Of a stretch of 51,986 nucleotides of DNA, positions 1 through 51,986 are shown piece after piece. Position numbers and translations under genes: made by a program. The stretch spans positions 11,157 through 63,142 of IMG/VR virus record IMGVR_UViG_3300000553_000035, one strand, 5' to 3'. This stretch comes from a virus. Below the pieces are notes generated by a model. The model saw only the letters and a list, made by a program, of their open reading frames with translations. It ran no database searches and was not told where the DNA came from. Each line of letters opens with the position of its first letter. Positions within the stretch are counted from its first letter, which is position 1.

Positions 1-41
1 ACACCGAAGCCTCCGACGACTGCCAGTATCCATGACCACAT
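1..41 (-). CDS. Start of a small membrane protein (cut by window edge)
   Basis: Only the first 13 codons are in the window. The start ATG shares its A with the stop codon of the upstream nuclease gene (TAATG), the coupling used throughout this phage. The visible residues, MWSWILAVVGGFG, are hydrophobic and glycine-rich, as at the start of a membrane segment. No function can be given. Confidence 0.5.
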   Translation of the reverse strand, partial: MWSWILAVVGGFG

Positions 42-454
42 TATTCTTTTTCTTTCAATCTTAAATAGTCTTCGTATAATTCAAGAAAATCATCTTTATC
101 CATTACTATTAGATCAAGTTCGACCGGTAGAGTCTCAGCAGTGTTTTCTCGTTCACCCCACTCAGTCATTTCAATAGTAGGGCCATACAAACGTACAGCG
201 AGCACTGGTCGACTAAGCCAACTTTTATTTTGAGCGTGACTCTTAACAGTATTCCAAATAGTTTTAGTAATAGAAAAACTAGAACTTTGTGTGCTCTTGC
301 ATTCAATCATAAACTCTATCTTTTGATGTTCTTGTGTTTGAAGGTCTGCCTTCTCCCACTTAGCACCTGAACCAATAGTTCTCTTGGCCATTGGCCATTG
401 TTCTTCTAGCTCACGCTCTTGACGTTGGCTAAATTTCTGTTGGAACTTCCCCAT
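41..454 (-). CDS. PD-(D/E)xK nuclease, Holliday junction resolvase-like
   Basis: A 137-residue protein with the layout of a small PD-(D/E)xK nuclease: a basic start, then KADL with Asp37, followed by a strand ending in FMIECKST with Glu51 and Lys53, the D...ExK metal-binding core. The serine-rich stretch and helix after it resemble Holliday-junction resolvase-like phage proteins, which would process branched replication or recombination DNA and so partner the RecA and exonuclease encoded nearby. The ATG at 454 is preferred over the GTG at 460 because AGAAAG lies at suitable spacing; the gene overlaps the end of the upstream gene by 26 bases. The fold is read from the motif only; a restriction-type nuclease is the alternative. 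Confidence 0.6.
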   Translation of the reverse strand: MGKFQQKFSQRQERELEEQWPMAKRTIGSGAKWEKADLQTQEHQKIEFMIECKSTQSSSFSITKTIWNTVKSHAQNKSWLSRPVLAVRLYGPTIEMTEWGERENTAETLPVELDLIVMDKDDFLELYEDYLRLKEKE

Positions 455-608
455 TTTCACTTTCTAATTCATTAATCCATCCAAGTACAATATGGTAAGT
501 ATCATAACGCCCTCTATCGTAACTGTGGTATGTGTTATCAGCACCTGTCTCCATAAAACCTTCAAGATTTTTTAGAGCTTCAACTATTAATTGTTTGACT
601 GGTTTCAT
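429..608 (-). CDS. Small hypothetical protein
   Basis: A 59-residue acidic protein I do not recognise. It begins MKPVKQLIVEALKN and has a tyrosine-rich middle (NTYHSYDRGRYDTYH). The start at 608 has a strong ribosome site, GGAGGAAAACA-ATG; a longer frame begins 14 codons upstream without such a site. It overlaps the following nuclease gene. It is mostly helical in appearance, with no metal-binding cysteines and no membrane segment. Confidence 0.6.
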   Translation of the reverse strand: MKPVKQLIVEALKNLEGFMETGADNTYHSYDRGRYDTYHIVLGWINELESENGEVPTEI

Positions 609-639
609 TGTTTTCCTCCGCAGGTTCGGCTGCTTAGTT

Positions 640-783
640 TTATTCTTCAAACGTTGGTTTTATTGTGTTATATTGAATAGCAAATTGATTTTGCCTTGGA
701 TCGCACCAAGTATCATTGGTCTCATCATGCACCCACCAAACATTACCAACGTGCACTTTTTTCTTACAACGTTCACAAATCAT
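640..783 (-). CDS. Tiny zinc-ribbon protein, CxxC...WVH type
   Basis: A 47-residue protein beginning MICERCKKKV, then VWWVHDE and WCDPRQ. The CxxC knuckle, the WVHD box and the later Cys-Asp-Pro suggest one small zinc site. Its start ATG overlaps the stop of the upstream gene as ATGA. The same plan (CxxC, then WVH, then C or P) recurs in three further tiny genes at 1031-1165, 1620-1793 and 1863-2012, so these look like a diverged paralogous set. Function unknown. Confidence 0.6.
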   Translation of the reverse strand: MICERCKKKVHVGNVWWVHDETNDTWCDPRQNQFAIQYNTIKPTFEE

Positions 784-1034
784 GAATCTATTTCACCACA
801 TTTACTGCATACTTGGGATAGGTCTGTTCTTAAATTGAGGCAGGTTGGGCATCTATATTCATCCATAGCATTGTATAATGCATAATTACAAAATTCTTCA
901 AGATCCATACCGTACATTGATGCTGCTGTTTTAATTTTTTCTGTTGCAGCATCATCTAATTCAATTTCAAACGATACCCAATTTGTTTTATCCTTAGCAC
1001 GGAATTCTGTTAACCATGATTGTGGATCTATCAT
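780..1034 (-). CDS. Small protein with C-terminal double-CxxC zinc ribbon
   Basis: 84 residues: an N-terminal alpha/beta part (WVSFEIELDDAATEKIKTAA) and a C-terminal zinc ribbon, CPTC ... CSKC, with about 12 residues between the knuckles. The ATG at 1034 is chosen because AAGGAG lies about ten bases upstream; it also overlaps the preceding stop as ATGA, and the gene's own stop overlaps the next ATG the same way. The helical segment 'LEEFCNYALYNAMDEY' recalls short ribbon-helix-helix-like proteins, but that is weak. Possibly a small nucleic-acid-binding protein; function unknown. Confidence 0.65.
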   Translation of the reverse strand: MIDPQSWLTEFRAKDKTNWVSFEIELDDAATEKIKTAASMYGMDLEEFCNYALYNAMDEYRCPTCLNLRTDLSQVCSKCGEIDS

Positions 1035-1165
1035 TCTGCTACGCTCCTTAAAAAACATTCTGGATTATTTGCTAAATCAGCATCATCATGAACCCAATAA
1101 ATATTGTTTCCTTCAGTGATAAGCCGAAGATCTTCATTGCATTCAGGACACTTATTATATCCCAT
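1031..1165 (-). CDS. Tiny zinc-ribbon protein, CxxC...WVH type
   Basis: 44 residues starting MGYNKCPECNEDLRL, followed by IYWVHDD and NPECFLR: CxxC, WVHD and a last cysteine, the same order as in the gene at 640-783. Its ATG shares a base with the stop of the 26-residue membrane peptide upstream (TAATG) and its TGA overlaps the next ATG. A GGAG about 12 bases upstream is a weak ribosome site, so translational coupling probably dominates. Function unknown. Confidence 0.6.
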   Translation of the reverse strand: MGYNKCPECNEDLRLITEGNNIYWVHDDADLANNPECFLRSVAE

Positions 1166-1245
1166 TATAGCCTACCACTCCAAAAAACACCAATTGCAAA
1201 AACAAATAATGAGATTAACAATATTGAATTTAAAATAACACGCAT
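1165..1245 (-). CDS. 26-residue single-span membrane peptide
   Basis: A 26-codon gene, MRVILNSILLISLFVFAIGV..., almost wholly one hydrophobic span with a single Arg near each end. AAAGG lies seven bases before the ATG. It sits immediately before a CxxC...WVH gene and shares a base with it, exactly as the other 26-residue membrane peptide at 1786-1866 precedes another such gene. The size and tight packing support a real gene; the role is unknown. Confidence 0.5.
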   Translation of the reverse strand: MRVILNSILLISLFVFAIGVFWSGRL

Positions 1246-1248
1246 GAA

Positions 1249-1620
1249 TTAACCTTTATTATTTTCTTCTCTAAATAATACCAGAGCAATAATTGTATAA
1301 GTTGCTAGATCAAGCAAAGAATCTTCAATACTTTCATTGACTAAATTTTGGCCACGAGCTGCTGCTTGGAGCCGTTTAATCTTGTCCGTTCCTCTAGTCA
1401 TACAGCCTATCCAACCTGGGATACCCCACTCTTCGCTTGCTCTTACATTTGCGAATGGGTCACCTTTTTTCCCATAGTCCGCTTGCTTTTTATCATGCAT
1501 AGATTGTATTTCTTTAAGAATCTGTTGGAATGGAGTTAAATGGTCATGGTCATCTAAAGGAACATCATCAGCAAATTTTATTTTTTCATCATACCAATAA
1601 TTATTATTTGGTTTTTCCAT
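1249..1620 (-). CDS. MazG-like / DUF1599 nucleotide-modification-associated protein
   Basis: 123 residues with the DUF1599 (nucleotide modification associated domain 1) pattern: a helix leading to KKQADYGKKGDPFAN, then a GI-x-GWIG segment, TDKIKRLQAAA, and ESIEDSLLDLATYTIIAL near the end. The acidic ESIEDSLLDL helix resembles the metal-binding helices of all-alpha nucleotide pyrophosphohydrolases, so a role in trimming or controlling nucleotides during replication is likely, but the exact substrate is unknown. The start at 1620 follows GGAAGAAGA and shares a base with the upstream stop (TAATG); ten more in-frame residues lie upstream without a better signal. Confidence 0.7.
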   Translation of the reverse strand: MEKPNNNYWYDEKIKFADDVPLDDHDHLTPFQQILKEIQSMHDKKQADYGKKGDPFANVRASEEWGIPGWIGCMTRGTDKIKRLQAAARGQNLVNESIEDSLLDLATYTIIALVLFREENNKG

Positions 1621-1793
1621 TATTCTTCTTCCATTGGTTCGGCTACCCATTGTTCAAATGGATGACATTTTATAGTGTAATCAAGAAATTGATGAACCCA
1701 CTCACCATTAGCACCTTGAAGAATTTCTTTACGTTCTCCATTTTTACGATAGCAATTTTTGCATAATGCTTTTTTAGGTACGTAATCAGCCAT
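1620..1793 (-). CDS. Tiny zinc-ribbon protein, CxxC...WVH type
   Basis: 57 residues beginning MADYVPKKALCKNCYRK, followed by GEWVHQF and IKCHPFEQW, so CxxC, WVH and C-H-P in the same order as its neighbours. The tail is acidic (EPMEEE). Its start lies inside the end of the upstream 26-residue membrane peptide (8-base overlap) and its stop overlaps the next ATG. The C-H-P ending is reminiscent of small actinophage zinc proteins. Function unknown. Confidence 0.6.
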   Translation of the reverse strand: MADYVPKKALCKNCYRKNGERKEILQGANGEWVHQFLDYTIKCHPFEQWVAEPMEEE

Positions 1794-1866
1794 TTTTATT
1801 CCTAGATATCAAAACCATACCAATAGTCATGATAAGGGTATCAATTATCATAACCCATGAATTCAT
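1786..1866 (-). CDS. 26-residue single-span membrane peptide
   Basis: A second 26-codon gene, MNSWVMIIDTLIMTIGMVLISRNKNG: one hydrophobic span of about 17 residues with a positively charged C-terminus, which suggests a C-in topology. It starts by ATGA overlap with the preceding gene and runs eight bases into the next CxxC...WVH gene. It has the same length and position relative to a zinc-ribbon gene as the peptide at 1165-1245. Unknown role. Confidence 0.45.
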   Translation of the reverse strand: MNSWVMIIDTLIMTIGMVLISRNKNG

Positions 1867-2012
1867 GATTTAGTTTCCCAATCTGGTTCAGCTTTGTGAG
1901 GTCCATGAGGGCTTGTGTGAACCCACTGATCATCATCACCTAATCTATCCCAATCGGTAGCATCGGAGCTATATTTTACGATTGGCATACCACAGTGTTT
2001 ACATTCGGTCAT
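1863..2012 (-). CDS. Tiny zinc-ribbon protein, CxxC...WVH type
   Basis: 49 residues: MTECKHCGMPIV, an acidic stretch, DDDQWVHTSP, then HGPHKAEPDW. CxxC and WVH are kept, while the final cysteine of its relatives is replaced by histidines, which could complete a zinc site. It overlaps the gene before it by 14 bases and the gene after it by ATGA. Function unknown. Confidence 0.6.
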   Translation of the reverse strand: MTECKHCGMPIVKYSSDATDWDRLGDDDQWVHTSPHGPHKAEPDWETKS

Positions 2013-2139
2013 TTTCTTTTTTATCCTCTGGAGTAAAATATTCTACAGCAGCTTTTATTTCTTTGCAAGTATGACTAATAAAATCAACAGCTCTATGGAA
2101 ATTAACATTACAAACGTGACAAAAATGCTTAATCGTCAT
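1999..2139 (-). CDS. Tiny zinc-finger-like protein (CxxC...H...H..C)
   Basis: 46 residues: MTIKHFCHVCNVNFHRA, then DFISHTCKEIKAA and a charged tail. The spacing CxxC-x4-H ... H-x-C is compatible with one zinc finger. It overlaps the gene upstream by 11 bases and the one downstream by 14, so it is part of the same coupled train. It lacks the WVH box of its neighbours. Function unknown. Confidence 0.55.
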   Translation of the reverse strand: MTIKHFCHVCNVNFHRAVDFISHTCKEIKAAVEYFTPEDKKENDRM

Positions 2140-2304
2140 TTATTACTCCAAATTTCCATATTGGATCACCGACTACAGTAACCTTACCATCAACAATATA
2201 AAAAGGTTTACCATTGATTAGAATACCAGCCAGGTCATCTGGCCAACCCTCAGGATCAATCTCAATAGATACGCCTTCATTTTCTTCATTAGACTTCTGG
2301 GTCA
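2129..2304 (-). CDS. Small hypothetical protein after recA
   Basis: 58 residues, acidic, with a beta-rich C-terminal half (GILINGKPFYIVDGKVTVVGDP). It starts inside the last codons of recA; the ATG at 2304 follows GAGG at six bases, and a GTG start four codons upstream is possible. No cysteines and no membrane span. Not recognised; the tight overlap suggests co-translation with RecA. Confidence 0.55.
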
Positions 2305-3404
2305 TTGACATCCTCACTATCTACAGTTAATGGACGACCAAAGAATTCATCTTCGTCTACAACAGCAACGCCTGATCCTTTTTTAACAGCAGCAATAATT
2401 TCTGCTTCAAATTCTTCAGACTTACCACTAGACCAAATCTGTTCAAAGAATGCATCGCGACCTTGTGCCTTGATATCTCTCCATGTAAACCATGCACCAC
2501 CTCTTTGAGCTACGCCAAGAAGAATGCCCATACGAGCAAGATCACGTCTAGTATCAATACCAGGGTGGTCTAGGAACACGTTAGGTTGGTTATAGAAGTC
2601 AGTCCAACCTTCACGAAATGGAGGGCCGTAACTGTTTTTTACTGTTTTCATAACAACAGGGAACCCAACTTGTACGTTCTCACCATTGATCTTATCAAAA
2701 TATTTATCGCTACCAGGACGCAAGTAGATGCGAACTGACATTGCATGCTTAACTGCATGACCACCGGGAGTCATAGGACGGTTGTATCCATCCATGTCTG
2801 CACGTAATTGATTTAGATAGAAACAAGTTACACCATAAAGGTTTGCCAGTGGAGCAACAGTCTGAACATTACGTTTCATAACTGCAGCGTTACCACCCAT
2901 TTTGTCATTCTTATCAGTCAATTGTTGCATACTATGCTTAGTGGCTGCAGCACCAATGGAATCCCATACAACTGCACAGACTTCTTTGGACTTAATCAAA
3001 CTAACCATCATGTCAGTGCCAGTCTCAGCATCTGGTGGTTGCACCACAATAAGACTTTCGTCAACCTTAAGACCAAGCTTCTCAGCCCATTCAGGATTAA
3101 AACGGTGTTCTAAGTCGATATAAGCGACCATCTTTTCACCGTTGTAGTAATCGTAACAGTCTTTCAATGCAAGAAGAGCAAAAGAACTCTTACCGCTATG
3201 TTCCTTACCGAATAGTTCAATCATCTTGCCCTCAGGCCATCCACCAACAGCAAGAAGATAAGCGAGTGCAGGAGTAAAACATGGAATAGCATTGATCTTT
3301 TCAATGTTGTTACCACGCAGAACAATAGGTTTGTTACTACCCTCAGGTGTAAATTTATTCAAATCAGCAATAAGCTTGTCGATGCCATCTCTTGTTCTAG
3401 CCAT
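2289..3404 (-). CDS. recA: RecA-family recombinase
   Basis: A 371-residue strand-exchange ATPase that would coat single-stranded DNA and drive homologous pairing during phage replication and repair. It shows Walker A GKEHSGKS (66-73), the catalytic-glutamate region YIDLEH (Glu99), and Walker B VVWDS (Asp148). A loop-2 region NQLRADMDGYNRP is followed by TPGGHAVKHAMSVRIYLRP, the equivalent of the RecA GGxALKF segment. Length is close to bacterial RecA, with an acidic C-terminus (VVDEDEFF...). TTGGAG lies eight bases before the start. It sits with a glycosylase, polymerase and SSB; phage UvsX-type proteins are the nearest comparison. Confidence 0.93.
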   Translation of the reverse strand: MARTRDGIDKLIADLNKFTPEGSNKPIVLRGNNIEKINAIPCFTPALAYLLAVGGWPEGKMIELFGKEHSGKSSFALLALKDCYDYYNGEKMVAYIDLEHRFNPEWAEKLGLKVDESLIVVQPPDAETGTDMMVSLIKSKEVCAVVWDSIGAAATKHSMQQLTDKNDKMGGNAAVMKRNVQTVAPLANLYGVTCFYLNQLRADMDGYNRPMTPGGHAVKHAMSVRIYLRPGSDKYFDKINGENVQVGFPVVMKTVKNSYGPPFREGWTDFYNQPNVFLDHPGIDTRRDLARMGILLGVAQRGGAWFTWRDIKAQGRDAFFEQIWSSGKSEEFEAEIIAAVKKGSGVAVVDEDEFFGRPLTVDSEDVNDPEV

Positions 3405-3519
3405 AGTAATACTCCAAGTGTCGTTGTATAAAATCTTCTACATCAATGTTATCTCTTGCAGCTTGTTTTTGCAAGGCTTCATACAAGTTCTTATCTAAAT
3501 CAATCAATAACTGTATCAT
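3397..3519 (-). CDS. Tiny ribbon-helix-helix-like protein
   Basis: 40 residues: MIQLLIDLDKNLYEALQKQA, then ARDNIDVEDFIQRHLEYY. One short strand followed by two helices is the layout of CopG/Arc-type ribbon-helix-helix repressors, which bind operators as dimers. It begins by TAATG overlap with the glycosylase gene upstream and ends eight bases inside recA, so it could regulate its own operon. The assignment rests on the pattern alone. Confidence 0.55.
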   Translation of the reverse strand: MIQLLIDLDKNLYEALQKQAARDNIDVEDFIQRHLEYYYG

Positions 3520-3941
3520 TATGCTCCTATCGGCCAGACGTATTCAAGATCATCTGGTACATCTGTAAAATATTGTGAATAGTGTTCTGGAAACTTACGT
3601 AGAAGATTACTTTGATGTGATTTATGAAATTCTACGTCACCTAACCATTCTGGTTTGGTTATGCCAATAGGATAACCAGCAAGTAAATCTATGGATTTTT
3701 CAAGACATGTATCTTTATAACCACGACTAGTCCATTCATTACAAATGGCTTCTTGGTATTTAAGAAGAGTGTATTCGTGACCACGCCACATCTTTACTGC
3801 TGGGTGGTTTTGCCAACCATATCCAGGAGTGATTAATGCTTTGATTACTTGTAGGTTCTCTACACGTTGTTTGCCTAAGCGTTGACGATCAAGCACAGAA
3901 GCAGATTTAGCGAAGTCTTCATATGGTAGGAATGTTTGCAT
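3519..3941 (-). CDS. Pyrimidine dimer DNA glycosylase family protein
   Basis: 140 residues matching the pyrimidine-dimer glycosylase family (Pyr_excise): MQTFLPYEDFAKSA at the start, RQRLGKQRVENLQ, then NHPAVKMWRGHE and CNEWTSRGYKD. Members related to T4 endonuclease V cut DNA at UV photoproducts, so the likely role is repair of sunlight damage in phage DNA or on infection of a damaged host. It lies directly before recA. The subfamily seen in actinobacteria is widespread but less studied biochemically, so the reaction is inferred from the family. Confidence 0.75.
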   Translation of the reverse strand: MQTFLPYEDFAKSASVLDRQRLGKQRVENLQVIKALITPGYGWQNHPAVKMWRGHEYTLLKYQEAICNEWTSRGYKDTCLEKSIDLLAGYPIGITKPEWLGDVEFHKSHQSNLLRKFPEHYSQYFTDVPDDLEYVWPIGA

Positions 3942-4237
3942 TATTTAGATTGTACAGCTTCGTATTCTTCTTCTGTGGCAAATTTAAAACAACATCCATC
4001 ACAGTTATGAGTACCATCATCTACGCCATTGATAATAGAAATATCATCAGGGTCTGGGTGGCCAATGTTATGAGTGCATCTACGTTCCATAATGCCACGA
4101 TCGAATCGATAAAATTGTGGAAAACTACGCATATGGTGATTACTACGCATATGGATGGTACACACTTCTCCTAAACATTGATCTTCTTCATGCGTACGGA
4201 GGCTAATGTGACTATGCTCTAACTCATTGTATTTCAT
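3941..4237 (-). CDS. Hypothetical protein, Cys/His-rich, phage-conserved type
   Basis: 98 residues with an unusual density of His and Cys: CLGEVCTIHMRSNHH, a middle RFDRGIMERRC, then THNIGHPDPDD and HNCDGCCFKFA. This strongly patterned 'HHMR...DRGIMER...GHPDPDD' text looks like a conserved actinophage family, probably metal-binding, but no function is known to me. The start at 4237 lies within the end of the upstream gene (14-base overlap). The C-terminal CxxCC is close to a zinc knuckle. Confidence 0.6.
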   Translation of the reverse strand: MKYNELEHSHISLRTHEEDQCLGEVCTIHMRSNHHMRSFPQFYRFDRGIMERRCTHNIGHPDPDDISIINGVDDGTHNCDGCCFKFATEEEYEAVQSK

Positions 4238-4391
4238 ACTCTTCTTCCCCTAGTGTTTCATAAATCATAGTAGCTACTGCTTGCAAAACAAAATCATCAG
4301 GTGACAACCCTGACTTTCTAAGAGCTTTACCATAACGGATCAAAGCTACTGGACCTAATTTGAGGTTTGTATTGATAACGATTTCATTCAT
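4224..4391 (-). CDS. Small hypothetical protein
   Basis: 55 residues, probably two or three helices (GPVALIRYGKALRKSGLSPD, then FVLQAVATMIYETLGEEEY). The ATG at 4391 overlaps the previous stop as ATGA, which favours it over a start eight codons upstream. Possibly a small helix-turn-helix or ribbon-helix-helix protein, but no family can be named. Confidence 0.55.
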   Translation of the reverse strand: MNEIVINTNLKLGPVALIRYGKALRKSGLSPDDFVLQAVATMIYETLGEEEYEIQ

Positions 4392-4522
4392 TCTTTTTCG
4401 TCTGCTTCTTCCCATTGTGTATTCAAATTCTTATTACTAGGACAGCGATGAGTTACCTCACGAGCTAGTGCTTGAATAACTTGCTTACATTTTGGGCAAC
4501 GCCATGATTTTAATTGTGTCAT
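4388..4522 (-). CDS. Tiny zinc-ribbon protein (CPKC...HRCP)
   Basis: 44 residues: MTQLKSWRCPKCKQVIQALA, then REVTHRCPSNKN. One CxxC knuckle plus H-x-C can hold a zinc. Related in plan to the CxxC...WVH genes at the other end of this block. It directly follows dnaE in the opposite sense of numbering (dnaE starts its own message further upstream and ends 31 bases before this ATG). Function unknown. Confidence 0.6.
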   Translation of the reverse strand: MTQLKSWRCPKCKQVIQALAREVTHRCPSNKNLNTQWEEADEKE

Positions 4523-4553
4523 TGTGTTTCCTTTCTTACTTAATTCAAAGATA

Positions 4554-7500
4554 TCATGCTGACTTTAATAAGTCAAGACGAAATAAATTCTTAAGGCTTA
4601 GGCCATCTTTGAGCTTTTCTACTTCCACCAAGACCGGCGTACCGATTTCAAGGCTTTCTTTGATCCTTGCGTAGGTGCTTGGGAAGGCCACGATTTGAAT
4701 GCTTTCATCTTTCGGAGAGCTCTCTTCATCTTCCTCTTCAAGTAATCCATCCTCATCAAAATTATTAATAGGTAATTCTATCCATACTTGGCACATTTCT
4801 GCACCAGGACTTTTGCCCTTCTTGGTTATTAATAGCTTAACCTGGGTTACCATGCCACCAATCATAGCCTTTTCGCCTTGGAACATACGTTTTTCACCAG
4901 GAAAGTTCTGTTCTTCTTCAATCAGATTAATATAATCAGCAAGAGGATCAATGCTAACCATTGTACCCAAGAGTTCCTGCTCATGGTGACCTCTGGCATT
5001 AATGTTTTCCTCATTCTCAGCGTAACATTCAAAAGTGCTAAGGCGACCAGCACAATGGATACAAGCCTCATTGCAATTATCATCTAATTTTTTGAACTCT
5101 TTCCTTGTCTTTAGGTATTCATATAGTGCTTGCTTAGTACTACCACATAAGCTATCAAATACACCACATTTAATCATTGATATTACGGCACGCTTATTGA
5201 CTTTTCTAGTTGGTACACGTGCAAGGAAATCTTCCATGCTTTTATATGGCCCTAGCTTCTGAAGTTCTTCTGCAGCATTGGCAACATATTTAACACTGCT
5301 AAGCCCATAACGGATTACACCAGCAGATGTAAGTGTAAAGTTGCCTTCACTTTCGTTAATGTCTGGACCAAGTACTTGAATACCCAATCTACGTGCTTCT
5401 CTAGTGTAAATCACACTATCTGAAGGATTAGTGCGGAAAAGAGCAGTCATATATTCACGTGGATAATAGTATTTCATCCATGCAGTCCAGTAAGAAAGCA
5501 TACTGTAGCCGTATCCGTGACTTTTGTTAAAACCATACATACCAAATGCACGCATGTCATCAAAAATAGATTCTGCAGTTCTTTTATCAATACCACTTTC
5601 AATACATTTCTGCACAAAAGTTTCTGCTTCTTCTTTCATATCCTCATAGTTAGACTTAGCAACAGCTTTACGAACACGATCAGTTTCAACAATTGTATAA
5701 CCTGCTAATTCTACGCAAGTCTCCATAATTTGTTCCTGGTAAACAAAACTACCATAAGAAACACCAAGGATCTTTTCAAGCTTTGGGTGTTTGTAAGTAA
5801 CCTTACGTTTACCCTCACGCTTTTGCATATACATCTCAAGCAAGTTAAGACCAGTCTCTGCATCAAATGAACGTGTAATACCTGGGCGATAGATGGCAAT
5901 CATTGTGCATAAGTCTTCGATGCTACGTGGCAAGAAACGCTTTACAAGAGACCTAAGGCTACCTGTTTCAATCTGGAATAGACCAATGTTATTACCTGTG
6001 CCGACACTATCCCATACTGCAGGGTCATCGTAGTACTTTTCCCATTCATGATTCCAATCATAAAAATGTTTAAACGGGAGTACACCATCGTTATTAGTCT
6101 TGATTAATTCCAATGCAGCCATCAAAGTACTTAGAGTGCGAAGTCCAAGCAAGTCGATCTTTACAAAACCAAGCTCATCGACTTCATTCATATCAAATTG
6201 TGTACGAATATCATCATTCTGTGGACTGTAACGCAATGGCATTGCACCAAGTAGAGTCTCTTTGCTAATCAAAATACCAGCAGCGTGCGCACTGGTGTGG
6301 CGAATGTGATTAACGAACTCAGGCAAGTTATCAAATAGCTTAGAATACTTAGTTCTCCACGGTGAATACTCTTTAGCATATTGCTTCTCAACATCTTCCC
6401 ATGTAGCACCACGGTTCTTGATGTTCCAGTCATCATCGATGATATCAATCATTTTCTGAGTATCATCCTTATTAATATCAAGACCACGACAAATATCACG
6501 GAGTGCCTGTTTCGGACCCAGTGTATTTAAAGTTCCAATGCTTGCAATATTATTCCTACCGTACTTATTTTCTAGGTACTCACGAACAAGATGACGTTCA
6601 TTCTTTGGCATGTCAATATCAATATCGGGCATGCTTACACGTTCAGGATTAAGGAAACGTTCAAAAATAAGACCAGATGGCATTGGGTCTACGGTAGTAA
6701 TGCCCATAACGTAAGCAAGAAGAGAACCACCAACTGACCCGCGACTAGGACCAACGAGGAAACCATTCTTTTTACTCCAATCAATAATGTCATGCACTGT
6801 TAAGAAATAACCTGGGAAGCCACGTGTAACAATAACTTCAAGTTCATACTCCATGCGTTCACGGTACTTAGGAATTAATTCTTCGTCTACGTGACCAACA
6901 ATTTTGTTGGCAAAACCTTCTTCGATAACTTCACGAATCTTACGTTCATCCATAGCAGAAGATGAATAGAATACAGGCATCTTACGAGAACCTGGGACAC
7001 GAGCATCACACATCTGTGCTATCTCATTAGTACGGTTGATAGCTTGATCAACCAATGATTCTGGCAAGTAACTCAAACGACTTCGGGTTTCTTCTTCAGA
7101 AAAAATACATAGCTGGTTTGGACCATAAGAGAAACGGTTAGGGTCGTTGATAGTCTTACCCATTTGAATTGCAGTCATTAGTTCGTGAGCAAACCATTGC
7201 TCAGGCTCAGCATAATGAGAGTCACTAACAGCCAAGAGAGGAACACTAAAGTCCACTGCCGCTTCAGCTACACGTAGGTTCCATTCATTACTTTCAGGGT
7301 CAAGATATGTATGTAGTTCCAAGTGAAAACGATCACCAAAGATTGCTTGGTATCTACCAATGCGTTCAACAGCTTTCTCATAGTGTTCACCATCTTTAAG
7401 GTGCTTACCAATGCAACCACCCATACAACCACCAGTAACAACAAGGCCTTCGTTATATCGTTCTAGCAATTCCCAATCGAATCGTGGATTACCGTAATAA

Positions 7501-7841
7501 CTACCTTCGATATAAGCGAGACTGCTCAAAGCCCACAAGTTTTCTAGACCTTTGTTGTTAAGAGCAATGATGGTCATGTGGTCATAATTTTCACCTTTGC
7601 GACCACTTTTCTCAAAACGATCTTCAGTAAAGTATCCTTCCATACCAAAGAGAGGTTTGATGCCTGCTTTATCTGCAGCACGTTGAAGCCTAAGATGGCC
7701 ACCACATTCGCCATGATCAGTGATAGCAACGGATTCTTGTCCAAGCTCTACTACTCGATTTACTACTTGGTCAATAGTTGAAAGACCATCCAAAAAACTG
7801 TACTCACTGTGCGTGTGAAGGTGCACTAACCGATCTGTCAT
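4554..7841 (-). CDS. dnaE: DNA polymerase III alpha subunit (C-family replicative polymerase)
   Basis: 1095 residues, near the usual DnaE length, so this phage carries its own replicative polymerase. The order is: PHP domain with HLHTHSEYSFLDG (7-19) and ITDHGE; the palm with GPSRGSVGGSL (364-374) and the catalytic PDIDID (405-410); the fingers with FVNHIRHTSAHAAGI; FGFNKSHGYGYS-like text in the region 'MYGFNKSHGYGYSMLSYWTAW'; a helix-hairpin-helix stretch; and a C-terminal OB-type part (MIGGMVTQVKLLITKKG). A cysteine cluster, CNEACIHC plus a later C, lies near residue 905 and is an unusual addition. No separate proofreading exonuclease is seen in the window, so the PHP domain may matter for proofreading; that is inference. 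Confidence 0.95.
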   Translation of the reverse strand: MTDRLVHLHTHSEYSFLDGLSTIDQVVNRVVELGQESVAITDHGECGGHLRLQRAADKAGIKPLFGMEGYFTEDRFEKSGRKGENYDHMTIIALNNKGLENLWALSSLAYIEGSYYGNPRFDWELLERYNEGLVVTGGCMGGCIGKHLKDGEHYEKAVERIGRYQAIFGDRFHLELHTYLDPESNEWNLRVAEAAVDFSVPLLAVSDSHYAEPEQWFAHELMTAIQMGKTINDPNRFSYGPNQLCIFSEEETRSRLSYLPESLVDQAINRTNEIAQMCDARVPGSRKMPVFYSSSAMDERKIREVIEEGFANKIVGHVDEELIPKYRERMEYELEVIVTRGFPGYFLTVHDIIDWSKKNGFLVGPSRGSVGGSLLAYVMGITTVDPMPSGLIFERFLNPERVSMPDIDIDMPKNERHLVREYLENKYGRNNIASIGTLNTLGPKQALRDICRGLDINKDDTQKMIDIIDDDWNIKNRGATWEDVEKQYAKEYSPWRTKYSKLFDNLPEFVNHIRHTSAHAAGILISKETLLGAMPLRYSPQNDDIRTQFDMNEVDELGFVKIDLLGLRTLSTLMAALELIKTNNDGVLPFKHFYDWNHEWEKYYDDPAVWDSVGTGNNIGLFQIETGSLRSLVKRFLPRSIEDLCTMIAIYRPGITRSFDAETGLNLLEMYMQKREGKRKVTYKHPKLEKILGVSYGSFVYQEQIMETCVELAGYTIVETDRVRKAVAKSNYEDMKEEAETFVQKCIESGIDKRTAESIFDDMRAFGMYGFNKSHGYGYSMLSYWTAWMKYYYPREYMTALFRTNPSDSVIYTREARRLGIQVLGPDINESEGNFTLTSAGVIRYGLSSVKYVANAAEELQKLGPYKSMEDFLARVPTRKVNKRAVISMIKCGVFDSLCGSTKQALYEYLKTRKEFKKLDDNCNEACIHCAGRLSTFECYAENEENINARGHHEQELLGTMVSIDPLADYINLIEEEQNFPGEKRMFQGEKAMIGGMVTQVKLLITKKGKSPGAEMCQVWIELPINNFDEDGLLEEEDEESSPKDESIQIVAFPSTYARIKESLEIGTPVLVEVEKLKDGLSLKNLFRLDLLKSA

Positions 7842-8037
7842 TGCTATTCTTTTCTACTAATTGTTTTTCTACTCTATCAATATATTTGGGACTAGTTACA
7901 AGATATTCCCTAGATTTATCGTTTGGCAAACATTGATAAATTATTGTGACTAACTTTTTACGTTTACGTGGCAAACGTTTAGCACCAACTATGTGTATGT
8001 GTTTACCATCATACATGGTTACCCACTCAGTGTTCAT
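7804..8037 (-). CDS. Small basic hypothetical protein overlapping dnaE start
   Basis: 77 residues: an N-terminal beta part (MNTEWVTMYDGKHIHIVGAK), a basic stretch RLPRKRKK, then VTIIYQCLPND and a Lys-rich end. The ATG at 8037 overlaps the stop of the membrane protein upstream (ATGA). The last 38 bases lie over the first codons of dnaE, which would couple the two. The basic segment could bind nucleic acid. Not recognised. Confidence 0.5.
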   Translation of the reverse strand: MNTEWVTMYDGKHIHIVGAKRLPRKRKKLVTIIYQCLPNDKSREYLVTSPKYIDRVEKQLVEKNSNDRSVSAPSHAQ

Positions 8038-8207
8038 GCATATAACCACTTTAGAAAGAAAACTATTAGAGTAAAAATCCCTAAAAATATAACCAAGTAG
8101 AATGGTAAAAAGACAATGTATTTCCAATCATCTTTATTTTTGGCACCCATAGCACCAATGCCTAGGTAAGCTAGAATAGGTACAAGTATTTGAAGAAACA
8201 ACTTCAT
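8034..8207 (-). CDS. Small two-span membrane protein
   Basis: 57 residues with two hydrophobic segments: residues 3-20 (LFLQILVPILAYLGIGAM) and 31-52 (IVFLPFYLVIFLGIFTLIVF), joined by a charged loop GAKNKDDWKY. GAAGAG precedes the start. It lies between groES and dnaE in the operon. The size would suit a holin-like or inner-membrane accessory protein, but it is far from the lysis genes, so no function is claimed. Confidence 0.55.
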   Translation of the reverse strand: MKLFLQILVPILAYLGIGAMGAKNKDDWKYIVFLPFYLVIFLGIFTLIVFFLKWLYA

Positions 8208-8209
8208 GA

Positions 8210-8500
8210 TTACTCTTCTACGATAGCTAGAATGTGATCCGTAAGGAACACAAGATATTCTTCTTCATCGAGTTCAACTTTTTGAGCAGCTCGACGTTCA
8301 AATATTACTTTATCTCCAGCTTTAATTCCAGTTGGGATGATAGATCCATCCATGGCAATTCTTCCTGGTCCAATAGATACAACAACACCAGTTTCAGGCA
8401 TAGCAGTAGCAGTATCCGGAATGTAAAGACCACTCTCGGTGGTTTCTTCTACTGCAGCGATCTTAATAATTACTTTGTTTTCGAGTGCATTGAATGGCAT
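8210..8500 (-). CDS. groES: GroES-type co-chaperonin
   Basis: A 96-residue co-chaperonin of normal GroES length. It opens with the N-terminal strand ALENKVIIKIA, followed by a mobile-loop region (about 17-33, TESGLYIPDTA) and the core GVVVSIGPGR ... PTGIKAGDKVIFERRAA, and closes with EEEYLVFLTDHILAIVE. It should form a seven-membered lid on a GroEL, presumably the host's because no GroEL is in the window, helping fold phage proteins such as the capsid (T4 gp31 is the known precedent). It is preceded by a folded intergenic region rather than coupled to the gene before it, so it may have its own control. Confidence 0.9.
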   Translation of the reverse strand: MPFNALENKVIIKIAAVEETTESGLYIPDTATAMPETGVVVSIGPGRIAMDGSIIPTGIKAGDKVIFERRAAQKVELDEEEYLVFLTDHILAIVEE

Positions 8501-8662
8501 TCTATTCTTTCTTATTACGTTAGTAGTTATCTGAGTACCCAGTGGAGCAATGAATCGTGTCGGGTTAACCCACTACTCCACTGAGTCTTCAGAATATTTG
8601 ATTCCTTGATAAGTTCCATCAAGATGGAGGTGACTAATCCTCCCTCATCAAGGGTCAAACCT
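8501..8662 (-). ncRNA. Candidate structured RNA / leader between ssb and groES
   Basis: A 162-base gap in an otherwise packed operon, able to fold on the minus strand into a row of hairpins. The pairs seen are 8537-8547 with 8576-8586 (11 bp, one G-U), enclosing the palindrome GGGTTAACCC at 8562-8571; 8605-8610 with 8618-8623; and 8626-8630 with 8639-8643, or alternatively 8642-8645 with 8651-8654. No U-run follows any stem, so it is not a classical terminator. A 30-codon frame (8527-8619) fits inside but has no well-placed ribosome site. It could be a groES leader, a processed RNA or an SSB-responsive element; no known family was recognised. Confidence 0.4.
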
Positions 8663-9478
8663 TTAGTTAGCTGCTAGCTTCTTACGAAGTCGTTCAGCTG
8701 TTGTCTCTTCATCGATAGCGACATACTCATCTTCACCATACTCTTCTTCTTCCGCAACAGGTGCAGCAGCAGGAGTAGGAGTGTCAGAAGCCTTAGGTGC
8801 TTCTTTTTCCTTGATGATTCCGTGTAGTTGAGCATCGTAGTACTCTTGGCTACCAATACGGTTGAGGAATGCTTCTACATCTGGCATGAACTTAGCATAC
8901 CGAGTGTCGATGTTCTCAATTGCCTTTTCAGGAAGAGCGAATGCCATGTATGTGGTGTCAGTTCCAGCACCTTGACGCAAGATCTCAATCTCACGGTCAC
9001 GGAGTGAACCATACTTCTCAGCGATAACCGCAATCTGATTCCAGTAGTTGCGCATACCCTGTGAAACAATGCCGACATACGGCTTCTTCTTAGTTACAGT
9101 CTTACCGTCAACAGTCTCACTGTATTCAGAAGTAACATCACGGTATCCAGTAATCTTACCGTCTTCACGTACTTCTTCACGGAGCACTGCTACGCCATAA
9201 CCAACATCACGACGGTATACCTTGTTCTGACAAAGCTCACATGAAGCATCGAATGCAGAACGGCATACAAACGTCTTCTTCTTACCATCATGGGTAGGAA
9301 CATTATCGTGCACTGGAACAACAAAGATGTCATTCGAGTCAGTTAAAAATCGGAGAACTTTGCTCTCTCCACCCTGCCAGTAGAACCAGTTGGTCTGTTC
9401 ATACGTCTTAGGGCCACTACTTTTCTGCGAACGTTCAAGGCTTTCACGTACTGCAGACATACCTTTTTTCAATGCCAT
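8663..9478 (-). CDS. ssb: gp32-like single-stranded DNA-binding protein
   Basis: 271 residues resembling T4 gp32 in plan. There is a basic N-terminus (MALKKGMSAVRE) for cooperative binding, an OB-type core with aromatic residues (NWFYWQGGESKVLRF), and a zinc site His63, Cys72, Cys80, Cys83 (VCRSAFDASCELC) that parallels the gp32 ligands His64/Cys77/Cys87/Cys90. The tail is highly acidic after residue 225 (EEEEYGEDEYVAIDEE), of the kind that recruits partner proteins. It ends LRKKLAAN. It would coat single strands at the fork and organise the polymerase, helicase and RecA encoded around it. The codon choice looks optimised, which fits an abundant protein. Confidence 0.85.
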   Translation of the reverse strand: MALKKGMSAVRESLERSQKSSGPKTYEQTNWFYWQGGESKVLRFLTDSNDIFVVPVHDNVPTHDGKKKTFVCRSAFDASCELCQNKVYRRDVGYGVAVLREEVREDGKITGYRDVTSEYSETVDGKTVTKKKPYVGIVSQGMRNYWNQIAVIAEKYGSLRDREIEILRQGAGTDTTYMAFALPEKAIENIDTRYAKFMPDVEAFLNRIGSQEYYDAQLHGIIKEKEAPKASDTPTPAAAPVAEEEEYGEDEYVAIDEETTAERLRKKLAAN

Positions 9479-9565
9479 TTTATTTACCTATTTTCTATAA
9501 TTGTTATATCGTCACGTTGACGCTTGTACTACGGTACCACATGTCTCCACCATAAATCAAATTAC
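9479..9565. other. Intergenic leader upstream of ssb
   Basis: This 87-base gap is one of few in the replication block. On the minus strand it holds two small inverted repeats, GTAC-CGTA-GTAC and CGTCA-ACG-TGACG, followed by an AT-rich stretch (GATATAACAATTATAG). A promoter for ssb is plausible here, but I cannot point to a convincing -35/-10 pair. Confidence 0.3.
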
Positions 9566-9664
9566 TTAAAAAATTCTTCTAGCCCAAGCATAAAACCAAT
9601 AAGCCAATATCATATCAAAGACATGACCGTTAAGCCAATGATGAATGCTACCTAAAAAACTCAT
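9566..9664 (-). CDS. 32-residue amphipathic peptide
   Basis: A very short gene with an excellent ribosome site, AAGGAGTAGC-ATG, overlapping the primase stop as ATGA. The peptide MSFLGSIHHWLNGHVFDMIL followed by AYWFYAWARRIF is rich in aromatic residues and may form a membrane-associated helix. The strong start signal is the main support. Function unknown. Confidence 0.5.
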   Translation of the reverse strand: MSFLGSIHHWLNGHVFDMILAYWFYAWARRIF

Positions 9665-10668
9665 GCTACTCCTTGATGTGTTAATTGCCATTCCATCGAG
9701 TTCATCGTACTAGGAATCTCCAACAATGTAGCAGGATCCTCGTCATCCGGTGTTTCGATAACTGCAATCTTAGTATACAACTTCAATTGCTCCACTAGAT
9801 TATACGTTGCATTCCTTCCAGGCAAGTCGCCATCCATAAAGATAGTTACCTTAGAGAAGTTACGCAGTAACCCAATCTGTTGAGCATCTACTTTTGCGCC
9901 GAAGGTCGCCACGACATTGTCAATCCCTCTACTCTTCAACACAAGGACGCTCATCGGGCTCTCTACAACATAGACTTTGTCAAACGCCTTGGCGTTATCT
10001 AAGTTATACAACCAAGCTCCTCGTGGGAAGCCTTTAGAGTTCCTATACTTTGGCACTCCTGGCACATCTTGGATCTTTCTAGCGACCCATCCGACCAACT
10101 TACCCTTCATAAAGTGGGGCAGTACGACCCTATCCAGGGTCACATTTACGTCCCCTTCTGGGGATTTAGAAATTTCGGTCCTTCCCCTCTCCACACCCGT
10201 GCGCATCGCCCTCTGAACGGCCTCTGAGACCCCTCTAACGGTCAAATACTCACAGGGACCTTCCCACCTTTTAAGCAGGTTATCGCTATAAACTGGGATC
10301 TCTGTACGGTCCTGGGGACTGTTGTCAAATACCCCTTCAAGACGTTTAATAAAGTCCTCAACCGATACAACCTTAAGCTCTGCTACCTCATTCTTGAGGA
10401 CAGCAATAGCCTCCTCTTTGGTGACATTCATACAGTTCTGGACTAGCCAGATTATGCTACCCCCGCCACAGGTAAAACAGTTAAAAAGGAAAGTATCTTT
10501 GTTTATGCTGGCACTTGGGTTACGATCACCGTTTTTGTGCATGCCAAAAGGCAACGGGCAAGAATGGATAAATTCATCACCATTCTCAATCAATTCTCCT
10601 ACCCCAATAATATCTTGAAGCACCACCCTAACATCAAGACCAGGGAACAAATCAGATAATGGTGTCAT
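9661..10668 (-). CDS. DnaG-like DNA primase
   Basis: 335 residues with the two hallmark parts of a DnaG-type primase. A CHC2-like zinc domain has Cys37, His44, Cys64 and Cys67 around FGMHKNGDRNPSASI and FNCFTCGGG, and a Toprim domain has VESPMS (Glu236) and FMDGDLPG (Asp279, Asp281). It is shorter than bacterial DnaG (about 600 residues) and lacks an obvious helicase-binding C-terminal domain, as in many phage primases. It would lay RNA primers for the phage fork with the DnaB-like helicase encoded just upstream. Bases in the middle of this gene look somewhat more GC-rich than its neighbours. Confidence 0.88.
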   Translation of the reverse strand: MTPLSDLFPGLDVRVVLQDIIGVGELIENGDEFIHSCPLPFGMHKNGDRNPSASINKDTFLFNCFTCGGGSIIWLVQNCMNVTKEEAIAVLKNEVAELKVVSVEDFIKRLEGVFDNSPQDRTEIPVYSDNLLKRWEGPCEYLTVRGVSEAVQRAMRTGVERGRTEISKSPEGDVNVTLDRVVLPHFMKGKLVGWVARKIQDVPGVPKYRNSKGFPRGAWLYNLDNAKAFDKVYVVESPMSVLVLKSRGIDNVVATFGAKVDAQQIGLLRNFSKVTIFMDGDLPGRNATYNLVEQLKLYTKIAVIETPDDEDPATLLEIPSTMNSMEWQLTHQGVA

Positions 10669-10789
10669 TCTTTAACTTTTCCAAAAAGTCTTTGTTTTCT
10701 TTTTTAACCTTTTCTAGAAAGGCTCGGTCTTCTGGGTTTAAATCTCTAAGGGCGTCTTGGCCCATTTCTTTAGGAGTTCTCTCAATCAT
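10652..10789 (-). CDS. Small charged helical protein
   Basis: 45 residues: MIERTPKEMGQDALRDLNPE, then DRAFLEKVKKENKDFLEKLKND, a heptad-like Leu/Lys/Glu helix able to form a coiled coil. GAGGATAACA precedes the ATG at 10789. It overlaps the helicase gene upstream and the primase gene downstream, so it may be a small adaptor between them; that is inference from position only. Confidence 0.55.
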   Translation of the reverse strand: MIERTPKEMGQDALRDLNPEDRAFLEKVKKENKDFLEKLKNDTII

Positions 10790-12062
10790 TGTTATCCTCA
10801 TATTCACGAACAACTTGAAGTGACGTACGATCTTTAAGTTCAAAACCCATCATCCATGACTTAAGGTCACTGCGACGACTCTTAAGAATATCCATCACCA
10901 ATGCCTCTTGTTGCTTCATTTCCTTGGTAGCACCAATGCCGATAGCCATGTCTACAATCTGTTCGATCTGTGAACTAAGTCCAATGTTAGCTAGCCCACC
11001 ACGACCCTTCTTATTTTTCATAGCTTCACGGTTGAACTGAGCAAGCCATACAGAGGCCATACCCATCTCTCGGTTGGTAGATGCAACATCAGTAATCACT
11101 TCAGACATTTGTAGAGTCTGGAAGTTGCTTGCTTGGCCGTAACTTTTCTCAGTGCTAATCCATGACAACTGGTCACCGACAATCATGTCTGCTCCCCAAT
11201 GCTTAGCCTTAGAGTAAAGTTCCATAACGCTTCGCTCGCTCTTACGGCTAGGAGAGTCGATGAGTAGATACTCACCAAACTCCATAACCTCTTCACGAGC
11301 TTCTTTAAGACGCTTCAACTCATTAGGTGTTAGCTGACCACGCTCATAACGAGCATACGGCACACCGCTAACAAGACAGTCAAGACGCATCAAGGTTAGT
11401 TCTTTACGAAGTTCTAACGATGCAAAATAAACCTTGTTCTTACGGCGTGCTGCTTCAAGAGCAATAACGGAACCTACCCATGACTTACCAACGTTAGGGA
11501 TACCTACGACAACCGCAAGCTCACCTTTCTGAATTCCATACATGTGATCATTCAATGCATCCCAGCCAAGATAGATGCCCTTCTTATCTTTTGTTGGGTT
11601 AGATACTTCATCCATGTAATCATTCACACGACGTTCGTAACCATCACCGTAGATTTCAATACGCTCACGTGTACTGGTATCACTCTGAATCTTTGTAAGG
11701 CTACTTAGTGCCATGGAGATACCAACCTCTGGGTCATCTTCCAAAGCATTGGCAGCTTTTAGCAAAGCACTCTGAGTAGATGCTTTACGATATTTAGTTA
11801 TCAACTCTTCAATAAGAACGCCTACTAGGTATTCTTCTTCAGGCCACTCATTACGAGCAAAATAATCTTCAAACTTAGTTTCAAGGAAATCACGATCTAC
11901 AGTTTGTTTGAACTCACTGCGAATGTAATAATCCACACTATATTCAAACAACTCACGTACACCATCATCAAAGAAGTGCTCACTACGAATTCCTTTCGCC
12001 CATATATCATCAAAACTTTCTAGCTTGACAAAATGGCGAACCATACTCTTTTCAATATCCAT
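10782..12062 (-). CDS. dnaB: DnaB-family replicative helicase
   Basis: 426 residues with a short N-terminal helical domain and a RecA-type motor. Walker A is GIPNVGKS (187-194) after the characteristic GWDALNDHMYGIQKGELAVV; then comes FASLELRKELTLMRL (H1a, with the catalytic Glu), MIVGDQLSWIS (Walker B), WLAQFNREA (H3, sensor Gln) and a C-terminal SRRSDLKSW segment. It would ring the lagging strand and unwind it ahead of the DnaE polymerase. The loader-like ATPase lies immediately upstream and the primase immediately downstream, a standard replisome order. Confidence 0.9.
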   Translation of the reverse strand: MDIEKSMVRHFVKLESFDDIWAKGIRSEHFFDDGVRELFEYSVDYYIRSEFKQTVDRDFLETKFEDYFARNEWPEEEYLVGVLIEELITKYRKASTQSALLKAANALEDDPEVGISMALSSLTKIQSDTSTRERIEIYGDGYERRVNDYMDEVSNPTKDKKGIYLGWDALNDHMYGIQKGELAVVVGIPNVGKSWVGSVIALEAARRKNKVYFASLELRKELTLMRLDCLVSGVPYARYERGQLTPNELKRLKEAREEVMEFGEYLLIDSPSRKSERSVMELYSKAKHWGADMIVGDQLSWISTEKSYGQASNFQTLQMSEVITDVASTNREMGMASVWLAQFNREAMKNKKGRGGLANIGLSSQIEQIVDMAIGIGATKEMKQQEALVMDILKSRRSDLKSWMMGFELKDRTSLQVVREYEDNND

Positions 12063-12076
12063 CTTCTTACTTTCTA

Positions 12077-12877
12077 TTAAATAATCTTACGTACTGTACC
12101 ATTCTTGATTTCATCAAGAGTTCTGTTCCTTGCATACTCACGATAGTCGACACCATCCATGTTATGTACAATCATTCTTTCTTTTAGGAGAGAAAAAATA
12201 GCACTACCGTATCCTTCATTCAATTCTTCAATTGTCATGTTCGTAGTAATAAATGTAGGGCGGTTGTCGAGCGCACGCTGACGCAATACATGGTCAAACG
12301 TTGCTTCACTTAGGTTGTTCTTTGTTCGGAACTCTTTGCCAATGTCATCCAAGAAGAATACATCGCTTTTAACTACCTTAGATTCAAAACGAGCTTTTTC
12401 TTCGTTGCTACCCCATCCTCTGGTGAACTCATCAACCATTTGTGTAAAAGTAGCAAAGTAAACAGTATAACCAAGCTTTACAAGCTCTTTGGCCATAAGG
12501 CTTGTAAGAAGTGTTTTACCTGTACCCCATGTTCCGTGGTACATCAAACCCATTCCACCTTTAACAAAGTCCTTATGTTGACTTAGATAAATCTGTGCAA
12601 GCTCTAAACCTTTGTGATCACCGTTGAAATCTTGCCAATCAAGTCGTTGATAATTGAGCCCAATGCCAGCACGTAGATAGTGTTTGTACAATTGCAATTG
12701 AACTTTGCAATCACCACAAGTTCTATCTTCGCATGTAGGACAACCGTTTTTATTGAACGTCTCAAACTGGGGATGCTTGAGTTCTAGGTACTCAATCTCT
12801 TCATCATCTAGAAAATCATATTTTAGATTGACGTAATCTTTTTGCCAATCAAACAGCGAATCGTTTAAAGAAGTCAT
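12077..12877 (-). CDS. DnaC/DnaI-like helicase loader ATPase
   Basis: 266 residues. An N-terminal zinc site CPTCEDRTCGDC (Cys46, 49, 54, 57) is followed by an AAA+ module with Walker A GTWGTGKT (115-122), Walker B VFFLDDIG (Asp177, Asp178), sensor 1 at PTFITTNM and a final Arg-rich segment. The zinc-knuckle-plus-AAA+ plan is that of DnaI/DnaC-type loaders, which place the hexameric helicase on DNA. It lies directly before the helicase gene, 14 bases away, which supports the role. Its first 29 bases overlap the end of the gene upstream. Confidence 0.82.
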   Translation of the reverse strand: MTSLNDSLFDWQKDYVNLKYDFLDDEEIEYLELKHPQFETFNKNGCPTCEDRTCGDCKVQLQLYKHYLRAGIGLNYQRLDWQDFNGDHKGLELAQIYLSQHKDFVKGGMGLMYHGTWGTGKTLLTSLMAKELVKLGYTVYFATFTQMVDEFTRGWGSNEEKARFESKVVKSDVFFLDDIGKEFRTKNNLSEATFDHVLRQRALDNRPTFITTNMTIEELNEGYGSAIFSLLKERMIVHNMDGVDYREYARNRTLDEIKNGTVRKII

Positions 12878-13316
12878 CTGTATTCATTAACCCTTCTGAA
12901 CTTGGTCGGTTCTCTTCTTTTATCTTATTTTGTTGCAACTCAATGTAGAGGGTGTCCTGAATCCATTTACTGCCCTTACTAAAAGCTGTAATGGTCATAA
13001 CCATATCATTAATCTTACCGCCATGCTTGTCAAACAACAATGCAATCATTGGACCAGCATCTTCCTTATAACGTTCTTGGAAGCTTTTAAGTATAGCAAG
13101 CTCTTTGACCCATTCAACTACATATTCAAAACCGTTAACTTCTTTATAACGATTAGAAAAATATAGCAATAGCTCTTTAGGAGTTGCAGTAGAGAGATCT
13201 AATTCTTTTACAAGATCTTCTTTACTCTCTATTAGCTTTACTTCAACAACGTCATCGTAGTCATTGTCATCATAATTTGACAATGGACCATCAAAACTTT
13301 TCTTTTCTAGTGTCAT
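12849..13316 (-). CDS. Hypothetical protein before the helicase loader
   Basis: 155 residues: an acidic, unstructured N-terminus (SNYDDNDYDDVVEVKLI) and a helical C-terminal part (ELLLYFSNRYKEVNGFEYVV ... AILKSFQERYKEDAGPMIALLFD). AGAGGAATTAAAA precedes the ATG at 13316; a 25-codon longer frame lacks such a site. The helical part and its position before the loader could suit a replication accessory or origin-related protein, but I recognise no family. Confidence 0.6.
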   Translation of the reverse strand: MTLEKKSFDGPLSNYDDNDYDDVVEVKLIESKEDLVKELDLSTATPKELLLYFSNRYKEVNGFEYVVEWVKELAILKSFQERYKEDAGPMIALLFDKHGGKINDMVMTITAFSKGSKWIQDTLYIELQQNKIKEENRPSSEGLMNTDDFFKRFAV

Positions 13317-13665
13317 TTTTAATTCCTCTAACTGATAGAAACTTATCACATACATCTGAGAACATTTGAATCTTTTTACTAATAAATTCACGCGTTACAG
13401 AATCGATGTCATGCAAACCACGACCATTTGGACCAATGGCAGAAATATTAGATTTGTTAATCAATAAAAATCGCCATTGAGTGACTATATCATCTCTATC
13501 GTTTTCTTCATGGCCATAAACCTGTACCCATTTTTCATCAAGACCACAGATATATCCTACGTATACGAATCCATCACTAAAGATTTGTACTTCTTGTTTT
13601 CTACTAGCAACGATGGCTATATTTCGCTCAAACATTACATCAGAAAGTTGTGCAAGGTTTTCCAT
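13291..13665 (-). CDS. Hypothetical protein with Sm-like beta-barrel pattern
   Basis: 124 residues. The middle reads like an LSm/Hfq fold: EVQIFSDGFVYVGYICGLDE (an Sm1-type strand-turn-strand ending in Asp) and later WRFLLINKSNISAIGP (an Sm2-type strand with the Ile-Ser pair). The C-terminal 40 residues are basic and helical. If the reading is right it may bind RNA, but sequence similarity alone is weak and a generic beta-barrel is equally possible. The start at 13665 overlaps the upstream stop (TAATG), preferred over an ATG two codons earlier. Confidence 0.5.
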   Translation of the reverse strand: MENLAQLSDVMFERNIAIVASRKQEVQIFSDGFVYVGYICGLDEKWVQVYGHEENDRDDIVTQWRFLLINKSNISAIGPNGRGLHDIDSVTREFISKKIQMFSDVCDKFLSVRGIKNDTRKEKF

Positions 13666-13940
13666 TACCATTCACCGTCCGTATTGTTTTTCCAACTACT
13701 AAAATCTACTTCAAAGCCACCCCATTTGCTAGGAGCTTCAAACAAAGAAAAACTGTTTAATTTATTTTTTTGTTCAAACACAGCATCAACAAGATGCCAA
13801 GAATAAATGAATGGTGTTGCTATGATTACTATTGGCGATAATATAAGAAAAACAATGCCAAACACAGCAGTTACAAACATTTTAATCACATTTGATTTTG
13901 ACACGATATCAACTATCTGTCTCGATCTTTTTCTATTCAT
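13665..13940 (-). CDS. Single-span membrane protein
   Basis: 91 residues: a basic N-terminus (MNRKRSRQIVD), a hydrophobic stretch at about 20-46 (KMFVTAVFGIVFLILSPIVI), then a soluble tail with several Trp. Positive-inside reasoning places the N-terminus in the cytoplasm. GAAAGGAAAGTAA precedes the start. It follows the LuxC-like gene by 29 bases and could anchor a neighbouring activity, but nothing identifies its role. Confidence 0.6.
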   Translation of the reverse strand: MNRKRSRQIVDIVSKSNVIKMFVTAVFGIVFLILSPIVIIATPFIYSWHLVDAVFEQKNKLNSFSLFEAPSKWGGFEVDFSSWKNNTDGEW

Positions 13941-13969
13941 TTACTTTCCTTTCTTACTTTTGTAAGATC

Positions 13970-15034
13970 TTAAAAATAATCCTCAAATGGATCATCTAAT
14001 TCTTCGTCAGCATAAATATTAAAATCATCTACACTGTCATATTGTTCAAAAAACTCTGGGAACTGCATGTTGCCTACTTCACAAATACGTATGATCATTT
14101 TATCTTCTAAAAAATCTAACGAATAAGGATCGTCATCAACATTTATAGCAATAGTACTAATATTATCAATCCAATCATCAATAAAATCATTTACTACTTC
14201 TATGTCTTCGGCAACAATCAAACGTATGTCACCATAGAGTGTATCAAACAGATCTTTAGAATTCAAGTTCTCAAGGCGAACATAACGAGCAACATAATTA
14301 GAATTAATTATTTTTTGCACCAACTCGCTCTTGCGTGTTAAAGGTAGTTTATCTCTATAACTTTCTATAAACTCACCATAGAATGTAATCATTGCTGCAC
14401 TGAACTCTTTAATCTGTTTTTTAGTTAATTTACCTAAAATAAAATAAAACTTTGGTGCTAAGCATCCTTCACCATAAAAAGAAAAGAAATCAAAACATAT
14501 TCTATTAATTATACTTGGTGTTAATTGTTCAGATCTAACTAATCCAAAACTAAATTTAAAACCATGTTCCCAAACGCGACGATCAACCGTTTCATATTCT
14601 CTAAACGTTTCCATAGCATTCTGATTGCCAAAAACAATAATATCAGTAGAATTTTCAATTTCATCTCGCCACTCGCTACTTAATTTTAATTCATCATTGT
14701 GTGCAACAAAGATTCTAGTACGAATATGTTCAGCATAATTATCTAATACATTTTGCACCAAGAAACTTTCATCTAAGCTAGGTACTTTTACAACTATGCT
14801 ATCTGGTCCTGACAACATAATGCAAAGGAATACACTTTTAGCAATAAGACCAGGCGTTTCTTTTGATCCAACAATTAGAAATTTACGACCTGTTTTTTCT
14901 TTGTATTCTTCAAAACTGTTAGGTACAAACAAGTGTTCAATTACCATTCGATAATCATTAGGTAGAAAACGACCATATTGCGATAACACATCAACCATAT
15001 CAATCGATGGATTGATAATCCATTTGCTATTCAT
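13970..15034 (-). CDS. LuxC-type acyl-CoA reductase homologue (aldehyde dehydrogenase fold)
   Basis: 354 residues that resemble the acyl-CoA reductase (LuxC) family, which reduces activated fatty acids to aldehydes with NADPH through a cysteine thioester. Seen here: KFLIVGSKETPGLIAKSVFL (51-70), leading to a Lys83 in VVKVPSLDES; TDIIVFGNQNAMETFREY (130-147); the HGFKFSFGLV segment; and FDFFSFYGEGCLAPKFYFIL (181-200), where Cys191 matches the catalytic cysteine of the family. It is shorter than bacterial LuxC (about 480 residues), mainly at the N-terminus. It overlaps the exonuclease gene as ATGA, an odd place for a lipid-type enzyme. A non-catalytic derivative cannot be excluded. Confidence 0.62.
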   Translation of the reverse strand: MNSKWIINPSIDMVDVLSQYGRFLPNDYRMVIEHLFVPNSFEEYKEKTGRKFLIVGSKETPGLIAKSVFLCIMLSGPDSIVVKVPSLDESFLVQNVLDNYAEHIRTRIFVAHNDELKLSSEWRDEIENSTDIIVFGNQNAMETFREYETVDRRVWEHGFKFSFGLVRSEQLTPSIINRICFDFFSFYGEGCLAPKFYFILGKLTKKQIKEFSAAMITFYGEFIESYRDKLPLTRKSELVQKIINSNYVARYVRLENLNSKDLFDTLYGDIRLIVAEDIEVVNDFIDDWIDNISTIAINVDDDPYSLDFLEDKMIIRICEVGNMQFPEFFEQYDSVDDFNIYADEELDDPFEDYF

Positions 15035-15975
15035 CGCAATTTCCTACCAAAAGGGATAACGTCCTTCCATAAGGTGTTATTCTTCCATCGGTCTTTTACT
15101 TGAACAAACCCAAGTTGATCAAATAGCTGTTCAAGGTTTAAAGCATTATCATCGCCGTATTTCACTGGATTGAATTGTAGATTACCCAATGGAGGGAATG
15201 CAAGCTCTTCATCAATATTTAATTCAATTAATTTTTTAGCAAGACGAACTGTATTTATATGATCAGATATTTTTGGGTCTTCTAATGCCAGTACAGAATT
15301 TAGATCACCATTTTCAGCAATAAGTTTTGTAGCTTTCTTAGGACCAATACCTGGGATTCCTTTAACGTTATCACCCTTATCGCCCATCAATGCCCAGATT
15401 TCAGGAAGGCGCCATGGGTCTACACCCCATTGTTCGTGGATGGAAACAACATCGTATATTTCTTCTTCAATATCTTTATAACTGATGCTTGGTTTAACAA
15501 CCGTAATGTTGTGTCTAATTAATTGGTGCAAATCATGATCAGCACTGACAATAATAATGCGTTCAAAAACTCCTGAATAATTCAAAGCAGCTGTAGCAAT
15601 TATGTCATCTGCTTCTACATTCTCAATACGCATATATGGCAAACCAGCATTTAAACAAAGATGCATAAACATGCTAAGTTGTGGTTTAAATTCCATTGAA
15701 AAAACATCGCCCATTGGACTCTTATTATCATGTTTGCGATTGGCTTTATATTCTGGATCGAGAGCCAATCTTTTAGAGCTACGTCCTTTATCAAAGGCTA
15801 CAAGAAGATGTGATGGCTCATACTTACGCACTAAGTTGGCAATAACATTAAATGCACCATAAGCTCCCCATGTACCTGATCCATCTGGGGCACTGAGACC
15901 TTGCCTCATCAACCCGCTAAACGAGCGAATGAAAACATTATGTCCATCAAAAATAAGTAATGTTTTCTTTTCCAT
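15031..15975 (-). CDS. 5'-3' exonuclease (FEN / PolI N-terminal type)
   Basis: 314 residues of the flap endonuclease family. It opens with LLIFDGHNVFIRSF (Asp9), then HLLVAFDKGRSSKRL and YKANRKH; ENVEADDIIATAA and IIVSADHDLHQLI carry the clustered acidic metal ligands; and the helix-hairpin-helix follows as GDKGDNVKGIPGIGPKKATK. It should remove RNA primers and flaps on the lagging strand, the job that phage T4 gives to RNase H/FEN. No polymerase A domain follows, so it is a stand-alone nuclease. The neighbouring LuxC-like gene is translationally coupled to it. Confidence 0.9.
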   Translation of the reverse strand: MEKKTLLIFDGHNVFIRSFSGLMRQGLSAPDGSGTWGAYGAFNVIANLVRKYEPSHLLVAFDKGRSSKRLALDPEYKANRKHDNKSPMGDVFSMEFKPQLSMFMHLCLNAGLPYMRIENVEADDIIATAALNYSGVFERIIIVSADHDLHQLIRHNITVVKPSISYKDIEEEIYDVVSIHEQWGVDPWRLPEIWALMGDKGDNVKGIPGIGPKKATKLIAENGDLNSVLALEDPKISDHINTVRLAKKLIELNIDEELAFPPLGNLQFNPVKYGDDNALNLEQLFDQLGFVQVKDRWKNNTLWKDVIPFGRKLR

Positions 15976-15983
15976 GGTTATCT

Positions 15984-16325
15984 TTATTTACTACCTTTTC
16001 GATAGCGATTTCGGTGTTTCTTTATTGGTTCTTTAAAAGCATCAACTCTTAATACAATCAAACGTAATTGTCGATCTGTCATCTTATTAGCTCTACGCAA
16101 AGCATGAGCAATTTTAAGTATGTCATTTAGGCTGTAACGTCTTTTACCGCCAGGTGTTCTATTAATCTCTATTTGATTGCCCAGAGAATCGTATAAAAAT
16201 TGTTCTTTTGCTCTAAAAGCTGCTGGCAATAAATCAAAAAATGCTGCAGCCATCCCTTGAGTAAACAAAAGATCATCATCACGAAGTCTTAATGCACGTT
16301 TTGGCCTATTAGAGGCTTCTGACAT
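15984..16325 (-). CDS. MerR-like winged-helix protein
   Basis: 113 residues. The central part, IEINRTPGGKRRYSLNDILK, is the wing-and-turn signature of MerR-type helix-turn-helix domains (R-x-P-G-G-x-R-x-Y), followed by helices HALRRANKMTDRQLRLIVL. The ends are strongly basic (KKHRNRYRKGSK). It has no ligand-binding domain, so it is more like a small excisionase or DNA-architectural protein than a full regulator. The ATG at 16325 is preferred; it overlaps the upstream gene by 17 bases. It might act at the origin or as a transcription regulator. Confidence 0.6.
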   Translation of the reverse strand: MSEASNRPKRALRLRDDDLLFTQGMAAAFFDLLPAAFRAKEQFLYDSLGNQIEINRTPGGKRRYSLNDILKIAHALRRANKMTDRQLRLIVLRVDAFKEPIKKHRNRYRKGSK

Positions 16326-16998
16326 AGAACGCTGAACGAACCTTACCAGGAGTAGTTGCCTGAACAATCTGTTCCATGCCTATGTTGCCAAGTTTAAGTT
16401 CTTTTTCCAAAGCTTCTTCATTGAGTTCATATTCTAAAGAGTATGAAGTCTCAGACTTACCATTGGGGTACTTGATTGTTTTATTAATACCAATCTCGTT
16501 AGTTATACTTGCAAACTGATCTGCATCTAGTTTTTGTCTTAACAAATCAATATCAATATTAAGTTTACCGCCAGAAACTTCTTTACTTAGCTTTATACCA
16601 TGTTCTGGACTAACTAGGTAGCCACTTTCTGTTGTGTAATCTTTGCCTTCGTGGGCAATCCGCATATTAATAACTTCTGTTGCGTATGCCTTAAGAGCAC
16701 TCTCTCGTCCTTCTACAATGTCCTTAGCATTACGAACAGCAATCAATTCTGCAGAAAGAGTATCAACCTCTAAAGGAGTAACATTAGGAGATGGAGCACT
16801 AATATTTGTAGAACCAAGAACCTCAAAGAGAGATCCCATAACCTCATCAACATTCGTGAGGTTTACATCAATGGCACTATTTCTTCGAGTCTCCGCTCGT
16901 GTTGCCACCTTGGGTGATTCTCCATACGAAGGTTCCATAACCTCCTGCAGGGGTGTAGTAGTAGGTACCTTGCGCTTTGGCATAATTGGTTGACCCAT
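16309..16998 (-). CDS. Conserved-looking phage protein of unknown function
   Basis: 229 residues with a Pro/Thr/Ser-rich N-terminal 60 residues and an alpha/beta rest. Notable text: ELIAVRNAKDIVEGRESALK (a coiled-coil-like helix), then KDYTTESGYLVSPEHGIKLS, DIDLLRQKLDADQFASI and LEYELNEEALEKELKLG, ending TTPGKVRSAFYVRSL. The helix followed by a strand-rich part recalls phage proteins that accompany exonucleases, but I cannot name the family. The start has a strong site, AGGAGAAAAACA-ATG. Confidence 0.6.
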   Translation of the reverse strand: MGQPIMPKRKVPTTTPLQEVMEPSYGESPKVATRAETRRNSAIDVNLTNVDEVMGSLFEVLGSTNISAPSPNVTPLEVDTLSAELIAVRNAKDIVEGRESALKAYATEVINMRIAHEGKDYTTESGYLVSPEHGIKLSKEVSGGKLNIDIDLLRQKLDADQFASITNEIGINKTIKYPNGKSETSYSLEYELNEEALEKELKLGNIGMEQIVQATTPGKVRSAFYVRSL

Positions 16999-17016
16999 TG
17001 TTTTTCTCCTTACTCA

Positions 17017-17589
17017 TTAAGCTTGTTTGATTTCAAGACTCTTGCTAGTAGCATACCATATATCGCCACTAACTCCTACTGCAGTTTTAGTTGCGTTTCT
17101 AGCTGCTTTAATAACATCATTTTTTGTCCATGGGCCTTCATCACCCAAAGAACCAAATGCTTCTGGTGCACCAGATCCCATAGCCCATCGACCACTAATT
17201 GGTATAGTTACTGAAAAATCATCATCAATAGCTATAATCTTATCATCAATGATAATTAAAAGACCAGCTCCAAAAGATTCAATCTTTTTACTAGTCTCCA
17301 ATGCACCATGCTCATCAAGTGCAGTTCTCATTGCTGGAATTACATCTTTAACAATAAATTGCTCAAGATTGTCACGATGAAATTCACGTAGTTCAGGCCA
17401 ATCAGTCCAATGTTGAATTACTTGAGTTGCTCTAACGCTGCCACAACCGCCAAAAATGTATTGACGTTCTTTATCAATCCAAAGCTTTCCAGATCCTTCA
17501 TGAGTTTTGTTATAATCCCAAGAGATTTCTGAATCAGCGGCAATAACCACTCCATCAACTTTGGTAATAGCAGCAGCAAGAACAGTCAT
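17017..17589 (-). CDS. Proteasome/HslV-like Ntn hydrolase
   Basis: 190 residues with the catalytic signature of a proteasome beta subunit. MTVLAAAI gives an N-terminal Thr once Met is removed; Asp19 in VIAADSE and Lys35 in GSGKLW correspond, after Met loss, to Thr1, Asp18 and Lys34, one residue off the Thr1/Asp17/Lys33 triad. FGGCGSVR and WAMGSGAPEAFGSL also fit the family, and the length is close to HslV (about 175). It would form a ring peptidase degrading unfolded or tagged proteins, perhaps with a host ATPase, since no unfoldase is seen here. It lies among replication genes rather than beside head genes, so a head maturation role is less likely. The start shares a base with the upstream stop (TAATG). 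Confidence 0.8.
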   Translation of the reverse strand: MTVLAAAITKVDGVVIAADSEISWDYNKTHEGSGKLWIDKERQYIFGGCGSVRATQVIQHWTDWPELREFHRDNLEQFIVKDVIPAMRTALDEHGALETSKKIESFGAGLLIIIDDKIIAIDDDFSVTIPISGRWAMGSGAPEAFGSLGDEGPWTKNDVIKAARNATKTAVGVSGDIWYATSKSLEIKQA

Positions 17590-17924
17590 TAGTAGTATTC
17601 TTCCTCATCAGTTACAACTATGTCAGAATCTTCTGATGTAGATTCAACCTCTTCTTCTGTAGATTCTTCTACTTTTGGAAGTGGTTCTGAAATAAGTTCT
17701 GTTACTACGTTCTTAAATTGAGGACCTACAACATCGTCCCACATGCTTCCAAACAGTGCCTGGAGGCGTGTGTTCATATCCTCACCCTCTTCAAGATCAG
17801 CAGCTAGTTCATTTGGGCTAATAGAAAGCTCAGCACCGACTTCGGGCTTAATCCAATCCCATTCGCCTTTAGCGTTCTTTACTTGTAGAGTTGCACCGAT
17901 ACTAACCGATAGTTTCAGTTCCAT
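17589..17924 (-). CDS. Hypothetical protein with acidic tail
   Basis: 111 residues: a beta-rich N-terminal half (ELKLSVSIGATLQVKNAKGE ... WIKPEVGAELSI) and a C-terminal tail of mostly Glu, Ser and Thr (EESTEEEVESTSEDSDIVVTDEEE is its character, given here in part). AAAGGAAG lies at the right distance for the second of two adjacent ATGs, so 17924 is chosen. Its stop overlaps the start of the proteasome-like gene, so it could be a partner of that enzyme. No family recognised. Confidence 0.6.
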   Translation of the reverse strand: MELKLSVSIGATLQVKNAKGEWDWIKPEVGAELSISPNELAADLEEGEDMNTRLQALFGSMWDDVVGPQFKNVVTELISEPLPKVEESTEEEVESTSEDSDIVVTDEEEYY

Positions 17925-18030
17925 CATCTTCCTTTAGTTCTTGATCTTTTTTTAATGATTCAGCTTGTAATCTAGCGTGTTCAACTAGATGACGATATCC
18001 ACAATTAGGGCATTGGCATTTCACTGTCAT
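17902..18030 (-). CDS. Tiny zinc-finger-like protein
   Basis: 42 residues: MTVKCQCPNCGYRHLVEHAR then a charged helix. C-x-CPxC followed by H-x4-H can bind one zinc. AAAGGAAGACA gives a clear ribosome site. The gene overlaps the SH3-like gene upstream by 26 bases and the following gene by 23. Function unknown. Confidence 0.55.
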   Translation of the reverse strand: MTVKCQCPNCGYRHLVEHARLQAESLKKDQELKEDDGTETIG

Positions 18031-18199
18031 TGTCTTCCTTTCGTTCTTCAATTAAGAATAGCTGATCATCTGGCACTGCGTCAATTTCATCGTAGGTCCA
18101 TTCAATAATTATTCTACCATCAGTAGTCTTACCAACAACTTTACCTAGATTGAGTTTAAGAGCTACGATGTCACCAATTTGATATTCATGTTCATTCAT
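18005..18199 (-). CDS. Small SH3-like barrel protein
   Basis: 64 residues: EYQIGDIVALKLNLGKVVGK, then DGRIIIEWTYDEIDAVPDDQ and LFLIEE. The pattern 'GDIV...G.V.....DGRI.I.W' is that of KOW/SH3-like barrels, often seen in small phage proteins that touch ribosomes, RNA polymerase or nucleic acid. The ATG at 18199 overlaps the previous gene; another ATG four codons earlier sits too close to AGGAG. No specific function. Confidence 0.6.
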   Translation of the reverse strand: MNEHEYQIGDIVALKLNLGKVVGKTTDGRIIIEWTYDEIDAVPDDQLFLIEERKEDNDSEMPMP

Positions 18200-18530
18200 T
18201 GTTTTCTTCATTTCTCCTAGCAGCCTCTTTTACCCAATTCATCATATCTATGAGTTCTTTTGCTTTAAACATAATTGTTTCATCGACTTCAATGCCATTT
18301 GCTAAAACAATTTCAAGCAACGTATCAGTTACTTCAATAACTTGATCAACACCTTTTTCATAAAAAACATACTTATATGGTTCTTTAAAAGTTGGTGTTT
18401 CTTGAACTTTTTTTCTTTCTTCTTCCATAATTTTTTTATTCTCTTCCATACGATTGCTTAATTTAACTAATTCCATACCAATAGCAAATTGTGTTCCACG
18501 TTTTAAGAGTTGTGTACTTAATCTAGCCAT
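18192..18530 (-). CDS. Hypothetical helical protein
   Basis: 112 residues, predicted mostly helical with a coiled-coil-like segment SNRMEENKKIMEEERKKVQE (25-44) and a second helical half. AAGGATTAT precedes the start. It is the first gene after the tRNA pair, with a 60-base gap holding AT-rich sequence. I do not recognise it. Confidence 0.6.
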   Translation of the reverse strand: MARLSTQLLKRGTQFAIGMELVKLSNRMEENKKIMEEERKKVQETPTFKEPYKYVFYEKGVDQVIEVTDTLLEIVLANGIEVDETIMFKAKELIDMMNWVKEAARRNEENNE

Positions 18531-18589
18531 ATAATCCTTACTTTTGTTTATAAAAACTTTACCATAAAAACAATATGATTGTCAAATCT

Positions 18590-18673
18590 TGGTGGATGGA
18601 GAGGGATTCGAACCCCCGAACAATAAAGAACTGGTTTACAGCCAGCCGCGTTTGGCCACTTCGCTACCCATCC
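18590..18673 (-). tRNA. tRNA-Tyr (anticodon GTA)
   Basis: 84 nt including an encoded CCA. Acceptor GGATGGG pairs with TCCATCC; a short D arm GCG/CGC follows; the anticodon stem GCTGG/CCAGT encloses CTGTAAA; a variable arm of about 12 nt (class II, as expected for bacterial tRNA-Tyr) precedes the T arm GGGGG-TTCGAAT-CCCTC. One base separates it from the upstream tRNA-Arg, so both are cut from one transcript. Confidence 0.93.
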
Positions 18674-18674
18674 G

Positions 18675-18750
18675 TGGTGCCCCAGGCAAGACTTGAACTT
18701 GCAACCTGCGGGTTAGAACTCCGATGCTCTATCCGTTGAGCTACTAGGGC
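18675..18750 (-). tRNA. tRNA-Arg (anticodon TCT)
   Basis: 76 nt with encoded CCA. Acceptor GCCCTAG/CTGGGGC, D arm GCTC/GAGC, T stem GCAAG/CTTGC with loop TTCAAGT, and anticodon loop GTTCTAA (TCT, reading AGA and probably AGG). The anticodon stem is odd: TCGGA against CCCGC gives only three G-C pairs flanked by U27-C43 and A31-C39 mismatches. AGA is a common codon in AT-rich genomes, which may explain why the phage carries this tRNA. Confidence 0.88.
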
Positions 18751-18756
18751 AATAAG

Positions 18757-18993
18757 CTAATTAGTATCATAGATGTTAACGTCTATGCCATTCTCACGTA
18801 GGATATCCATTGCTTGTTCAAAATAGGGGTTGCTCATATCATTAACAACTCTACGAGATGCAGACTTGATAACGCCTTTAACCCACATTGTATTAGCACT
18901 ATAATTACTAAACGCAGCAATAAGCTTTGGTTGGGCTGGGATCTGTGCTAGTTCTAGCATAGTTTTTGCTGCCCAATTGAGATCTTTAGCCAT
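18757..18993 (-). CDS. Small hypothetical protein
   Basis: 78 residues, alpha/beta: an N-terminal helix (NWAAKTMLELAQIPAQPKLI), a middle SANTMWVKGVIKSASRRVVN, and an end DILRENGIDVNIYDTN. The start overlaps the upstream stop (TAATG) and AGAAG lies just before. The gene ends six bases before the tRNA-Arg, so it is on the same transcript. Not recognised. Confidence 0.6.
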   Translation of the reverse strand: MAKDLNWAAKTMLELAQIPAQPKLIAAFSNYSANTMWVKGVIKSASRRVVNDMSNPYFEQAMDILRENGIDVNIYDTN

Positions 18994-19160
18994 TACTTCT
19001 TACATTTACAATTACAGTTGCCACCACATGGGCTTTTCTTCTCAGGAGCTTTAGACTTCTGATAAATACCATTCTTTACACCCTGGCTAAACATATGAAC
19101 AAAAGCACCAACAAACATAAAAAATAATGCTGGTAAAACTAATACTAACATTACGTGCAT
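18993..19160 (-). CDS. Membrane-anchored cysteine-cluster protein
   Basis: 55 residues. Residues 1-24 form one hydrophobic span (MHVMLVLVLPALFFMFVGAF...), then a Lys-rich linker (GIYQKSKAPEKKS) leads to a cysteine cluster PCGGNCNCKCKK at the very end. Four cysteines in eight residues could bind a metal or form disulfides; positive charges after the span suggest the cluster is cytoplasmic. Start and stop both overlap neighbours by TAATG. An unusual combination, with no family recognised. Confidence 0.55.
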   Translation of the reverse strand: MHVMLVLVLPALFFMFVGAFVHMFSQGVKNGIYQKSKAPEKKSPCGGNCNCKCKK

Positions 19161-19318
19161 TATTGTTCCTTCTTCTTTGGAGCAGCTTTCTTTGGTGCTT
19201 TCTTAGGTGCTGGCTTTGGTGCTTCTGTTCCTAGTGGGAGTGGAATATCTGGTACATTGTTATTACCACCAGTGAGACCACCTAGAAAATTCAAAAAACC
19301 TTTTAATGTACTATTCAT
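19160..19318 (-). CDS. Small Pro/Ala/Lys-tailed protein
   Basis: 52 residues: MNSTLKGFLNFLGGLTGGNN at the start and a low-complexity tail of repeated A-P-K-K units (APKPAPKKAPKKAAPKKKEQ). Such tails resemble the C-terminal tails of histone H1-like or HU-like actinobacterial proteins and could bind DNA or RNA, but the N-terminal part is too short for a known domain. GGAGAATAAT precedes the ATG. Function unknown. Confidence 0.5.
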   Translation of the reverse strand: MNSTLKGFLNFLGGLTGGNNNVPDIPLPLGTEAPKPAPKKAPKKAAPKKKEQ

Positions 19319-19319
19319 A

Positions 19320-19502
19320 TTATTCTCCTATATCCCAATCTTCGATTGAACCTAATCTTACCACATGGGCGCAAGGATCTCCACCTTCATCCCACGATCT
19401 TTCTTCGCTTTCATGCATGGGAAAACCATCATGAGTACTACAGAATTGTTCTGTGCAATAACCCTTATCGACACCAAACTTTAACCATTCATCAAAATCC
19501 AT
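19320..19502 (-). CDS. Conserved small actinophage protein
   Basis: 60 residues: MDFDEWLKFGVDKGYCTEQF, CSTHDGFPMHESEER, then GGDPCAHVVRLGS. The pattern W-x2-G-x2-K-G-x-C ... C-x-T-H-D-G-x-P ... E-x ... DPC is one I associate with a short protein family common in actinobacteria and their phages; its three cysteines and histidine suggest metal binding. GAGGATCAATA precedes the ATG, which also overlaps the methyltransferase stop. No function known. Confidence 0.7.
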   Translation of the reverse strand: MDFDEWLKFGVDKGYCTEQFCSTHDGFPMHESEERSWDEGGDPCAHVVRLGSIEDWDIGE

Positions 19503-20053
19503 TATTGATCCTCATATACTTTCTCAATCCATGCTTGATAAGTCAATTCTATTACTCTAATATAATCATGAGCAATATTCAAGACGGCATTGATACCATC
19601 CTTAGGATTGTAATATGAGCCTTTACCAAGATTCCATTCGTAGTCATCAAAAGCCATAATGCCGCCTACTTCAAGGCATTGAAAAGCATTTAATCCATCA
19701 ATAGCTGTTTGGCTAGCTGTATGGTCTCCATCGATAAGGATAAAATCGTACTTTTTAGTATTGTTTTTAAAAAACTCATTGCTAGTCATTTTGTGCTTGA
19801 TTACTCGTGAATCTTCACCAAACCTGCTATCATAATATACTTCTACTTCTGCAAAATTAATAGTCTCATGCGCTAATTCTAATGAACCTTCCCATGTATC
19901 TACATCGTCTATAGTTATGATATTACGATTGTTAAGCAACCACTCCGTTGCATCACCTGTGTATGTTCCAATTTGCAATACACGATATTCACGATCTTTT
20001 GGTAAATTCCTATCAAAAAAATGTGGTTGAAACCAAACTGGAAAGCTACTCAT
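19502..20053 (-). CDS. Class I SAM-dependent methyltransferase
   Basis: 183 residues with a Rossmann-type methyltransferase core: motif I VLQIGTYTGDATEWLL (25-40), an acidic strand end at IITIDDVD, and motif IV-like FILIDGDHTASQTAIDGL, resembling the Methyltransf_24 group. AAGGAAACAATCA precedes the ATG at 20053. It follows three glycosyltransferase genes with overlaps, so it probably methylates a sugar or glycan made by them, or a surface structure; a protein or small-molecule substrate remains possible. Confidence 0.75.
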   Translation of the reverse strand: MSSFPVWFQPHFFDRNLPKDREYRVLQIGTYTGDATEWLLNNRNIITIDDVDTWEGSLELAHETINFAEVEVYYDSRFGEDSRVIKHKMTSNEFFKNNTKKYDFILIDGDHTASQTAIDGLNAFQCLEVGGIMAFDDYEWNLGKGSYYNPKDGINAVLNIAHDYIRVIELTYQAWIEKVYEDQ

Positions 20054-20819
20054 TGATTGTTTCCTTAATATATTTATTATATTTATTTTTATTATCTCTA
20101 AGGTATTTTGGATAAAAATCAGAATCAATATCTACTAATCTCAACTCATATCCTCTTCCAAGAGTATCTGTATTGTTTTCAAAATTATAATCTAAACTAG
20201 ATTTAATTTGATCAGTATTACATTCAGTATGAGCAAATGCTTCGATTTTATTCTTAATAAACTTAGTATCACCACAAAAAGTCCAGTGCCATCCACCATT
20301 TGGAACGCTGATTGAATTAAAACTTAATCTTAATGAAGTAGCATTGAATCCAGGCTCCCGGTACTCACGGACACTACAGGCTTTGGCTTTCCACCACAAA
20401 CCTTCACCAATGTTTTGATTGTTTAAATAGTATTGGTGAACAATCATATTGAATGAATATGAGAAGTCAGGATCAAAATTCTCACGTAAGAATTCAATAG
20501 CTTTAGGATTGGGTATCTCGTCTAGGTCATTGATAAGAACAATATCATCATCATTATATTCAGATAAATCAAGAATTATATCACGCTGGTAGTTCTCACG
20601 ACCCCATTCATCAAGACCCTCAGGGAACTCAATCTCTATGACTGTGTGCTTTGGGTGCTTGATGGTGTTGGCAAGCATTGGCTTATCAAGACCAGTAAAA
20701 GTTTTAGTAGCTTCAATCGTGTAGAAATGATCAACTACGTCTTCCAAAATACCAAGACGCAATTCAAGAATATGTGTCTCGTTATGGAATGGAGTGATAC
20801 TAACTACACGTCGTGACAC
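20046..20819 (-). CDS. GT17-like glycosyltransferase
   Basis: 257 residues. MSRRVVSITPFHNETHILEL begins a GT-A fold; IEATKTFTGLDKP is typical of the GT17 family; WGRENYQRD and the metal-binding LINDLDEIPNP (Asp98-x-Asp100) follow. A GGWHWTFCGD segment near residue 180 also fits. GT17 enzymes add N-acetylglucosamine in beta-1,4 linkage in eukaryotes; bacterial and viral members are used in surface glycans. It sits between a GT4 gene and the methyltransferase, all overlapping. Confidence 0.8.
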   Translation of the reverse strand: MSRRVVSITPFHNETHILELRLGILEDVVDHFYTIEATKTFTGLDKPMLANTIKHPKHTVIEIEFPEGLDEWGRENYQRDIILDLSEYNDDDIVLINDLDEIPNPKAIEFLRENFDPDFSYSFNMIVHQYYLNNQNIGEGLWWKAKACSVREYREPGFNATSLRLSFNSISVPNGGWHWTFCGDTKFIKNKIEAFAHTECNTDQIKSSLDYNFENNTDTLGRGYELRLVDIDSDFYPKYLRDNKNKYNKYIKETINE

Positions 20820-22090
20820 TACTTTTGTTCCTTAAGTTTACGTGCCATCTTTGCTTTATTAGTTGCTTTGTTAAATACATTCAACCATTGCTTACATACA
20901 TCTGTCCAAGTGTGTGAAATGACCCATTCATAAGCTTTTTCAGCACGCTCAGCAGCTTCTTCTGGGTGATCCATAATATACTTAATAGTTTGAGCAGCTT
21001 CTTCAACATCCATCAAAGGACGCATACGCTCATTATCATTGTCTTTAATAATCCAGTGGCTCGGTGTGTGGCCACTAGATACCTTCCAACCACGATCTTC
21101 TCCAAGAATTTCTGGCACTGACGTGTTGTTAGGAGCAACGACCGGAAGCTTTACAGACATTGCCTCGGTAATGCTCAAACCCCAACCCTCACCATGAGTA
21201 GTGGTTAGATAAACGTCACTTGCATTGTAAATATGATTAAGGAATTCAATTGGGAAACCACTGTGAGCACCGAACTGTCTTGGGTCTGGCACTGTAAAGT
21301 CAACATTGGGATCAAGACCAATTGATCTTGCCATTTGCATAATGCTTCCACCAAAATCGCTTTCTTGCATGTGCATATAAAGGAATGCATTGTCAACACC
21401 CATATCCTTCAATTGCTTCATGATCATTAAGCTACGTGAGATGTCTTTACGACCTTGGTTTCTGTTCACATTAGTGATAACAAACTTATCTTTCATTGCT
21501 GTAAAGATGTTTTCTTTAGCAGTTTTCTTATCTTCAGGTGATAATGGGAAAAAGTTTTTTGTATTTGTTCCATGGTAAATAACATCTTGTTTGTCTGCCA
21601 AAGCACCAATGAATTTACGGCTTTCACCCTTTGCATACTCTGTGTAAGCAACTGGGAAATCAAAGCTTGCAACACATTGTTTTACCCATTCTTCACGTGG
21701 ACCACAATCGAATGGATAGTAATAAACAGATGAGAATGTATTTGGCTTTGTTCGTTGGAGTTCCAAGATTTGAGGAACGATATCAATTACAATAAAAGTA
21801 TCTTGAACAATAAATACAATATCGTAATCAACCTGAGCAAGTCTATCTAGGAATACTTGACGACCAAAAACGTCTCCGTATGGTCCTTGTGTTCGCAAGG
21901 CACTGATGGCTGGCCATAGAGTACCAGGCCAAAGTTCTCTGTCATAAGGCCCACCATCGTAGTTAACTCCAATAACATCAATCTCATACTTTCCAGTATT
22001 ATTGATCTCAGTCATAATATTTTTCATTACAGTACCGAAACCAGTGCTACATGCGTAGTCACCCCACGCTAGTACTTTGATTTTGCTCAT
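20819..22090 (-). CDS. GT4-type (GT-B) glycosyltransferase
   Basis: 423 residues, a retaining GT-B enzyme. MSKIKVLAWGDYACSTGFGT opens with the acceptor-side glycine loop; FVITNVNRNQGRKDISRSL begins the donor domain; and THGEGWGLSITEAMSVKLPV carries the family E-x7-E motif that binds the nucleotide sugar, followed by PNNTSVPEIL. GGAGACTCCT precedes the ATG at 22090, inside the last codons of the GT2 gene. It would transfer a hexose from a nucleotide donor onto a glycan. Substrates cannot be told from sequence. Confidence 0.85.
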   Translation of the reverse strand: MSKIKVLAWGDYACSTGFGTVMKNIMTEINNTGKYEIDVIGVNYDGGPYDRELWPGTLWPAISALRTQGPYGDVFGRQVFLDRLAQVDYDIVFIVQDTFIVIDIVPQILELQRTKPNTFSSVYYYPFDCGPREEWVKQCVASFDFPVAYTEYAKGESRKFIGALADKQDVIYHGTNTKNFFPLSPEDKKTAKENIFTAMKDKFVITNVNRNQGRKDISRSLMIMKQLKDMGVDNAFLYMHMQESDFGGSIMQMARSIGLDPNVDFTVPDPRQFGAHSGFPIEFLNHIYNASDVYLTTTHGEGWGLSITEAMSVKLPVVAPNNTSVPEILGEDRGWKVSSGHTPSHWIIKDNDNERMRPLMDVEEAAQTIKYIMDHPEEAAERAEKAYEWVISHTWTDVCKQWLNVFNKATNKAKMARKLKEQK

Positions 22091-22782
22091 AGGAGTCTCC
22101 ATTCCTTTGGACTTATATTAGGATTATTATAGGGGGTACGATAGGCTTCTTTCAAGTCTTTACGAGCACTTCCCCATTTTTTTACATAATACTCACCGCT
22201 CTTTAAAGAGTTAAGAGGCGCTGTTAATTTTTGAGTAGTTTGGTGACGAATGTGCACATAAGGAATACTTGTTTGCAATGTTTTGTATCCAAGCAAACTG
22301 ATACGATATTTCATATCAGTATCTTCCCACCAAGCTGGATCAAAATTTTCATCAAAAGTACCACATTTATCAAAAAAGTCTGGTCGTATTGCAAAACAAG
22401 CAAAACTTTGATCTTCTATGCTTTTTGTGGCATCACCCAGGACTTCATCATCCCATAAGATTTGTGTCGGATCAGTTAATGTATCAAATACATCTACTGG
22501 GAAAGCCATTACATAATTATCTGGCATTGCCAAAGTTTCACGAACTAATTGTTTTATTGTTTTTTCAGAAAAAAGAACGTCATCATTACTTACAATAATT
22601 ACATCACATTTATCACTAATAGCTTGACGAATACCAGAATTCCAGGCAGCAGCTAAAGGAACTTGATATCTATACTGTGGTTGAATATATAGTTTTAACT
22701 CATGATCAGTTTTAGCACTATAAATAAAATCGACAGCTTGATCAAAATTATTAAGAATTGGGATTACTAATCCTATTTTCAT
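22087..22782 (-). CDS. GT2-like glycosyltransferase
   Basis: 231 residues, GT-A fold: MKIGLVIPILNNFDQAVDFI, then AAAWNSGIRQAISDKCDVII and VSNDDVLF (Asp67, Asp68 as the metal-binding pair), with WWEDTDMKYRISLLGYKTLQ as the ED(x)D acceptor-binding motif and HIRHQTTQKL at the end. It is the first of three consecutive glycosyltransferases. Likely roles are decorating virion proteins or modifying the host surface glycan; nothing here suggests DNA glucosylation in particular. Confidence 0.8.
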   Translation of the reverse strand: MKIGLVIPILNNFDQAVDFIYSAKTDHELKLYIQPQYRYQVPLAAAWNSGIRQAISDKCDVIIVSNDDVLFSEKTIKQLVRETLAMPDNYVMAFPVDVFDTLTDPTQILWDDEVLGDATKSIEDQSFACFAIRPDFFDKCGTFDENFDPAWWEDTDMKYRISLLGYKTLQTSIPYVHIRHQTTQKLTAPLNSLKSGEYYVKKWGSARKDLKEAYRTPYNNPNISPKEWRLL

Positions 22783-22790
22783 ACTTGTCC

Positions 22791-23054
22791 TTAAAACCAG
22801 TTAATATTAACCAATTCTATACCAAGCTCTTCACGCATTGCAACTCGTTCTCTTGGACCTGTTTTAGCCCAATAACCATACTCTTCAAACTTCAAAGCAT
22901 GGTCTAAACAATCTTTAAAAACAGGACAACCATCGCAAATACCAAAAATATATTGTTCATTGGTTCTACCATGTTTTGCATAATAAGCATTGACATCAAC
23001 ACCTTTACAAGCTGCTGCTAATTGCCAATCGTAATCAATATATTTACGTTCCAT
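22791..23054 (-). CDS. whiB: WhiB-family iron-sulfur transcription factor
   Basis: 87 residues with the four cysteines of WhiB-like proteins, Cys16, Cys40, Cys43 and Cys49 (C...CDGCPVFKDC), which bind a [4Fe-4S] cluster, and the turn EEYGYWAKTGPRER that matches the family's G-[VI]-W-x-G-x3-R segment. These proteins dock on the primary sigma factor and redirect host transcription. They occur in Actinobacteria and their phages only, which fixes the host phylum. There is no good ribosome site before ATG 23054; a long folded leader lies just upstream. A TTG at 23123 in frame is possible but falls inside the fold. Confidence 0.88.
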   Translation of the reverse strand: MERKYIDYDWQLAAACKGVDVNAYYAKHGRTNEQYIFGICDGCPVFKDCLDHALKFEEYGYWAKTGPRERVAMREELGIELVNINWF

Positions 23055-23080
23055 AATATTTATGTGGAGTAAATAGCTAA

Positions 23081-23169
23081 GGGAAGGGCCTCGGGAGGAG
23101 TCAAAGTTGAACACCGACTGCAACTCCCGAGGAAGACCAGGCCCTTCATGAGGAGCGGAACGCCCTCAT
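23081..23169 (-). ncRNA. GC-rich folded leader upstream of whiB
   Basis: On the minus strand this region forms two hairpins that stand out in the AT-rich setting. The first pairs 23148-23153 with 23164-23169 (ATGAGG/CCTCAT, 10-base loop). The second is long: 23083-23088 with 23142-23147 and 23089-23097 with 23124-23132, that is 6 plus 9 pairs stacked on one side with a nine-base bulge on the other. Neither is followed by a U-run. It ends about 28 bases before the whiB ATG, which lacks a ribosome site, so a regulatory leader is likely. No known riboswitch class recognised. Confidence 0.55.
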
Positions 23170-23181
23170 AAACTAAAGCTA

Positions 23182-23406
23182 TTATTTGCTCTTTTTTACA
23201 TTATCCTTTCGGAATTGTTCTGCTTTTTTGAGCAAATTTACAATATATTCTACAAAATCTTCAAGTTCTTTAAGATTTTTGTCAGTCTTACTGCCAACGG
23301 CCACAGTCTTACCAATTAAAGTACTGTGCATTTGACCACTAAGAATCATGTCCATAAGATCTCTATGGATTTGATCATAATCGTTTTTCTTGTTCTTGCC
23401 TGTCAT
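23182..23406 (-). CDS. Small helical hypothetical protein
   Basis: 74 residues: basic at both ends (MTGKNKKND, FRKDNVKKSK) with a helical C-terminal half (KNLKELEDFVEYIVNLLKKA). AAAGGAAAAA precedes the ATG at 23406, favouring it over two upstream starts in frame. It lies between the Rpf-like gene and the whiB leader. Not recognised. Confidence 0.6.
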   Translation of the reverse strand: MTGKNKKNDYDQIHRDLMDMILSGQMHSTLIGKTVAVGSKTDKNLKELEDFVEYIVNLLKKAEQFRKDNVKKSK

Positions 23407-23414
23407 TTTTTCCT

Positions 23415-23804
23415 TTACCATCCTTGTCCGCAACCATTTTGATCGGGGACATAACTACTGCCTTCGATCGTTCGAGCAATTGTCACCTGCTCCTCTGGTG
23501 TTGCTAATCCTGCATTCTTGGCAAATTTTAATCCACCAAACTTAATCCAGTTGATATTGGTTATGCCTAAACCACCACTATAGTAGGGGCCTATGTAATT
23601 CCAATTACCACCCATTTCACAAATGTTAACTTTTTCCCAAACCAACATAATTGGTCTAGAAAATAATATTACTGGATGTACTACTTTTTTAATTTTTTGA
23701 ACCACTCGGGGTGTTTCTTTGCTCGTTGTTACTTTTAGAACTGGGGCATGGTGTCCAAAGATTGTCATGGCTCCCAGGATTGAAATCGTAATTAAACGTC
23801 TCAA
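23415..23804 (-). CDS. Rpf-like transglycosylase (secreted cell-wall enzyme)
   Basis: 129 residues ending in a resuscitation-promoting-factor type domain: VWEKVNICEMGGNWNYIGP with the catalytic Glu63, YYSGGLGITNINWIKFGG, then ATPEEQVTIARTI and a final Cys125 that can pair with Cys62. The N-terminus MRRLITISILGAMTIFGHHA is a signal peptide or signal anchor. The TTG at 23804 is chosen because GGAG sits six bases upstream; a GTG five codons earlier is the alternative. It cleaves the glycan of peptidoglycan, so it may serve in lysis or wall remodelling. It is far from the endolysin gene and beside early genes, which is unusual. Confidence 0.8.
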   Translation of the reverse strand: MRRLITISILGAMTIFGHHAPVLKVTTSKETPRVVQKIKKVVHPVILFSRPIMLVWEKVNICEMGGNWNYIGPYYSGGLGITNINWIKFGGLKFAKNAGLATPEEQVTIARTIEGSSYVPDQNGCGQGW

Positions 23805-23872
23805 GATTTCTCCTAACACTATATGGATAAGTACATTAATTTTTTATAGAGCCTCCTTGTGTAAGTAAATAA

Positions 23873-23901
23873 ACCTTAATATATCTATTAAAAAAAGTCA
23901 A
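23873..23901 (-). promoter_or_regulatory. Possible promoter before the Rpf-like gene
   Basis: TTGACT and TAAGGT lie 17 bases apart on the minus strand, just after the helicase stop codon, in a 98-base AT-rich gap. The -35 is good and the -10 poor. An AAGGAGG further on has no ATG at normal distance. Confidence 0.25.
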
Positions 23902-23902
23902 A

Positions 23903-25759
23903 TCAAAACAAAAAACCATATGGGGTCAAATCAATTGTATCTTCCATGTCGGCATTTTCATCAACCACTCCACGGATTGCTTCTGCCTCTGCACGTCGTC
24001 TTAATACTTTAGCATCAACTCGTTCTTCAATGGTGTTTACTGCAACTGGACGATATACCCATGTTTTGTCAACACCTTTTGATTTTGAATCAGCTCTATT
24101 AATACGATCTTTGCGTTGTTTATAATCAGCGTATGTGCGAGGCACTTCAATGTTCCAAAGATATGGAGCATAAAGATTCAACCCTTCTTGGCCAACATCA
24201 CTAGTTATAAGAATAGCAGGGCCTTTTACAGAGTTAAACGTAGCGATGTTTTTTGCAACTGTGTCTGTATCCATACCAACACCCCAAATTGGTAACACCG
24301 GAATATCTGGAAACTTTTTTCTTAATGCTTCTAAGTATGGAAATAATGTTCCATTGGTCCAGAACGTAAACAGAACTGATTTTTCATTGTTCTCAACATA
24401 TGATTCCACGTTGTCTTCAATAAGCTGATACTTAGCACTATTGAGAATGTTTATACTGTCACCAAATTGTTGTACTATTTCTTTTGCAAACTTGCCTTCA
24501 CTATTCTTAAGACCAGCAGTTGTATTACATATCATTCGCAAAACATCAATATAACTCCAGTTAGCTACTGGATTATCCGGGTTGTATCTTTGACGTGCAA
24601 GATCTTCCGCCCAATCATATATTTCACGATCTACATCAGATAGTTCATATACTAATTTTTTAGGCGTACTTTCTGGGAATTGAGCTGCAATGATAGGGTC
24701 GCTCTTCATTGCAATATGAGTCCAGTTTTCATGTTTTTTACCAAGCAATGGCAGCTTAGTACGATCCCATTCTTTTACGTACATTTCTCGTACATAACCA
24801 TTAACAAAATACCCAAATTCTTTACCGTATAATGTTTTAAATGCATCAGGGTTAATATCGCTAACGCCAGGTATACCAGGGGATACTACAGAAAATATGT
24901 TCCTAATATTTAATGGACTGGTCGTATATGGGGTAGCCGTTAAAGCCAATGCTTTTGTATTCTCTGTTGCGTTGATTAATGTATGAAATCCTTCACCAAG
25001 AAGGCTTGCACCGCTATTAATCTTTTGAGCTTCATCAATAATAATAAGAACACGTTGGTCTTTGATCATTTCAAGTATTTGCAAAAGGTCAGTGCGATCA
25101 TAAGATTTTACTTTTTTACGTTGGCCTTTTACTCTAGCCATGTTTCCTTCACGTACTTTTTCGTAGTTAAGAACTAACACTTGGCTATTATTCTTTTCAT
25201 AAAAGGCGTGACGTTTAGCTCGAACCATCTTTTCATTAACTCTTTCGACGCTAAGATGTGTCATACGTTTAAACTCTTGTTCCCAGTCAAATTGTTTGAT
25301 CTTCTTACAAAAAACCAACACCCTGTCTATCTGACCATGATCAAATAGTTTTTGGCTAGTTAAACAGCTGAGCAGCGTTTTACCTGCGCCAGTATCCCAT
25401 TGAACTAATACTTTTGGATTCTCTGAATGCATCTGTTTCCAAACGTAATTGAGACCAACATGTTGAAAAGGAAATAAACTGTGTTCTTCCAAGAACGGGC
25501 TATTTACTTCATATTTCTCAGTACTGCATAATTGTAAATCTGTATAAAGATCTTCAGCTTCATCATCTTCAAATACCAAAGAATAATTGTTATTCTTGAT
25601 CATTTCAGCGAATTCATCTATCCTGTCACGGTTTTTTAGAGTACCGTAAGAATCTAACATCAAAAGTTTTTTCTTGACTTCTGTGTCCAAGGAGCTGTAT
25701 CTTAGTACTCCATTGAGTAATTCACTTTTTTGTACATATATTGTCTTCTCCGAAGCCAT
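23903..25759 (-). CDS. SNF2-type superfamily 2 helicase/translocase
   Basis: 618 residues with two RecA-like lobes. Lobe 1 has PFQHVGLNYVW (Q-like motif), Walker A QWDTGAGKTLL (120-130), LVFCKKIKQFDWEQEF (Ia), IIIDEAQKI (DEAQ, 242-245) and ALTATPYTT (III). Lobe 2 has LFTFWTNGTLFPYLEAL (IV), LITSDVGQEGLNL (V) and KQRKDRINRADSKSKG (VI, arginine fingers). It would translocate on double-stranded DNA, displacing proteins during replication, repair or transcription. The ATG has no ribosome site but lies where a transcript from the promoter just upstream would begin, so it may be leaderless. Confidence 0.87.
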   Translation of the reverse strand: MASEKTIYVQKSELLNGVLRYSSLDTEVKKKLLMLDSYGTLKNRDRIDEFAEMIKNNNYSLVFEDDEAEDLYTDLQLCSTEKYEVNSPFLEEHSLFPFQHVGLNYVWKQMHSENPKVLVQWDTGAGKTLLSCLTSQKLFDHGQIDRVLVFCKKIKQFDWEQEFKRMTHLSVERVNEKMVRAKRHAFYEKNNSQVLVLNYEKVREGNMARVKGQRKKVKSYDRTDLLQILEMIKDQRVLIIIDEAQKINSGASLLGEGFHTLINATENTKALALTATPYTTSPLNIRNIFSVVSPGIPGVSDINPDAFKTLYGKEFGYFVNGYVREMYVKEWDRTKLPLLGKKHENWTHIAMKSDPIIAAQFPESTPKKLVYELSDVDREIYDWAEDLARQRYNPDNPVANWSYIDVLRMICNTTAGLKNSEGKFAKEIVQQFGDSINILNSAKYQLIEDNVESYVENNEKSVLFTFWTNGTLFPYLEALRKKFPDIPVLPIWGVGMDTDTVAKNIATFNSVKGPAILITSDVGQEGLNLYAPYLWNIEVPRTYADYKQRKDRINRADSKSKGVDKTWVYRPVAVNTIEERVDAKVLRRRAEAEAIRGVVDENADMEDTIDLTPYGFLF

Positions 25760-25765
25760 AAACAA

Positions 25766-25794
25766 ATACTACTATATTTTATAAAAAATATCAA
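25766..25794 (-). promoter_or_regulatory. Promoter for a leaderless helicase transcript
   Basis: TTGATA (25789-25794), a 17-base spacer, and TAGTAT (25766-25771) on the minus strand. Six bases separate the -10 from the A of the helicase ATG at 25759, so the predicted start of transcription falls on the start codon itself. Leaderless messages are common in Actinobacteria. The -35 overlaps the stop codon of the last structural gene, so it marks the border between structural and early-type genes. Confidence 0.5.
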
Positions 25795-28700
25795 TTCAGT
25801 TCGTATATATTTGTTATGTTTGATATTCTGTTGATACTAAAAGCAGAAGGATAAAGATTTTGATTTAATTGGAAATATGGTTTACTACTAATATCTCTTC
25901 TGGAACTGACCTCATTGGTTTTACTACTACCAACATAGTCAATATTAAGATTAGCATAATAAGCATTCTGGTCATATTGTGGTATGATACTCACCCCAGA
26001 TATAAATACATTAGGATCGAGTGCAGTCATACGCACTTGAATACCACTAGCTGGTATACCAGATGCAACACTTATAAAATATTCTGGATTATTAATACCT
26101 GTAGTAATTGGATACCATGTTTGGTTTGTTTGGGTATTAGCAAACTCATAACGAACTGGGTGATAAAACGGTGCTAGCATACTTACATAGAATGGTTCGT
26201 TGTATGCAGGGTTTATTTGTTGAAGCTGCATACTAAAAGAAACATAGTTTGTAGCTGTATAGCCTTGTAACTGTATGTCAAACCAGGTATTTAGTGGTAA
26301 TGTTAATGAATTATATACTTTATACACCAATTCAGTTGTATTACCTAGAATGTCAGTAGCAAACAAACTTGCTCTATATGTTCCAAGGTTTGTTCTTGGC
26401 AAGAGTGCACGTATAACACCACTAATTCTCATATTGCTGTGGTCTGATGGTCCAATCCAAGTTGTTGCTGGTGAACTAAAAGCACCCAATTGGTATAGAG
26501 AATAAGGAACTGCTGCACTACCACTTATTACAAGTTGAATAATGTTGCTTGGAATGTTTTTGTTATAATTAGTTCCAGTAACTGTTGCTATGTTAATGCC
26601 AGAAGTAACCGCAAGACTGCTTCCGCTTACAGTTGTACCTGATATTACAGCATTGGTAGAAGGATTTATAAATTGTGTTTTTAGATTGATGGTTGTAGAA
26701 CCAGATGCTTGTACATTGCTAAGGAAATAATAATTAAGTCCACTTGCAGGAGAATAACTACCATAACCAACAACACCAAAAGTAGGTGCACCAAATTGCA
26801 CTTGCCACGTATTAATACCGCTTGCATTAACATTAGGAATGGTAAAGTTAAATGTTGCAGTGTATGCACCACCGCTAACGCTCAATCCACTAGCTGTGCC
26901 ACTAAGACCCGTTGTTGGATTGTAATAATTAACAGAGGTACCAGTAATAGTTGTTCCGCTAACACCTGACCAATTAAGAATAGATCCTGAATATGGCAAG
27001 AAGTTAGCATTGTAGTAGTTGAGAAGGTTTGTACCACTAGCGTACGGCATTGATTTAATACCGTAAACAGATCCTGGAGTTCCTGATACGGAATAAATAG
27101 TACTTGTTCCCAATGTTCCATTTTTAATCAAAGTAGAGTTAATGCTCATATTTGCTAAGTTTGTAGAAGTAAGATTATTCATCAAAGTTGGGTCTGAACT
27201 AATTGTGTTCCCTTGAGTAAGAAAACTTTGCCAGTCCGTAGTAAGCCCACCAATATTAAAACTTTTAAACGAATCAATTGTTGAAAACCATGGGGTTGTT
27301 GCTGTTTGATCTACTTGAAGCATTACATAGTTTGTATCTTGTTGTACAAAACCAGTATTAGTTCCATTGCTTGCAAGTAGATTAGATGGAAGACCTCTAA
27401 GATCATCATATACTTGCTCGTAGAATGCAGTTAAGTAACGAATTCCAGTAAAATATGCTTGGTGCCAATTTTGTTGAATGTTAATTTGATTATAATTGTG
27501 TATTCTATTATCTGGAAATCTTCTTTGAAGAAATTCAGTGTATGATTGGTAATTGTAATTACCATTAACATCAATAATTTTGTAACTAATACTTGGATCA
27601 ATAATAAATGAGCTTGTAGTTGGTCCTTGCGTTGTTGTACTATTCAATTGAGAGTTGTTCAAAGATGCAAGACTTGGCCAATTATTATCATTAGCAATTG
27701 TATTAGTAGAAACACCGAGAATTGTTGTTGAGCTTAATTGATTAGAATTCTGTGTTCGTGTTGTTAGATTGGCTCCACTATCATAAGAATATTTTACTGC
27801 GTTACCATTGATAATATTTTGTTCAATATTTGAATAAAATTGTTCTACATCATATGGGAAAACATTAATAGTTCTGTTAACTGAATCCAATGGAAGGTCA
27901 TATGCTTCTGCAATTAATTTTACAAATTCAAATTTTAAGTATGTGCAACTAGTAGTTGGTATTTCATAGATACCTTTACGCAATGTAAAATCACGTTGTA
28001 TTGGAGTCCAATAAAAACTGCTTGGGTCTACGGTACCGCTGTTTGTAGAATTAATTGTGTAGTATACATTAAATTTACAATTACTATAAATAGGATCTAT
28101 ATATAAACGGTTAATTGTTGATGGCGATGGATCACTTATTTTTATGTAAAAATAAACAATAGAATCTTTAACTGGTTGTGGAGCACACTTCCAATATGTT
28201 GAATCATTTACAAACATATTTGTTATATTGTTTGATGAATAAGTATAATTTTCTACAAAACCAAAACGGTTTTGAGTTATTATCGCGTTAGTACCACTGA
28301 TTACGCTACTAGGTACGTCTGCTGTTGATTCAATAATAAGTTTAATACTAAAGTTTTGTAATCCTACTGAGTAAGCGACATCGGTCAACAAATTACCTGG
28401 ACTGGCTGTTTGTATTTGTTTTTGGCGTGTAATGCGTATTGAAATACTTTGTGAACCAGTTAAAGGGTATGTAAAAGAACCTGTATTGGTAGATGGAGCA
28501 TTATATTCAATCCTTAACCAATTTGTAGTAGTGTAAATGTCTCCACCACCAGCTATAACAAAAGTAGAAGCACCTGGTAAATTGTTACCATTTTGGTCTA
28601 ATAATTCTACGTAGCAAGGTACATTGAGAATATCAAAACTTATATTGTTATAATACGTTGTATTGACTAAGTTATATTGCAAAACAACTGGTTTGCTATC

Positions 28701-28955
28701 TGATCCACCAAAATCTGTACTGGAGATCCAGTTAGTTTGTGCTGCTGGATTAAAAGTAATTACATTATTTGAATTATTAGAAATTTGTAGATTAGGATCG
28801 CTATAACCAGTGTTTTGAACATTGGATAGAGTGTCTACTACACCTGTTTGTGCATATATTTTATTATAAACAATTCCATCAACAGTAAGTGGTGGTATTA
28901 CTTGTTGATCTACATAATCTTTTGATGGGTCTGTATTCTTTGGTAAAATAGCCAT
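25791..28955 (-). CDS. Large virion structural protein (baseplate or fibre)
   Basis: 1054 residues, beta-rich, Ser/Thr/Asn/Gly-rich, very poor in Cys and Lys, as expected of a tail-tip protein. MAILPKNTDPSKDYVDQQVI opens it; several jelly-roll or carbohydrate-binding-like stretches follow (SFDILNVPCYVELLDQNGNN; WFDIQLQGYTATNYVSFSMQ). It follows the split baseplate gene by TAATATG and is the last gene of the structural block. It may be a baseplate-attached fibre or the platform that carries receptor-binding proteins; no motif settles this. The start at 28955 directly follows the upstream stop; a longer frame upstream has no support. Confidence 0.7.
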   Translation of the reverse strand: MAILPKNTDPSKDYVDQQVIPPLTVDGIVYNKIYAQTGVVDTLSNVQNTGYSDPNLQISNNSNNVITFNPAAQTNWISSTDFGGSDSKPVVLQYNLVNTTYYNNISFDILNVPCYVELLDQNGNNLPGASTFVIAGGGDIYTTTNWLRIEYNAPSTNTGSFTYPLTGSQSISIRITRQKQIQTASPGNLLTDVAYSVGLQNFSIKLIIESTADVPSSVISGTNAIITQNRFGFVENYTYSSNNITNMFVNDSTYWKCAPQPVKDSIVYFYIKISDPSPSTINRLYIDPIYSNCKFNVYYTINSTNSGTVDPSSFYWTPIQRDFTLRKGIYEIPTTSCTYLKFEFVKLIAEAYDLPLDSVNRTINVFPYDVEQFYSNIEQNIINGNAVKYSYDSGANLTTRTQNSNQLSSTTILGVSTNTIANDNNWPSLASLNNSQLNSTTTQGPTTSSFIIDPSISYKIIDVNGNYNYQSYTEFLQRRFPDNRIHNYNQINIQQNWHQAYFTGIRYLTAFYEQVYDDLRGLPSNLLASNGTNTGFVQQDTNYVMLQVDQTATTPWFSTIDSFKSFNIGGLTTDWQSFLTQGNTISSDPTLMNNLTSTNLANMSINSTLIKNGTLGTSTIYSVSGTPGSVYGIKSMPYASGTNLLNYYNANFLPYSGSILNWSGVSGTTITGTSVNYYNPTTGLSGTASGLSVSGGAYTATFNFTIPNVNASGINTWQVQFGAPTFGVVGYGSYSPASGLNYYFLSNVQASGSTTINLKTQFINPSTNAVISGTTVSGSSLAVTSGINIATVTGTNYNKNIPSNIIQLVISGSAAVPYSLYQLGAFSSPATTWIGPSDHSNMRISGVIRALLPRTNLGTYRASLFATDILGNTTELVYKVYNSLTLPLNTWFDIQLQGYTATNYVSFSMQLQQINPAYNEPFYVSMLAPFYHPVRYEFANTQTNQTWYPITTGINNPEYFISVASGIPASGIQVRMTALDPNVFISGVSIIPQYDQNAYYANLNIDYVGSSKTNEVSSRRDISSKPYFQLNQNLYPSAFSINRISNITNIYELN

Positions 28956-28956
28956 A

Positions 28957-29616
28957 TTACTGTGCACCGTATAATGTAGATGTAACTTGTAATGAAGGAG
29001 AAGCAACACTGTTCGCTGGGAATCCAACAGTATCAGTACTGCTTACGTAATTGATATTTCCAGTTAGGTCAATTATGATTTCTTGTGTTTGCAAGTGAGC
29101 AAAGTGAGGAGCAACATTGTTTGTTCCATTTTTTACCCAGTATCGTGTATTAGCACCTGGGTTAATAACACCAGGAGTATCTAGATTATTTGCTGTTACA
29201 GTAGTTTGAAGATTAAAATACTGCGAATATCCACCGCTAGCAGCAGTATAAGATAAAGGTACTTGTGTAAAAGTTTGTATAGGGGCACCGAAACTAATTA
29301 CAAAATTAGAAAAGATTAACCTGTTGATTACATTAAGAATAATGTTTTTTGTGCCTTGGTTAAAATTAAAGAAACCAGTATTGTTTGTAGAATCCATCAA
29401 TGGAATTAATACTATTTCTTGAGCTTCATTAATACCAGAAGATCCTCTTCCATACCCTGGGGTTCTCCAACTTTCTACTGCATAAAATTTTATTTGTGTT
29501 AATGCTTCGCAAAGAGTTAACAAACCCCAAAGACTTGCTCCAATTTGAAATGCTTCAGCTGCACCAAGTAATCTTTCACGATATGCAGCATCTTTTTGCG
29601 TATAATTTCTTGCCAT
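28957..29616 (-). CDS. Baseplate protein, C-terminal part of a frame-split gene
   Basis: Up to 219 residues if read from the ATG at 29616, but that ATG has no ribosome site and lies 100 bases inside the previous gene. The first residues, NYTQKDAAYRERLLGAAEAF followed by QIGASLWGL, form a helix that continues naturally from WQEIIRKK in the other frame. I therefore read it as the C-terminal 211 residues (from 29592) of one 321-residue baseplate protein, reached by a -1 shift at the A5 run. The rest is beta-rich (FSNFVISFGAPIQTF; TQEIIIDLTGNINY). See the frameshift site entry. Confidence 0.6.
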   Translation of the reverse strand: MARNYTQKDAAYRERLLGAAEAFQIGASLWGLLTLCEALTQIKFYAVESWRTPGYGRGSSGINEAQEIVLIPLMDSTNNTGFFNFNQGTKNIILNVINRLIFSNFVISFGAPIQTFTQVPLSYTAASGGYSQYFNLQTTVTANNLDTPGVINPGANTRYWVKNGTNNVAPHFAHLQTQEIIIDLTGNINYVSSTDTVGFPANSVASPSLQVTSTLYGAQ

Positions 29617-29921
29617 TGGCTATCGGTCAATTGATCAATAAAAGGGTTGGTTGCAAAACTATATATTTCAGAAGATGCTCTTTTAACATTGAGGATAAGA
29701 CCCATTATTGTGTCAAGATTGCTAAACTCTATAGTGCTTTGGCCTAACCTTGCTACAAGTTGTAGGTTGTTAAGTTGGCCTGTACCACTGTTACCTAACA
29801 ATATTTTCATTAATGTAGTAAGATTGTCACCTTCATTAAAGTTATAAATATCGTCAGGGAAGTTTTTTACTTTCTGTGGGAAAGTAGAGTGTAACTGCTG
29901 AGAAAAAACGTTACCAGCCAT
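29517..29921 (-). CDS. Baseplate protein, N-terminal part of a frame-split gene
   Basis: 134 residues from a well-placed start (MAGNVFSQQLHSTFPQKVKN, overlapping the gpJ stop as TAATG). It contains NNLQLVARLGQSTIEFSNLD and PFIDQLTDSQWQEI, the kind of text that precedes a 'KDAxYRxR' helix in phage baseplate proteins. After the AAAAA run the zero frame becomes unlike the rest (MLHIVKDYLVQLKHF ... VFGVC). The zero-frame end may therefore be out-of-frame translation, with the true product continuing in the -1 frame. Confidence 0.6.
   Translation of the reverse strand: MAGNVFSQQLHSTFPQKVKNFPDDIYNFNEGDNLTTLMKILLGNSGTGQLNNLQLVARLGQSTIEFSNLDTIMGLILNVKRASSEIYSFATNPFIDQLTDSQWQEIIRKKMLHIVKDYLVQLKHFKLEQVFGVC
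29592..29598 (-). promoter_or_regulatory. Possible -1 frameshift site (C AAA AAG) in a baseplate gene
   Basis: On the minus strand the zero-frame codons AAA AAG are preceded by C, so C AAA AAG can slip back one base, with the A-site tRNA re-pairing to AAA. The product would read WQEIIRKK-DAAYRERLLGA. The heptamer differs from the classic A AAA AAG only in its first base, which weakens P-site re-pairing. One extra A in the run would give the same joined product, so a sequencing or real indel is the main alternative. Confidence 0.4.
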
Positions 29922-32389
29922 TAAAAGTTACTACTTCCCGTAATTGTGTAATTAATACCTGATAGAGAAGGTAATTGGTTGCTTGCAAGTAAGAAATCGC
30001 TTGTGTATGTACCTGTAGTAGTACCATCAATAGCTACAGTATTAATACTTGTTATTCTTACATTTACCACACCTGCAACAGAAAGAATTTGTGAAGCTAC
30101 ATTTGCAAATGAAATAGTACCAAGATAACCAAAATTATTAAAATATTGAGCAAGTTGGTTATAAATACTTGTTTGTACAGTTGTTTGACTATAACTTGAT
30201 GAATATACTATGCGAATGTTTATTACTAATTTTACATAAGTAGCTTGGTGTACTAGAGTGTTAGTACCAAATGGTCTGCTTTGTTGTGTTAACGATTCAA
30301 CAGTTACAACATCATTATTGTATCCATGTGTGTAAGTTGCCCATGATATAAGAGTAGGTAATGCGCTTGGCCATCCAGATGGTGGTGTGGTAGTATCGAA
30401 GGCAAGACCGGTTGTTTGCAATACACTATTCTTATTATCAGTTGTATCATAAATTGGGTAAACCAATGCTTTACCACTTATTGTTGTGGTAGTAGCACCA
30501 GTACCGCTAGCAAGAGATACATTTTGGTTCATGTAGATACCACTATTAGTTACTTGTGTAATATAAAATTGTGTACCTGAAGTCATTGCACTGGTGGCTA
30601 AAGCCATACCTGGATAAAGATTTGCTAGACCATTATTAGTGGTTACACTTATAAAGTTTGTACCTGAATTAGTAGCTCCAGATGCAACTGTTCCAGTGAA
30701 TGTAGTCCATGGATATTTATTCAAAGCAATTGGATAAGCAACTCCGCTGCTTGTATTGACATTGTATAAATAAATAGTATCTGCAATGCCACTAGTTGCT
30801 GTACTTAATTGTGATGGAAAGTTAATTGCTGGTTGTTGGTTTAATGGAACGTATATATCACCAGATATTGTTGCATTAGTATTTGCAACAGATCCACTAG
30901 CTAAAGTATAGTTTGCTGTATTTAAGTATGGTGTTGTAGTGCCGCTTAAAACAAAGTTAGGATTGAATACAAGTTGTTCTGTTGTTGAATTGGCAGTAGT
31001 ACCATTGATAAAAATATCTACATAATTACCACTTGTAACTGCTGTTGATCTACTACAAGCAGGAAGGTATTCAGACACAACTTGAATAGAATTACCAGCA
31101 AATAAAGCAGTATTATTTGTATTATTACTAATAGTTAATTGTAATTGAGCTGTTGGGTTAGTTGGGTAATAGTAATCTGTTAAGTTTGTATAAATAACTT
31201 GATTAAATGAATTAATGTTATTACCAACAAGTTCATTACCTTGTGGATAAATGGCTCCACTGAATGTATTATTAAAAGATAGAGTTCCACTAAATCCAAC
31301 ATCAGGGTTGTTACTTCTTACATAAGTATAATAACTTGTACCACTTATTGTAGTTACACCACTTGCGTTAACACTGGCACCAGGTAACGCATAACCACTA
31401 CCAAGAACTAATTTATATGGGCTTGGAGCACTAAATGTTAATTGAACACCTGAAGCAACTGTATTACCAGAACCTGTTACAACAAAGCTTTGGTTGAAAC
31501 TTGCTGGTGTTACACCACTAATCAATGTAGTAATTCCAGATGCAAGTGCACTAGCCGTTGTTGTCGTTGTGTAACTACCGCTAGCTACAATTGTTGTTCC
31601 ACTATATGTAGTCCCACTAATTGTGTTAATCATTCCGCTGTAGGCAACAAGAAGAAATGTGGGGTTGCCTGATCCACTAACCACTGCATTAATTTGCAAT
31701 TGTTCGCTGTAATATTGATCTTGGCTAATGGTGTTAACTAAAGAAACATTTGGATCTTGCAGGGCAGTAATAGTATATTTACCTGGTGTACCAGTTGTGT
31801 TATTAAAAGCTGTATTTGTCCATCTAGCACGTAAGGCTGAGTCACTCTCTGGATCTAATCCATTCGTGATAGAACTATTATTTTTAACAGTTGTAATGCC
31901 AACAAGGTTGCTTACTTTAGTTGTTATAGCACCAATAGGTACATTATTAATAGCACCAGGAAGTACAGAAACCACAGGAACATCGACAGAAGTGCTGCCA
32001 ATTCCTATGATTGCTGGAGCAGTAGTAGCATAGTAAAGTGCTGAATTGTAATTTGTTCCAATTGGTACTGCTACTTGTGTTCCAACTGGGATGTCATAAA
32101 TATTGGTTGCTGGAGTGTTAATTGAGAATGTTACAACACCTGTAGCTCTTTTACCAAGTTGTCTATAAATACCAAATAGATTACAGAATGCGTCTAATTC
32201 GATACCAGATTTAGTATTAATATCATAACTGTATGATTGAAGGACGGAATTGTTATTGGCAATGGCAATTTCACTAGCCACTGATTCCAATATTTTGTAT
32301 GTTGCGCTACCTACGCTAACATCCCAGGTCGGGTCATACACCGACAAAGAAGCTTGTAGCCTAGCGAGAATTCCCGAAGTATCAGCCAT
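29921..32389 (-). CDS. Baseplate J-like protein
   Basis: 822 residues. The N-terminal 220 residues match baseplate J/gp47 proteins: LQASLSVYDPTWDVSVGSAT, YKILESVASEIAIA, YDINTKSGIELDAFCNLFGI, YRQLGKRATGVVTFS and DPESDSALRARW. The last 130 residues give the typical C-terminal module (FGTNTLVHQATYVKLVINIR ... IYNQLAQYFNNFGYLGTISF). Between them lies a long Ser/Thr/Gly-rich insertion of about 400 residues with Ig-like strands, which makes it larger than the usual 350-500 residues. It forms part of the baseplate wedge connecting to the gp25-like subunit encoded just upstream. Confidence 0.82.
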   Translation of the reverse strand: MADTSGILARLQASLSVYDPTWDVSVGSATYKILESVASEIAIANNNSVLQSYSYDINTKSGIELDAFCNLFGIYRQLGKRATGVVTFSINTPATNIYDIPVGTQVAVPIGTNYNSALYYATTAPAIIGIGSTSVDVPVVSVLPGAINNVPIGAITTKVSNLVGITTVKNNSSITNGLDPESDSALRARWTNTAFNNTTGTPGKYTITALQDPNVSLVNTISQDQYYSEQLQINAVVSGSGNPTFLLVAYSGMINTISGTTYSGTTIVASGSYTTTTTASALASGITTLISGVTPASFNQSFVVTGSGNTVASGVQLTFSAPSPYKLVLGSGYALPGASVNASGVTTISGTSYYTYVRSNNPDVGFSGTLSFNNTFSGAIYPQGNELVGNNINSFNQVIYTNLTDYYYPTNPTAQLQLTISNNTNNTALFAGNSIQVVSEYLPACSRSTAVTSGNYVDIFINGTTANSTTEQLVFNPNFVLSGTTTPYLNTANYTLASGSVANTNATISGDIYVPLNQQPAINFPSQLSTATSGIADTIYLYNVNTSSGVAYPIALNKYPWTTFTGTVASGATNSGTNFISVTTNNGLANLYPGMALATSAMTSGTQFYITQVTNSGIYMNQNVSLASGTGATTTTISGKALVYPIYDTTDNKNSVLQTTGLAFDTTTPPSGWPSALPTLISWATYTHGYNNDVVTVESLTQQSRPFGTNTLVHQATYVKLVINIRIVYSSSYSQTTVQTSIYNQLAQYFNNFGYLGTISFANVASQILSVAGVVNVRITSINTVAIDGTTTGTYTSDFLLASNQLPSLSGINYTITGSSNF

Positions 32390-32834
32390 TGTATAAATTT
32401 ACTCCATTGTTATCGATTGACATATTTAGATTAAGTGTGTTGCCATTTAGTGTGTTTATCACTATTGCAGCAAGAATTGATGTATTTTGTATTGTTACAT
32501 TGATTGATACAATGCTTTCAATAACTTCGCTTTTATTCCAGTTAGAAAGTTGTGCAGTGTTTTGGGCGTTTTGAAGATAAATTGCTTGTTGACCCTGGTA
32601 CAATTGTAATACTCTTGTTATTTCATTAGTTACAGCGCTAACAGTAGTAGTATTTTGGTTACCACCAACCATTCCTGGTAACAAACTACCAAAACTAGGT
32701 GTGGTAAAACCTATGCCAAGGGGTTCTTGAAACCATCTGGTTAGATCTTGGGCAAGTTTGTTACTGCCTACGGCAAATTGGATCTTTCCGTTACTTAACT
32801 GTATATCTCCGTTGCTGACTGCTATTGTCTTCAT
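32382..32834 (-). CDS. gp25-like baseplate wedge protein
   Basis: 150 residues of the gp25/GpW-like (lysozyme-fold relic) wedge family: a short beta start (IQLSNGKIQFAVGSNKLAQD), LTRWFQEPLGIGFTTPSFGS, the helix VTNEITRVLQLYQGQQAIYL, then a strand with VSINVTIQNTSILAAIVI. In contractile systems this protein anchors the baseplate to the first sheath ring. Its position directly before the J-like gene, overlapping it by eight bases, is the standard arrangement. Confidence 0.78.
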   Translation of the reverse strand: MKTIAVSNGDIQLSNGKIQFAVGSNKLAQDLTRWFQEPLGIGFTTPSFGSLLPGMVGGNQNTTTVSAVTNEITRVLQLYQGQQAIYLQNAQNTAQLSNWNKSEVIESIVSINVTIQNTSILAAIVINTLNGNTLNLNMSIDNNGVNLYNG

Positions 32835-32866
32835 GCTATCTTAGGCAAAATAGGGCTTTTTATACA

Positions 32867-34165
32867 TCAGTATTTGATGATCTTGGTGACTACGGCATAT
32901 GGCTGCATGATATTGTGGCCAGAGGCTGTCGTAGCGGTGTTTCCGCTGGTTGTAAGCCCCGTTTGGGCTGCTACAGATCCAGTAGAGCTTGGAACTGTAA
33001 AAGCAAGACCAGGAATAGATACGCTACCGGTAACTGCTTGAGAAGCAATAGAAAGAGATGGAATCGAAAGTGCAGGTATAGTAGCACCATTAACAGTGAG
33101 TGAAGGGATACTAACACTAACTCCAGATAGACTGTGGGAGTGACCAGAGTCACTGGCACTGACATTAATACCTGGAGCTACACTGCTAGTAGATTCTGAA
33201 CTAATACGAGTTGATTGCACACCGCCTGCAGGCACTGCAGTACCAATATAGTAACTTCCAGTACTATTACCTGTTTCCCAAAAGCTTCCTGCTGTAGGAG
33301 TTATACCGTGGCTGTGAGCACTTTGGGAAGCACTTGCACCAATATTAGCAGCACCACTTCCTGTATTCCCAGAACTAATACTAGCACTACCTGCTACAGT
33401 AGTAGTTGAATTGGTAGTACCAGTTCCTGTAGATCCTGAACCAGTAGATCCACCGGCTGTATTCAAACTGACAGTATTGCTAGTTCCTGTTGAAGTAGAA
33501 CCAGTATAACTAGGTACGGTAAATGTACTAGAAGGCACCGTAAATGCGTGGGTGTGACTAACTAGAGGGGTTTCTCCAGATACCAGTACGTGAGTTTCTT
33601 CACCGCTATAAGTGGCTAAAGCTCTAAAGGTAAGCCCTGTGCCACTTCCTGCACCAATCGTTGTACGACCTCTAAGATCAGGTACGTTAAAACTAGATCC
33701 CGTTCCACCCCAAGTATAACTAATGGCATTAAATAAACCGCTATATGTAGTTGTAGAATAACTAGATCCATCACATAGAAGATACCCAGACGGTGCAACA
33801 GGGCCAGCAAAATCAAGAAGCGTTCCTGCAGGTACTCCTCCTGTTGCTGCACTGCTCGGTAGAGGTGCTGTACTAATTACTTGATTTTTAGTTCTATCAA
33901 ATGTTCCAGCATACAAAAATAATCTATAAAGACTAGTTCGTTTTTCTACCCACCAAACTTGATCTGTTTGCAATTGAGATAAAGTAACTCCAGGTGGCAT
34001 GGCTTGTAGATCTATTTCTATTTGAAAACCTTTTGTATCTAATCCATAACATATATAATTCTGCGCTGCATTAGTAGCTGCACTGAATGGATGAAGTTGT
34101 GGTAAAGTAGTAATAGTTACTTTAACAACACCTAAATTTTTATTATCTTGGATTCCTACACTCAT
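32867..34165 (-). CDS. Tail-collar-domain fibre protein
   Basis: 432 residues. After a 100-residue N-terminal domain (MSVGIQDNKNLGVVKVTITT...), a phage tail-collar domain spans about 112-173: PAGTLLDFAGPVAPSGYLLC, then DGSSYS ... FNVPDLRGRTTIGAG. The following 230 residues are Thr/Ser/Gly repeats with SHTHAF and SHSHSLSGV, typical of collar-type short fibres in which histidines bind metal in the trimer. It ends HNIMQPYAVVTKIIKY, also typical. It probably trimerises into a short tail fibre, a candidate receptor-binding protein. Confidence 0.82.
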   Translation of the reverse strand: MSVGIQDNKNLGVVKVTITTLPQLHPFSAATNAAQNYICYGLDTKGFQIEIDLQAMPPGVTLSQLQTDQVWWVEKRTSLYRLFLYAGTFDRTKNQVISTAPLPSSAATGGVPAGTLLDFAGPVAPSGYLLCDGSSYSTTTYSGLFNAISYTWGGTGSSFNVPDLRGRTTIGAGSGTGLTFRALATYSGEETHVLVSGETPLVSHTHAFTVPSSTFTVPSYTGSTSTGTSNTVSLNTAGGSTGSGSTGTGTTNSTTTVAGSASISSGNTGSGAANIGASASQSAHSHGITPTAGSFWETGNSTGSYYIGTAVPAGGVQSTRISSESTSSVAPGINVSASDSGHSHSLSGVSVSIPSLTVNGATIPALSIPSLSIASQAVTGSVSIPGLAFTVPSSTGSVAAQTGLTTSGNTATTASGHNIMQPYAVVTKIIKY

Positions 34166-36993
34166 GATAACAATTCCATACCGTAGTGCATAATTTTACC
34201 ATTTTTTATGGGTGCAGTAAGGTCTAGTTGTGTAGTAAATCCACCACTTCTACTACCCTGGTGTGTCACTGCCATGCAATAAAATTGGTAATTATCAGTT
34301 GTTCCATTTTCGTTTATGAAATTAATTTTTACTCGCATACCTGGGTATACTTCTGGTAAAAATGTTGTTTGCACCGTACTAACAAACTGATTTGTCCACT
34401 GCAACATAAATGTATGCAATGCATAAAAGTATTCCATTGCTTGGCTGTGTACAAATTGTTGTTCTTGTACATATGGTCTCATACCATATTTATCTAAGAA
34501 TTTACTAACATTGATTAAGTTATTTTGGAACTGTTGGGTGGATTGAGTTAAAACATTGTAGAAGTTATTATCAAGAGCACTTTGGCTACTTAAACTACCA
34601 GGCAATGTACCAAATAAAATAGACATAGTAGTATTATCTTGCACGCTAACAATACCATTGGTCGTAAAATAGTCAGCATCACTAACTTGTTGTCCAATAC
34701 CAGTTGTATCACCAACAATACCTACGTGCGTAGCTAGTTGGTCATCATTGTGATAAAGTTCAAAATCAATAATTTCTACTGGACTTATTTCTATTGCAGG
34801 ATCGGTTCCATATATTCCGTAATAATCAGGGAACCAAGCTACAAAGTCACCATTTGGTGCACTTTGATATAAACGTAAACCAGCACCAAGTATTTGTGTT
34901 AAGTCTTTCATCACTGGGTTGTCTAACAAGAATGCCCTCGGTGTACCAACTAGAACTGATGCTCTAGGGTCATATTGAGGCATGCCATACATGTTTGTGA
35001 ATGATCCAGCAAGCACTGTAGCAGCTCTTGCATTAGCATCATTTGGATTAACTGAAGTTGATGTATTGACTACAGGAGATGAATTTGGATTGATACCCGC
35101 GTTAGGATTTAATGATATAGGTCGTCTAGCGCCCATGTATCTATTGTTGGGATAGCCTTTACCCCAATCAACAGGTAGACCACCAGCTATATTATTCCAA
35201 TAAATTTTTGTTTCGCTTAATGGAATTTTTGGTGCATTGGCTGCTATAGCCCAACCAACATTATTTTGAGCAGGTGCTTTCTGATAAGGGTTTGGTGCAC
35301 CAAAATTTGATGAAAGAGTAATTACGTGTTGTGGAGCATTCCCAGGATCTCCTGGTATTTCAAAAAACATAATATCACCCATTTGAGGTGGAACAGTATT
35401 TGGTATCCATTGACCATATTTATCATTTTGATAACCAGTCCAAGTTTTGTTTAATCCGCTTGCAGAAGTAATTCTTACCGGACCACATTGATCCCAAGTA
35501 TTAATACCAAGTTGAATGTTTGCACCTGTTTTGTATGCCCATTGGACTAAACCAGAACAATCAAACGATCCAGTGCCTTTACCATAAGCGCCTGGGTTTT
35601 CTCTTGTTGGACCTTTACTTGAATCATTATTCTCAGTATATGCATCGCCAAGTTGTCCTCTCATCAATGTAATAACGTTTGTTACTCCACCTTCTATAAC
35701 TGTGGCATTCGTTGATGAATCAGCAGTAGTTTGTGATTGAGAATTGATTAATGTAGTACTAAAATCTTTTAGTATACCAACGCTTACTTTTGTTTGATCT
35801 GCCCATGATATTCTTACGTTAGCTGGGCTTGGGGTTGTTGTTCCAGTCCAAGCAGTCGGATCTCCAGTTTTTCCATTAAGAAATGCCAGAACTCCTGGGT
35901 GTATTTGTGCATAATCTACAGTGGGATCGTAAACAGCTTGACCATTTTTAGTCCCATCTATTTGTTGTGGAACACTTGTTGCTCTAAGAACAACTGCTTT
36001 ATCAGCTTCAAAATTTTGTACTAATAACAATCTTCCATCGTAAGAATTATTAACATGGTTGTAAGAAATAAATTGTTTAGCAGCACTAACTCCTGATGCA
36101 GGCATGTTTGGTGTTTTTAAATATGACCATGGGAGTGAGCAATAAAATATACCTTTTGTATCACCAGTTGTACTATTAATTTGATTAATATTTACTGGGT
36201 TTAATGGGTTACTACCTGGTTTGTTTTTGTCATTGGCACCAGGTAATATAGTTTTAGTAACAAATGCTTTAGCTTGACTAACATTAAAATCAGTACCACC
36301 AGTTGCAGGTGCTTGGTTGTTAGTTACGTTAGTACCTGTTGTAACACTTTGACCACTGGTTACACCAGCTGCTCCTATAGCTTTACTTATTGATGCAAAT
36401 ACGTTTTGATTTAGACCATTAGAACTAAGCAACGTTGAATAACAACGACTCATAAAATCTACAAAAGTATTTGGAATTGATTGGATATGGATAGCACTTG
36501 GGTTCCAACCAACAACTTTATACAAAAGATTAACTATTGCTTGAGCTACTCCACCGTCATTAAGTGTTTTATTACTGCTTTGAGCAACAGTATCCATAAA
36601 GTTAAGCAATAAATTTTGAAAACTAACCAGAGTATCATCCCAATATGTTACCTGCAAAATTCTTAATGTGCATTGTGCTTGCACAGTAATTGGAACAGGA
36701 ACTATTGTTTCAAGTGGAGCATAAGTTACAAATCCAGTAAAAACTTGTACAGATTTAATTCTTTTTAAAAATACTGTAATGCGATCCATTGTTTTGATAG
36801 CATTAGTACCATCATAATTATATTTTTTATTAGGATTGTTTAACGTACAACTAAACGTACTCACAGCATTTACTTGTCTTGTTAAAGTAAAATCAATTAA
36901 ATCAGAAGATACGTCTTGAACTCCGTTATCGTTTCCTATTACAACAGTAACGTCAGGAGTATAGAAAAAGTTTTGCGAAGAATTAGTAGCCAT
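34162..36993 (-). CDS. Baseplate hub protein with NlpC/P60 peptidase domain
   Basis: 943 residues. The N-terminal part (LTRQVNAVSTFSCTLNNPNK; DRITVFLKRIKSVQVFTGFV) is of the hub type (gp27/gpD-like). Residues about 440-590 are an NlpC/P60 cysteine peptidase: SFDCSGLVQWAY with Cys479 and PQHVITL with the histidine, preceded by a Ser/Thr linker. The C-terminal third returns to hub text (MRPYVQEQQFVHSQAMEYFY; VYPGMRVKINF). So the hub carries its own peptidoglycan-cutting blade for DNA entry. Residues 250-420 form an extra domain I cannot name. Start overlaps the upstream stop (TAATG). Confidence 0.8.
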   Translation of the reverse strand: MATNSSQNFFYTPDVTVVIGNDNGVQDVSSDLIDFTLTRQVNAVSTFSCTLNNPNKKYNYDGTNAIKTMDRITVFLKRIKSVQVFTGFVTYAPLETIVPVPITVQAQCTLRILQVTYWDDTLVSFQNLLLNFMDTVAQSSNKTLNDGGVAQAIVNLLYKVVGWNPSAIHIQSIPNTFVDFMSRCYSTLLSSNGLNQNVFASISKAIGAAGVTSGQSVTTGTNVTNNQAPATGGTDFNVSQAKAFVTKTILPGANDKNKPGSNPLNPVNINQINSTTGDTKGIFYCSLPWSYLKTPNMPASGVSAAKQFISYNHVNNSYDGRLLLVQNFEADKAVVLRATSVPQQIDGTKNGQAVYDPTVDYAQIHPGVLAFLNGKTGDPTAWTGTTTPSPANVRISWADQTKVSVGILKDFSTTLINSQSQTTADSSTNATVIEGGVTNVITLMRGQLGDAYTENNDSSKGPTRENPGAYGKGTGSFDCSGLVQWAYKTGANIQLGINTWDQCGPVRITSASGLNKTWTGYQNDKYGQWIPNTVPPQMGDIMFFEIPGDPGNAPQHVITLSSNFGAPNPYQKAPAQNNVGWAIAANAPKIPLSETKIYWNNIAGGLPVDWGKGYPNNRYMGARRPISLNPNAGINPNSSPVVNTSTSVNPNDANARAATVLAGSFTNMYGMPQYDPRASVLVGTPRAFLLDNPVMKDLTQILGAGLRLYQSAPNGDFVAWFPDYYGIYGTDPAIEISPVEIIDFELYHNDDQLATHVGIVGDTTGIGQQVSDADYFTTNGIVSVQDNTTMSILFGTLPGSLSSQSALDNNFYNVLTQSTQQFQNNLINVSKFLDKYGMRPYVQEQQFVHSQAMEYFYALHTFMLQWTNQFVSTVQTTFLPEVYPGMRVKINFINENGTTDNYQFYCMAVTHQGSRSGGFTTQLDLTAPIKNGKIMHYGMELLS

Positions 36994-37670
36994 TATGAGG
37001 GCATACCCTTGATAGTATTAGATATTGCTGCCAATCCGCTAACAGTGGTAGCAGAAGTATCAATCCAATTAAGTCCATAAGATTGTTGATCTGCTGCTGT
37101 TGGCGCATAAGTATTTGATGTAATCATTGCAGTAACAGGTGATTTTTGTGAATTTTGTGTAAGAATGTTCATCTGATAAGATGTAACGTATACGTTTCTA
37201 AAACGTACATATTGTTTTTCTACAGTTTGAATCCAACCTTGATAACTTAAAGGGTTTAATGGTTTAGTGCTAATAAGTGTATTAAAATTTGATGATGATT
37301 GATCAGAATTATTATGATAATTAATAACCATAGGTAAATTAGTTGAGCCGTTAACAATTGATTGTTGATGAATCCATAAAGTATCTTGGAATTTTTGCAT
37401 TCTTGCAAAACCATTTGCTGGATCAATATTTTCAAAACCAGCAGCTGGTGTAACAGCTTTACCATTCTGTTTACGGTTGCCGATGGCAGGCCATGCTATA
37501 GTAAACTGCAAAAACATTTGAGCACGACGGATTGGGATACGACTAAGCTTGTCACGGACTTGTTGTGTCGTGAATTCGTTTTGAGAACCAGTACTAAACG
37601 TTTGTAGCCAAATGTCAAACGTGGTTGTACCTTTACCGTTGTATAATGTTATTGTTGCGTTCCCAGCCAT
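36993..37670 (-). CDS. Tail/baseplate protein
   Basis: 225 residues, alpha/beta: MAGNATITLYNGKGTTTFDI, then VRDKLSRIPIRRAQMFLQFT, LWIHQQSIVNGSTNLPMVIN and YVRFRNVYVTSYQMNILT. The last segment, with the conserved-looking 'P-V-T-A-M-I', resembles small phage tail proteins that sit between the tape measure and hub. It lies between the tape measure and the hub gene, where distal-tail or baseplate-hub subunits are usual. The ATG at 37670 is preferred over a TTG three codons earlier. Exact role not assigned. Confidence 0.6.
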   Translation of the reverse strand: MAGNATITLYNGKGTTTFDIWLQTFSTGSQNEFTTQQVRDKLSRIPIRRAQMFLQFTIAWPAIGNRKQNGKAVTPAAGFENIDPANGFARMQKFQDTLWIHQQSIVNGSTNLPMVINYHNNSDQSSSNFNTLISTKPLNPLSYQGWIQTVEKQYVRFRNVYVTSYQMNILTQNSQKSPVTAMITSNTYAPTAADQQSYGLNWIDTSATTVSGLAAISNTIKGMPS

Positions 37671-37831
37671 TGCTGCCAATCCTGATCGTTGTGAGGAGAT
37701 ACCTCATGAATGAGTCCCATTTTGTCGCTCCATGCAAAGCCATTAAATCCTACGAGTTGTTGATCTGGGTGCAAAATAGGTGATGACACTCTACAATTAG
37801 CATAATAATCGTTTTGGTTAGTATTTTCCAT
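37649..37831 (-). CDS. Small structural-region protein
   Basis: 60 residues: MENTNQNDYYANCRVSSPIL, then HPDQQLVGFNGFAWSDKMGL and SPHNDQDWQQWLGTQQ. Glutamine/asparagine/tryptophan-rich. It overlaps the next tail gene by 22 bases and starts three bases after the previous stop. Not recognised; the position suggests a minor tail or assembly factor. Confidence 0.5.
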   Translation of the reverse strand: MENTNQNDYYANCRVSSPILHPDQQLVGFNGFAWSDKMGLIHEVSPHNDQDWQQWLGTQQ

Positions 37832-37834
37832 AGT

Positions 37835-38473
37835 TTATTTCGTTGAAGGTGTAGTTTGTTGTATGATTCCACTGTTAATACCATTAATAATATCCTGGTA
37901 TTGAAAATTAACATCAGCAGTACTTAGACCAGTCCATGCAGAACTAAATCCAATTCCACCGCCGTGATTAGTTATATTTTTAATATAGTTTAAAGCAGAT
38001 AAGTTAGTTGCATTTATAGCAGATTGGCTAATAGTTTGATCCACCTGGACAGTAATATTATAAGGATAAGTAACCGTAGTGTAATCCCAACCCATTTGGA
38101 AACTTTCCAACCAAACAGCAAAATGCAAGTTTTGGCTAGGTACACTGAACATTATATGTTTCTTATGGGAGTTTTGATCATCTTGCATTGTTTTAAATTG
38201 TTCAAACATTTTTAACAATGCACCTCTGCTACCAGCATCACCTTGTATATCTACAGTAGTAATATTTACTGATAATATTTGAGTTACACGGCCAGCAATG
38301 GTGCTATAACTTTGCGTATTTAAGCTATAATTCCAATTGAGTGAATTTAAATTAAATGGGAAATTATATGTTGTATTAGTGTAAGTATCAACAAATGTAG
38401 CTACAGCAGGGACAATTGGTTCCTGATATGGTAGATAACCATCATTGCTTCCGTATGGTGTAAATAATGACAT
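37835..38473 (-). CDS. Tail protein downstream of tape measure
   Basis: 212 residues. The central part, RVTQILSVNITTVDIQGDAG, SRGALLKMFEQFKTMQDDQN and VWLESFQMGWDYTTVTYPYN, has the strand-helix-strand pattern of tail-tube-like or distal-tail adaptor proteins that cap the tube below the tape measure. The gene lies three bases after the tape measure gene, which fits. The assignment is by pattern and position. Confidence 0.6.
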   Translation of the reverse strand: MSLFTPYGSNDGYLPYQEPIVPAVATFVDTYTNTTYNFPFNLNSLNWNYSLNTQSYSTIAGRVTQILSVNITTVDIQGDAGSRGALLKMFEQFKTMQDDQNSHKKHIMFSVPSQNLHFAVWLESFQMGWDYTTVTYPYNITVQVDQTISQSAINATNLSALNYIKNITNHGGGIGFSSAWTGLSTADVNFQYQDIINGINSGIIQQTTPSTK

Positions 38474-38476
38474 TGT

Positions 38477-40858
38477 TTAAAGTATTCTAGAACTAGTTGG
38501 TTGATAATTTGGAGGTCTTTCACCAGTTTTATTACCTTGATTTCCTGTTTTAACAGCAGCAGTAAATTGGTGTTGAATAGATGGATGCAAACCAACTGTA
38601 ACATGAACGTTTGAAGAACCCATAGTCGGATCACGCATTGAACCAGTTAATGTATGGAAAGACTTATTTTTTGACCAGTTAGCAAGTTCAGCATTCCCAG
38701 AACTTATTTCATTCCCTGCATCAGCAAACCTTTTCATGGAATAACTTTCCATCTGTTTGGCTAGTCCACGTCCTGCACCCAATGTACCTATGTCAATAAC
38801 TCCAGCAGCAAGGTAATCTGCAGAACCAGCAACAACATTGAATGCACCTTCAAGACCTTTACCAATACCACCCCAGAATGAGTTACCATCAGATTTCTTT
38901 TTACCTGGGTGCGCTAATTGATTTTTTTGTTGTACAACACCCCATGCCCAGTTCAATGCATTTTGAGGAGATTGTGCTTCTTTTTGATATCCTTGCATTG
39001 TACCAAGAATCATTTGAAGAACCATTGCTTTATCAGAATTTTTATTAAAGAAATCGTTCTTACCCTTGTATTTTGCATTGGCATCAATACCAGCCCAACC
39101 TAATATTTGTCCTTGTGATGCATTCTGTGCTTTTGCTAATTTTCCTGCACCAGCCGTTCTTTCTGCTGCGTACAATCCTAAGTATGAAGTTCCAAGATTT
39201 TGAGCCATCAAAGCGTTGTTTAGAGTACTTCCCATACCTTCGGTACCAGTTGCACCCATTGATTGCAAAACAAAATTACCTGCTCCAAAATTTGCTGCAT
39301 TGACACCAAGCTGAGCAGCTACTGCTCCTTGAGCACCCATACCAGCAAACGATGTCATTCCTTGAAGATAAGCTTGATTTCCATAGGCTGTACTTGTTTG
39401 AGTAGTGTTCTCAAGTTGTCTTACTTGACCAAAAGCAGCAGCATTTGCATTGATACCAACACCTGAAGCAAGACCAGCACCGAGTACCTGTTGAGTTTGT
39501 TGTGCATCTAAACCATAATTCTTTTTAAAATTCATTGCTTGGTTTACATAGTTACTAAGACCAGCGCCTTTTAGACCCAATGCACCACCGGACATTTGTG
39601 CTTGTATAACATCTTGCATGCTATAGAATGGATTTAAATTAAAATCAGATTTAAGGAATGCTTGTGCTGTCATTCCAGCAGTTCGGCCATAATCAGTTTG
39701 ACCAAATACTTGACCTTGTTGTTGAGCAAAACCAGTAATTTGACGAATTTGGTTTGCAACATCAACAGCGCTACCATAAATAGCACCAGCCATATTGACA
39801 TAACCTGTATATTTGGTAAACGCTTTCATTAAATTACTTCCAAATACATGTGCTACTTGATCAGCTATTTTTATTGTTTTCTTTTCAATATCTGAATAGC
39901 CTGCAGATCTTTCATAATAAGGAGTAGGTTGACCTGTAATTGGATCTGGTATGTTTCTAACTTCAGCATTTTGTTGTGCTTTTTGAATTTCGTAAGGTGA
40001 TATTCCTGAGTTGCCCAATGCTTTTTGTGCTGCTTTTGCCAACCGTGAACCAATGCGACCTGTTCCGGCTACTCTGTTGATGTTATTCATCAAATCTTTA
40101 TATGCATAAGTAGCTGCTCTAGCCTCATCGCCAACTGGCACTGTGCTATTCATGTTTTTGTATCGAGACAATTGGTCTCTAAGATCTCCTTGGTTTGTGT
40201 TGTATGGTTCAACACGATCAGAAAACATACCCTGATATTCATCATCATCATCGCTATAGGATGCAGAAGACGTTGGCGGCGGTGGGTTACGTCTTCCTCC
40301 ACCTCCTACACCAGCAACCGTTCCTGTATAGGGGTTGCTATCACGAAGCATCATCCTATTCATTAAAGCATTAGGGTTTTTTACGTAACTTGCTGGGTTC
40401 TGCAATACATATTCTTGATATGCGTTGGATGTACCAGTAAAATCTTGGCTAGCTAATGGGCTAGTTCCATAACCATAATCTCTACCTGTATAGCTTCCAT
40501 AACCATATCCTGGGCTACCAGCAAGACCTAGCATGCTCATTGCTTGGCCCATGTTGCCACCTAAACCACGAACACTACTAAGAATTTCTTGTATTCTTTG
40601 CAGGTTGCTATCAAGAGCTGTTTGGTTAATCTGAGTAGTAGTTTTTACAATTTCTAGAATAGATTTCATTCCTTCTAGAACATCAAGATTCTCTTGCCAG
40701 AATTCTCTCATCTTACTGGCTTTTTCGGTTAGACCTTCTGTAGCATCATTAATGGCGTCGAGATCTGAACGGATTTGACTAGTAATAGCTTGGATGCCTT
40801 GAAATCCTTGTTGGGCGGCACCGGTATTGGCACCAACTTCAAACTCCATATCAGCCAT
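38477..40858 (-). CDS. Tape measure protein
   Basis: 793 residues. The N-terminal 110 residues are a coiled coil (GFQGIQAITSQIRSDLDAIN; ASKMREFWQENLDVLEGMKS), followed by Gly/Tyr-rich linkers (GYGYGSYTGRDYGYG), a Pro-rich spacer and a long Ala/Gly/Gln-rich helical region without membrane-like segments of the lambda type. Position after the frameshifted assembly chaperones and before the hub is diagnostic. It would be wound inside the tube and set its length; at roughly 1.5 angstrom per residue the tail would be around 110-120 nm. No lytic domain seen here. Confidence 0.8.
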   Translation of the reverse strand: MADMEFEVGANTGAAQQGFQGIQAITSQIRSDLDAINDATEGLTEKASKMREFWQENLDVLEGMKSILEIVKTTTQINQTALDSNLQRIQEILSSVRGLGGNMGQAMSMLGLAGSPGYGYGSYTGRDYGYGTSPLASQDFTGTSNAYQEYVLQNPASYVKNPNALMNRMMLRDSNPYTGTVAGVGGGGRRNPPPPTSSASYSDDDDEYQGMFSDRVEPYNTNQGDLRDQLSRYKNMNSTVPVGDEARAATYAYKDLMNNINRVAGTGRIGSRLAKAAQKALGNSGISPYEIQKAQQNAEVRNIPDPITGQPTPYYERSAGYSDIEKKTIKIADQVAHVFGSNLMKAFTKYTGYVNMAGAIYGSAVDVANQIRQITGFAQQQGQVFGQTDYGRTAGMTAQAFLKSDFNLNPFYSMQDVIQAQMSGGALGLKGAGLSNYVNQAMNFKKNYGLDAQQTQQVLGAGLASGVGINANAAAFGQVRQLENTTQTSTAYGNQAYLQGMTSFAGMGAQGAVAAQLGVNAANFGAGNFVLQSMGATGTEGMGSTLNNALMAQNLGTSYLGLYAAERTAGAGKLAKAQNASQGQILGWAGIDANAKYKGKNDFFNKNSDKAMVLQMILGTMQGYQKEAQSPQNALNWAWGVVQQKNQLAHPGKKKSDGNSFWGGIGKGLEGAFNVVAGSADYLAAGVIDIGTLGAGRGLAKQMESYSMKRFADAGNEISSGNAELANWSKNKSFHTLTGSMRDPTMGSSNVHVTVGLHPSIQHQFTAAVKTGNQGNKTGERPPNYQPTSSRIL

Positions 40859-41286
40859 TACTCATCTCCTAACTTATCTATATCTATGTTATTAAGATCG
40901 GTTATTAAACTCATCTGTCTAACAAATTCTTCATTAGCGGCAGTTTCTTCTTCATCCTGCTGTTTTTTAGTCTTTTCAGCAGCTTCAGCAAACAACCTAT
41001 CGATGGCACGTGCTTCTTCCATTGTTTCTGGAGTGCTCCAAACAATGCCTTCATTCTCACTATTATCTTGCTTATTCTTCATGTATTCTTGATACATTGC
41101 AGTGTTGTTAATAAAAAGATCTCGTTCAAATCGAGCTTCTTCTAACTCATTTTCTTTCCTGCGCTTGCGTATTATAACGGTTGCAAGGATTCTTTCTTGT
41201 AAGAAATTGAGATCAGGCCGAGTAAACACACCCATTACATTGGCAAGTTCGCTCTTCTCAATTACGTACGGATCTACTTCCCACCT
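40858..41286 (-). CDS. Tail assembly chaperone, T-part (made by -1 frameshift)
   Basis: The frame is open from the slippery site to the stop that overlaps the tape measure start, giving 142 residues that are added to the upstream G-part as a 312-residue fusion. It starts RWEVDPYVIEKSELANVMGV and is very rich in Glu/Lys/Arg helices (IRKRRKENELEEARFERDLF; EKTKKQQDEEETAANEEF). An in-frame ATG at 41235 exists but has no ribosome site, so expression by frameshift is preferred. As in lambda gpGT, the fusion would bind the tape measure and recruit tube subunits during tail assembly. Confidence 0.75.
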   Translation of the reverse strand, partial: RWEVDPYVIEKSELANVMGVFTRPDLNFLQERILATVIIRKRRKENELEEARFERDLFINNTAMYQEYMKNKQDNSENEGIVWSTPETMEEARAIDRLFAEAAEKTKKQQDEEETAANEEFVRQMSLITDLNNIDIDKLGDE

Positions 41287-41795
41287 TTTGGGTTATCCGT
41301 TTCCTCTTCTTGTTCAAAGATGTCTGGAGGTAGGATTGGCTCAATGATATTGAGTTCTTGTAGAACCATCATGACACGGTTTTCTAAGGTGTCAATTTCT
41401 TCGTAAAGAATATCAACCACTGCGTCATGCCAGTTTTCTGTTACATAATCATACTTTTGTCTAACAACGTTAATGTTTCTATTGCTAGGAATAAGATCCT
41501 TGCCATCAACGCTTACTAAACCAGCAGCCACAACAGCTGCCTTATAAGAACGACCATAGCCAATACTTTCTAGGTATGGCTTGGTAATTAGACTAATCTC
41601 TAGCTTTTCATTGATTGTCAATGTCCTTACCACAAATTTGTGGAAAGGTATGCTAGTGATTTCACGTTGAAGGTAACCTACAAAGAGCAGCCCCTCAAAC
41701 TCATCTTTCCATTCTTCTGGAAAGGTGTCTATGTTCTTACTTTCGGTCTGGGAGAGGTCTTCAGTCCCCCATCCGTTGTTAATAATGTTTGTCAT
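41274..41795 (-). CDS. Tail assembly chaperone, G-part
   Basis: 173 residues: a soluble N-terminal segment (NIDTFPEEWKDEFEGLLFVG), LTINEKLEISLITKPYLESI, an alanine-rich middle (YKAAVVAAGLVSVDGKDLIP) and an acidic end. It lies right before the tape measure, ends just after a slippery heptamer, and continues in the -1 frame, the gene order of lambda G/T and most long-tailed phages. AAAGGAACA precedes the ATG. The unshifted product would be the more abundant form. Confidence 0.78.
   Translation of the reverse strand: MTNIINNGWGTEDLSQTESKNIDTFPEEWKDEFEGLLFVGYLQREITSIPFHKFVVRTLTINEKLEISLITKPYLESIGYGRSYKAAVVAAGLVSVDGKDLIPSNRNINVVRQKYDYVTENWHDAVVDILYEEIDTLENRVMMVLQELNIIEPILPPDIFEQEEETDNPKGGK
41286..41292 (-). 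promoter_or_regulatory. Programmed -1 ribosomal frameshift site, C CCA AAA
   Basis: The minus strand reads C CCA AAA in the zero frame, a full X XXY YYZ heptamer, ten bases before the zero-frame TAG. After slipping, the -1 frame continues AGG TGG GAA GTA into the T-part, and the -1 frame is closed by TAA just upstream of the heptamer. Position before the tape measure is exactly where phages use this device. Confidence 0.85.
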
Positions 41796-41812
41796 TGTTC
41801 CTTTGGATCTAG

Positions 41813-41830
41813 GGCCCCTTCCCGAGGGCC
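41813..41830 (-). other. GC-rich hairpin between an abundant virion gene and the chaperones
   Basis: The minus strand gives GGCCCT-CGGGA-AGGGGCC, six pairs with one bulged G, alone in an AT-rich gap of 48 bases. There is no U-run after it. It may slow or partly stop transcription, or protect the 3' end of the abundant upstream message, so lowering chaperone and tape measure expression. Confidence 0.4.
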
Positions 41831-41843
41831 TACCAGTAATTTA

Positions 41844-42827
41844 CTAGTTCTTGTTTAGTACGCGTACGTAAGGCTTCTTAACACGGCGGCTACGAATATC
41901 TACTTGAGCGAAGAACTGTCCACCTGAAAGAGTAGGTGTCGTAAGAACTGTACCTACAACATTGTTAGCAAGTGCAGAACCAGTTACAACGCCAGCAGAA
42001 GAAACTGAAGTAGTTGTAGAAGCAGGAACAGCTAGTACACCAGCGTTGCTTGTGCTAAGAACACCTACGGTTGCACCAATGGCTGTACCAGAAGCAACAA
42101 CTGCCTTAGGTGTAAGACCTTCGATCTGTACCCAAGCAAAGTTACCAGCAGGGATGTTTACTAGAGCAATTCCAGCAAATCCACCAGACTTAGTACCAAC
42201 AGTAACAACGTTACCATTTACACCGCTGAGTGTTGTGTTAACACTGCTAACGTATGAAGTTCCGATTGCATCTTGCTTAACCTGGTATGAGACACCAGAA
42301 GCAGGTGAGATGTAACGGTTGTTCTCGTCTTGCCATACAGTAGCCCATCCACCAGAAATGGTTGATGCGGTACCGTTGTAAACGAGTGTGTAACGTGATT
42401 CGTCAGGACCGATTACAGTTTGGTTAGAAGCAGCACCACTCAGTGTAGCCTGAGGAGTTCCAATACCAGCACCAGCACCAGCTGTTCCACCTGCATCAAA
42501 TCCTTGAGCAGCAAAACCGGCAAGGCTGACTGCGGTTACGTTAGGGCTAACCTGTGATAGGTAGCTAAAGAAGCTCTGACCACTGGCAGCAGCCATTGCG
42601 TTAACGCCAGATGAAGACTGTGCGAGAACATAGCTACCACTAGTTGTTACGGTGTCAGTGTTAACGGAAACAACGCTAATAACATTCTGACGAGCACCTA
42701 GGCTAATCTTTGAGAATGTTTCAGCGTCGACCACGTATTGCACACCTGGCAACATCTTTCTGTGATCTGGGAGGATGGCTTGACCAACTCCAGCTTGTAG
42801 TTGAATTACGAATGAACGTGCAGACAT
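41844..42827 (-). CDS. Abundant virion protein of unknown role
   Basis: 327 residues, rich in Ala, Gly, Ser, Thr and Val, without cysteine. MSARSFVIQLQAGVGQAILP, then YTLVYNGTASTISGGWATVW, a barrel-like IPAGNFAWVQIEGLTPKAVV and GVLAVPASTTTSVSSAGVVT, with a basic end RSRRVKKPYVRVLNKN. The 'FAWVQIEG...G...G' region resembles decoration-type or spike-like virion proteins. AAGGAAATGAACTA precedes the start, and codons and base content look more optimised than in the baseplate genes, which suggests high expression. Its place between tube and chaperone genes suggests a tail component; a head decoration role is also possible. Confidence 0.6.
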   Translation of the reverse strand: MSARSFVIQLQAGVGQAILPDHRKMLPGVQYVVDAETFSKISLGARQNVISVVSVNTDTVTTSGSYVLAQSSSGVNAMAAASGQSFFSYLSQVSPNVTAVSLAGFAAQGFDAGGTAGAGAGIGTPQATLSGAASNQTVIGPDESRYTLVYNGTASTISGGWATVWQDENNRYISPASGVSYQVKQDAIGTSYVSSVNTTLSGVNGNVVTVGTKSGGFAGIALVNIPAGNFAWVQIEGLTPKAVVASGTAIGATVGVLSTSNAGVLAVPASTTTSVSSAGVVTGSALANNVVGTVLTTPTLSGGQFFAQVDIRSRRVKKPYVRVLNKN

Positions 42828-42845
42828 ATTAGTTCATTTCCTTTC

Positions 42846-43328
42846 TTATGCGTTTAGTTGTACTTCGGTTCTAGAGCGATACATGATGGTAATTGACTTT
42901 GGAATGGTCATAGTACCAATTTGTACCATTTCATCAATGGTTACGTTTACGACAACACAGCCATTGTAAGTAATGACACGCTGCGTACCATCTGGCTTTG
43001 TGATGATCTTTTGGCAAGTTACTTCACCTTGTGCAAGTTGAGCCTTAAATACATCAAGCAAGTCAGCTGCAGTGGTGAAATCACCACCGAGTTGTGCCCA
43101 AACTTCTGCATTCCATTGTTCCAAGAATTGGATTTCAAGCATTCCTGCTTGCAAAGCAGCAGGTAGAGCAATCTCAATTGGATAAGCAGAATCTAGTGGT
43201 TGAATAGGTTGTGGTTGAGCTACAGGCTGAGGAGCAGTTTCACTAATCATCTGTGCATAGGCTAGTGTCTGTCCATGGTAGGTAAACGCAGTATAATGCC
43301 CACCTACGCGAAATTTTGATGTTGCCAT
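42846..43328 (-). CDS. Tail tube protein
   Basis: 160 residues right after the sheath gene. MATSKFRVGGHYTAFTYHGQ begins it; a Pro/Gln-rich loop (AQPQPIQPLDSAYP) separates the first strand from IEIALPAALQAGMLEIQFLE, DLLDVFKAQLAQGEVTCQKI and a final beta hairpin VVVNVTIDEMVQIGTMTIPK. This arrangement fits the gp19/Hcp-type beta-barrel of contractile tail tubes. GGAGTATAGA lies before the start. The tube would be stacked in hexameric rings inside the sheath. Confidence 0.75.
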   Translation of the reverse strand: MATSKFRVGGHYTAFTYHGQTLAYAQMISETAPQPVAQPQPIQPLDSAYPIEIALPAALQAGMLEIQFLEQWNAEVWAQLGGDFTTAADLLDVFKAQLAQGEVTCQKIITKPDGTQRVITYNGCVVVNVTIDEMVQIGTMTIPKSITIMYRSRTEVQLNA

Positions 43329-43339
43329 ATTCTATACTC

Positions 43340-44905
43340 CTAGTAGGATACGAGGTTGCTCTGAGTATTTCCAGTGATTACAGTTCCAGTCTGAGTGTTT
43401 AGACTCAAAGTTACCTGGATGTAGTTAATTGGATATGTCGGAGAATATTGGAAAGTAATGTAAACTGTTGTTGGGTTTGGTGCAGCAAGCTGATAGCTTA
43501 GGTTTTGATAGCTTTGAATCAAACCATCTGCAACGGCGGACTTAAGTGTCGATGCTACGATACCAACTGCTGAATTGACTGTTGTGCTAGTCATAGGGCC
43601 ACCGATTAGGTAGCTGCTATTAAGCGCTGCAGAAACATTATTGGCAAGTTGGTCGCCGATTGCACTGATTGAGATTTCTTGTGTCAACCAGTTAGTTACA
43701 TTTGTATTAAGTCCTTGAAGAACCCATAGGTTGCCATCTCGCTTCTGGAATACAGTGGTAATACCGTATGGAAGGTAATTTGTTGCAGCATCTGTAAGAG
43801 CAATCTGGTTAGGAATGTAGTTAAATCCAGCAACTGTCTTGTTAGTGATTGGAGTAGCTACGTTAGGTTGACCAGCAAACAAACCGGCAAGTGCAGCAGA
43901 AAGGTAATATCCAGGAATGTTAAAGTTAACATTGGTAAGACCAGTATTGCTGCTAAGACCTGGGTTGTAGTTGATTGATCCTGGGAATGCTAGAGAAACT
44001 CGTGTTCCTGCAGTGCTTCCACCAAAACCACTAGCTAATGTTTGCATAGCAGAAGTAGTTACTTGGTTAAATGTTCCATCAACACCTACGAATGAACGCT
44101 GGTAACGACCAACATTGTATTGTGCAGCAAGGTAACTTGTAAGAGCTGTAGCAACTGTTCCAGTACCATAAGGAATGATTTGTCCAAAGTTTGTACCACT
44201 TGTATTGACAAATCCATAAAGAGGAACAATTACATCAGTACCAGTATAGTTCGCCAAGTAGGTTGGGTCGTTTCCTGATGCAGTGGCTGAAAGAGCACGT
44301 GTCCAGTCAGATGTAGAAGCAATTGCAGTTCCACTGCTTGAGATTCTAGCTACTGGCAATACTTGTACAGTGTTTGCACCGTTTTGGAAGGCGAGTTGTG
44401 CAGCAAGAGTAACTGGGCTAGTGATTGTAGAACCACTAACTGCTGCTCCACAAGTAGCGGCAAGAGTATTGAAATTAGTGTAAGTACCGTAAGCACCCCA
44501 GTTGTGTCCATAAGTAACGCTGATGGTTCCGCTAGGTAGTGCAGCAACACCAGCAGATACACCGCTAGTGCTAAGGTAGCTAAAAGGCTGGTTGGTTGGT
44601 GTATTGATAGTGAAGTTAACACCATAAGTACCAGTAACGGTAGTGGTACCGCTTACCCAAGTTACTGTGTAACCAGAGTAAGTAGAGTAAGTACCTGTAG
44701 TGGTTGTATTGACCATAGGAACTGTTAGTTGTCCAAGGTTTACTCCACTTGTAGCAATAACGTTATTGAACGTGTCAGTGCTAGATCCGGCCACAGCCTG
44801 GTCAGCGAGCAAAAGAATATTAATGTTAGTTGGGTTGATAGCGGTCAACGCAGTACCTGACTGCGTTACATAGACCCCTGGAACCTGATAGTTGGAAATG
44901 GGCAT
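43340..44905 (-). CDS. Tail sheath protein
   Basis: 521 residues, a normal sheath length. The N-terminus ISNYQVPGVYVTQSGTALTA carries the PGVY motif common to contractile sheaths. The middle is beta-rich and variable, and the conserved C-terminal half shows GYYLSAALAGLFAGQPNVAT, NKTVAGFNYI, QKRDGNLWVLQGLNTN and WLTQEISISAIGDQL, ending with strands (TVYITFQYSPTYPINYIQVT) that would weave into neighbouring subunits. AAGGAGAATGT-ATG is a strong start. This gene identifies the phage as a myovirus. Confidence 0.9.
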   Translation of the reverse strand: MPISNYQVPGVYVTQSGTALTAINPTNINILLLADQAVAGSSTDTFNNVIATSGVNLGQLTVPMVNTTTTGTYSTYSGYTVTWVSGTTTVTGTYGVNFTINTPTNQPFSYLSTSGVSAGVAALPSGTISVTYGHNWGAYGTYTNFNTLAATCGAAVSGSTITSPVTLAAQLAFQNGANTVQVLPVARISSSGTAIASTSDWTRALSATASGNDPTYLANYTGTDVIVPLYGFVNTSGTNFGQIIPYGTGTVATALTSYLAAQYNVGRYQRSFVGVDGTFNQVTTSAMQTLASGFGGSTAGTRVSLAFPGSINYNPGLSSNTGLTNVNFNIPGYYLSAALAGLFAGQPNVATPITNKTVAGFNYIPNQIALTDAATNYLPYGITTVFQKRDGNLWVLQGLNTNVTNWLTQEISISAIGDQLANNVSAALNSSYLIGGPMTSTTVNSAVGIVASTLKSAVADGLIQSYQNLSYQLAAPNPTTVYITFQYSPTYPINYIQVTLSLNTQTGTVITGNTQSNLVSY

Positions 44906-44973
44906 ACATTCTCCTTCAATGCCTTGTGCAAATTCTTTATTGTTTTACAATGTTTCTTTTAATAGTTTTATTC
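44906..44973 (-). other. AT-rich leader of the sheath gene
   Basis: A 68-base gap before the sheath gene, with the inverted repeat ATTGT-TTT-ACAAT at 44939-44951 and AT-rich flanks. A late promoter or operator is plausible for this highly expressed gene, but I see no clear -35/-10 pair. Confidence 0.3.
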
Positions 44974-45648
44974 TCAAGTGTTATTTGAGGTTTCGTTGAT
45001 TGGAGCTAAAAATGGAGGTGTTTGGACCACCGGACTACCACTTGCCACAACTTTAGTAATTTGAGGAATAACGTAATCATATTTAGTCTCGTAAAAGTCA
45101 CCTATACATTGGATTCTGATACTGGCTTCATAAGTTAATTCTTCTGGACTCCAAGGGGTTCCTGCGCTAACGCTATCTCCCAATGGGGTAAATGTGTCTA
45201 AAAGCAGTGTCATTCCAACTAGATCATTATTGGTAATACTGTTAATAAAAGCAGTGCTGGCAGGGCTTCCCTGACCCATAAGAATCAAGTTAGTAATACT
45301 GTCATATAAGCGATCTCGTTCTTCTGAATGCATAGCCATTATTTGGAGATCTATACTACCTTCAAAATAACCGCTTCTTGAGACTGAAGTACCTGGATAA
45401 GTTACTCCACTAATGGTTATACCACTTGCAACGGCTGTATATGTATCTGGGTTTAAACCTGACCATTGAATCTTGCTAGGTCTAAACTGAACAAACACTG
45501 CTGGCCATTCTACCAACTCTAACGGATACTCAATAGTTATACTATTAGGAGTTAGATCTAAACTTGTATCAACAGGAGAAGATGCTAAGGTATTAAACCC
45601 TGCATTTAAAGCTTCTACTATTGTGGTTTTAACGGCTGTGGTAAACAT
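44974..45648 (-). CDS. Tail terminator / completion protein
   Basis: 224 residues. MFTTAVKTTIVEALNAGFNT, NSITIEYPLELVEWPAVFVQ and FEGSIDLQIMAMHSEERDRL followed by ITNLILMG match the alpha/beta plan of tail terminator proteins that cap the tube and join it to the head (lambda gpU, T4 gp15 type), with 'ERDRLYD' as the conserved helix. It lies immediately upstream of the sheath gene and after the gp10-like protein, the expected place. Confidence 0.65.
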   Translation of the reverse strand: MFTTAVKTTIVEALNAGFNTLASSPVDTSLDLTPNSITIEYPLELVEWPAVFVQFRPSKIQWSGLNPDTYTAVASGITISGVTYPGTSVSRSGYFEGSIDLQIMAMHSEERDRLYDSITNLILMGQGSPASTAFINSITNNDLVGMTLLLDTFTPLGDSVSAGTPWSPEELTYEASIRIQCIGDFYETKYDYVIPQITKVVASGSPVVQTPPFLAPINETSNNT

Positions 45649-46164
45649 TTAGTTTGAACTTCTTCCGTGAATTATTTGCTCAATCTCACTTCTGGCTTCA
45701 GTTTTCATAAACATATTGATTATGTCTTCTTTTCTAGATGTTCTTTTCCATTCATCTACACTCATTTGTATAGCTTTATTTAAAAAGTTCAATCCTTGTT
45801 TTTGTGGGTAATACCATTCTGGTGTATCGTCTTTTAATTTTCCGTTACTTGATAATCTAGTTATCACTGGTATTTTGCCAATTTTGTTGGCACCTGCTCT
45901 TCTAAAAGCAATAGTGCCATCAGGGTTTCTAACAGGTATAACACGACCTGCTAAATCAACCATTGCGTGAGCTTCTACACCTTGATCGAGATCATACATA
46001 TATGCAGTCTCATCAGGCACTTGAATGCCAATTTGCCCTTTTTGGTAAACAGGTATTAAACTATTTAATCCTTTACCTGTTTTACGTGGTCCAATAACTT
46101 GTGCAATTTCTACAGCACGGTGAGCAAGCCTACGAGCAACATCTTCAGGAATAGAATATTTCAT
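45649..46164 (-). CDS. HK97 gp10-like head-tail joining protein
   Basis: 171 residues: RRLAHRAVEIAQVIGPRKTG, KGLNSLIPVYQKGQIGIQVP, then ETAYMYDLDQGVEAHAMVDL and GKIPVITRL. The 'P-x-K-T-G-x-L-x-x-S/N' start followed by strands and 'YMYDLDQGV' is the gp10/gp16.1-type signature of the head-tail joining family. A basic C-terminal helix follows. It overlaps the upstream neck gene by four bases. It is likely to sit between portal and tail completion ring. Confidence 0.68.
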   Translation of the reverse strand: MKYSIPEDVARRLAHRAVEIAQVIGPRKTGKGLNSLIPVYQKGQIGIQVPDETAYMYDLDQGVEAHAMVDLAGRVIPVRNPDGTIAFRRAGANKIGKIPVITRLSSNGKLKDDTPEWYYPQKQGLNFLNKAIQMSVDEWKRTSRKEDIINMFMKTEARSEIEQIIHGRSSN

Positions 46165-46847
46165 ATTACAGGTACGTTGTAATAAGGGCTACTAGGAAAA
46201 ACGTTTTCTAGCGTAGCCATTTGATTAACATAAATAGTATTATTGTAACTAATTCCTGGACCAGTACGAATGCTTTGTGGGGTAACTGCACTAACTTGAA
46301 AACGGTCTCCAAGTACAGTTGGTGTATCTTTGTACCATTCATTAACACGAACCACAAGATCACCCGTTCTTATCTCAGGAAACCAACTGAATTGAACAGT
46401 AGGATTATCTTTCCAGAATTGACCAGTACTTAGGTTAGAACGAATTTGTTGAGTATCAGCAGCAAGCATGTAAAGGTGATAACAGGTAGGTTTAAATCCA
46501 CCACTGAATGTTGTTCCATAGCAAGTCCCGCAATAACTATTACCAGTTTGACGGTATACTTTGCTAACTCTTGATTGGATAGCAGCATTAGGTTGCGTTG
46601 GATTGGGGCTATCTTGGCATTGCTGGCAGTATCCTACAAGACCAAGGGCAGCATCCTCTGCACGCCATAATTGACGTACAATGCATTCTTCACCGAACCA
46701 TTGAAGAGCTTCATCATGGAATCGCTGCTCATTAGTTTGAGTCCATCCTTCTTGTTGTTTTACAACAAGTAGAGGGCTTTCCTGTTGAGTAGAAAGACCA
46801 TTCACTCCTGGTACGACAGGACCTGGTTGTGGATTGATACCGGACAA
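46161..46847 (-). CDS. Neck protein with zinc-binding cysteines
   Basis: 228 residues if the TTG at 46847 is used; GGTGGAG sits six bases before it, whereas the in-frame ATG at 46877 has no ribosome site and overlaps the previous gene. The central part, ECIVRQLWRAEDAALGLVGY, then CQQCQDSP ... YCGTCYGTTFSGGFKPTCYH, holds two CxxC knuckles suited to one zinc. The rest is beta-rich (TGDLVVRVNEWYKDTPTVLG). The layout and place suit a head-tail adaptor or neck protein of SPO1-like and actinobacterial myoviruses. Confidence 0.65.
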   Translation of the reverse strand: MSGINPQPGPVVPGVNGLSTQQESPLLVVKQQEGWTQTNEQRFHDEALQWFGEECIVRQLWRAEDAALGLVGYCQQCQDSPNPTQPNAAIQSRVSKVYRQTGNSYCGTCYGTTFSGGFKPTCYHLYMLAADTQQIRSNLSTGQFWKDNPTVQFSWFPEIRTGDLVVRVNEWYKDTPTVLGDRFQVSAVTPQSIRTGPGISYNNTIYVNQMATLENVFPSSPYYNVPVI

Positions 46848-46848
46848 A

Positions 46849-47715
46849 TTATGCTCCACCCATGTTGACTGCCGCATATTGGAAGTGAGGACGTGCTGGG
46901 TTAGTAAACATACGAGGGATAAGACCACCAGCAACAAGAAGGCTTCTCTTGGAACCAACCATGAATTGACGTTTCATCTGACGGAGTTGCTTATCAGCTA
47001 CTTCCTTGTCAAATAGATACAATTGCCACCAACGGTTGTAGTAATCTCTACGATCCATCCAGGCAGCATTCATGCCTGTTGGAGATGGTTGTTCAATATA
47101 GTTACGGGCAATATGTTTTAAAAAGTGAGCATACGTTTGACTTGCCAATACTCCATAATAAGTACTTGGATATGGAACTTGAGCATTTAGACCAATTTGA
47201 TATGCTGGAGAAAATATAGGTTGAAATTCAAAGTTAATGTAGTCAATGGTTTCGTCTTGCATAACCATTGCAACTTCTTCGTACATCATAAAACCACTTT
47301 GTTGTAGTTCTTGAAGGTATGGTCCACCAGCAGTTGAGTCGAAGCTTTTGTCAAGTCTGTGTACAATACCAGTTACAATTTGACGTTCGTCATAACCTAA
47401 ATTAGACCAATATGGCATCTGATCAGTAACAACAATGCTATCAACGTAGATTCTTGGACTTCCACTAATAGTATAATTCCAAGTTATATTGTAATTACCT
47501 TGAACAGATGTTTGATTGGCATTAAGCATGTACTGATATGTTCCAACGCTTTCATACGTTGCTACTGTGCCAGGAGCTACTACAACTGTGCCGTTGTCTG
47601 CATTGATTACGCTAAGTGTTACTAATTGATTGTCAGGGTCAGTAAGAACACCTTGTGAGTAGGTCATAATGCCTACTGGCTCTACTGCATATTGTGGGAA
47701 GGGGCGTACTCTCAT
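46849..47715 (-). CDS. Neck/head-tail connector protein with Ig-like start
   Basis: 288 residues. The first 100 form an Ig-like domain (VTLSVINADNGTVVVAPGTV; YQYMLNANQTSVQGNYNITW), as in the N-terminal domain of many phage virion proteins. Helices follow (YDERQIVTGIVHRLDKSFDS; QTYAHFLKHIARNYIEQ), then YDKEVADKQLRQMKRQF-like text and SKRSLLVAGGLIPRMFTN. It lies immediately before the zinc-bearing neck gene. The helical part resembles adaptor proteins that bind below the portal. Exact ring not assigned. Confidence 0.6.
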   Translation of the reverse strand: MRVRPFPQYAVEPVGIMTYSQGVLTDPDNQLVTLSVINADNGTVVVAPGTVATYESVGTYQYMLNANQTSVQGNYNITWNYTISGSPRIYVDSIVVTDQMPYWSNLGYDERQIVTGIVHRLDKSFDSTAGGPYLQELQQSGFMMYEEVAMVMQDETIDYINFEFQPIFSPAYQIGLNAQVPYPSTYYGVLASQTYAHFLKHIARNYIEQPSPTGMNAAWMDRRDYYNRWWQLYLFDKEVADKQLRQMKRQFMVGSKRSLLVAGGLIPRMFTNPARPHFQYAAVNMGGA

Positions 47716-47727
47716 GTTTATCCTTAA

Positions 47728-49467
47728 TTAAAATCCAATAGTTGCTGTGCCTTTTGGCCAACGAATCATAAGAAGACCAGATCCACCAGCTGAGGCGTTA
47801 ACAGCATTAGGTCCTGCTCCTCCACCACCTCCACCACCAGTGTTTGCAACTCCTGCAGTAGATTGTGTAATGCTGCTGCTGTTAGATGCTCCAGTACCAC
47901 CACCACCGGCACCACCAACTCCATTAGCACCAGCATTATTATTTGCTCCTCCACCACCTCCACCACCACCGTAGTAGCCAAATACACTAGTACTAGTTGC
48001 GGTTGCCCAAGCTGAATCAGTTAGGGTTATACCGGTTCCACCATTCTCTGTACCAGCTCCACTAGCTCCAGCTCCACCAACTCCACCACCTCCACCGCCC
48101 CAGTAGCTTGGTATATTTCCATAGCCAGAACCACCAGCGTAGATACCTGCTCCACCAGCATTATTATTTGCTCCTCCACCACCAGCGCCATTTGCACCAG
48201 TGTAAGCAGGAGCACTGGTACCACCAGCGCTACCTCCGACAGCATTGTAGGCACCATATCCACCACCAAAACCTGTATAAAGAACAGCACCACCAGAGGG
48301 TTGAATAAGAGTTGCACCACCTGAGCCACCATTTGAGGAACTACCAGCAGCTCCACCAGCTCCAATAGTTATTGCATAAGGGTTAACAGACAATGTTGTA
48401 GCTGATTTTTGATATACTGCACCAGCTCCACCACCACCTCCTGGAACATAAACACCTGCAGATAGAGTCTTATATGCTCCACCTCCACCACCGCCTCCAA
48501 CTAATACAAATTCTGCATTGTTAAGTGCTGATATAGAAACAGTAAATGAACCAGTTGAAGTCCAAACAGCATAATCGTAGGTACTGTCTGAGTAATGTGT
48601 TGCATTCGTAGCAGTAACATTAGGCAGTGGATTAGGAATAATACCTGTTCCAGTAGCGCTTGTTTGTGCGCCACCTGCGGTGATAGAAATAACTGTTGGT
48701 GTGTAAGTTATTCCCTTGGTGAAAGAGCCTGTGACAACTGCTGAGTTTGTTCCGTAAGCTACGCTTGTATAGAATGACGTTGAGTCAGATCCAACCATAA
48801 GAGCAACATATGTTGCTGGGGTTGTTCCAGATCCTGCAGGAGTCCATGAAATTGTTGTTGATGTGGTTGTTACAGAACTTGTTAATACACCGGTTACGGC
48901 GCTTGGAAGAGGGTTAGGGATAATAGCAGTTGTAGTTGCTGATGTACTACTACCACCAGTGTTTTGAGCAACAACCGTTGGAGTGTATGATGCACCAGCT
49001 TGGAATACATTAGTATATGTAGTTCCATAAAGAGTAAAAGTTTTACTACCATTAAGGGTTGCAATGTTTGTAGCATATGGTACAGAAGTGCTAACTTGAT
49101 CATATGGTGAAGAGCAAGTAAGAGCAACACTATAAGTAGTTGGTTGTGAATATTGAGTGTTAGCGGACGTTGGTGTCCAAGCCACCGTTGCACTAGAGTA
49201 ACTAATAGATGAAGTATTTACACCTGTTACTGCTGCTGGTGGGTAAAGAAGATTTTGAGGTGTTCCTGGAGTACGGCCTATTGCATTATTAGCAATTACG
49301 TTAACTACAGCAACAGGTTCAATAGGATTAGTTATACCTGACATTGTATATGTTGTTGCTGACTGTGTAGAACTAGTAAATCCATTATTTGCATCAGAAT
49401 ATGTATAGTTATCAGCTAAACTATGTAATGGATTAGTATCAACATTAGTAATTACAATGTTGATGAA
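47728..49467 (-). CDS. Fn3/glycine-rich tail adhesin, C-terminal part of a frame-split gene
   Basis: 579 residues read from the T4 run. It has three Fn3-like repeats (PPAAVTGVNTSSISYSSATV; PSAVTGVLTSSVTTTSTTIS; each ending 'IIPNPLP'), then a domain with FVLVGGGGGGGAYKTLSAGV and over 200 residues of GG- and GGG-rich text with GANNNAG units, ending LLMIRWPKGTATIGF. Glycine-rich stretches of this sort can form polyglycine-II bundles at the tips of phage fibres. The frame stays open up to a TTG at 49509, but neither that nor the ATG at 49473 has a ribosome site. A host-binding role is likely. Confidence 0.65.
   Translation of the reverse strand, partial: FINIVITNVDTNPLHSLADNYTYSDANNGFTSSTQSATTYTMSGITNPIEPVAVVNVIANNAIGRTPGTPQNLLYPPAAVTGVNTSSISYSSATVAWTPTSANTQYSQPTTYSVALTCSSPYDQVSTSVPYATNIATLNGSKTFTLYGTTYTNVFQAGASYTPTVVAQNTGGSSTSATTTAIIPNPLPSAVTGVLTSSVTTTSTTISWTPAGSGTTPATYVALMVGSDSTSFYTSVAYGTNSAVVTGSFTKGITYTPTVISITAGGAQTSATGTGIIPNPLPNVTATNATHYSDSTYDYAVWTSTGSFTVSISALNNAEFVLVGGGGGGGAYKTLSAGVYVPGGGGGAGAVYQKSATTLSVNPYAITIGAGGAAGSSSNGGSGGATLIQPSGGAVLYTGFGGGYGAYNAVGGSAGGTSAPAYTGANGAGGGGANNNAGGAGIYAGGSGYGNIPSYWGGGGGGVGGAGASGAGTENGGTGITLTDSAWATATSTSVFGYYGGGGGGGGANNNAGANGVGGAGGGGTGASNSSSITQSTAGVANTGGGGGGGAGPNAVNASAGGSGLLMIRWPKGTATIGF
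47928..47958. repeat. 31-bp direct repeat, copy 1
   Basis: Identical to 48153-48183, inside the glycine-rich part of the adhesin. It encodes a GGANNNAG-type unit. Such repeats may allow length change by recombination. Confidence 0.8.
48153..48183. repeat. 31-bp direct repeat, copy 2
   Basis: Second copy of the 31-bp repeat at 47928-47958, 225 bp away (in frame), within the same glycine-rich region. Confidence 0.8.
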
Positions 49468-50206
49468 AACCATTATTACCAGATTTGGTAGCTGTAAAGG
49501 TTGGAGCAACCGTAGGAGCAGTCAATGGGTTAGGAGTCAAAACAATATTTGCTCCACTGGCGCTCGTTCCAGCAAAATTTTGTGATTGAACATAAAACGT
49601 ATATGGCATTCCTGTAAGAAATCCATGGTTCATAAGACCTGTAACAGTTGGTGATGTGCCTGGTCCAGATATAGTTAAAGTTGCACTATCTTGTGTTGTT
49701 AAACCAGTTCCAATATTGGTAAGTGTTCCAGTGGCAGAAAGTATGTAACTTGCAGCATTTGGAACTTGAAGAAATGTATATTGAACTCCACTAAGAGACG
49801 TAATAACTACAGAAAGACCTGAAGGAGTTGCTGTAGCAATAAATGGTTCTACTTGGTTGCTTGCATTACCATATTTACTATTACCATACTTATTGCTTGC
49901 ATATCCTTCAAATTGATAATAAGCATTTGCAACAAATGGATAAGTAATTGTTAGTGGATTTGTAGCGCCTGTGATTGTGGTTCCACTAATAGCAACCAAC
50001 GGTGACCCACTAAAAGCAGTCACTCCATAACTAGTCGCTGGATGACCCAATGGATTAGGTGTTAAATAAACGTTAACAACAGAATTATCTCCTGAAGTCG
50101 TTCCACCTGAAATAACTACGGCACCTGAGATGGTGTCAATGAATGGAGGCTGTGGTTGCAAGTGAGCCGACGCTTCCGAAGCAATGATCCCAGGAATAAT
50201 AGGCAT
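49445..50206 (-). CDS. Fn3-type tail adhesin, N-terminal part of a frame-split gene
   Basis: 253 residues. MPIIPGIIASEASAHLQPQP starts it; Fn3-like modules follow, separated by 'LTPNPL' linkers, the same linker type found in the other half. The last in-register residues are PTFTATKSGNNGF; after the TTTT run the zero frame ends within six residues (HQHCNY). The next frame continues INIVITNVDTNPLHSLADNY, which completes the strand pattern of the module. I read both halves as one protein of about 825 residues. Confidence 0.65.
   Translation of the reverse strand: MPIIPGIIASEASAHLQPQPPFIDTISGAVVISGGTTSGDNSVVNVYLTPNPLGHPATSYGVTAFSGSPLVAISGTTITGATNPLTITYPFVANAYYQFEGYASNKYGNSKYGNASNQVEPFIATATPSGLSVVITSLSGVQYTFLQVPNAASYILSATGTLTNIGTGLTTQDSATLTISGPGTSPTVTGLMNHGFLTGMPYTFYVQSQNFAGTSASGANIVLTPNPLTAPTVAPTFTATKSGNNGFHQHCNY
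49466..49469 (-). other. Frame change at a TTTT run in the adhesin gene
   Basis: On the minus strand AAT GGT TTT CAT leads to an early stop, while dropping one T gives AAT GGT TTC ATC AAC and joins the two halves in a natural Fn3 module. Options are a homopolymer sequencing error, a real inactivating or phase-variable indel, or a +1 translational shift. Nothing resembling a classical +1 signal was seen. Confidence 0.45.
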
Positions 50207-50209
50207 AAT

Positions 50210-50959
50210 TTAAATTATGTCTCCGGTAACAACCCAAACATTTTGTGAACCAATTTGATTACCAATCCATATAGCAGTTGCAGTACTGTATATTTGTCGA
50301 AGTTGTGGGTTGTTACCATTATTTAAGGAACCTGTTGAAATAATAGTTGCTCCACCAGAGAAAGTTACAGTACCACTAGTCATTTGAATAAATGTAACTT
50401 GTTGTCCATAACCAATACCACTGGCAGGCAATTGGATAGCACAATTACCACTAATTTGAACAATGTTGTTAATGTCTGTAGAATTAGCAATATACGTTGC
50501 TGCCCCATAATTAGTATCCCAAATATATTGAACTGATCCAGCGGGAATATAATTTGACCAATATGGCGCTGAGCTAGTTCCTGAAGCACTGGAAATAAAG
50601 AATTGACCACTAGCAGTAGGTGATGGAAAATCACCATTGTTTATCTGGTTTATAATACCAAAATCAGTGATGAGCGGACCAGCAACCCATGGAACAGTTC
50701 CACTAACACCAGTAGTTACAGGGCCAAACCCACCTTCTGCTTGGCGTTGTACAATAGCAACAGTAGATGTTCCGCTGCTTGTTACATAAATGATTTCTTG
50801 TGTTCCGGTAGCACCATAATATCCTGGATTAAGTACTACTGGGACGTATGTTCCAGCCACTGGTGTAGGCCAATTAGTACCGGTAATAGTGGTTTGACCA
50901 CCATTAACAATACCAGAAGCAATGCCATAGGCAAAATCTAAACGAGAACGTGTTGCCAT
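50210..50959 (-). CDS. Tail fibre-type structural protein
   Basis: 249 residues, beta-rich and Gly/Ser/Thr-rich. MATRSRLDFAYGIASGIVNG, NPGYYGATGTQEIIYVTSSG and AGSVQYIWDTNYGAATYIA suggest N-terminal attachment followed by a short fibre domain; the end, GYGQQVTFIQMTSGTVTFSG ... ATAIWIGNQIGSQNVWVVTG, is a beta-helix-like fibre tip fold. It lies between the endolysin and adhesin genes. Likely a fibre or adhesin accessory; the receptor is unknown. Confidence 0.6.
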   Translation of the reverse strand: MATRSRLDFAYGIASGIVNGGQTTITGTNWPTPVAGTYVPVVLNPGYYGATGTQEIIYVTSSGTSTVAIVQRQAEGGFGPVTTGVSGTVPWVAGPLITDFGIINQINNGDFPSPTASGQFFISSASGTSSAPYWSNYIPAGSVQYIWDTNYGAATYIANSTDINNIVQISGNCAIQLPASGIGYGQQVTFIQMTSGTVTFSGGATIISTGSLNNGNNPQLRQIYSTATAIWIGNQIGSQNVWVVTGDII

Positions 50960-50965
50960 TTAATC

Positions 50966-51457
50966 CTACTTTGCAGGTGGTGTGTGAATTGATTGAGCGT
51001 TGATTGCATTAGTGTTGAAACGTAGGTAGGTCTGTGGCAAACGACCATCTTGATTGACGTGGCAATAGCTTGGATCCCCGGCCTGTCCATGGGACACCGT
51101 GAGAGGGTTCTTTGCGTTAAGACCTGATACGTCAACTACGAGTGCTGTGTGCCAGCCGGTTCCTGGGCCATAAACGATTACGTCGCCTGGCAGGACATCC
51201 TTGAGGGCAATCTTGTGACCGTGTGCGAGTAGTGTGCCGGTGTAACCGGTGTGGTTGTAGCTCTGAGCATTTGGATCAGGAGCGCCAGCCCAGTTGTAGC
51301 AGAGGGTAACAAAGGCTGAGCAGTCGGCGGTCACTGGCAGTTTGCCTGGGTGTCCAATACCCGACATACGTTGAGGTCCTTCTGAGTAGGTGAACTTGGC
51401 GTGGTTAGTGGCACCCCATTTGGCCCAAGCTACGATGGTATCTCTTACGTCAGTCAT
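50966..51457 (-). CDS. NlpC/P60-like endolysin
   Basis: 163 residues. A cysteine peptidase core: PVTADCSAFVTLCYNWAG (Cys46), LKDVLPGDVIVYGPGTGWHT (His103), with ALVVDVSG after it, the D-C-S ... G-D-x-x-x-Y ... W-H order of NlpC/P60 and CHAP-like enzymes. No signal peptide and no separate wall-binding domain. It would cut peptidoglycan peptides at lysis; a virion role is possible since fibre genes flank it. The gene is visibly richer in G and C than its neighbours, which may reflect recent acquisition. Start follows AAAGGAAAATC. Confidence 0.75.
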   Translation of the reverse strand: MTDVRDTIVAWAKWGATNHAKFTYSEGPQRMSGIGHPGKLPVTADCSAFVTLCYNWAGAPDPNAQSYNHTGYTGTLLAHGHKIALKDVLPGDVIVYGPGTGWHTALVVDVSGLNAKNPLTVSHGQAGDPSYCHVNQDGRLPQTYLRFNTNAINAQSIHTPPAK

Positions 51458-51471
51458 GATTTTCCTTTTTA

Positions 51472-51669
51472 TTATGGTTGTGGATCTGGGTTTACAAAAG
51501 TAGTGCCGTTATACGTCCAACCAATAGATGCTGGGTTGTCAACAGTGTATTCAACAGCGTTTACAGCATCTATCATTGATGGAACGGCATTTAGTGCTAT
51601 TTCAAGACTGTTGGCTACTATTACGTTTATTACTACGTTATTAGCGTCAAGAATGGCAAAAGTTAACAT
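51472..51669 (-). CDS. Short fibre-associated protein
   Basis: 65 residues: MLTFAILDANNVVINVIVAN, SLEIALNAVPSMIDAVN, then NPASIGWTYNGTTFVNPDPQP. The 'A.ID.NNVV.N.IVA' start and 'IGW.Y.G..F..P' ending form a common short phage protein found beside fibre and lysis genes, similar to the start of tail-fibre assembly proteins. GGAAAATATGTTAAC surrounds the start. Function not established. Confidence 0.6.
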   Translation of the reverse strand: MLTFAILDANNVVINVIVANSLEIALNAVPSMIDAVNAVEYTVDNPASIGWTYNGTTFVNPDPQP

Positions 51670-51703
51670 ATTTTCCTCAATAATCCTATAATCTATGGTG
51701 GAT

Positions 51704-51986
51704 TTAGGTAGGTACTACATCTTCCCCGAGGTTATTCACAGGCTCCGAATAGTCACCTGGCTGGTCATTTTCAGATGTGTACTCCCCAACAACGTCTGGG
51801 TTGTTAGGTGTAACATAGAAATTGACCTCGTTGACTGGCTCAACCTTGGCAGATTCTACAGATCTTACATTCATTACTAGGCTGAGTCCATAGCGAACCA
51901 ATCCGACTGTTGTGGCAATTGCTCTTCTAAGATAAGTTCTACCCTTGGTAGTACCAATTTCATAGCTAACCGTGGCAGTGGCGTAT
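51704..51986 (-). CDS. C-terminal end of an unknown virion-region protein (cut by window edge)
   Basis: The frame is open to the edge, giving at least 93 residues: YATATVSYEIGTTKGRTYLR, RAIATTVGLVRYGLSLVMNV, then an acidic tail with VNEVNFYVTPNNPDVVGEYT and NLGEDVVPT. A TTG at 51901 could start a shorter product, but the reading frame upstream is clearly coding. Hydrophobic residues are too scattered for a membrane span. Not recognised. Confidence 0.55.
   Translation of the reverse strand, partial: YATATVSYEIGTTKGRTYLRRAIATTVGLVRYGLSLVMNVRSVESAKVEPVNEVNFYVTPNNPDVVGEYTSENDQPGDYSEPVNNLGEDVVPT

Follow-up and report, generated by a model that had tools for sequence, protein, structure and literature searches.

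In the lux systems a carboxylic acid is turned into an aldehyde through the combined action of LuxE, which adenylates the carboxylate and holds it in thioester linkage to a C-terminal cysteine, and LuxC, which takes the acyl group onto a cysteine of its own (the acylated residue of V. harveyi LuxC being Cys286) and reduces it with NADPH to the aldehyde. The Lux enzymes are known for their action on fatty acids. The three-step conversion of a carboxylate to an amine is found in the modules of the ArgB-ArgC-ArgD type, which serve amino-acid biosynthesis. An amine is also the end point of the known pathway to 7-aminomethyl-7-deazaguanine (preQ1), where, as outlined in PMC13329287 and PMC6884629, QueC acts on 7-carboxy-7-deazaguanine (CDG) in two ATP-dependent steps to give preQ0, from which preQ1 arises through reduction by QueF. 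According to the account in PMC6884629, dPreQ1 is a known phage DNA base, with QueF-type modification described for Streptococcus phage Dp-1 and Halovirus HVTV-1. A literature search returned no paper joining LuxC or LuxE with 7-deazaguanine among the matches listed.

What, then, is a LuxC-family protein doing among the replication genes of a phage? The question was raised by an earlier note on a stretch of 51,986 nucleotides of viral DNA from the IMG/VR collection, the whole of which is referred to here as the window, where a LuxC-type acyl-CoA reductase homologue had been proposed to lie in a replication operon, translationally coupled to a flap exonuclease and surrounded by helicase, loader and proteasome-like genes. 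The relevant features, all on the minus strand, are as follows, in descending order of coordinates.

17017 to 17589, minus strand: HslV-like (proteasome-type) protein (phrog_1040, E=2.6e-13)
15031 to 15975, minus strand: 5'-3' (flap) exonuclease (PF02739, E=1.5e-33; PF01367, E=2.1e-16)
13970 to 15034, minus strand: LuxC-family (PF05893) protein of the aldehyde dehydrogenase (ALDH) fold, 354 aa (Pfam score over cut-off; best Foldseek and VIA match 7xc6_A)
14462 to 14464, minus strand: Cys191 codon, the residue lining up with the acylation cysteine of LuxC (from sequence and the NCBIfam LuxC model, via the L009 homologue)
13665 to 13940, minus strand: small 91-aa protein, probably membrane-bound, in which visual inspection of the alignment shows a hydrophobic stretch
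13291 to 13671, minus strand: phrog_2868 protein (E=7.1e-6)
12849 to 13391, minus strand: phrog_2799 protein (E=4e-16)
12077 to 12877, minus strand: DnaC-like helicase loader (phrog_50, E=1.2e-43)
10782 to 12062, minus strand: DnaB-like replicative helicase (PF03796, E=5.3e-24)
9661 to 10668, minus strand: DNA primase with CHC2 zinc finger and Toprim (PF13662, E=1.9e-11; PF01807, E=6.5e-6)
8663 to 9478, minus strand: single-strand DNA-binding protein (SSB; BLAST cluster c13, shared with the annotated SSB of phage Cane17; no Pfam match)
4554 to 7841, minus strand: DnaE-type DNA polymerase III alpha (PF07733, E=1.7e-79)

The genomic setting is as it had been described. The stop codon of the exonuclease and the start codon of the LuxC-family gene share the tetranucleotide ATGA, and the exonuclease, DnaC-like loader, DnaB-like helicase, primase and HslV-like protein all gain their names from Pfam or PHROG matches. 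The HslV-like gene lies upstream of the exonuclease in the window and likewise in most of the related contigs that were read. When five proteins were compared with defence-system models no match was found.

The open reading frame begins with ATG, and its product scores 36 bits (E=5e-9) against the PF05893 LuxC profile, for which the curated cut-off is 21, with residues 91-333 aligned to positions 128-390 of the 401 in the profile. The same cut-off is passed by the homologues L009 (27.0 bits), L115, L122 and L106, with L102 falling just below it at 20.6. Other collections returned nothing meaningful for the window protein: the best E-value was 0.16 in PHROG and 0.086 in NCBIfam, the latter to MPN121, and tblastn against 50,697 phage records gave no match. 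Homology to MPN121 was rejected, since E=0.086 is at chance level, and so was remote homology to cysteine desulfurase, for which phmmer gave E=0.14.

Structure prediction agrees as to the fold. The AlphaFold2 model, built on 17 aligned sequences, is of medium confidence (mean pLDDT 69.8, pTM 0.64), with residues 1-44 and 326-354 poorly modelled and residues 187-190, beside Cys191, below a pLDDT of 50. Its best Foldseek match in the PDB is 7xc6_A (E=9.2e-9), the LuxC chain of the Photobacterium LuxC-LuxE complex, and VIA also ranks this chain first (Z 21.0 at an rmsd of 5.8 with 335 aligned, the runner-up having Z 17.9), with the remaining Foldseek and VIA matches shown all falling in the aldehyde dehydrogenase superfamily. 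The model thus points to an ALDH fold closest to LuxC, and the outcome that the note had named as a refutation, a predicted structure lacking that fold, did not occur. A LuxC profile compared with the PDB by sequence gave a weak ALDH match (E=0.019), and 7xc6_A was not among the matches listed. The family score and the modelled fold together confirm that the product of 13970-15034 is a genuine LuxC-family homologue and not a chance match.

The segment singled out beforehand, FDFFSFYGEGCLAPKFYFIL, is present in the protein with its cysteine at residue 191, and the proposal that this is the catalytic-type cysteine is supported by an alignment made through the L009 homologue. Residues 125-215 of that protein align to positions 220-310 of the NCBIfam LuxC model with a constant offset of 95 in a weak match (E=0.02), such that Cys191 would fall on model position 286. 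The window copy therefore resembles LuxC in its ALDH fold, its family score and its catalytic-type cysteine. It differs in length, for the LuxC chain in 7xc6 has 477 residues against 354, which fits the shortfall of about 120 noted before, and it is mostly the N-terminal part that is missing. It differs too in its company, as no LuxE was found in the window phage and most of its relatives of the same arrangement lack the cysteine. Having LuxE as a partner characterises lux operons, whereas membership of the Pfam family does not require it.

Related phages do carry the gene at the same locus. Scans of IMG/VR with LuxC gave 14 loci and then 30 (the second set including the first), and a scan with a LuxE profile added two further contigs, L115 and L122, which were found again, as L123 and L124, by a DpdA-profile scan; single-sequence scans with LuxE and with the DpdA-like protein recovered only contigs already known. 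Among these records L002/L082 represents the window's own phage, in a record of 99.7 kb that is 99.99% identical to the window over the full 51,986 bases of the latter. All the viral records are contigs and possibly incomplete, although three of 131.9-132.9 kb (one solo and two cassette, in the terms given below) may be near full length. Cultured phages gave no LuxC or LuxE by tblastn in 50,697 records, and a LuxC-profile scan of genome contigs for cellular relatives produced 177 pattern matches, none of which was a relative.

Wherever the contigs reach, they share a common block of exonuclease, LuxC, phrog_2868, phrog_2799, DnaC and DnaB, with the single exception of L102, in which a UvdE-like gene (L102:8025-9008) stands directly before LuxC in the position held by the exonuclease elsewhere. 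Synteny of this block extends to Rhodococcus phages E3 and Finch and to Gordonia phage Stormageddon, and less closely to Bixzunavirus Cane17; the DnaE-type polymerase of the window likewise has its best phage matches in E3 and Finch, at about 35% identity. Within this framework two arrangements occur. In the solo arrangement LuxC stands without the additional genes described next, and this is seen in 22 contigs, the window's phage among them. In the cassette arrangement, known from 10 contigs of uncultured phages with five representative LuxC sequences (L008/L014, L009/L010, L097-L100, L115 and L122), LuxC is embedded in a set of biosynthetic genes.

The cassette runs in the order DpdA-like protein, exonuclease, LuxE, LuxC, class III aminotransferase, QueD, QueE, FolE and dCTP-deaminase-like protein, with extra genes interspersed in some lineages and the L115 contig ending within the aminotransferase. 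LuxE is recognised by Pfam (PF04443, E=1.4e-11), and the sole PDB match of its profile at E<=1 is the LuxE of the LuxC-LuxE complex (E=7e-14), where the cysteine of the phage KGCSL motif falls on chain residue 364, as counted by hand from the alignment. In all five cassettes there is an overlap of 23-32 nt between the LuxE gene and that of LuxC. The aminotransferase matches PF00202 (E=7e-68) and keeps its pyridoxal phosphate (PLP) lysine in the four cassette proteins aligned; its best NCBIfam scores are against acetylornithine transaminase models, under their cut-offs. For the deazaguanine genes there are matches to PTPS/QueD (E=5.6e-32) and FolE (PF01227, E=2.3e-69), a radical SAM domain is present, and the QueE-like protein matches phrog_2076 (E=1.2e-30). 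Against NCBIfam, the QueE models give a best E of 1.3e-29, under the curated cut-off, and QueD reaches 82.8 bits where 89.25 is required, so that both names rest on family and context.

The DpdA-like protein has no match in Pfam, PHROG or NCBIfam, and its profile gave nothing meaningful against the PDB by sequence (E 0.79). Its identity therefore rests on its modelled fold and on a tblastn match, with E=3e-6 and 36% of the query covered, to a phage protein annotated as a DNA guanine transglycosylase. The model (pLDDT 79, pTM 0.79) gives TGT matches in Foldseek, the best at E 1.5e-4, and VIA places the DpdA crystal structure 7ui4 first (Z 14.9, rmsd 3.7, 226 aligned), with TGTs tied within 1. 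Its nearest cultured relative lies in a locus with QueD, QueE, FolE and QueF, that is, a set of the preQ1 type.

How consistently do these genes travel together? Profile searches for LuxE, the aminotransferase and QueE covered 23 records (16 solo and seven cassette) among the contigs at hand. LuxE was found in 7/7 cassette and 0/16 solo records, against a weak control in which PF04443 matches two of 14 named genomes and none over cut-off, and the aminotransferase in the same proportions with a control of 14/14. QueE was detected in six of the seven cassette records (in the remaining one the contig stops short of the gene) and in none of the 16 solo records; its control, TIGR04349, gives matches in 14 genomes, none of them over a cut-off that the cassette genes also fail to reach. 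FolE and QueD were sought in solo records by tblastn with L009 queries only, in a search that took in 13 records, whole or in part, together with 17 kb from two others, and gave no match. Neither the window record nor the 99.7-kb record of the same phage yielded any cassette gene besides LuxC, in a search made at the protein level for DpdA, by tblastn for all cassette genes and also by profile for LuxE, the aminotransferase and QueE. With neither DpdA nor QueD/QueE/FolE found there, the window phage would not seem equipped for 7-deazaguanine DNA modification.

Where the cassettes depart from the known pathway is at QueC and QueF. QueC was found in none of 18 records (eight cassette and ten solo) at E<=0.01 and in none of the 10 cassette records at E<=10, with a control of 14/14, and QueF was likewise found in none of the 18 records and, at E<=10, in none of the 10 cassette records, with controls of 8 and 11 of 14. 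The cassette phages are thus similar to the QueF-type dPreQ1 phages in having FolE, QueD, QueE and, where those phages bear it, DpdA, and in an expected product of preQ1 in DNA, but differ in that QueC and QueF are not detected and LuxE-LuxC-aminotransferase stand in their place. The presence of genes for CDG synthesis and for DpdA, together with this replacement, leads to the prediction of a route to preQ1 that is independent of QueC and QueF.

In such a route FolE, QueD and QueE would take GTP to CDG, which is a carboxylic acid. LuxE and LuxC would then pass CDG through acyl-LuxE and acyl-LuxC to give the aldehyde 7-formyl-7-deazaguanine, from which the class III PLP aminotransferase would generate preQ1 for insertion into phage DNA by DpdA as an anti-restriction base modification. 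The activities, the substrate CDG and the product preQ1 are all inferred, from gene content and sequence. The chemistry would parallel that of ArgB-ArgC-ArgD, which also proceeds by activation, reduction to a semialdehyde and class III transamination, although in the cassette the activation would involve an adenylate and thioester on LuxE rather than an acyl phosphate, and the reductase is LuxC. The departure from LuxC as it is known in lux systems would lie in the substrate, which in the cassette phages is probably the acid of a nucleobase. Alternatively, the host could supply QueC, with LuxE, LuxC and the aminotransferase then acting on another acid or side chain.

A variant of this scheme keeps the three enzymes within the deazaguanine pathway but has them act on CDG already in DNA, or make an amine side chain that is joined later. 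Amidoligase_2 domains are found in L009 and L122, with BLAST homologues in L008 and L115, a methyltransferase-like gene is present in L009, L115 and L122, and in some cassettes the amidoligase-like proteins adjoin DpdA, all of which would suit such an arrangement. However, LuxE, LuxC and the aminotransferase are constant while the amidoligases vary, L097 has no amidoligase or methyltransferase genes within the 9 kb flank read and L008 has one amidoligase-like homologue; phage amidoligases are, moreover, also placed in a putative peptidoglycan-modification module in the account of PMC11945000. Action on something other than free CDG is accordingly regarded as unlikely, while deserving to be kept in mind. 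The putative amidoligases are encoded at L091:2871-5503 and L122:6296-7078 (PF12224) and, as BLAST homologues, at L115:3990-6575 and L122:2996-5571, and in three cassette lineages amidoligases and the methyltransferase-like gene lie upstream of DpdA. Possible targets of these genes are an amine-bearing base, which they would modify further, or the cell wall.

It could also be asked whether LuxE-LuxC-aminotransferase is an unrelated cassette, for a fatty amine or a glycan building block for example, that has come to lie beside queuosine genes by chance. LuxC and LuxE homologues are described in Aeromonas flagellar glycan islands in PMC7874193, which speaks for the idea. Yet the three genes keep their place between DpdA-exonuclease and QueD-QueE-FolE, inserted genes aside, in the four lineages with contigs long enough to show it, and searches of the cassette records found neither QueC nor QueF, which makes a chance neighbourhood improbable. 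The reading we favour, and consider probable though well short of secure, is that LuxC is the leftover of a phage pathway for an amine-bearing DNA base and that the solo protein has probably been repurposed. The gene would most likely derive from the three-enzyme carboxylate-to-amine module of LuxE, LuxC and the aminotransferase.

Evidence on what the solo protein has become is provided by the residues it has changed. An alignment was made of 14 solo and five cassette representatives, from which near-identical contigs were left out. Cys191 is kept in 5/5 cassette proteins but in only two of the solo representatives, those of the window and L077, and is replaced in the other 12 by Ser (4), Thr (2) or Arg (6). 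Counted by contig, all 10 cassette copies have Cys, whereas the 22 solo copies divide into five with Cys, five with Ser, four with Thr and seven with Arg, the remaining one, L103, being split and not scored. In this contig of the L077 type the gene (L103:9001-10133) is broken into two open reading frames of 154 and 214 aa, by a frameshift or an assembly error. Lys83, in a VVVK stretch that by analogy presumably contacts the cofactor, shows a similar trend, being kept in 5/5 cassette proteins and replaced in 7/14 solo proteins, including all six of the Arg type and once by Arg.

Does the loss of these residues reflect decay? The drift of catalytic residues to Ser, Thr or Arg and the split copy in L103 could be taken as signs of a remnant without function. 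Against this, dN/dS among pairs of Arg-type copies is 0.062, 0.070 and 0.137, as judged by a simple counting method on few pairs, and the position of the gene is kept. The Arg-type solo copies are under purifying selection. For comparison, the window against L077 gives 0.121 and L008 against L009 gives 0.195, with four more distant pairs saturated. Moreover, 57 columns are invariant across all 19 LuxC proteins aligned, and a further 22, including R145, V150, W155, E156 and F198, are invariant in 14/14 solo proteins and not in the cassette set; conversely, 74 are invariant in 5/5 cassette proteins and not in the 14 solo ones, which is partly explained by the smaller cassette sample. Functionless decay is thus very improbable. 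The solo-specific invariant columns, and selection in spite of the loss of the cysteine, imply a constraint other than thioester chemistry alone.

The window copy itself keeps Cys191, K83 and the HG motif, as does L077, and because of this it may still be catalytic. These are the features that would be called upon if the solo protein of the window were an active reductase on host acyl-CoA or acyl-ACP, altering host lipids or making an aldehyde. Set against this, the cysteine has been lost in 12 of the 14 solo representatives, in six of them to Arg, yet the place of the gene is kept and the Arg-type copies remain under selection, while the cassette context is one of nucleobase and not of lipid metabolism. 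Such a lipid-directed reductase is accordingly improbable. Three of the roles entertained in the earlier note, host lipid remodelling, an aldehyde signal and modification of a protein, find no support in the comparative evidence, which suggests instead that the sister phages carry out the chemistry of a 7-deazaguanine DNA base and shows the cysteine replaced in most solo representatives. Its fourth suggestion, of an ALDH-fold protein recruited to another role, fits the reading favoured here.

Recruitment of this kind would have followed the loss of the partners, leaving LuxC alone between exonuclease and helicase loader, followed by the small hydrophobic protein, where it would probably serve the replication operon through binding or as a structural component. 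To judge from these comparisons, what the window copy does today is probably non-ancestral and perhaps non-catalytic. The 91-aa protein follows LuxC in 21/22 solo contigs and in 0/10 cassette contigs, one of which, L115, ends soon after LuxC, and it is a possible partner of the solo protein. Most solo proteins also have an acidic C-terminal tail. This was considered, as a suggestive feature, for a protein-docking tip, and was set aside, as L006 and L102 are without the hydrophobic end.

The order of these events can be approached through a tree of DnaC and DnaB with 22 rows, which includes L122 without its DnaB and from which L115 was left out. On it the cassette phages group together as a single clade (support 81/98) within a backbone that is largely unresolved, and the Cys191 state requires at least five changes on the tree. 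The association between cassette and Cys191 gives a Fisher value of 0.0018 with kinship ignored, and since the cassette phages form one clade on such a backbone this tie may reflect a single event. The tree is compatible both with loss of the cassette in the solo group and with its acquisition by a single clade; the proposed direction is that the cassette would have come first and then been lost.

A further protein annotated as a metabolic enzyme is found in the same slot in cultured actinophages. The phrog_2736 "aminotransferase" occurs in Bixzunavirus, in Rhodococcus phages E3 and Finch and in Gordonia phage Stormageddon, and the Cane17 protein is matched by 194 phage records. The proteins concerned are encoded as follows.

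L016, 10226 to 11422: actinophage "aminotransferase"
L017, 10257 to 11492: actinophage "aminotransferase"
L018, 9924 to 10988: actinophage "aminotransferase"
L019, 5577 to 6620: actinophage "aminotransferase"
L130, 4998 to 6086: actinophage "aminotransferase"

Like LuxC, this gene stands before two small genes (three in Cane17) and the DnaC-like loader. The two proteins differ in architecture, the actinophage one having a PLP fold and the window protein an ALDH fold, and the possibility that they are one and the same was ruled out by the match of the former to class III aminotransferase models. In the five that were aligned, from Rhodococcus phages E3 and Finch, Gordonia phage Stormageddon and mycobacteriophages Cane17 and ScoobyDoobyDoo, the PLP lysine is missing throughout (P, G, G, G, G), while it is kept in ten other aminotransferases in the alignment. 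The actinophage protein therefore looks like a pseudo-aminotransferase kept in the replication operon. An aminotransferase tree places the cassette proteins on the same side as those of the actinophages, with a support of only 60/45. The lysine-less protein may likewise be a metabolic enzyme that has taken on an accessory part in replication.

The fullest account of the locus, which is put forward tentatively and with slightly more doubt than belief, is that uncultivated phages, actinophage-like in their gene order, use a QueC/QueF-independent LuxE-LuxC-aminotransferase route to preQ1 or 7-formyl-deazaguanine, and that once the pathway had been lost the scaffold of LuxC, without its cysteine in most of the lineages seen, was retained as a replication-operon protein, with the lysine-less actinophage aminotransferase as a possible parallel. 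If true, this would provide a second chemistry for the conversion of CDG to preQ1, going from acid to aldehyde to amine instead of from acid through amide and nitrile to amine. LuxE and LuxC would gain a nucleobase substrate, and a testable DNA modification would be predicted in uncultivated phages. The locus would also offer a natural series, at one fixed place in a replication operon, beginning with the enzyme intact and accompanied by its partners and ending with a scaffold that lacks the cysteine and is still under selection. Annotations of "LuxC" and "aminotransferase" at this phage locus would call for caution before they are read as metabolism.
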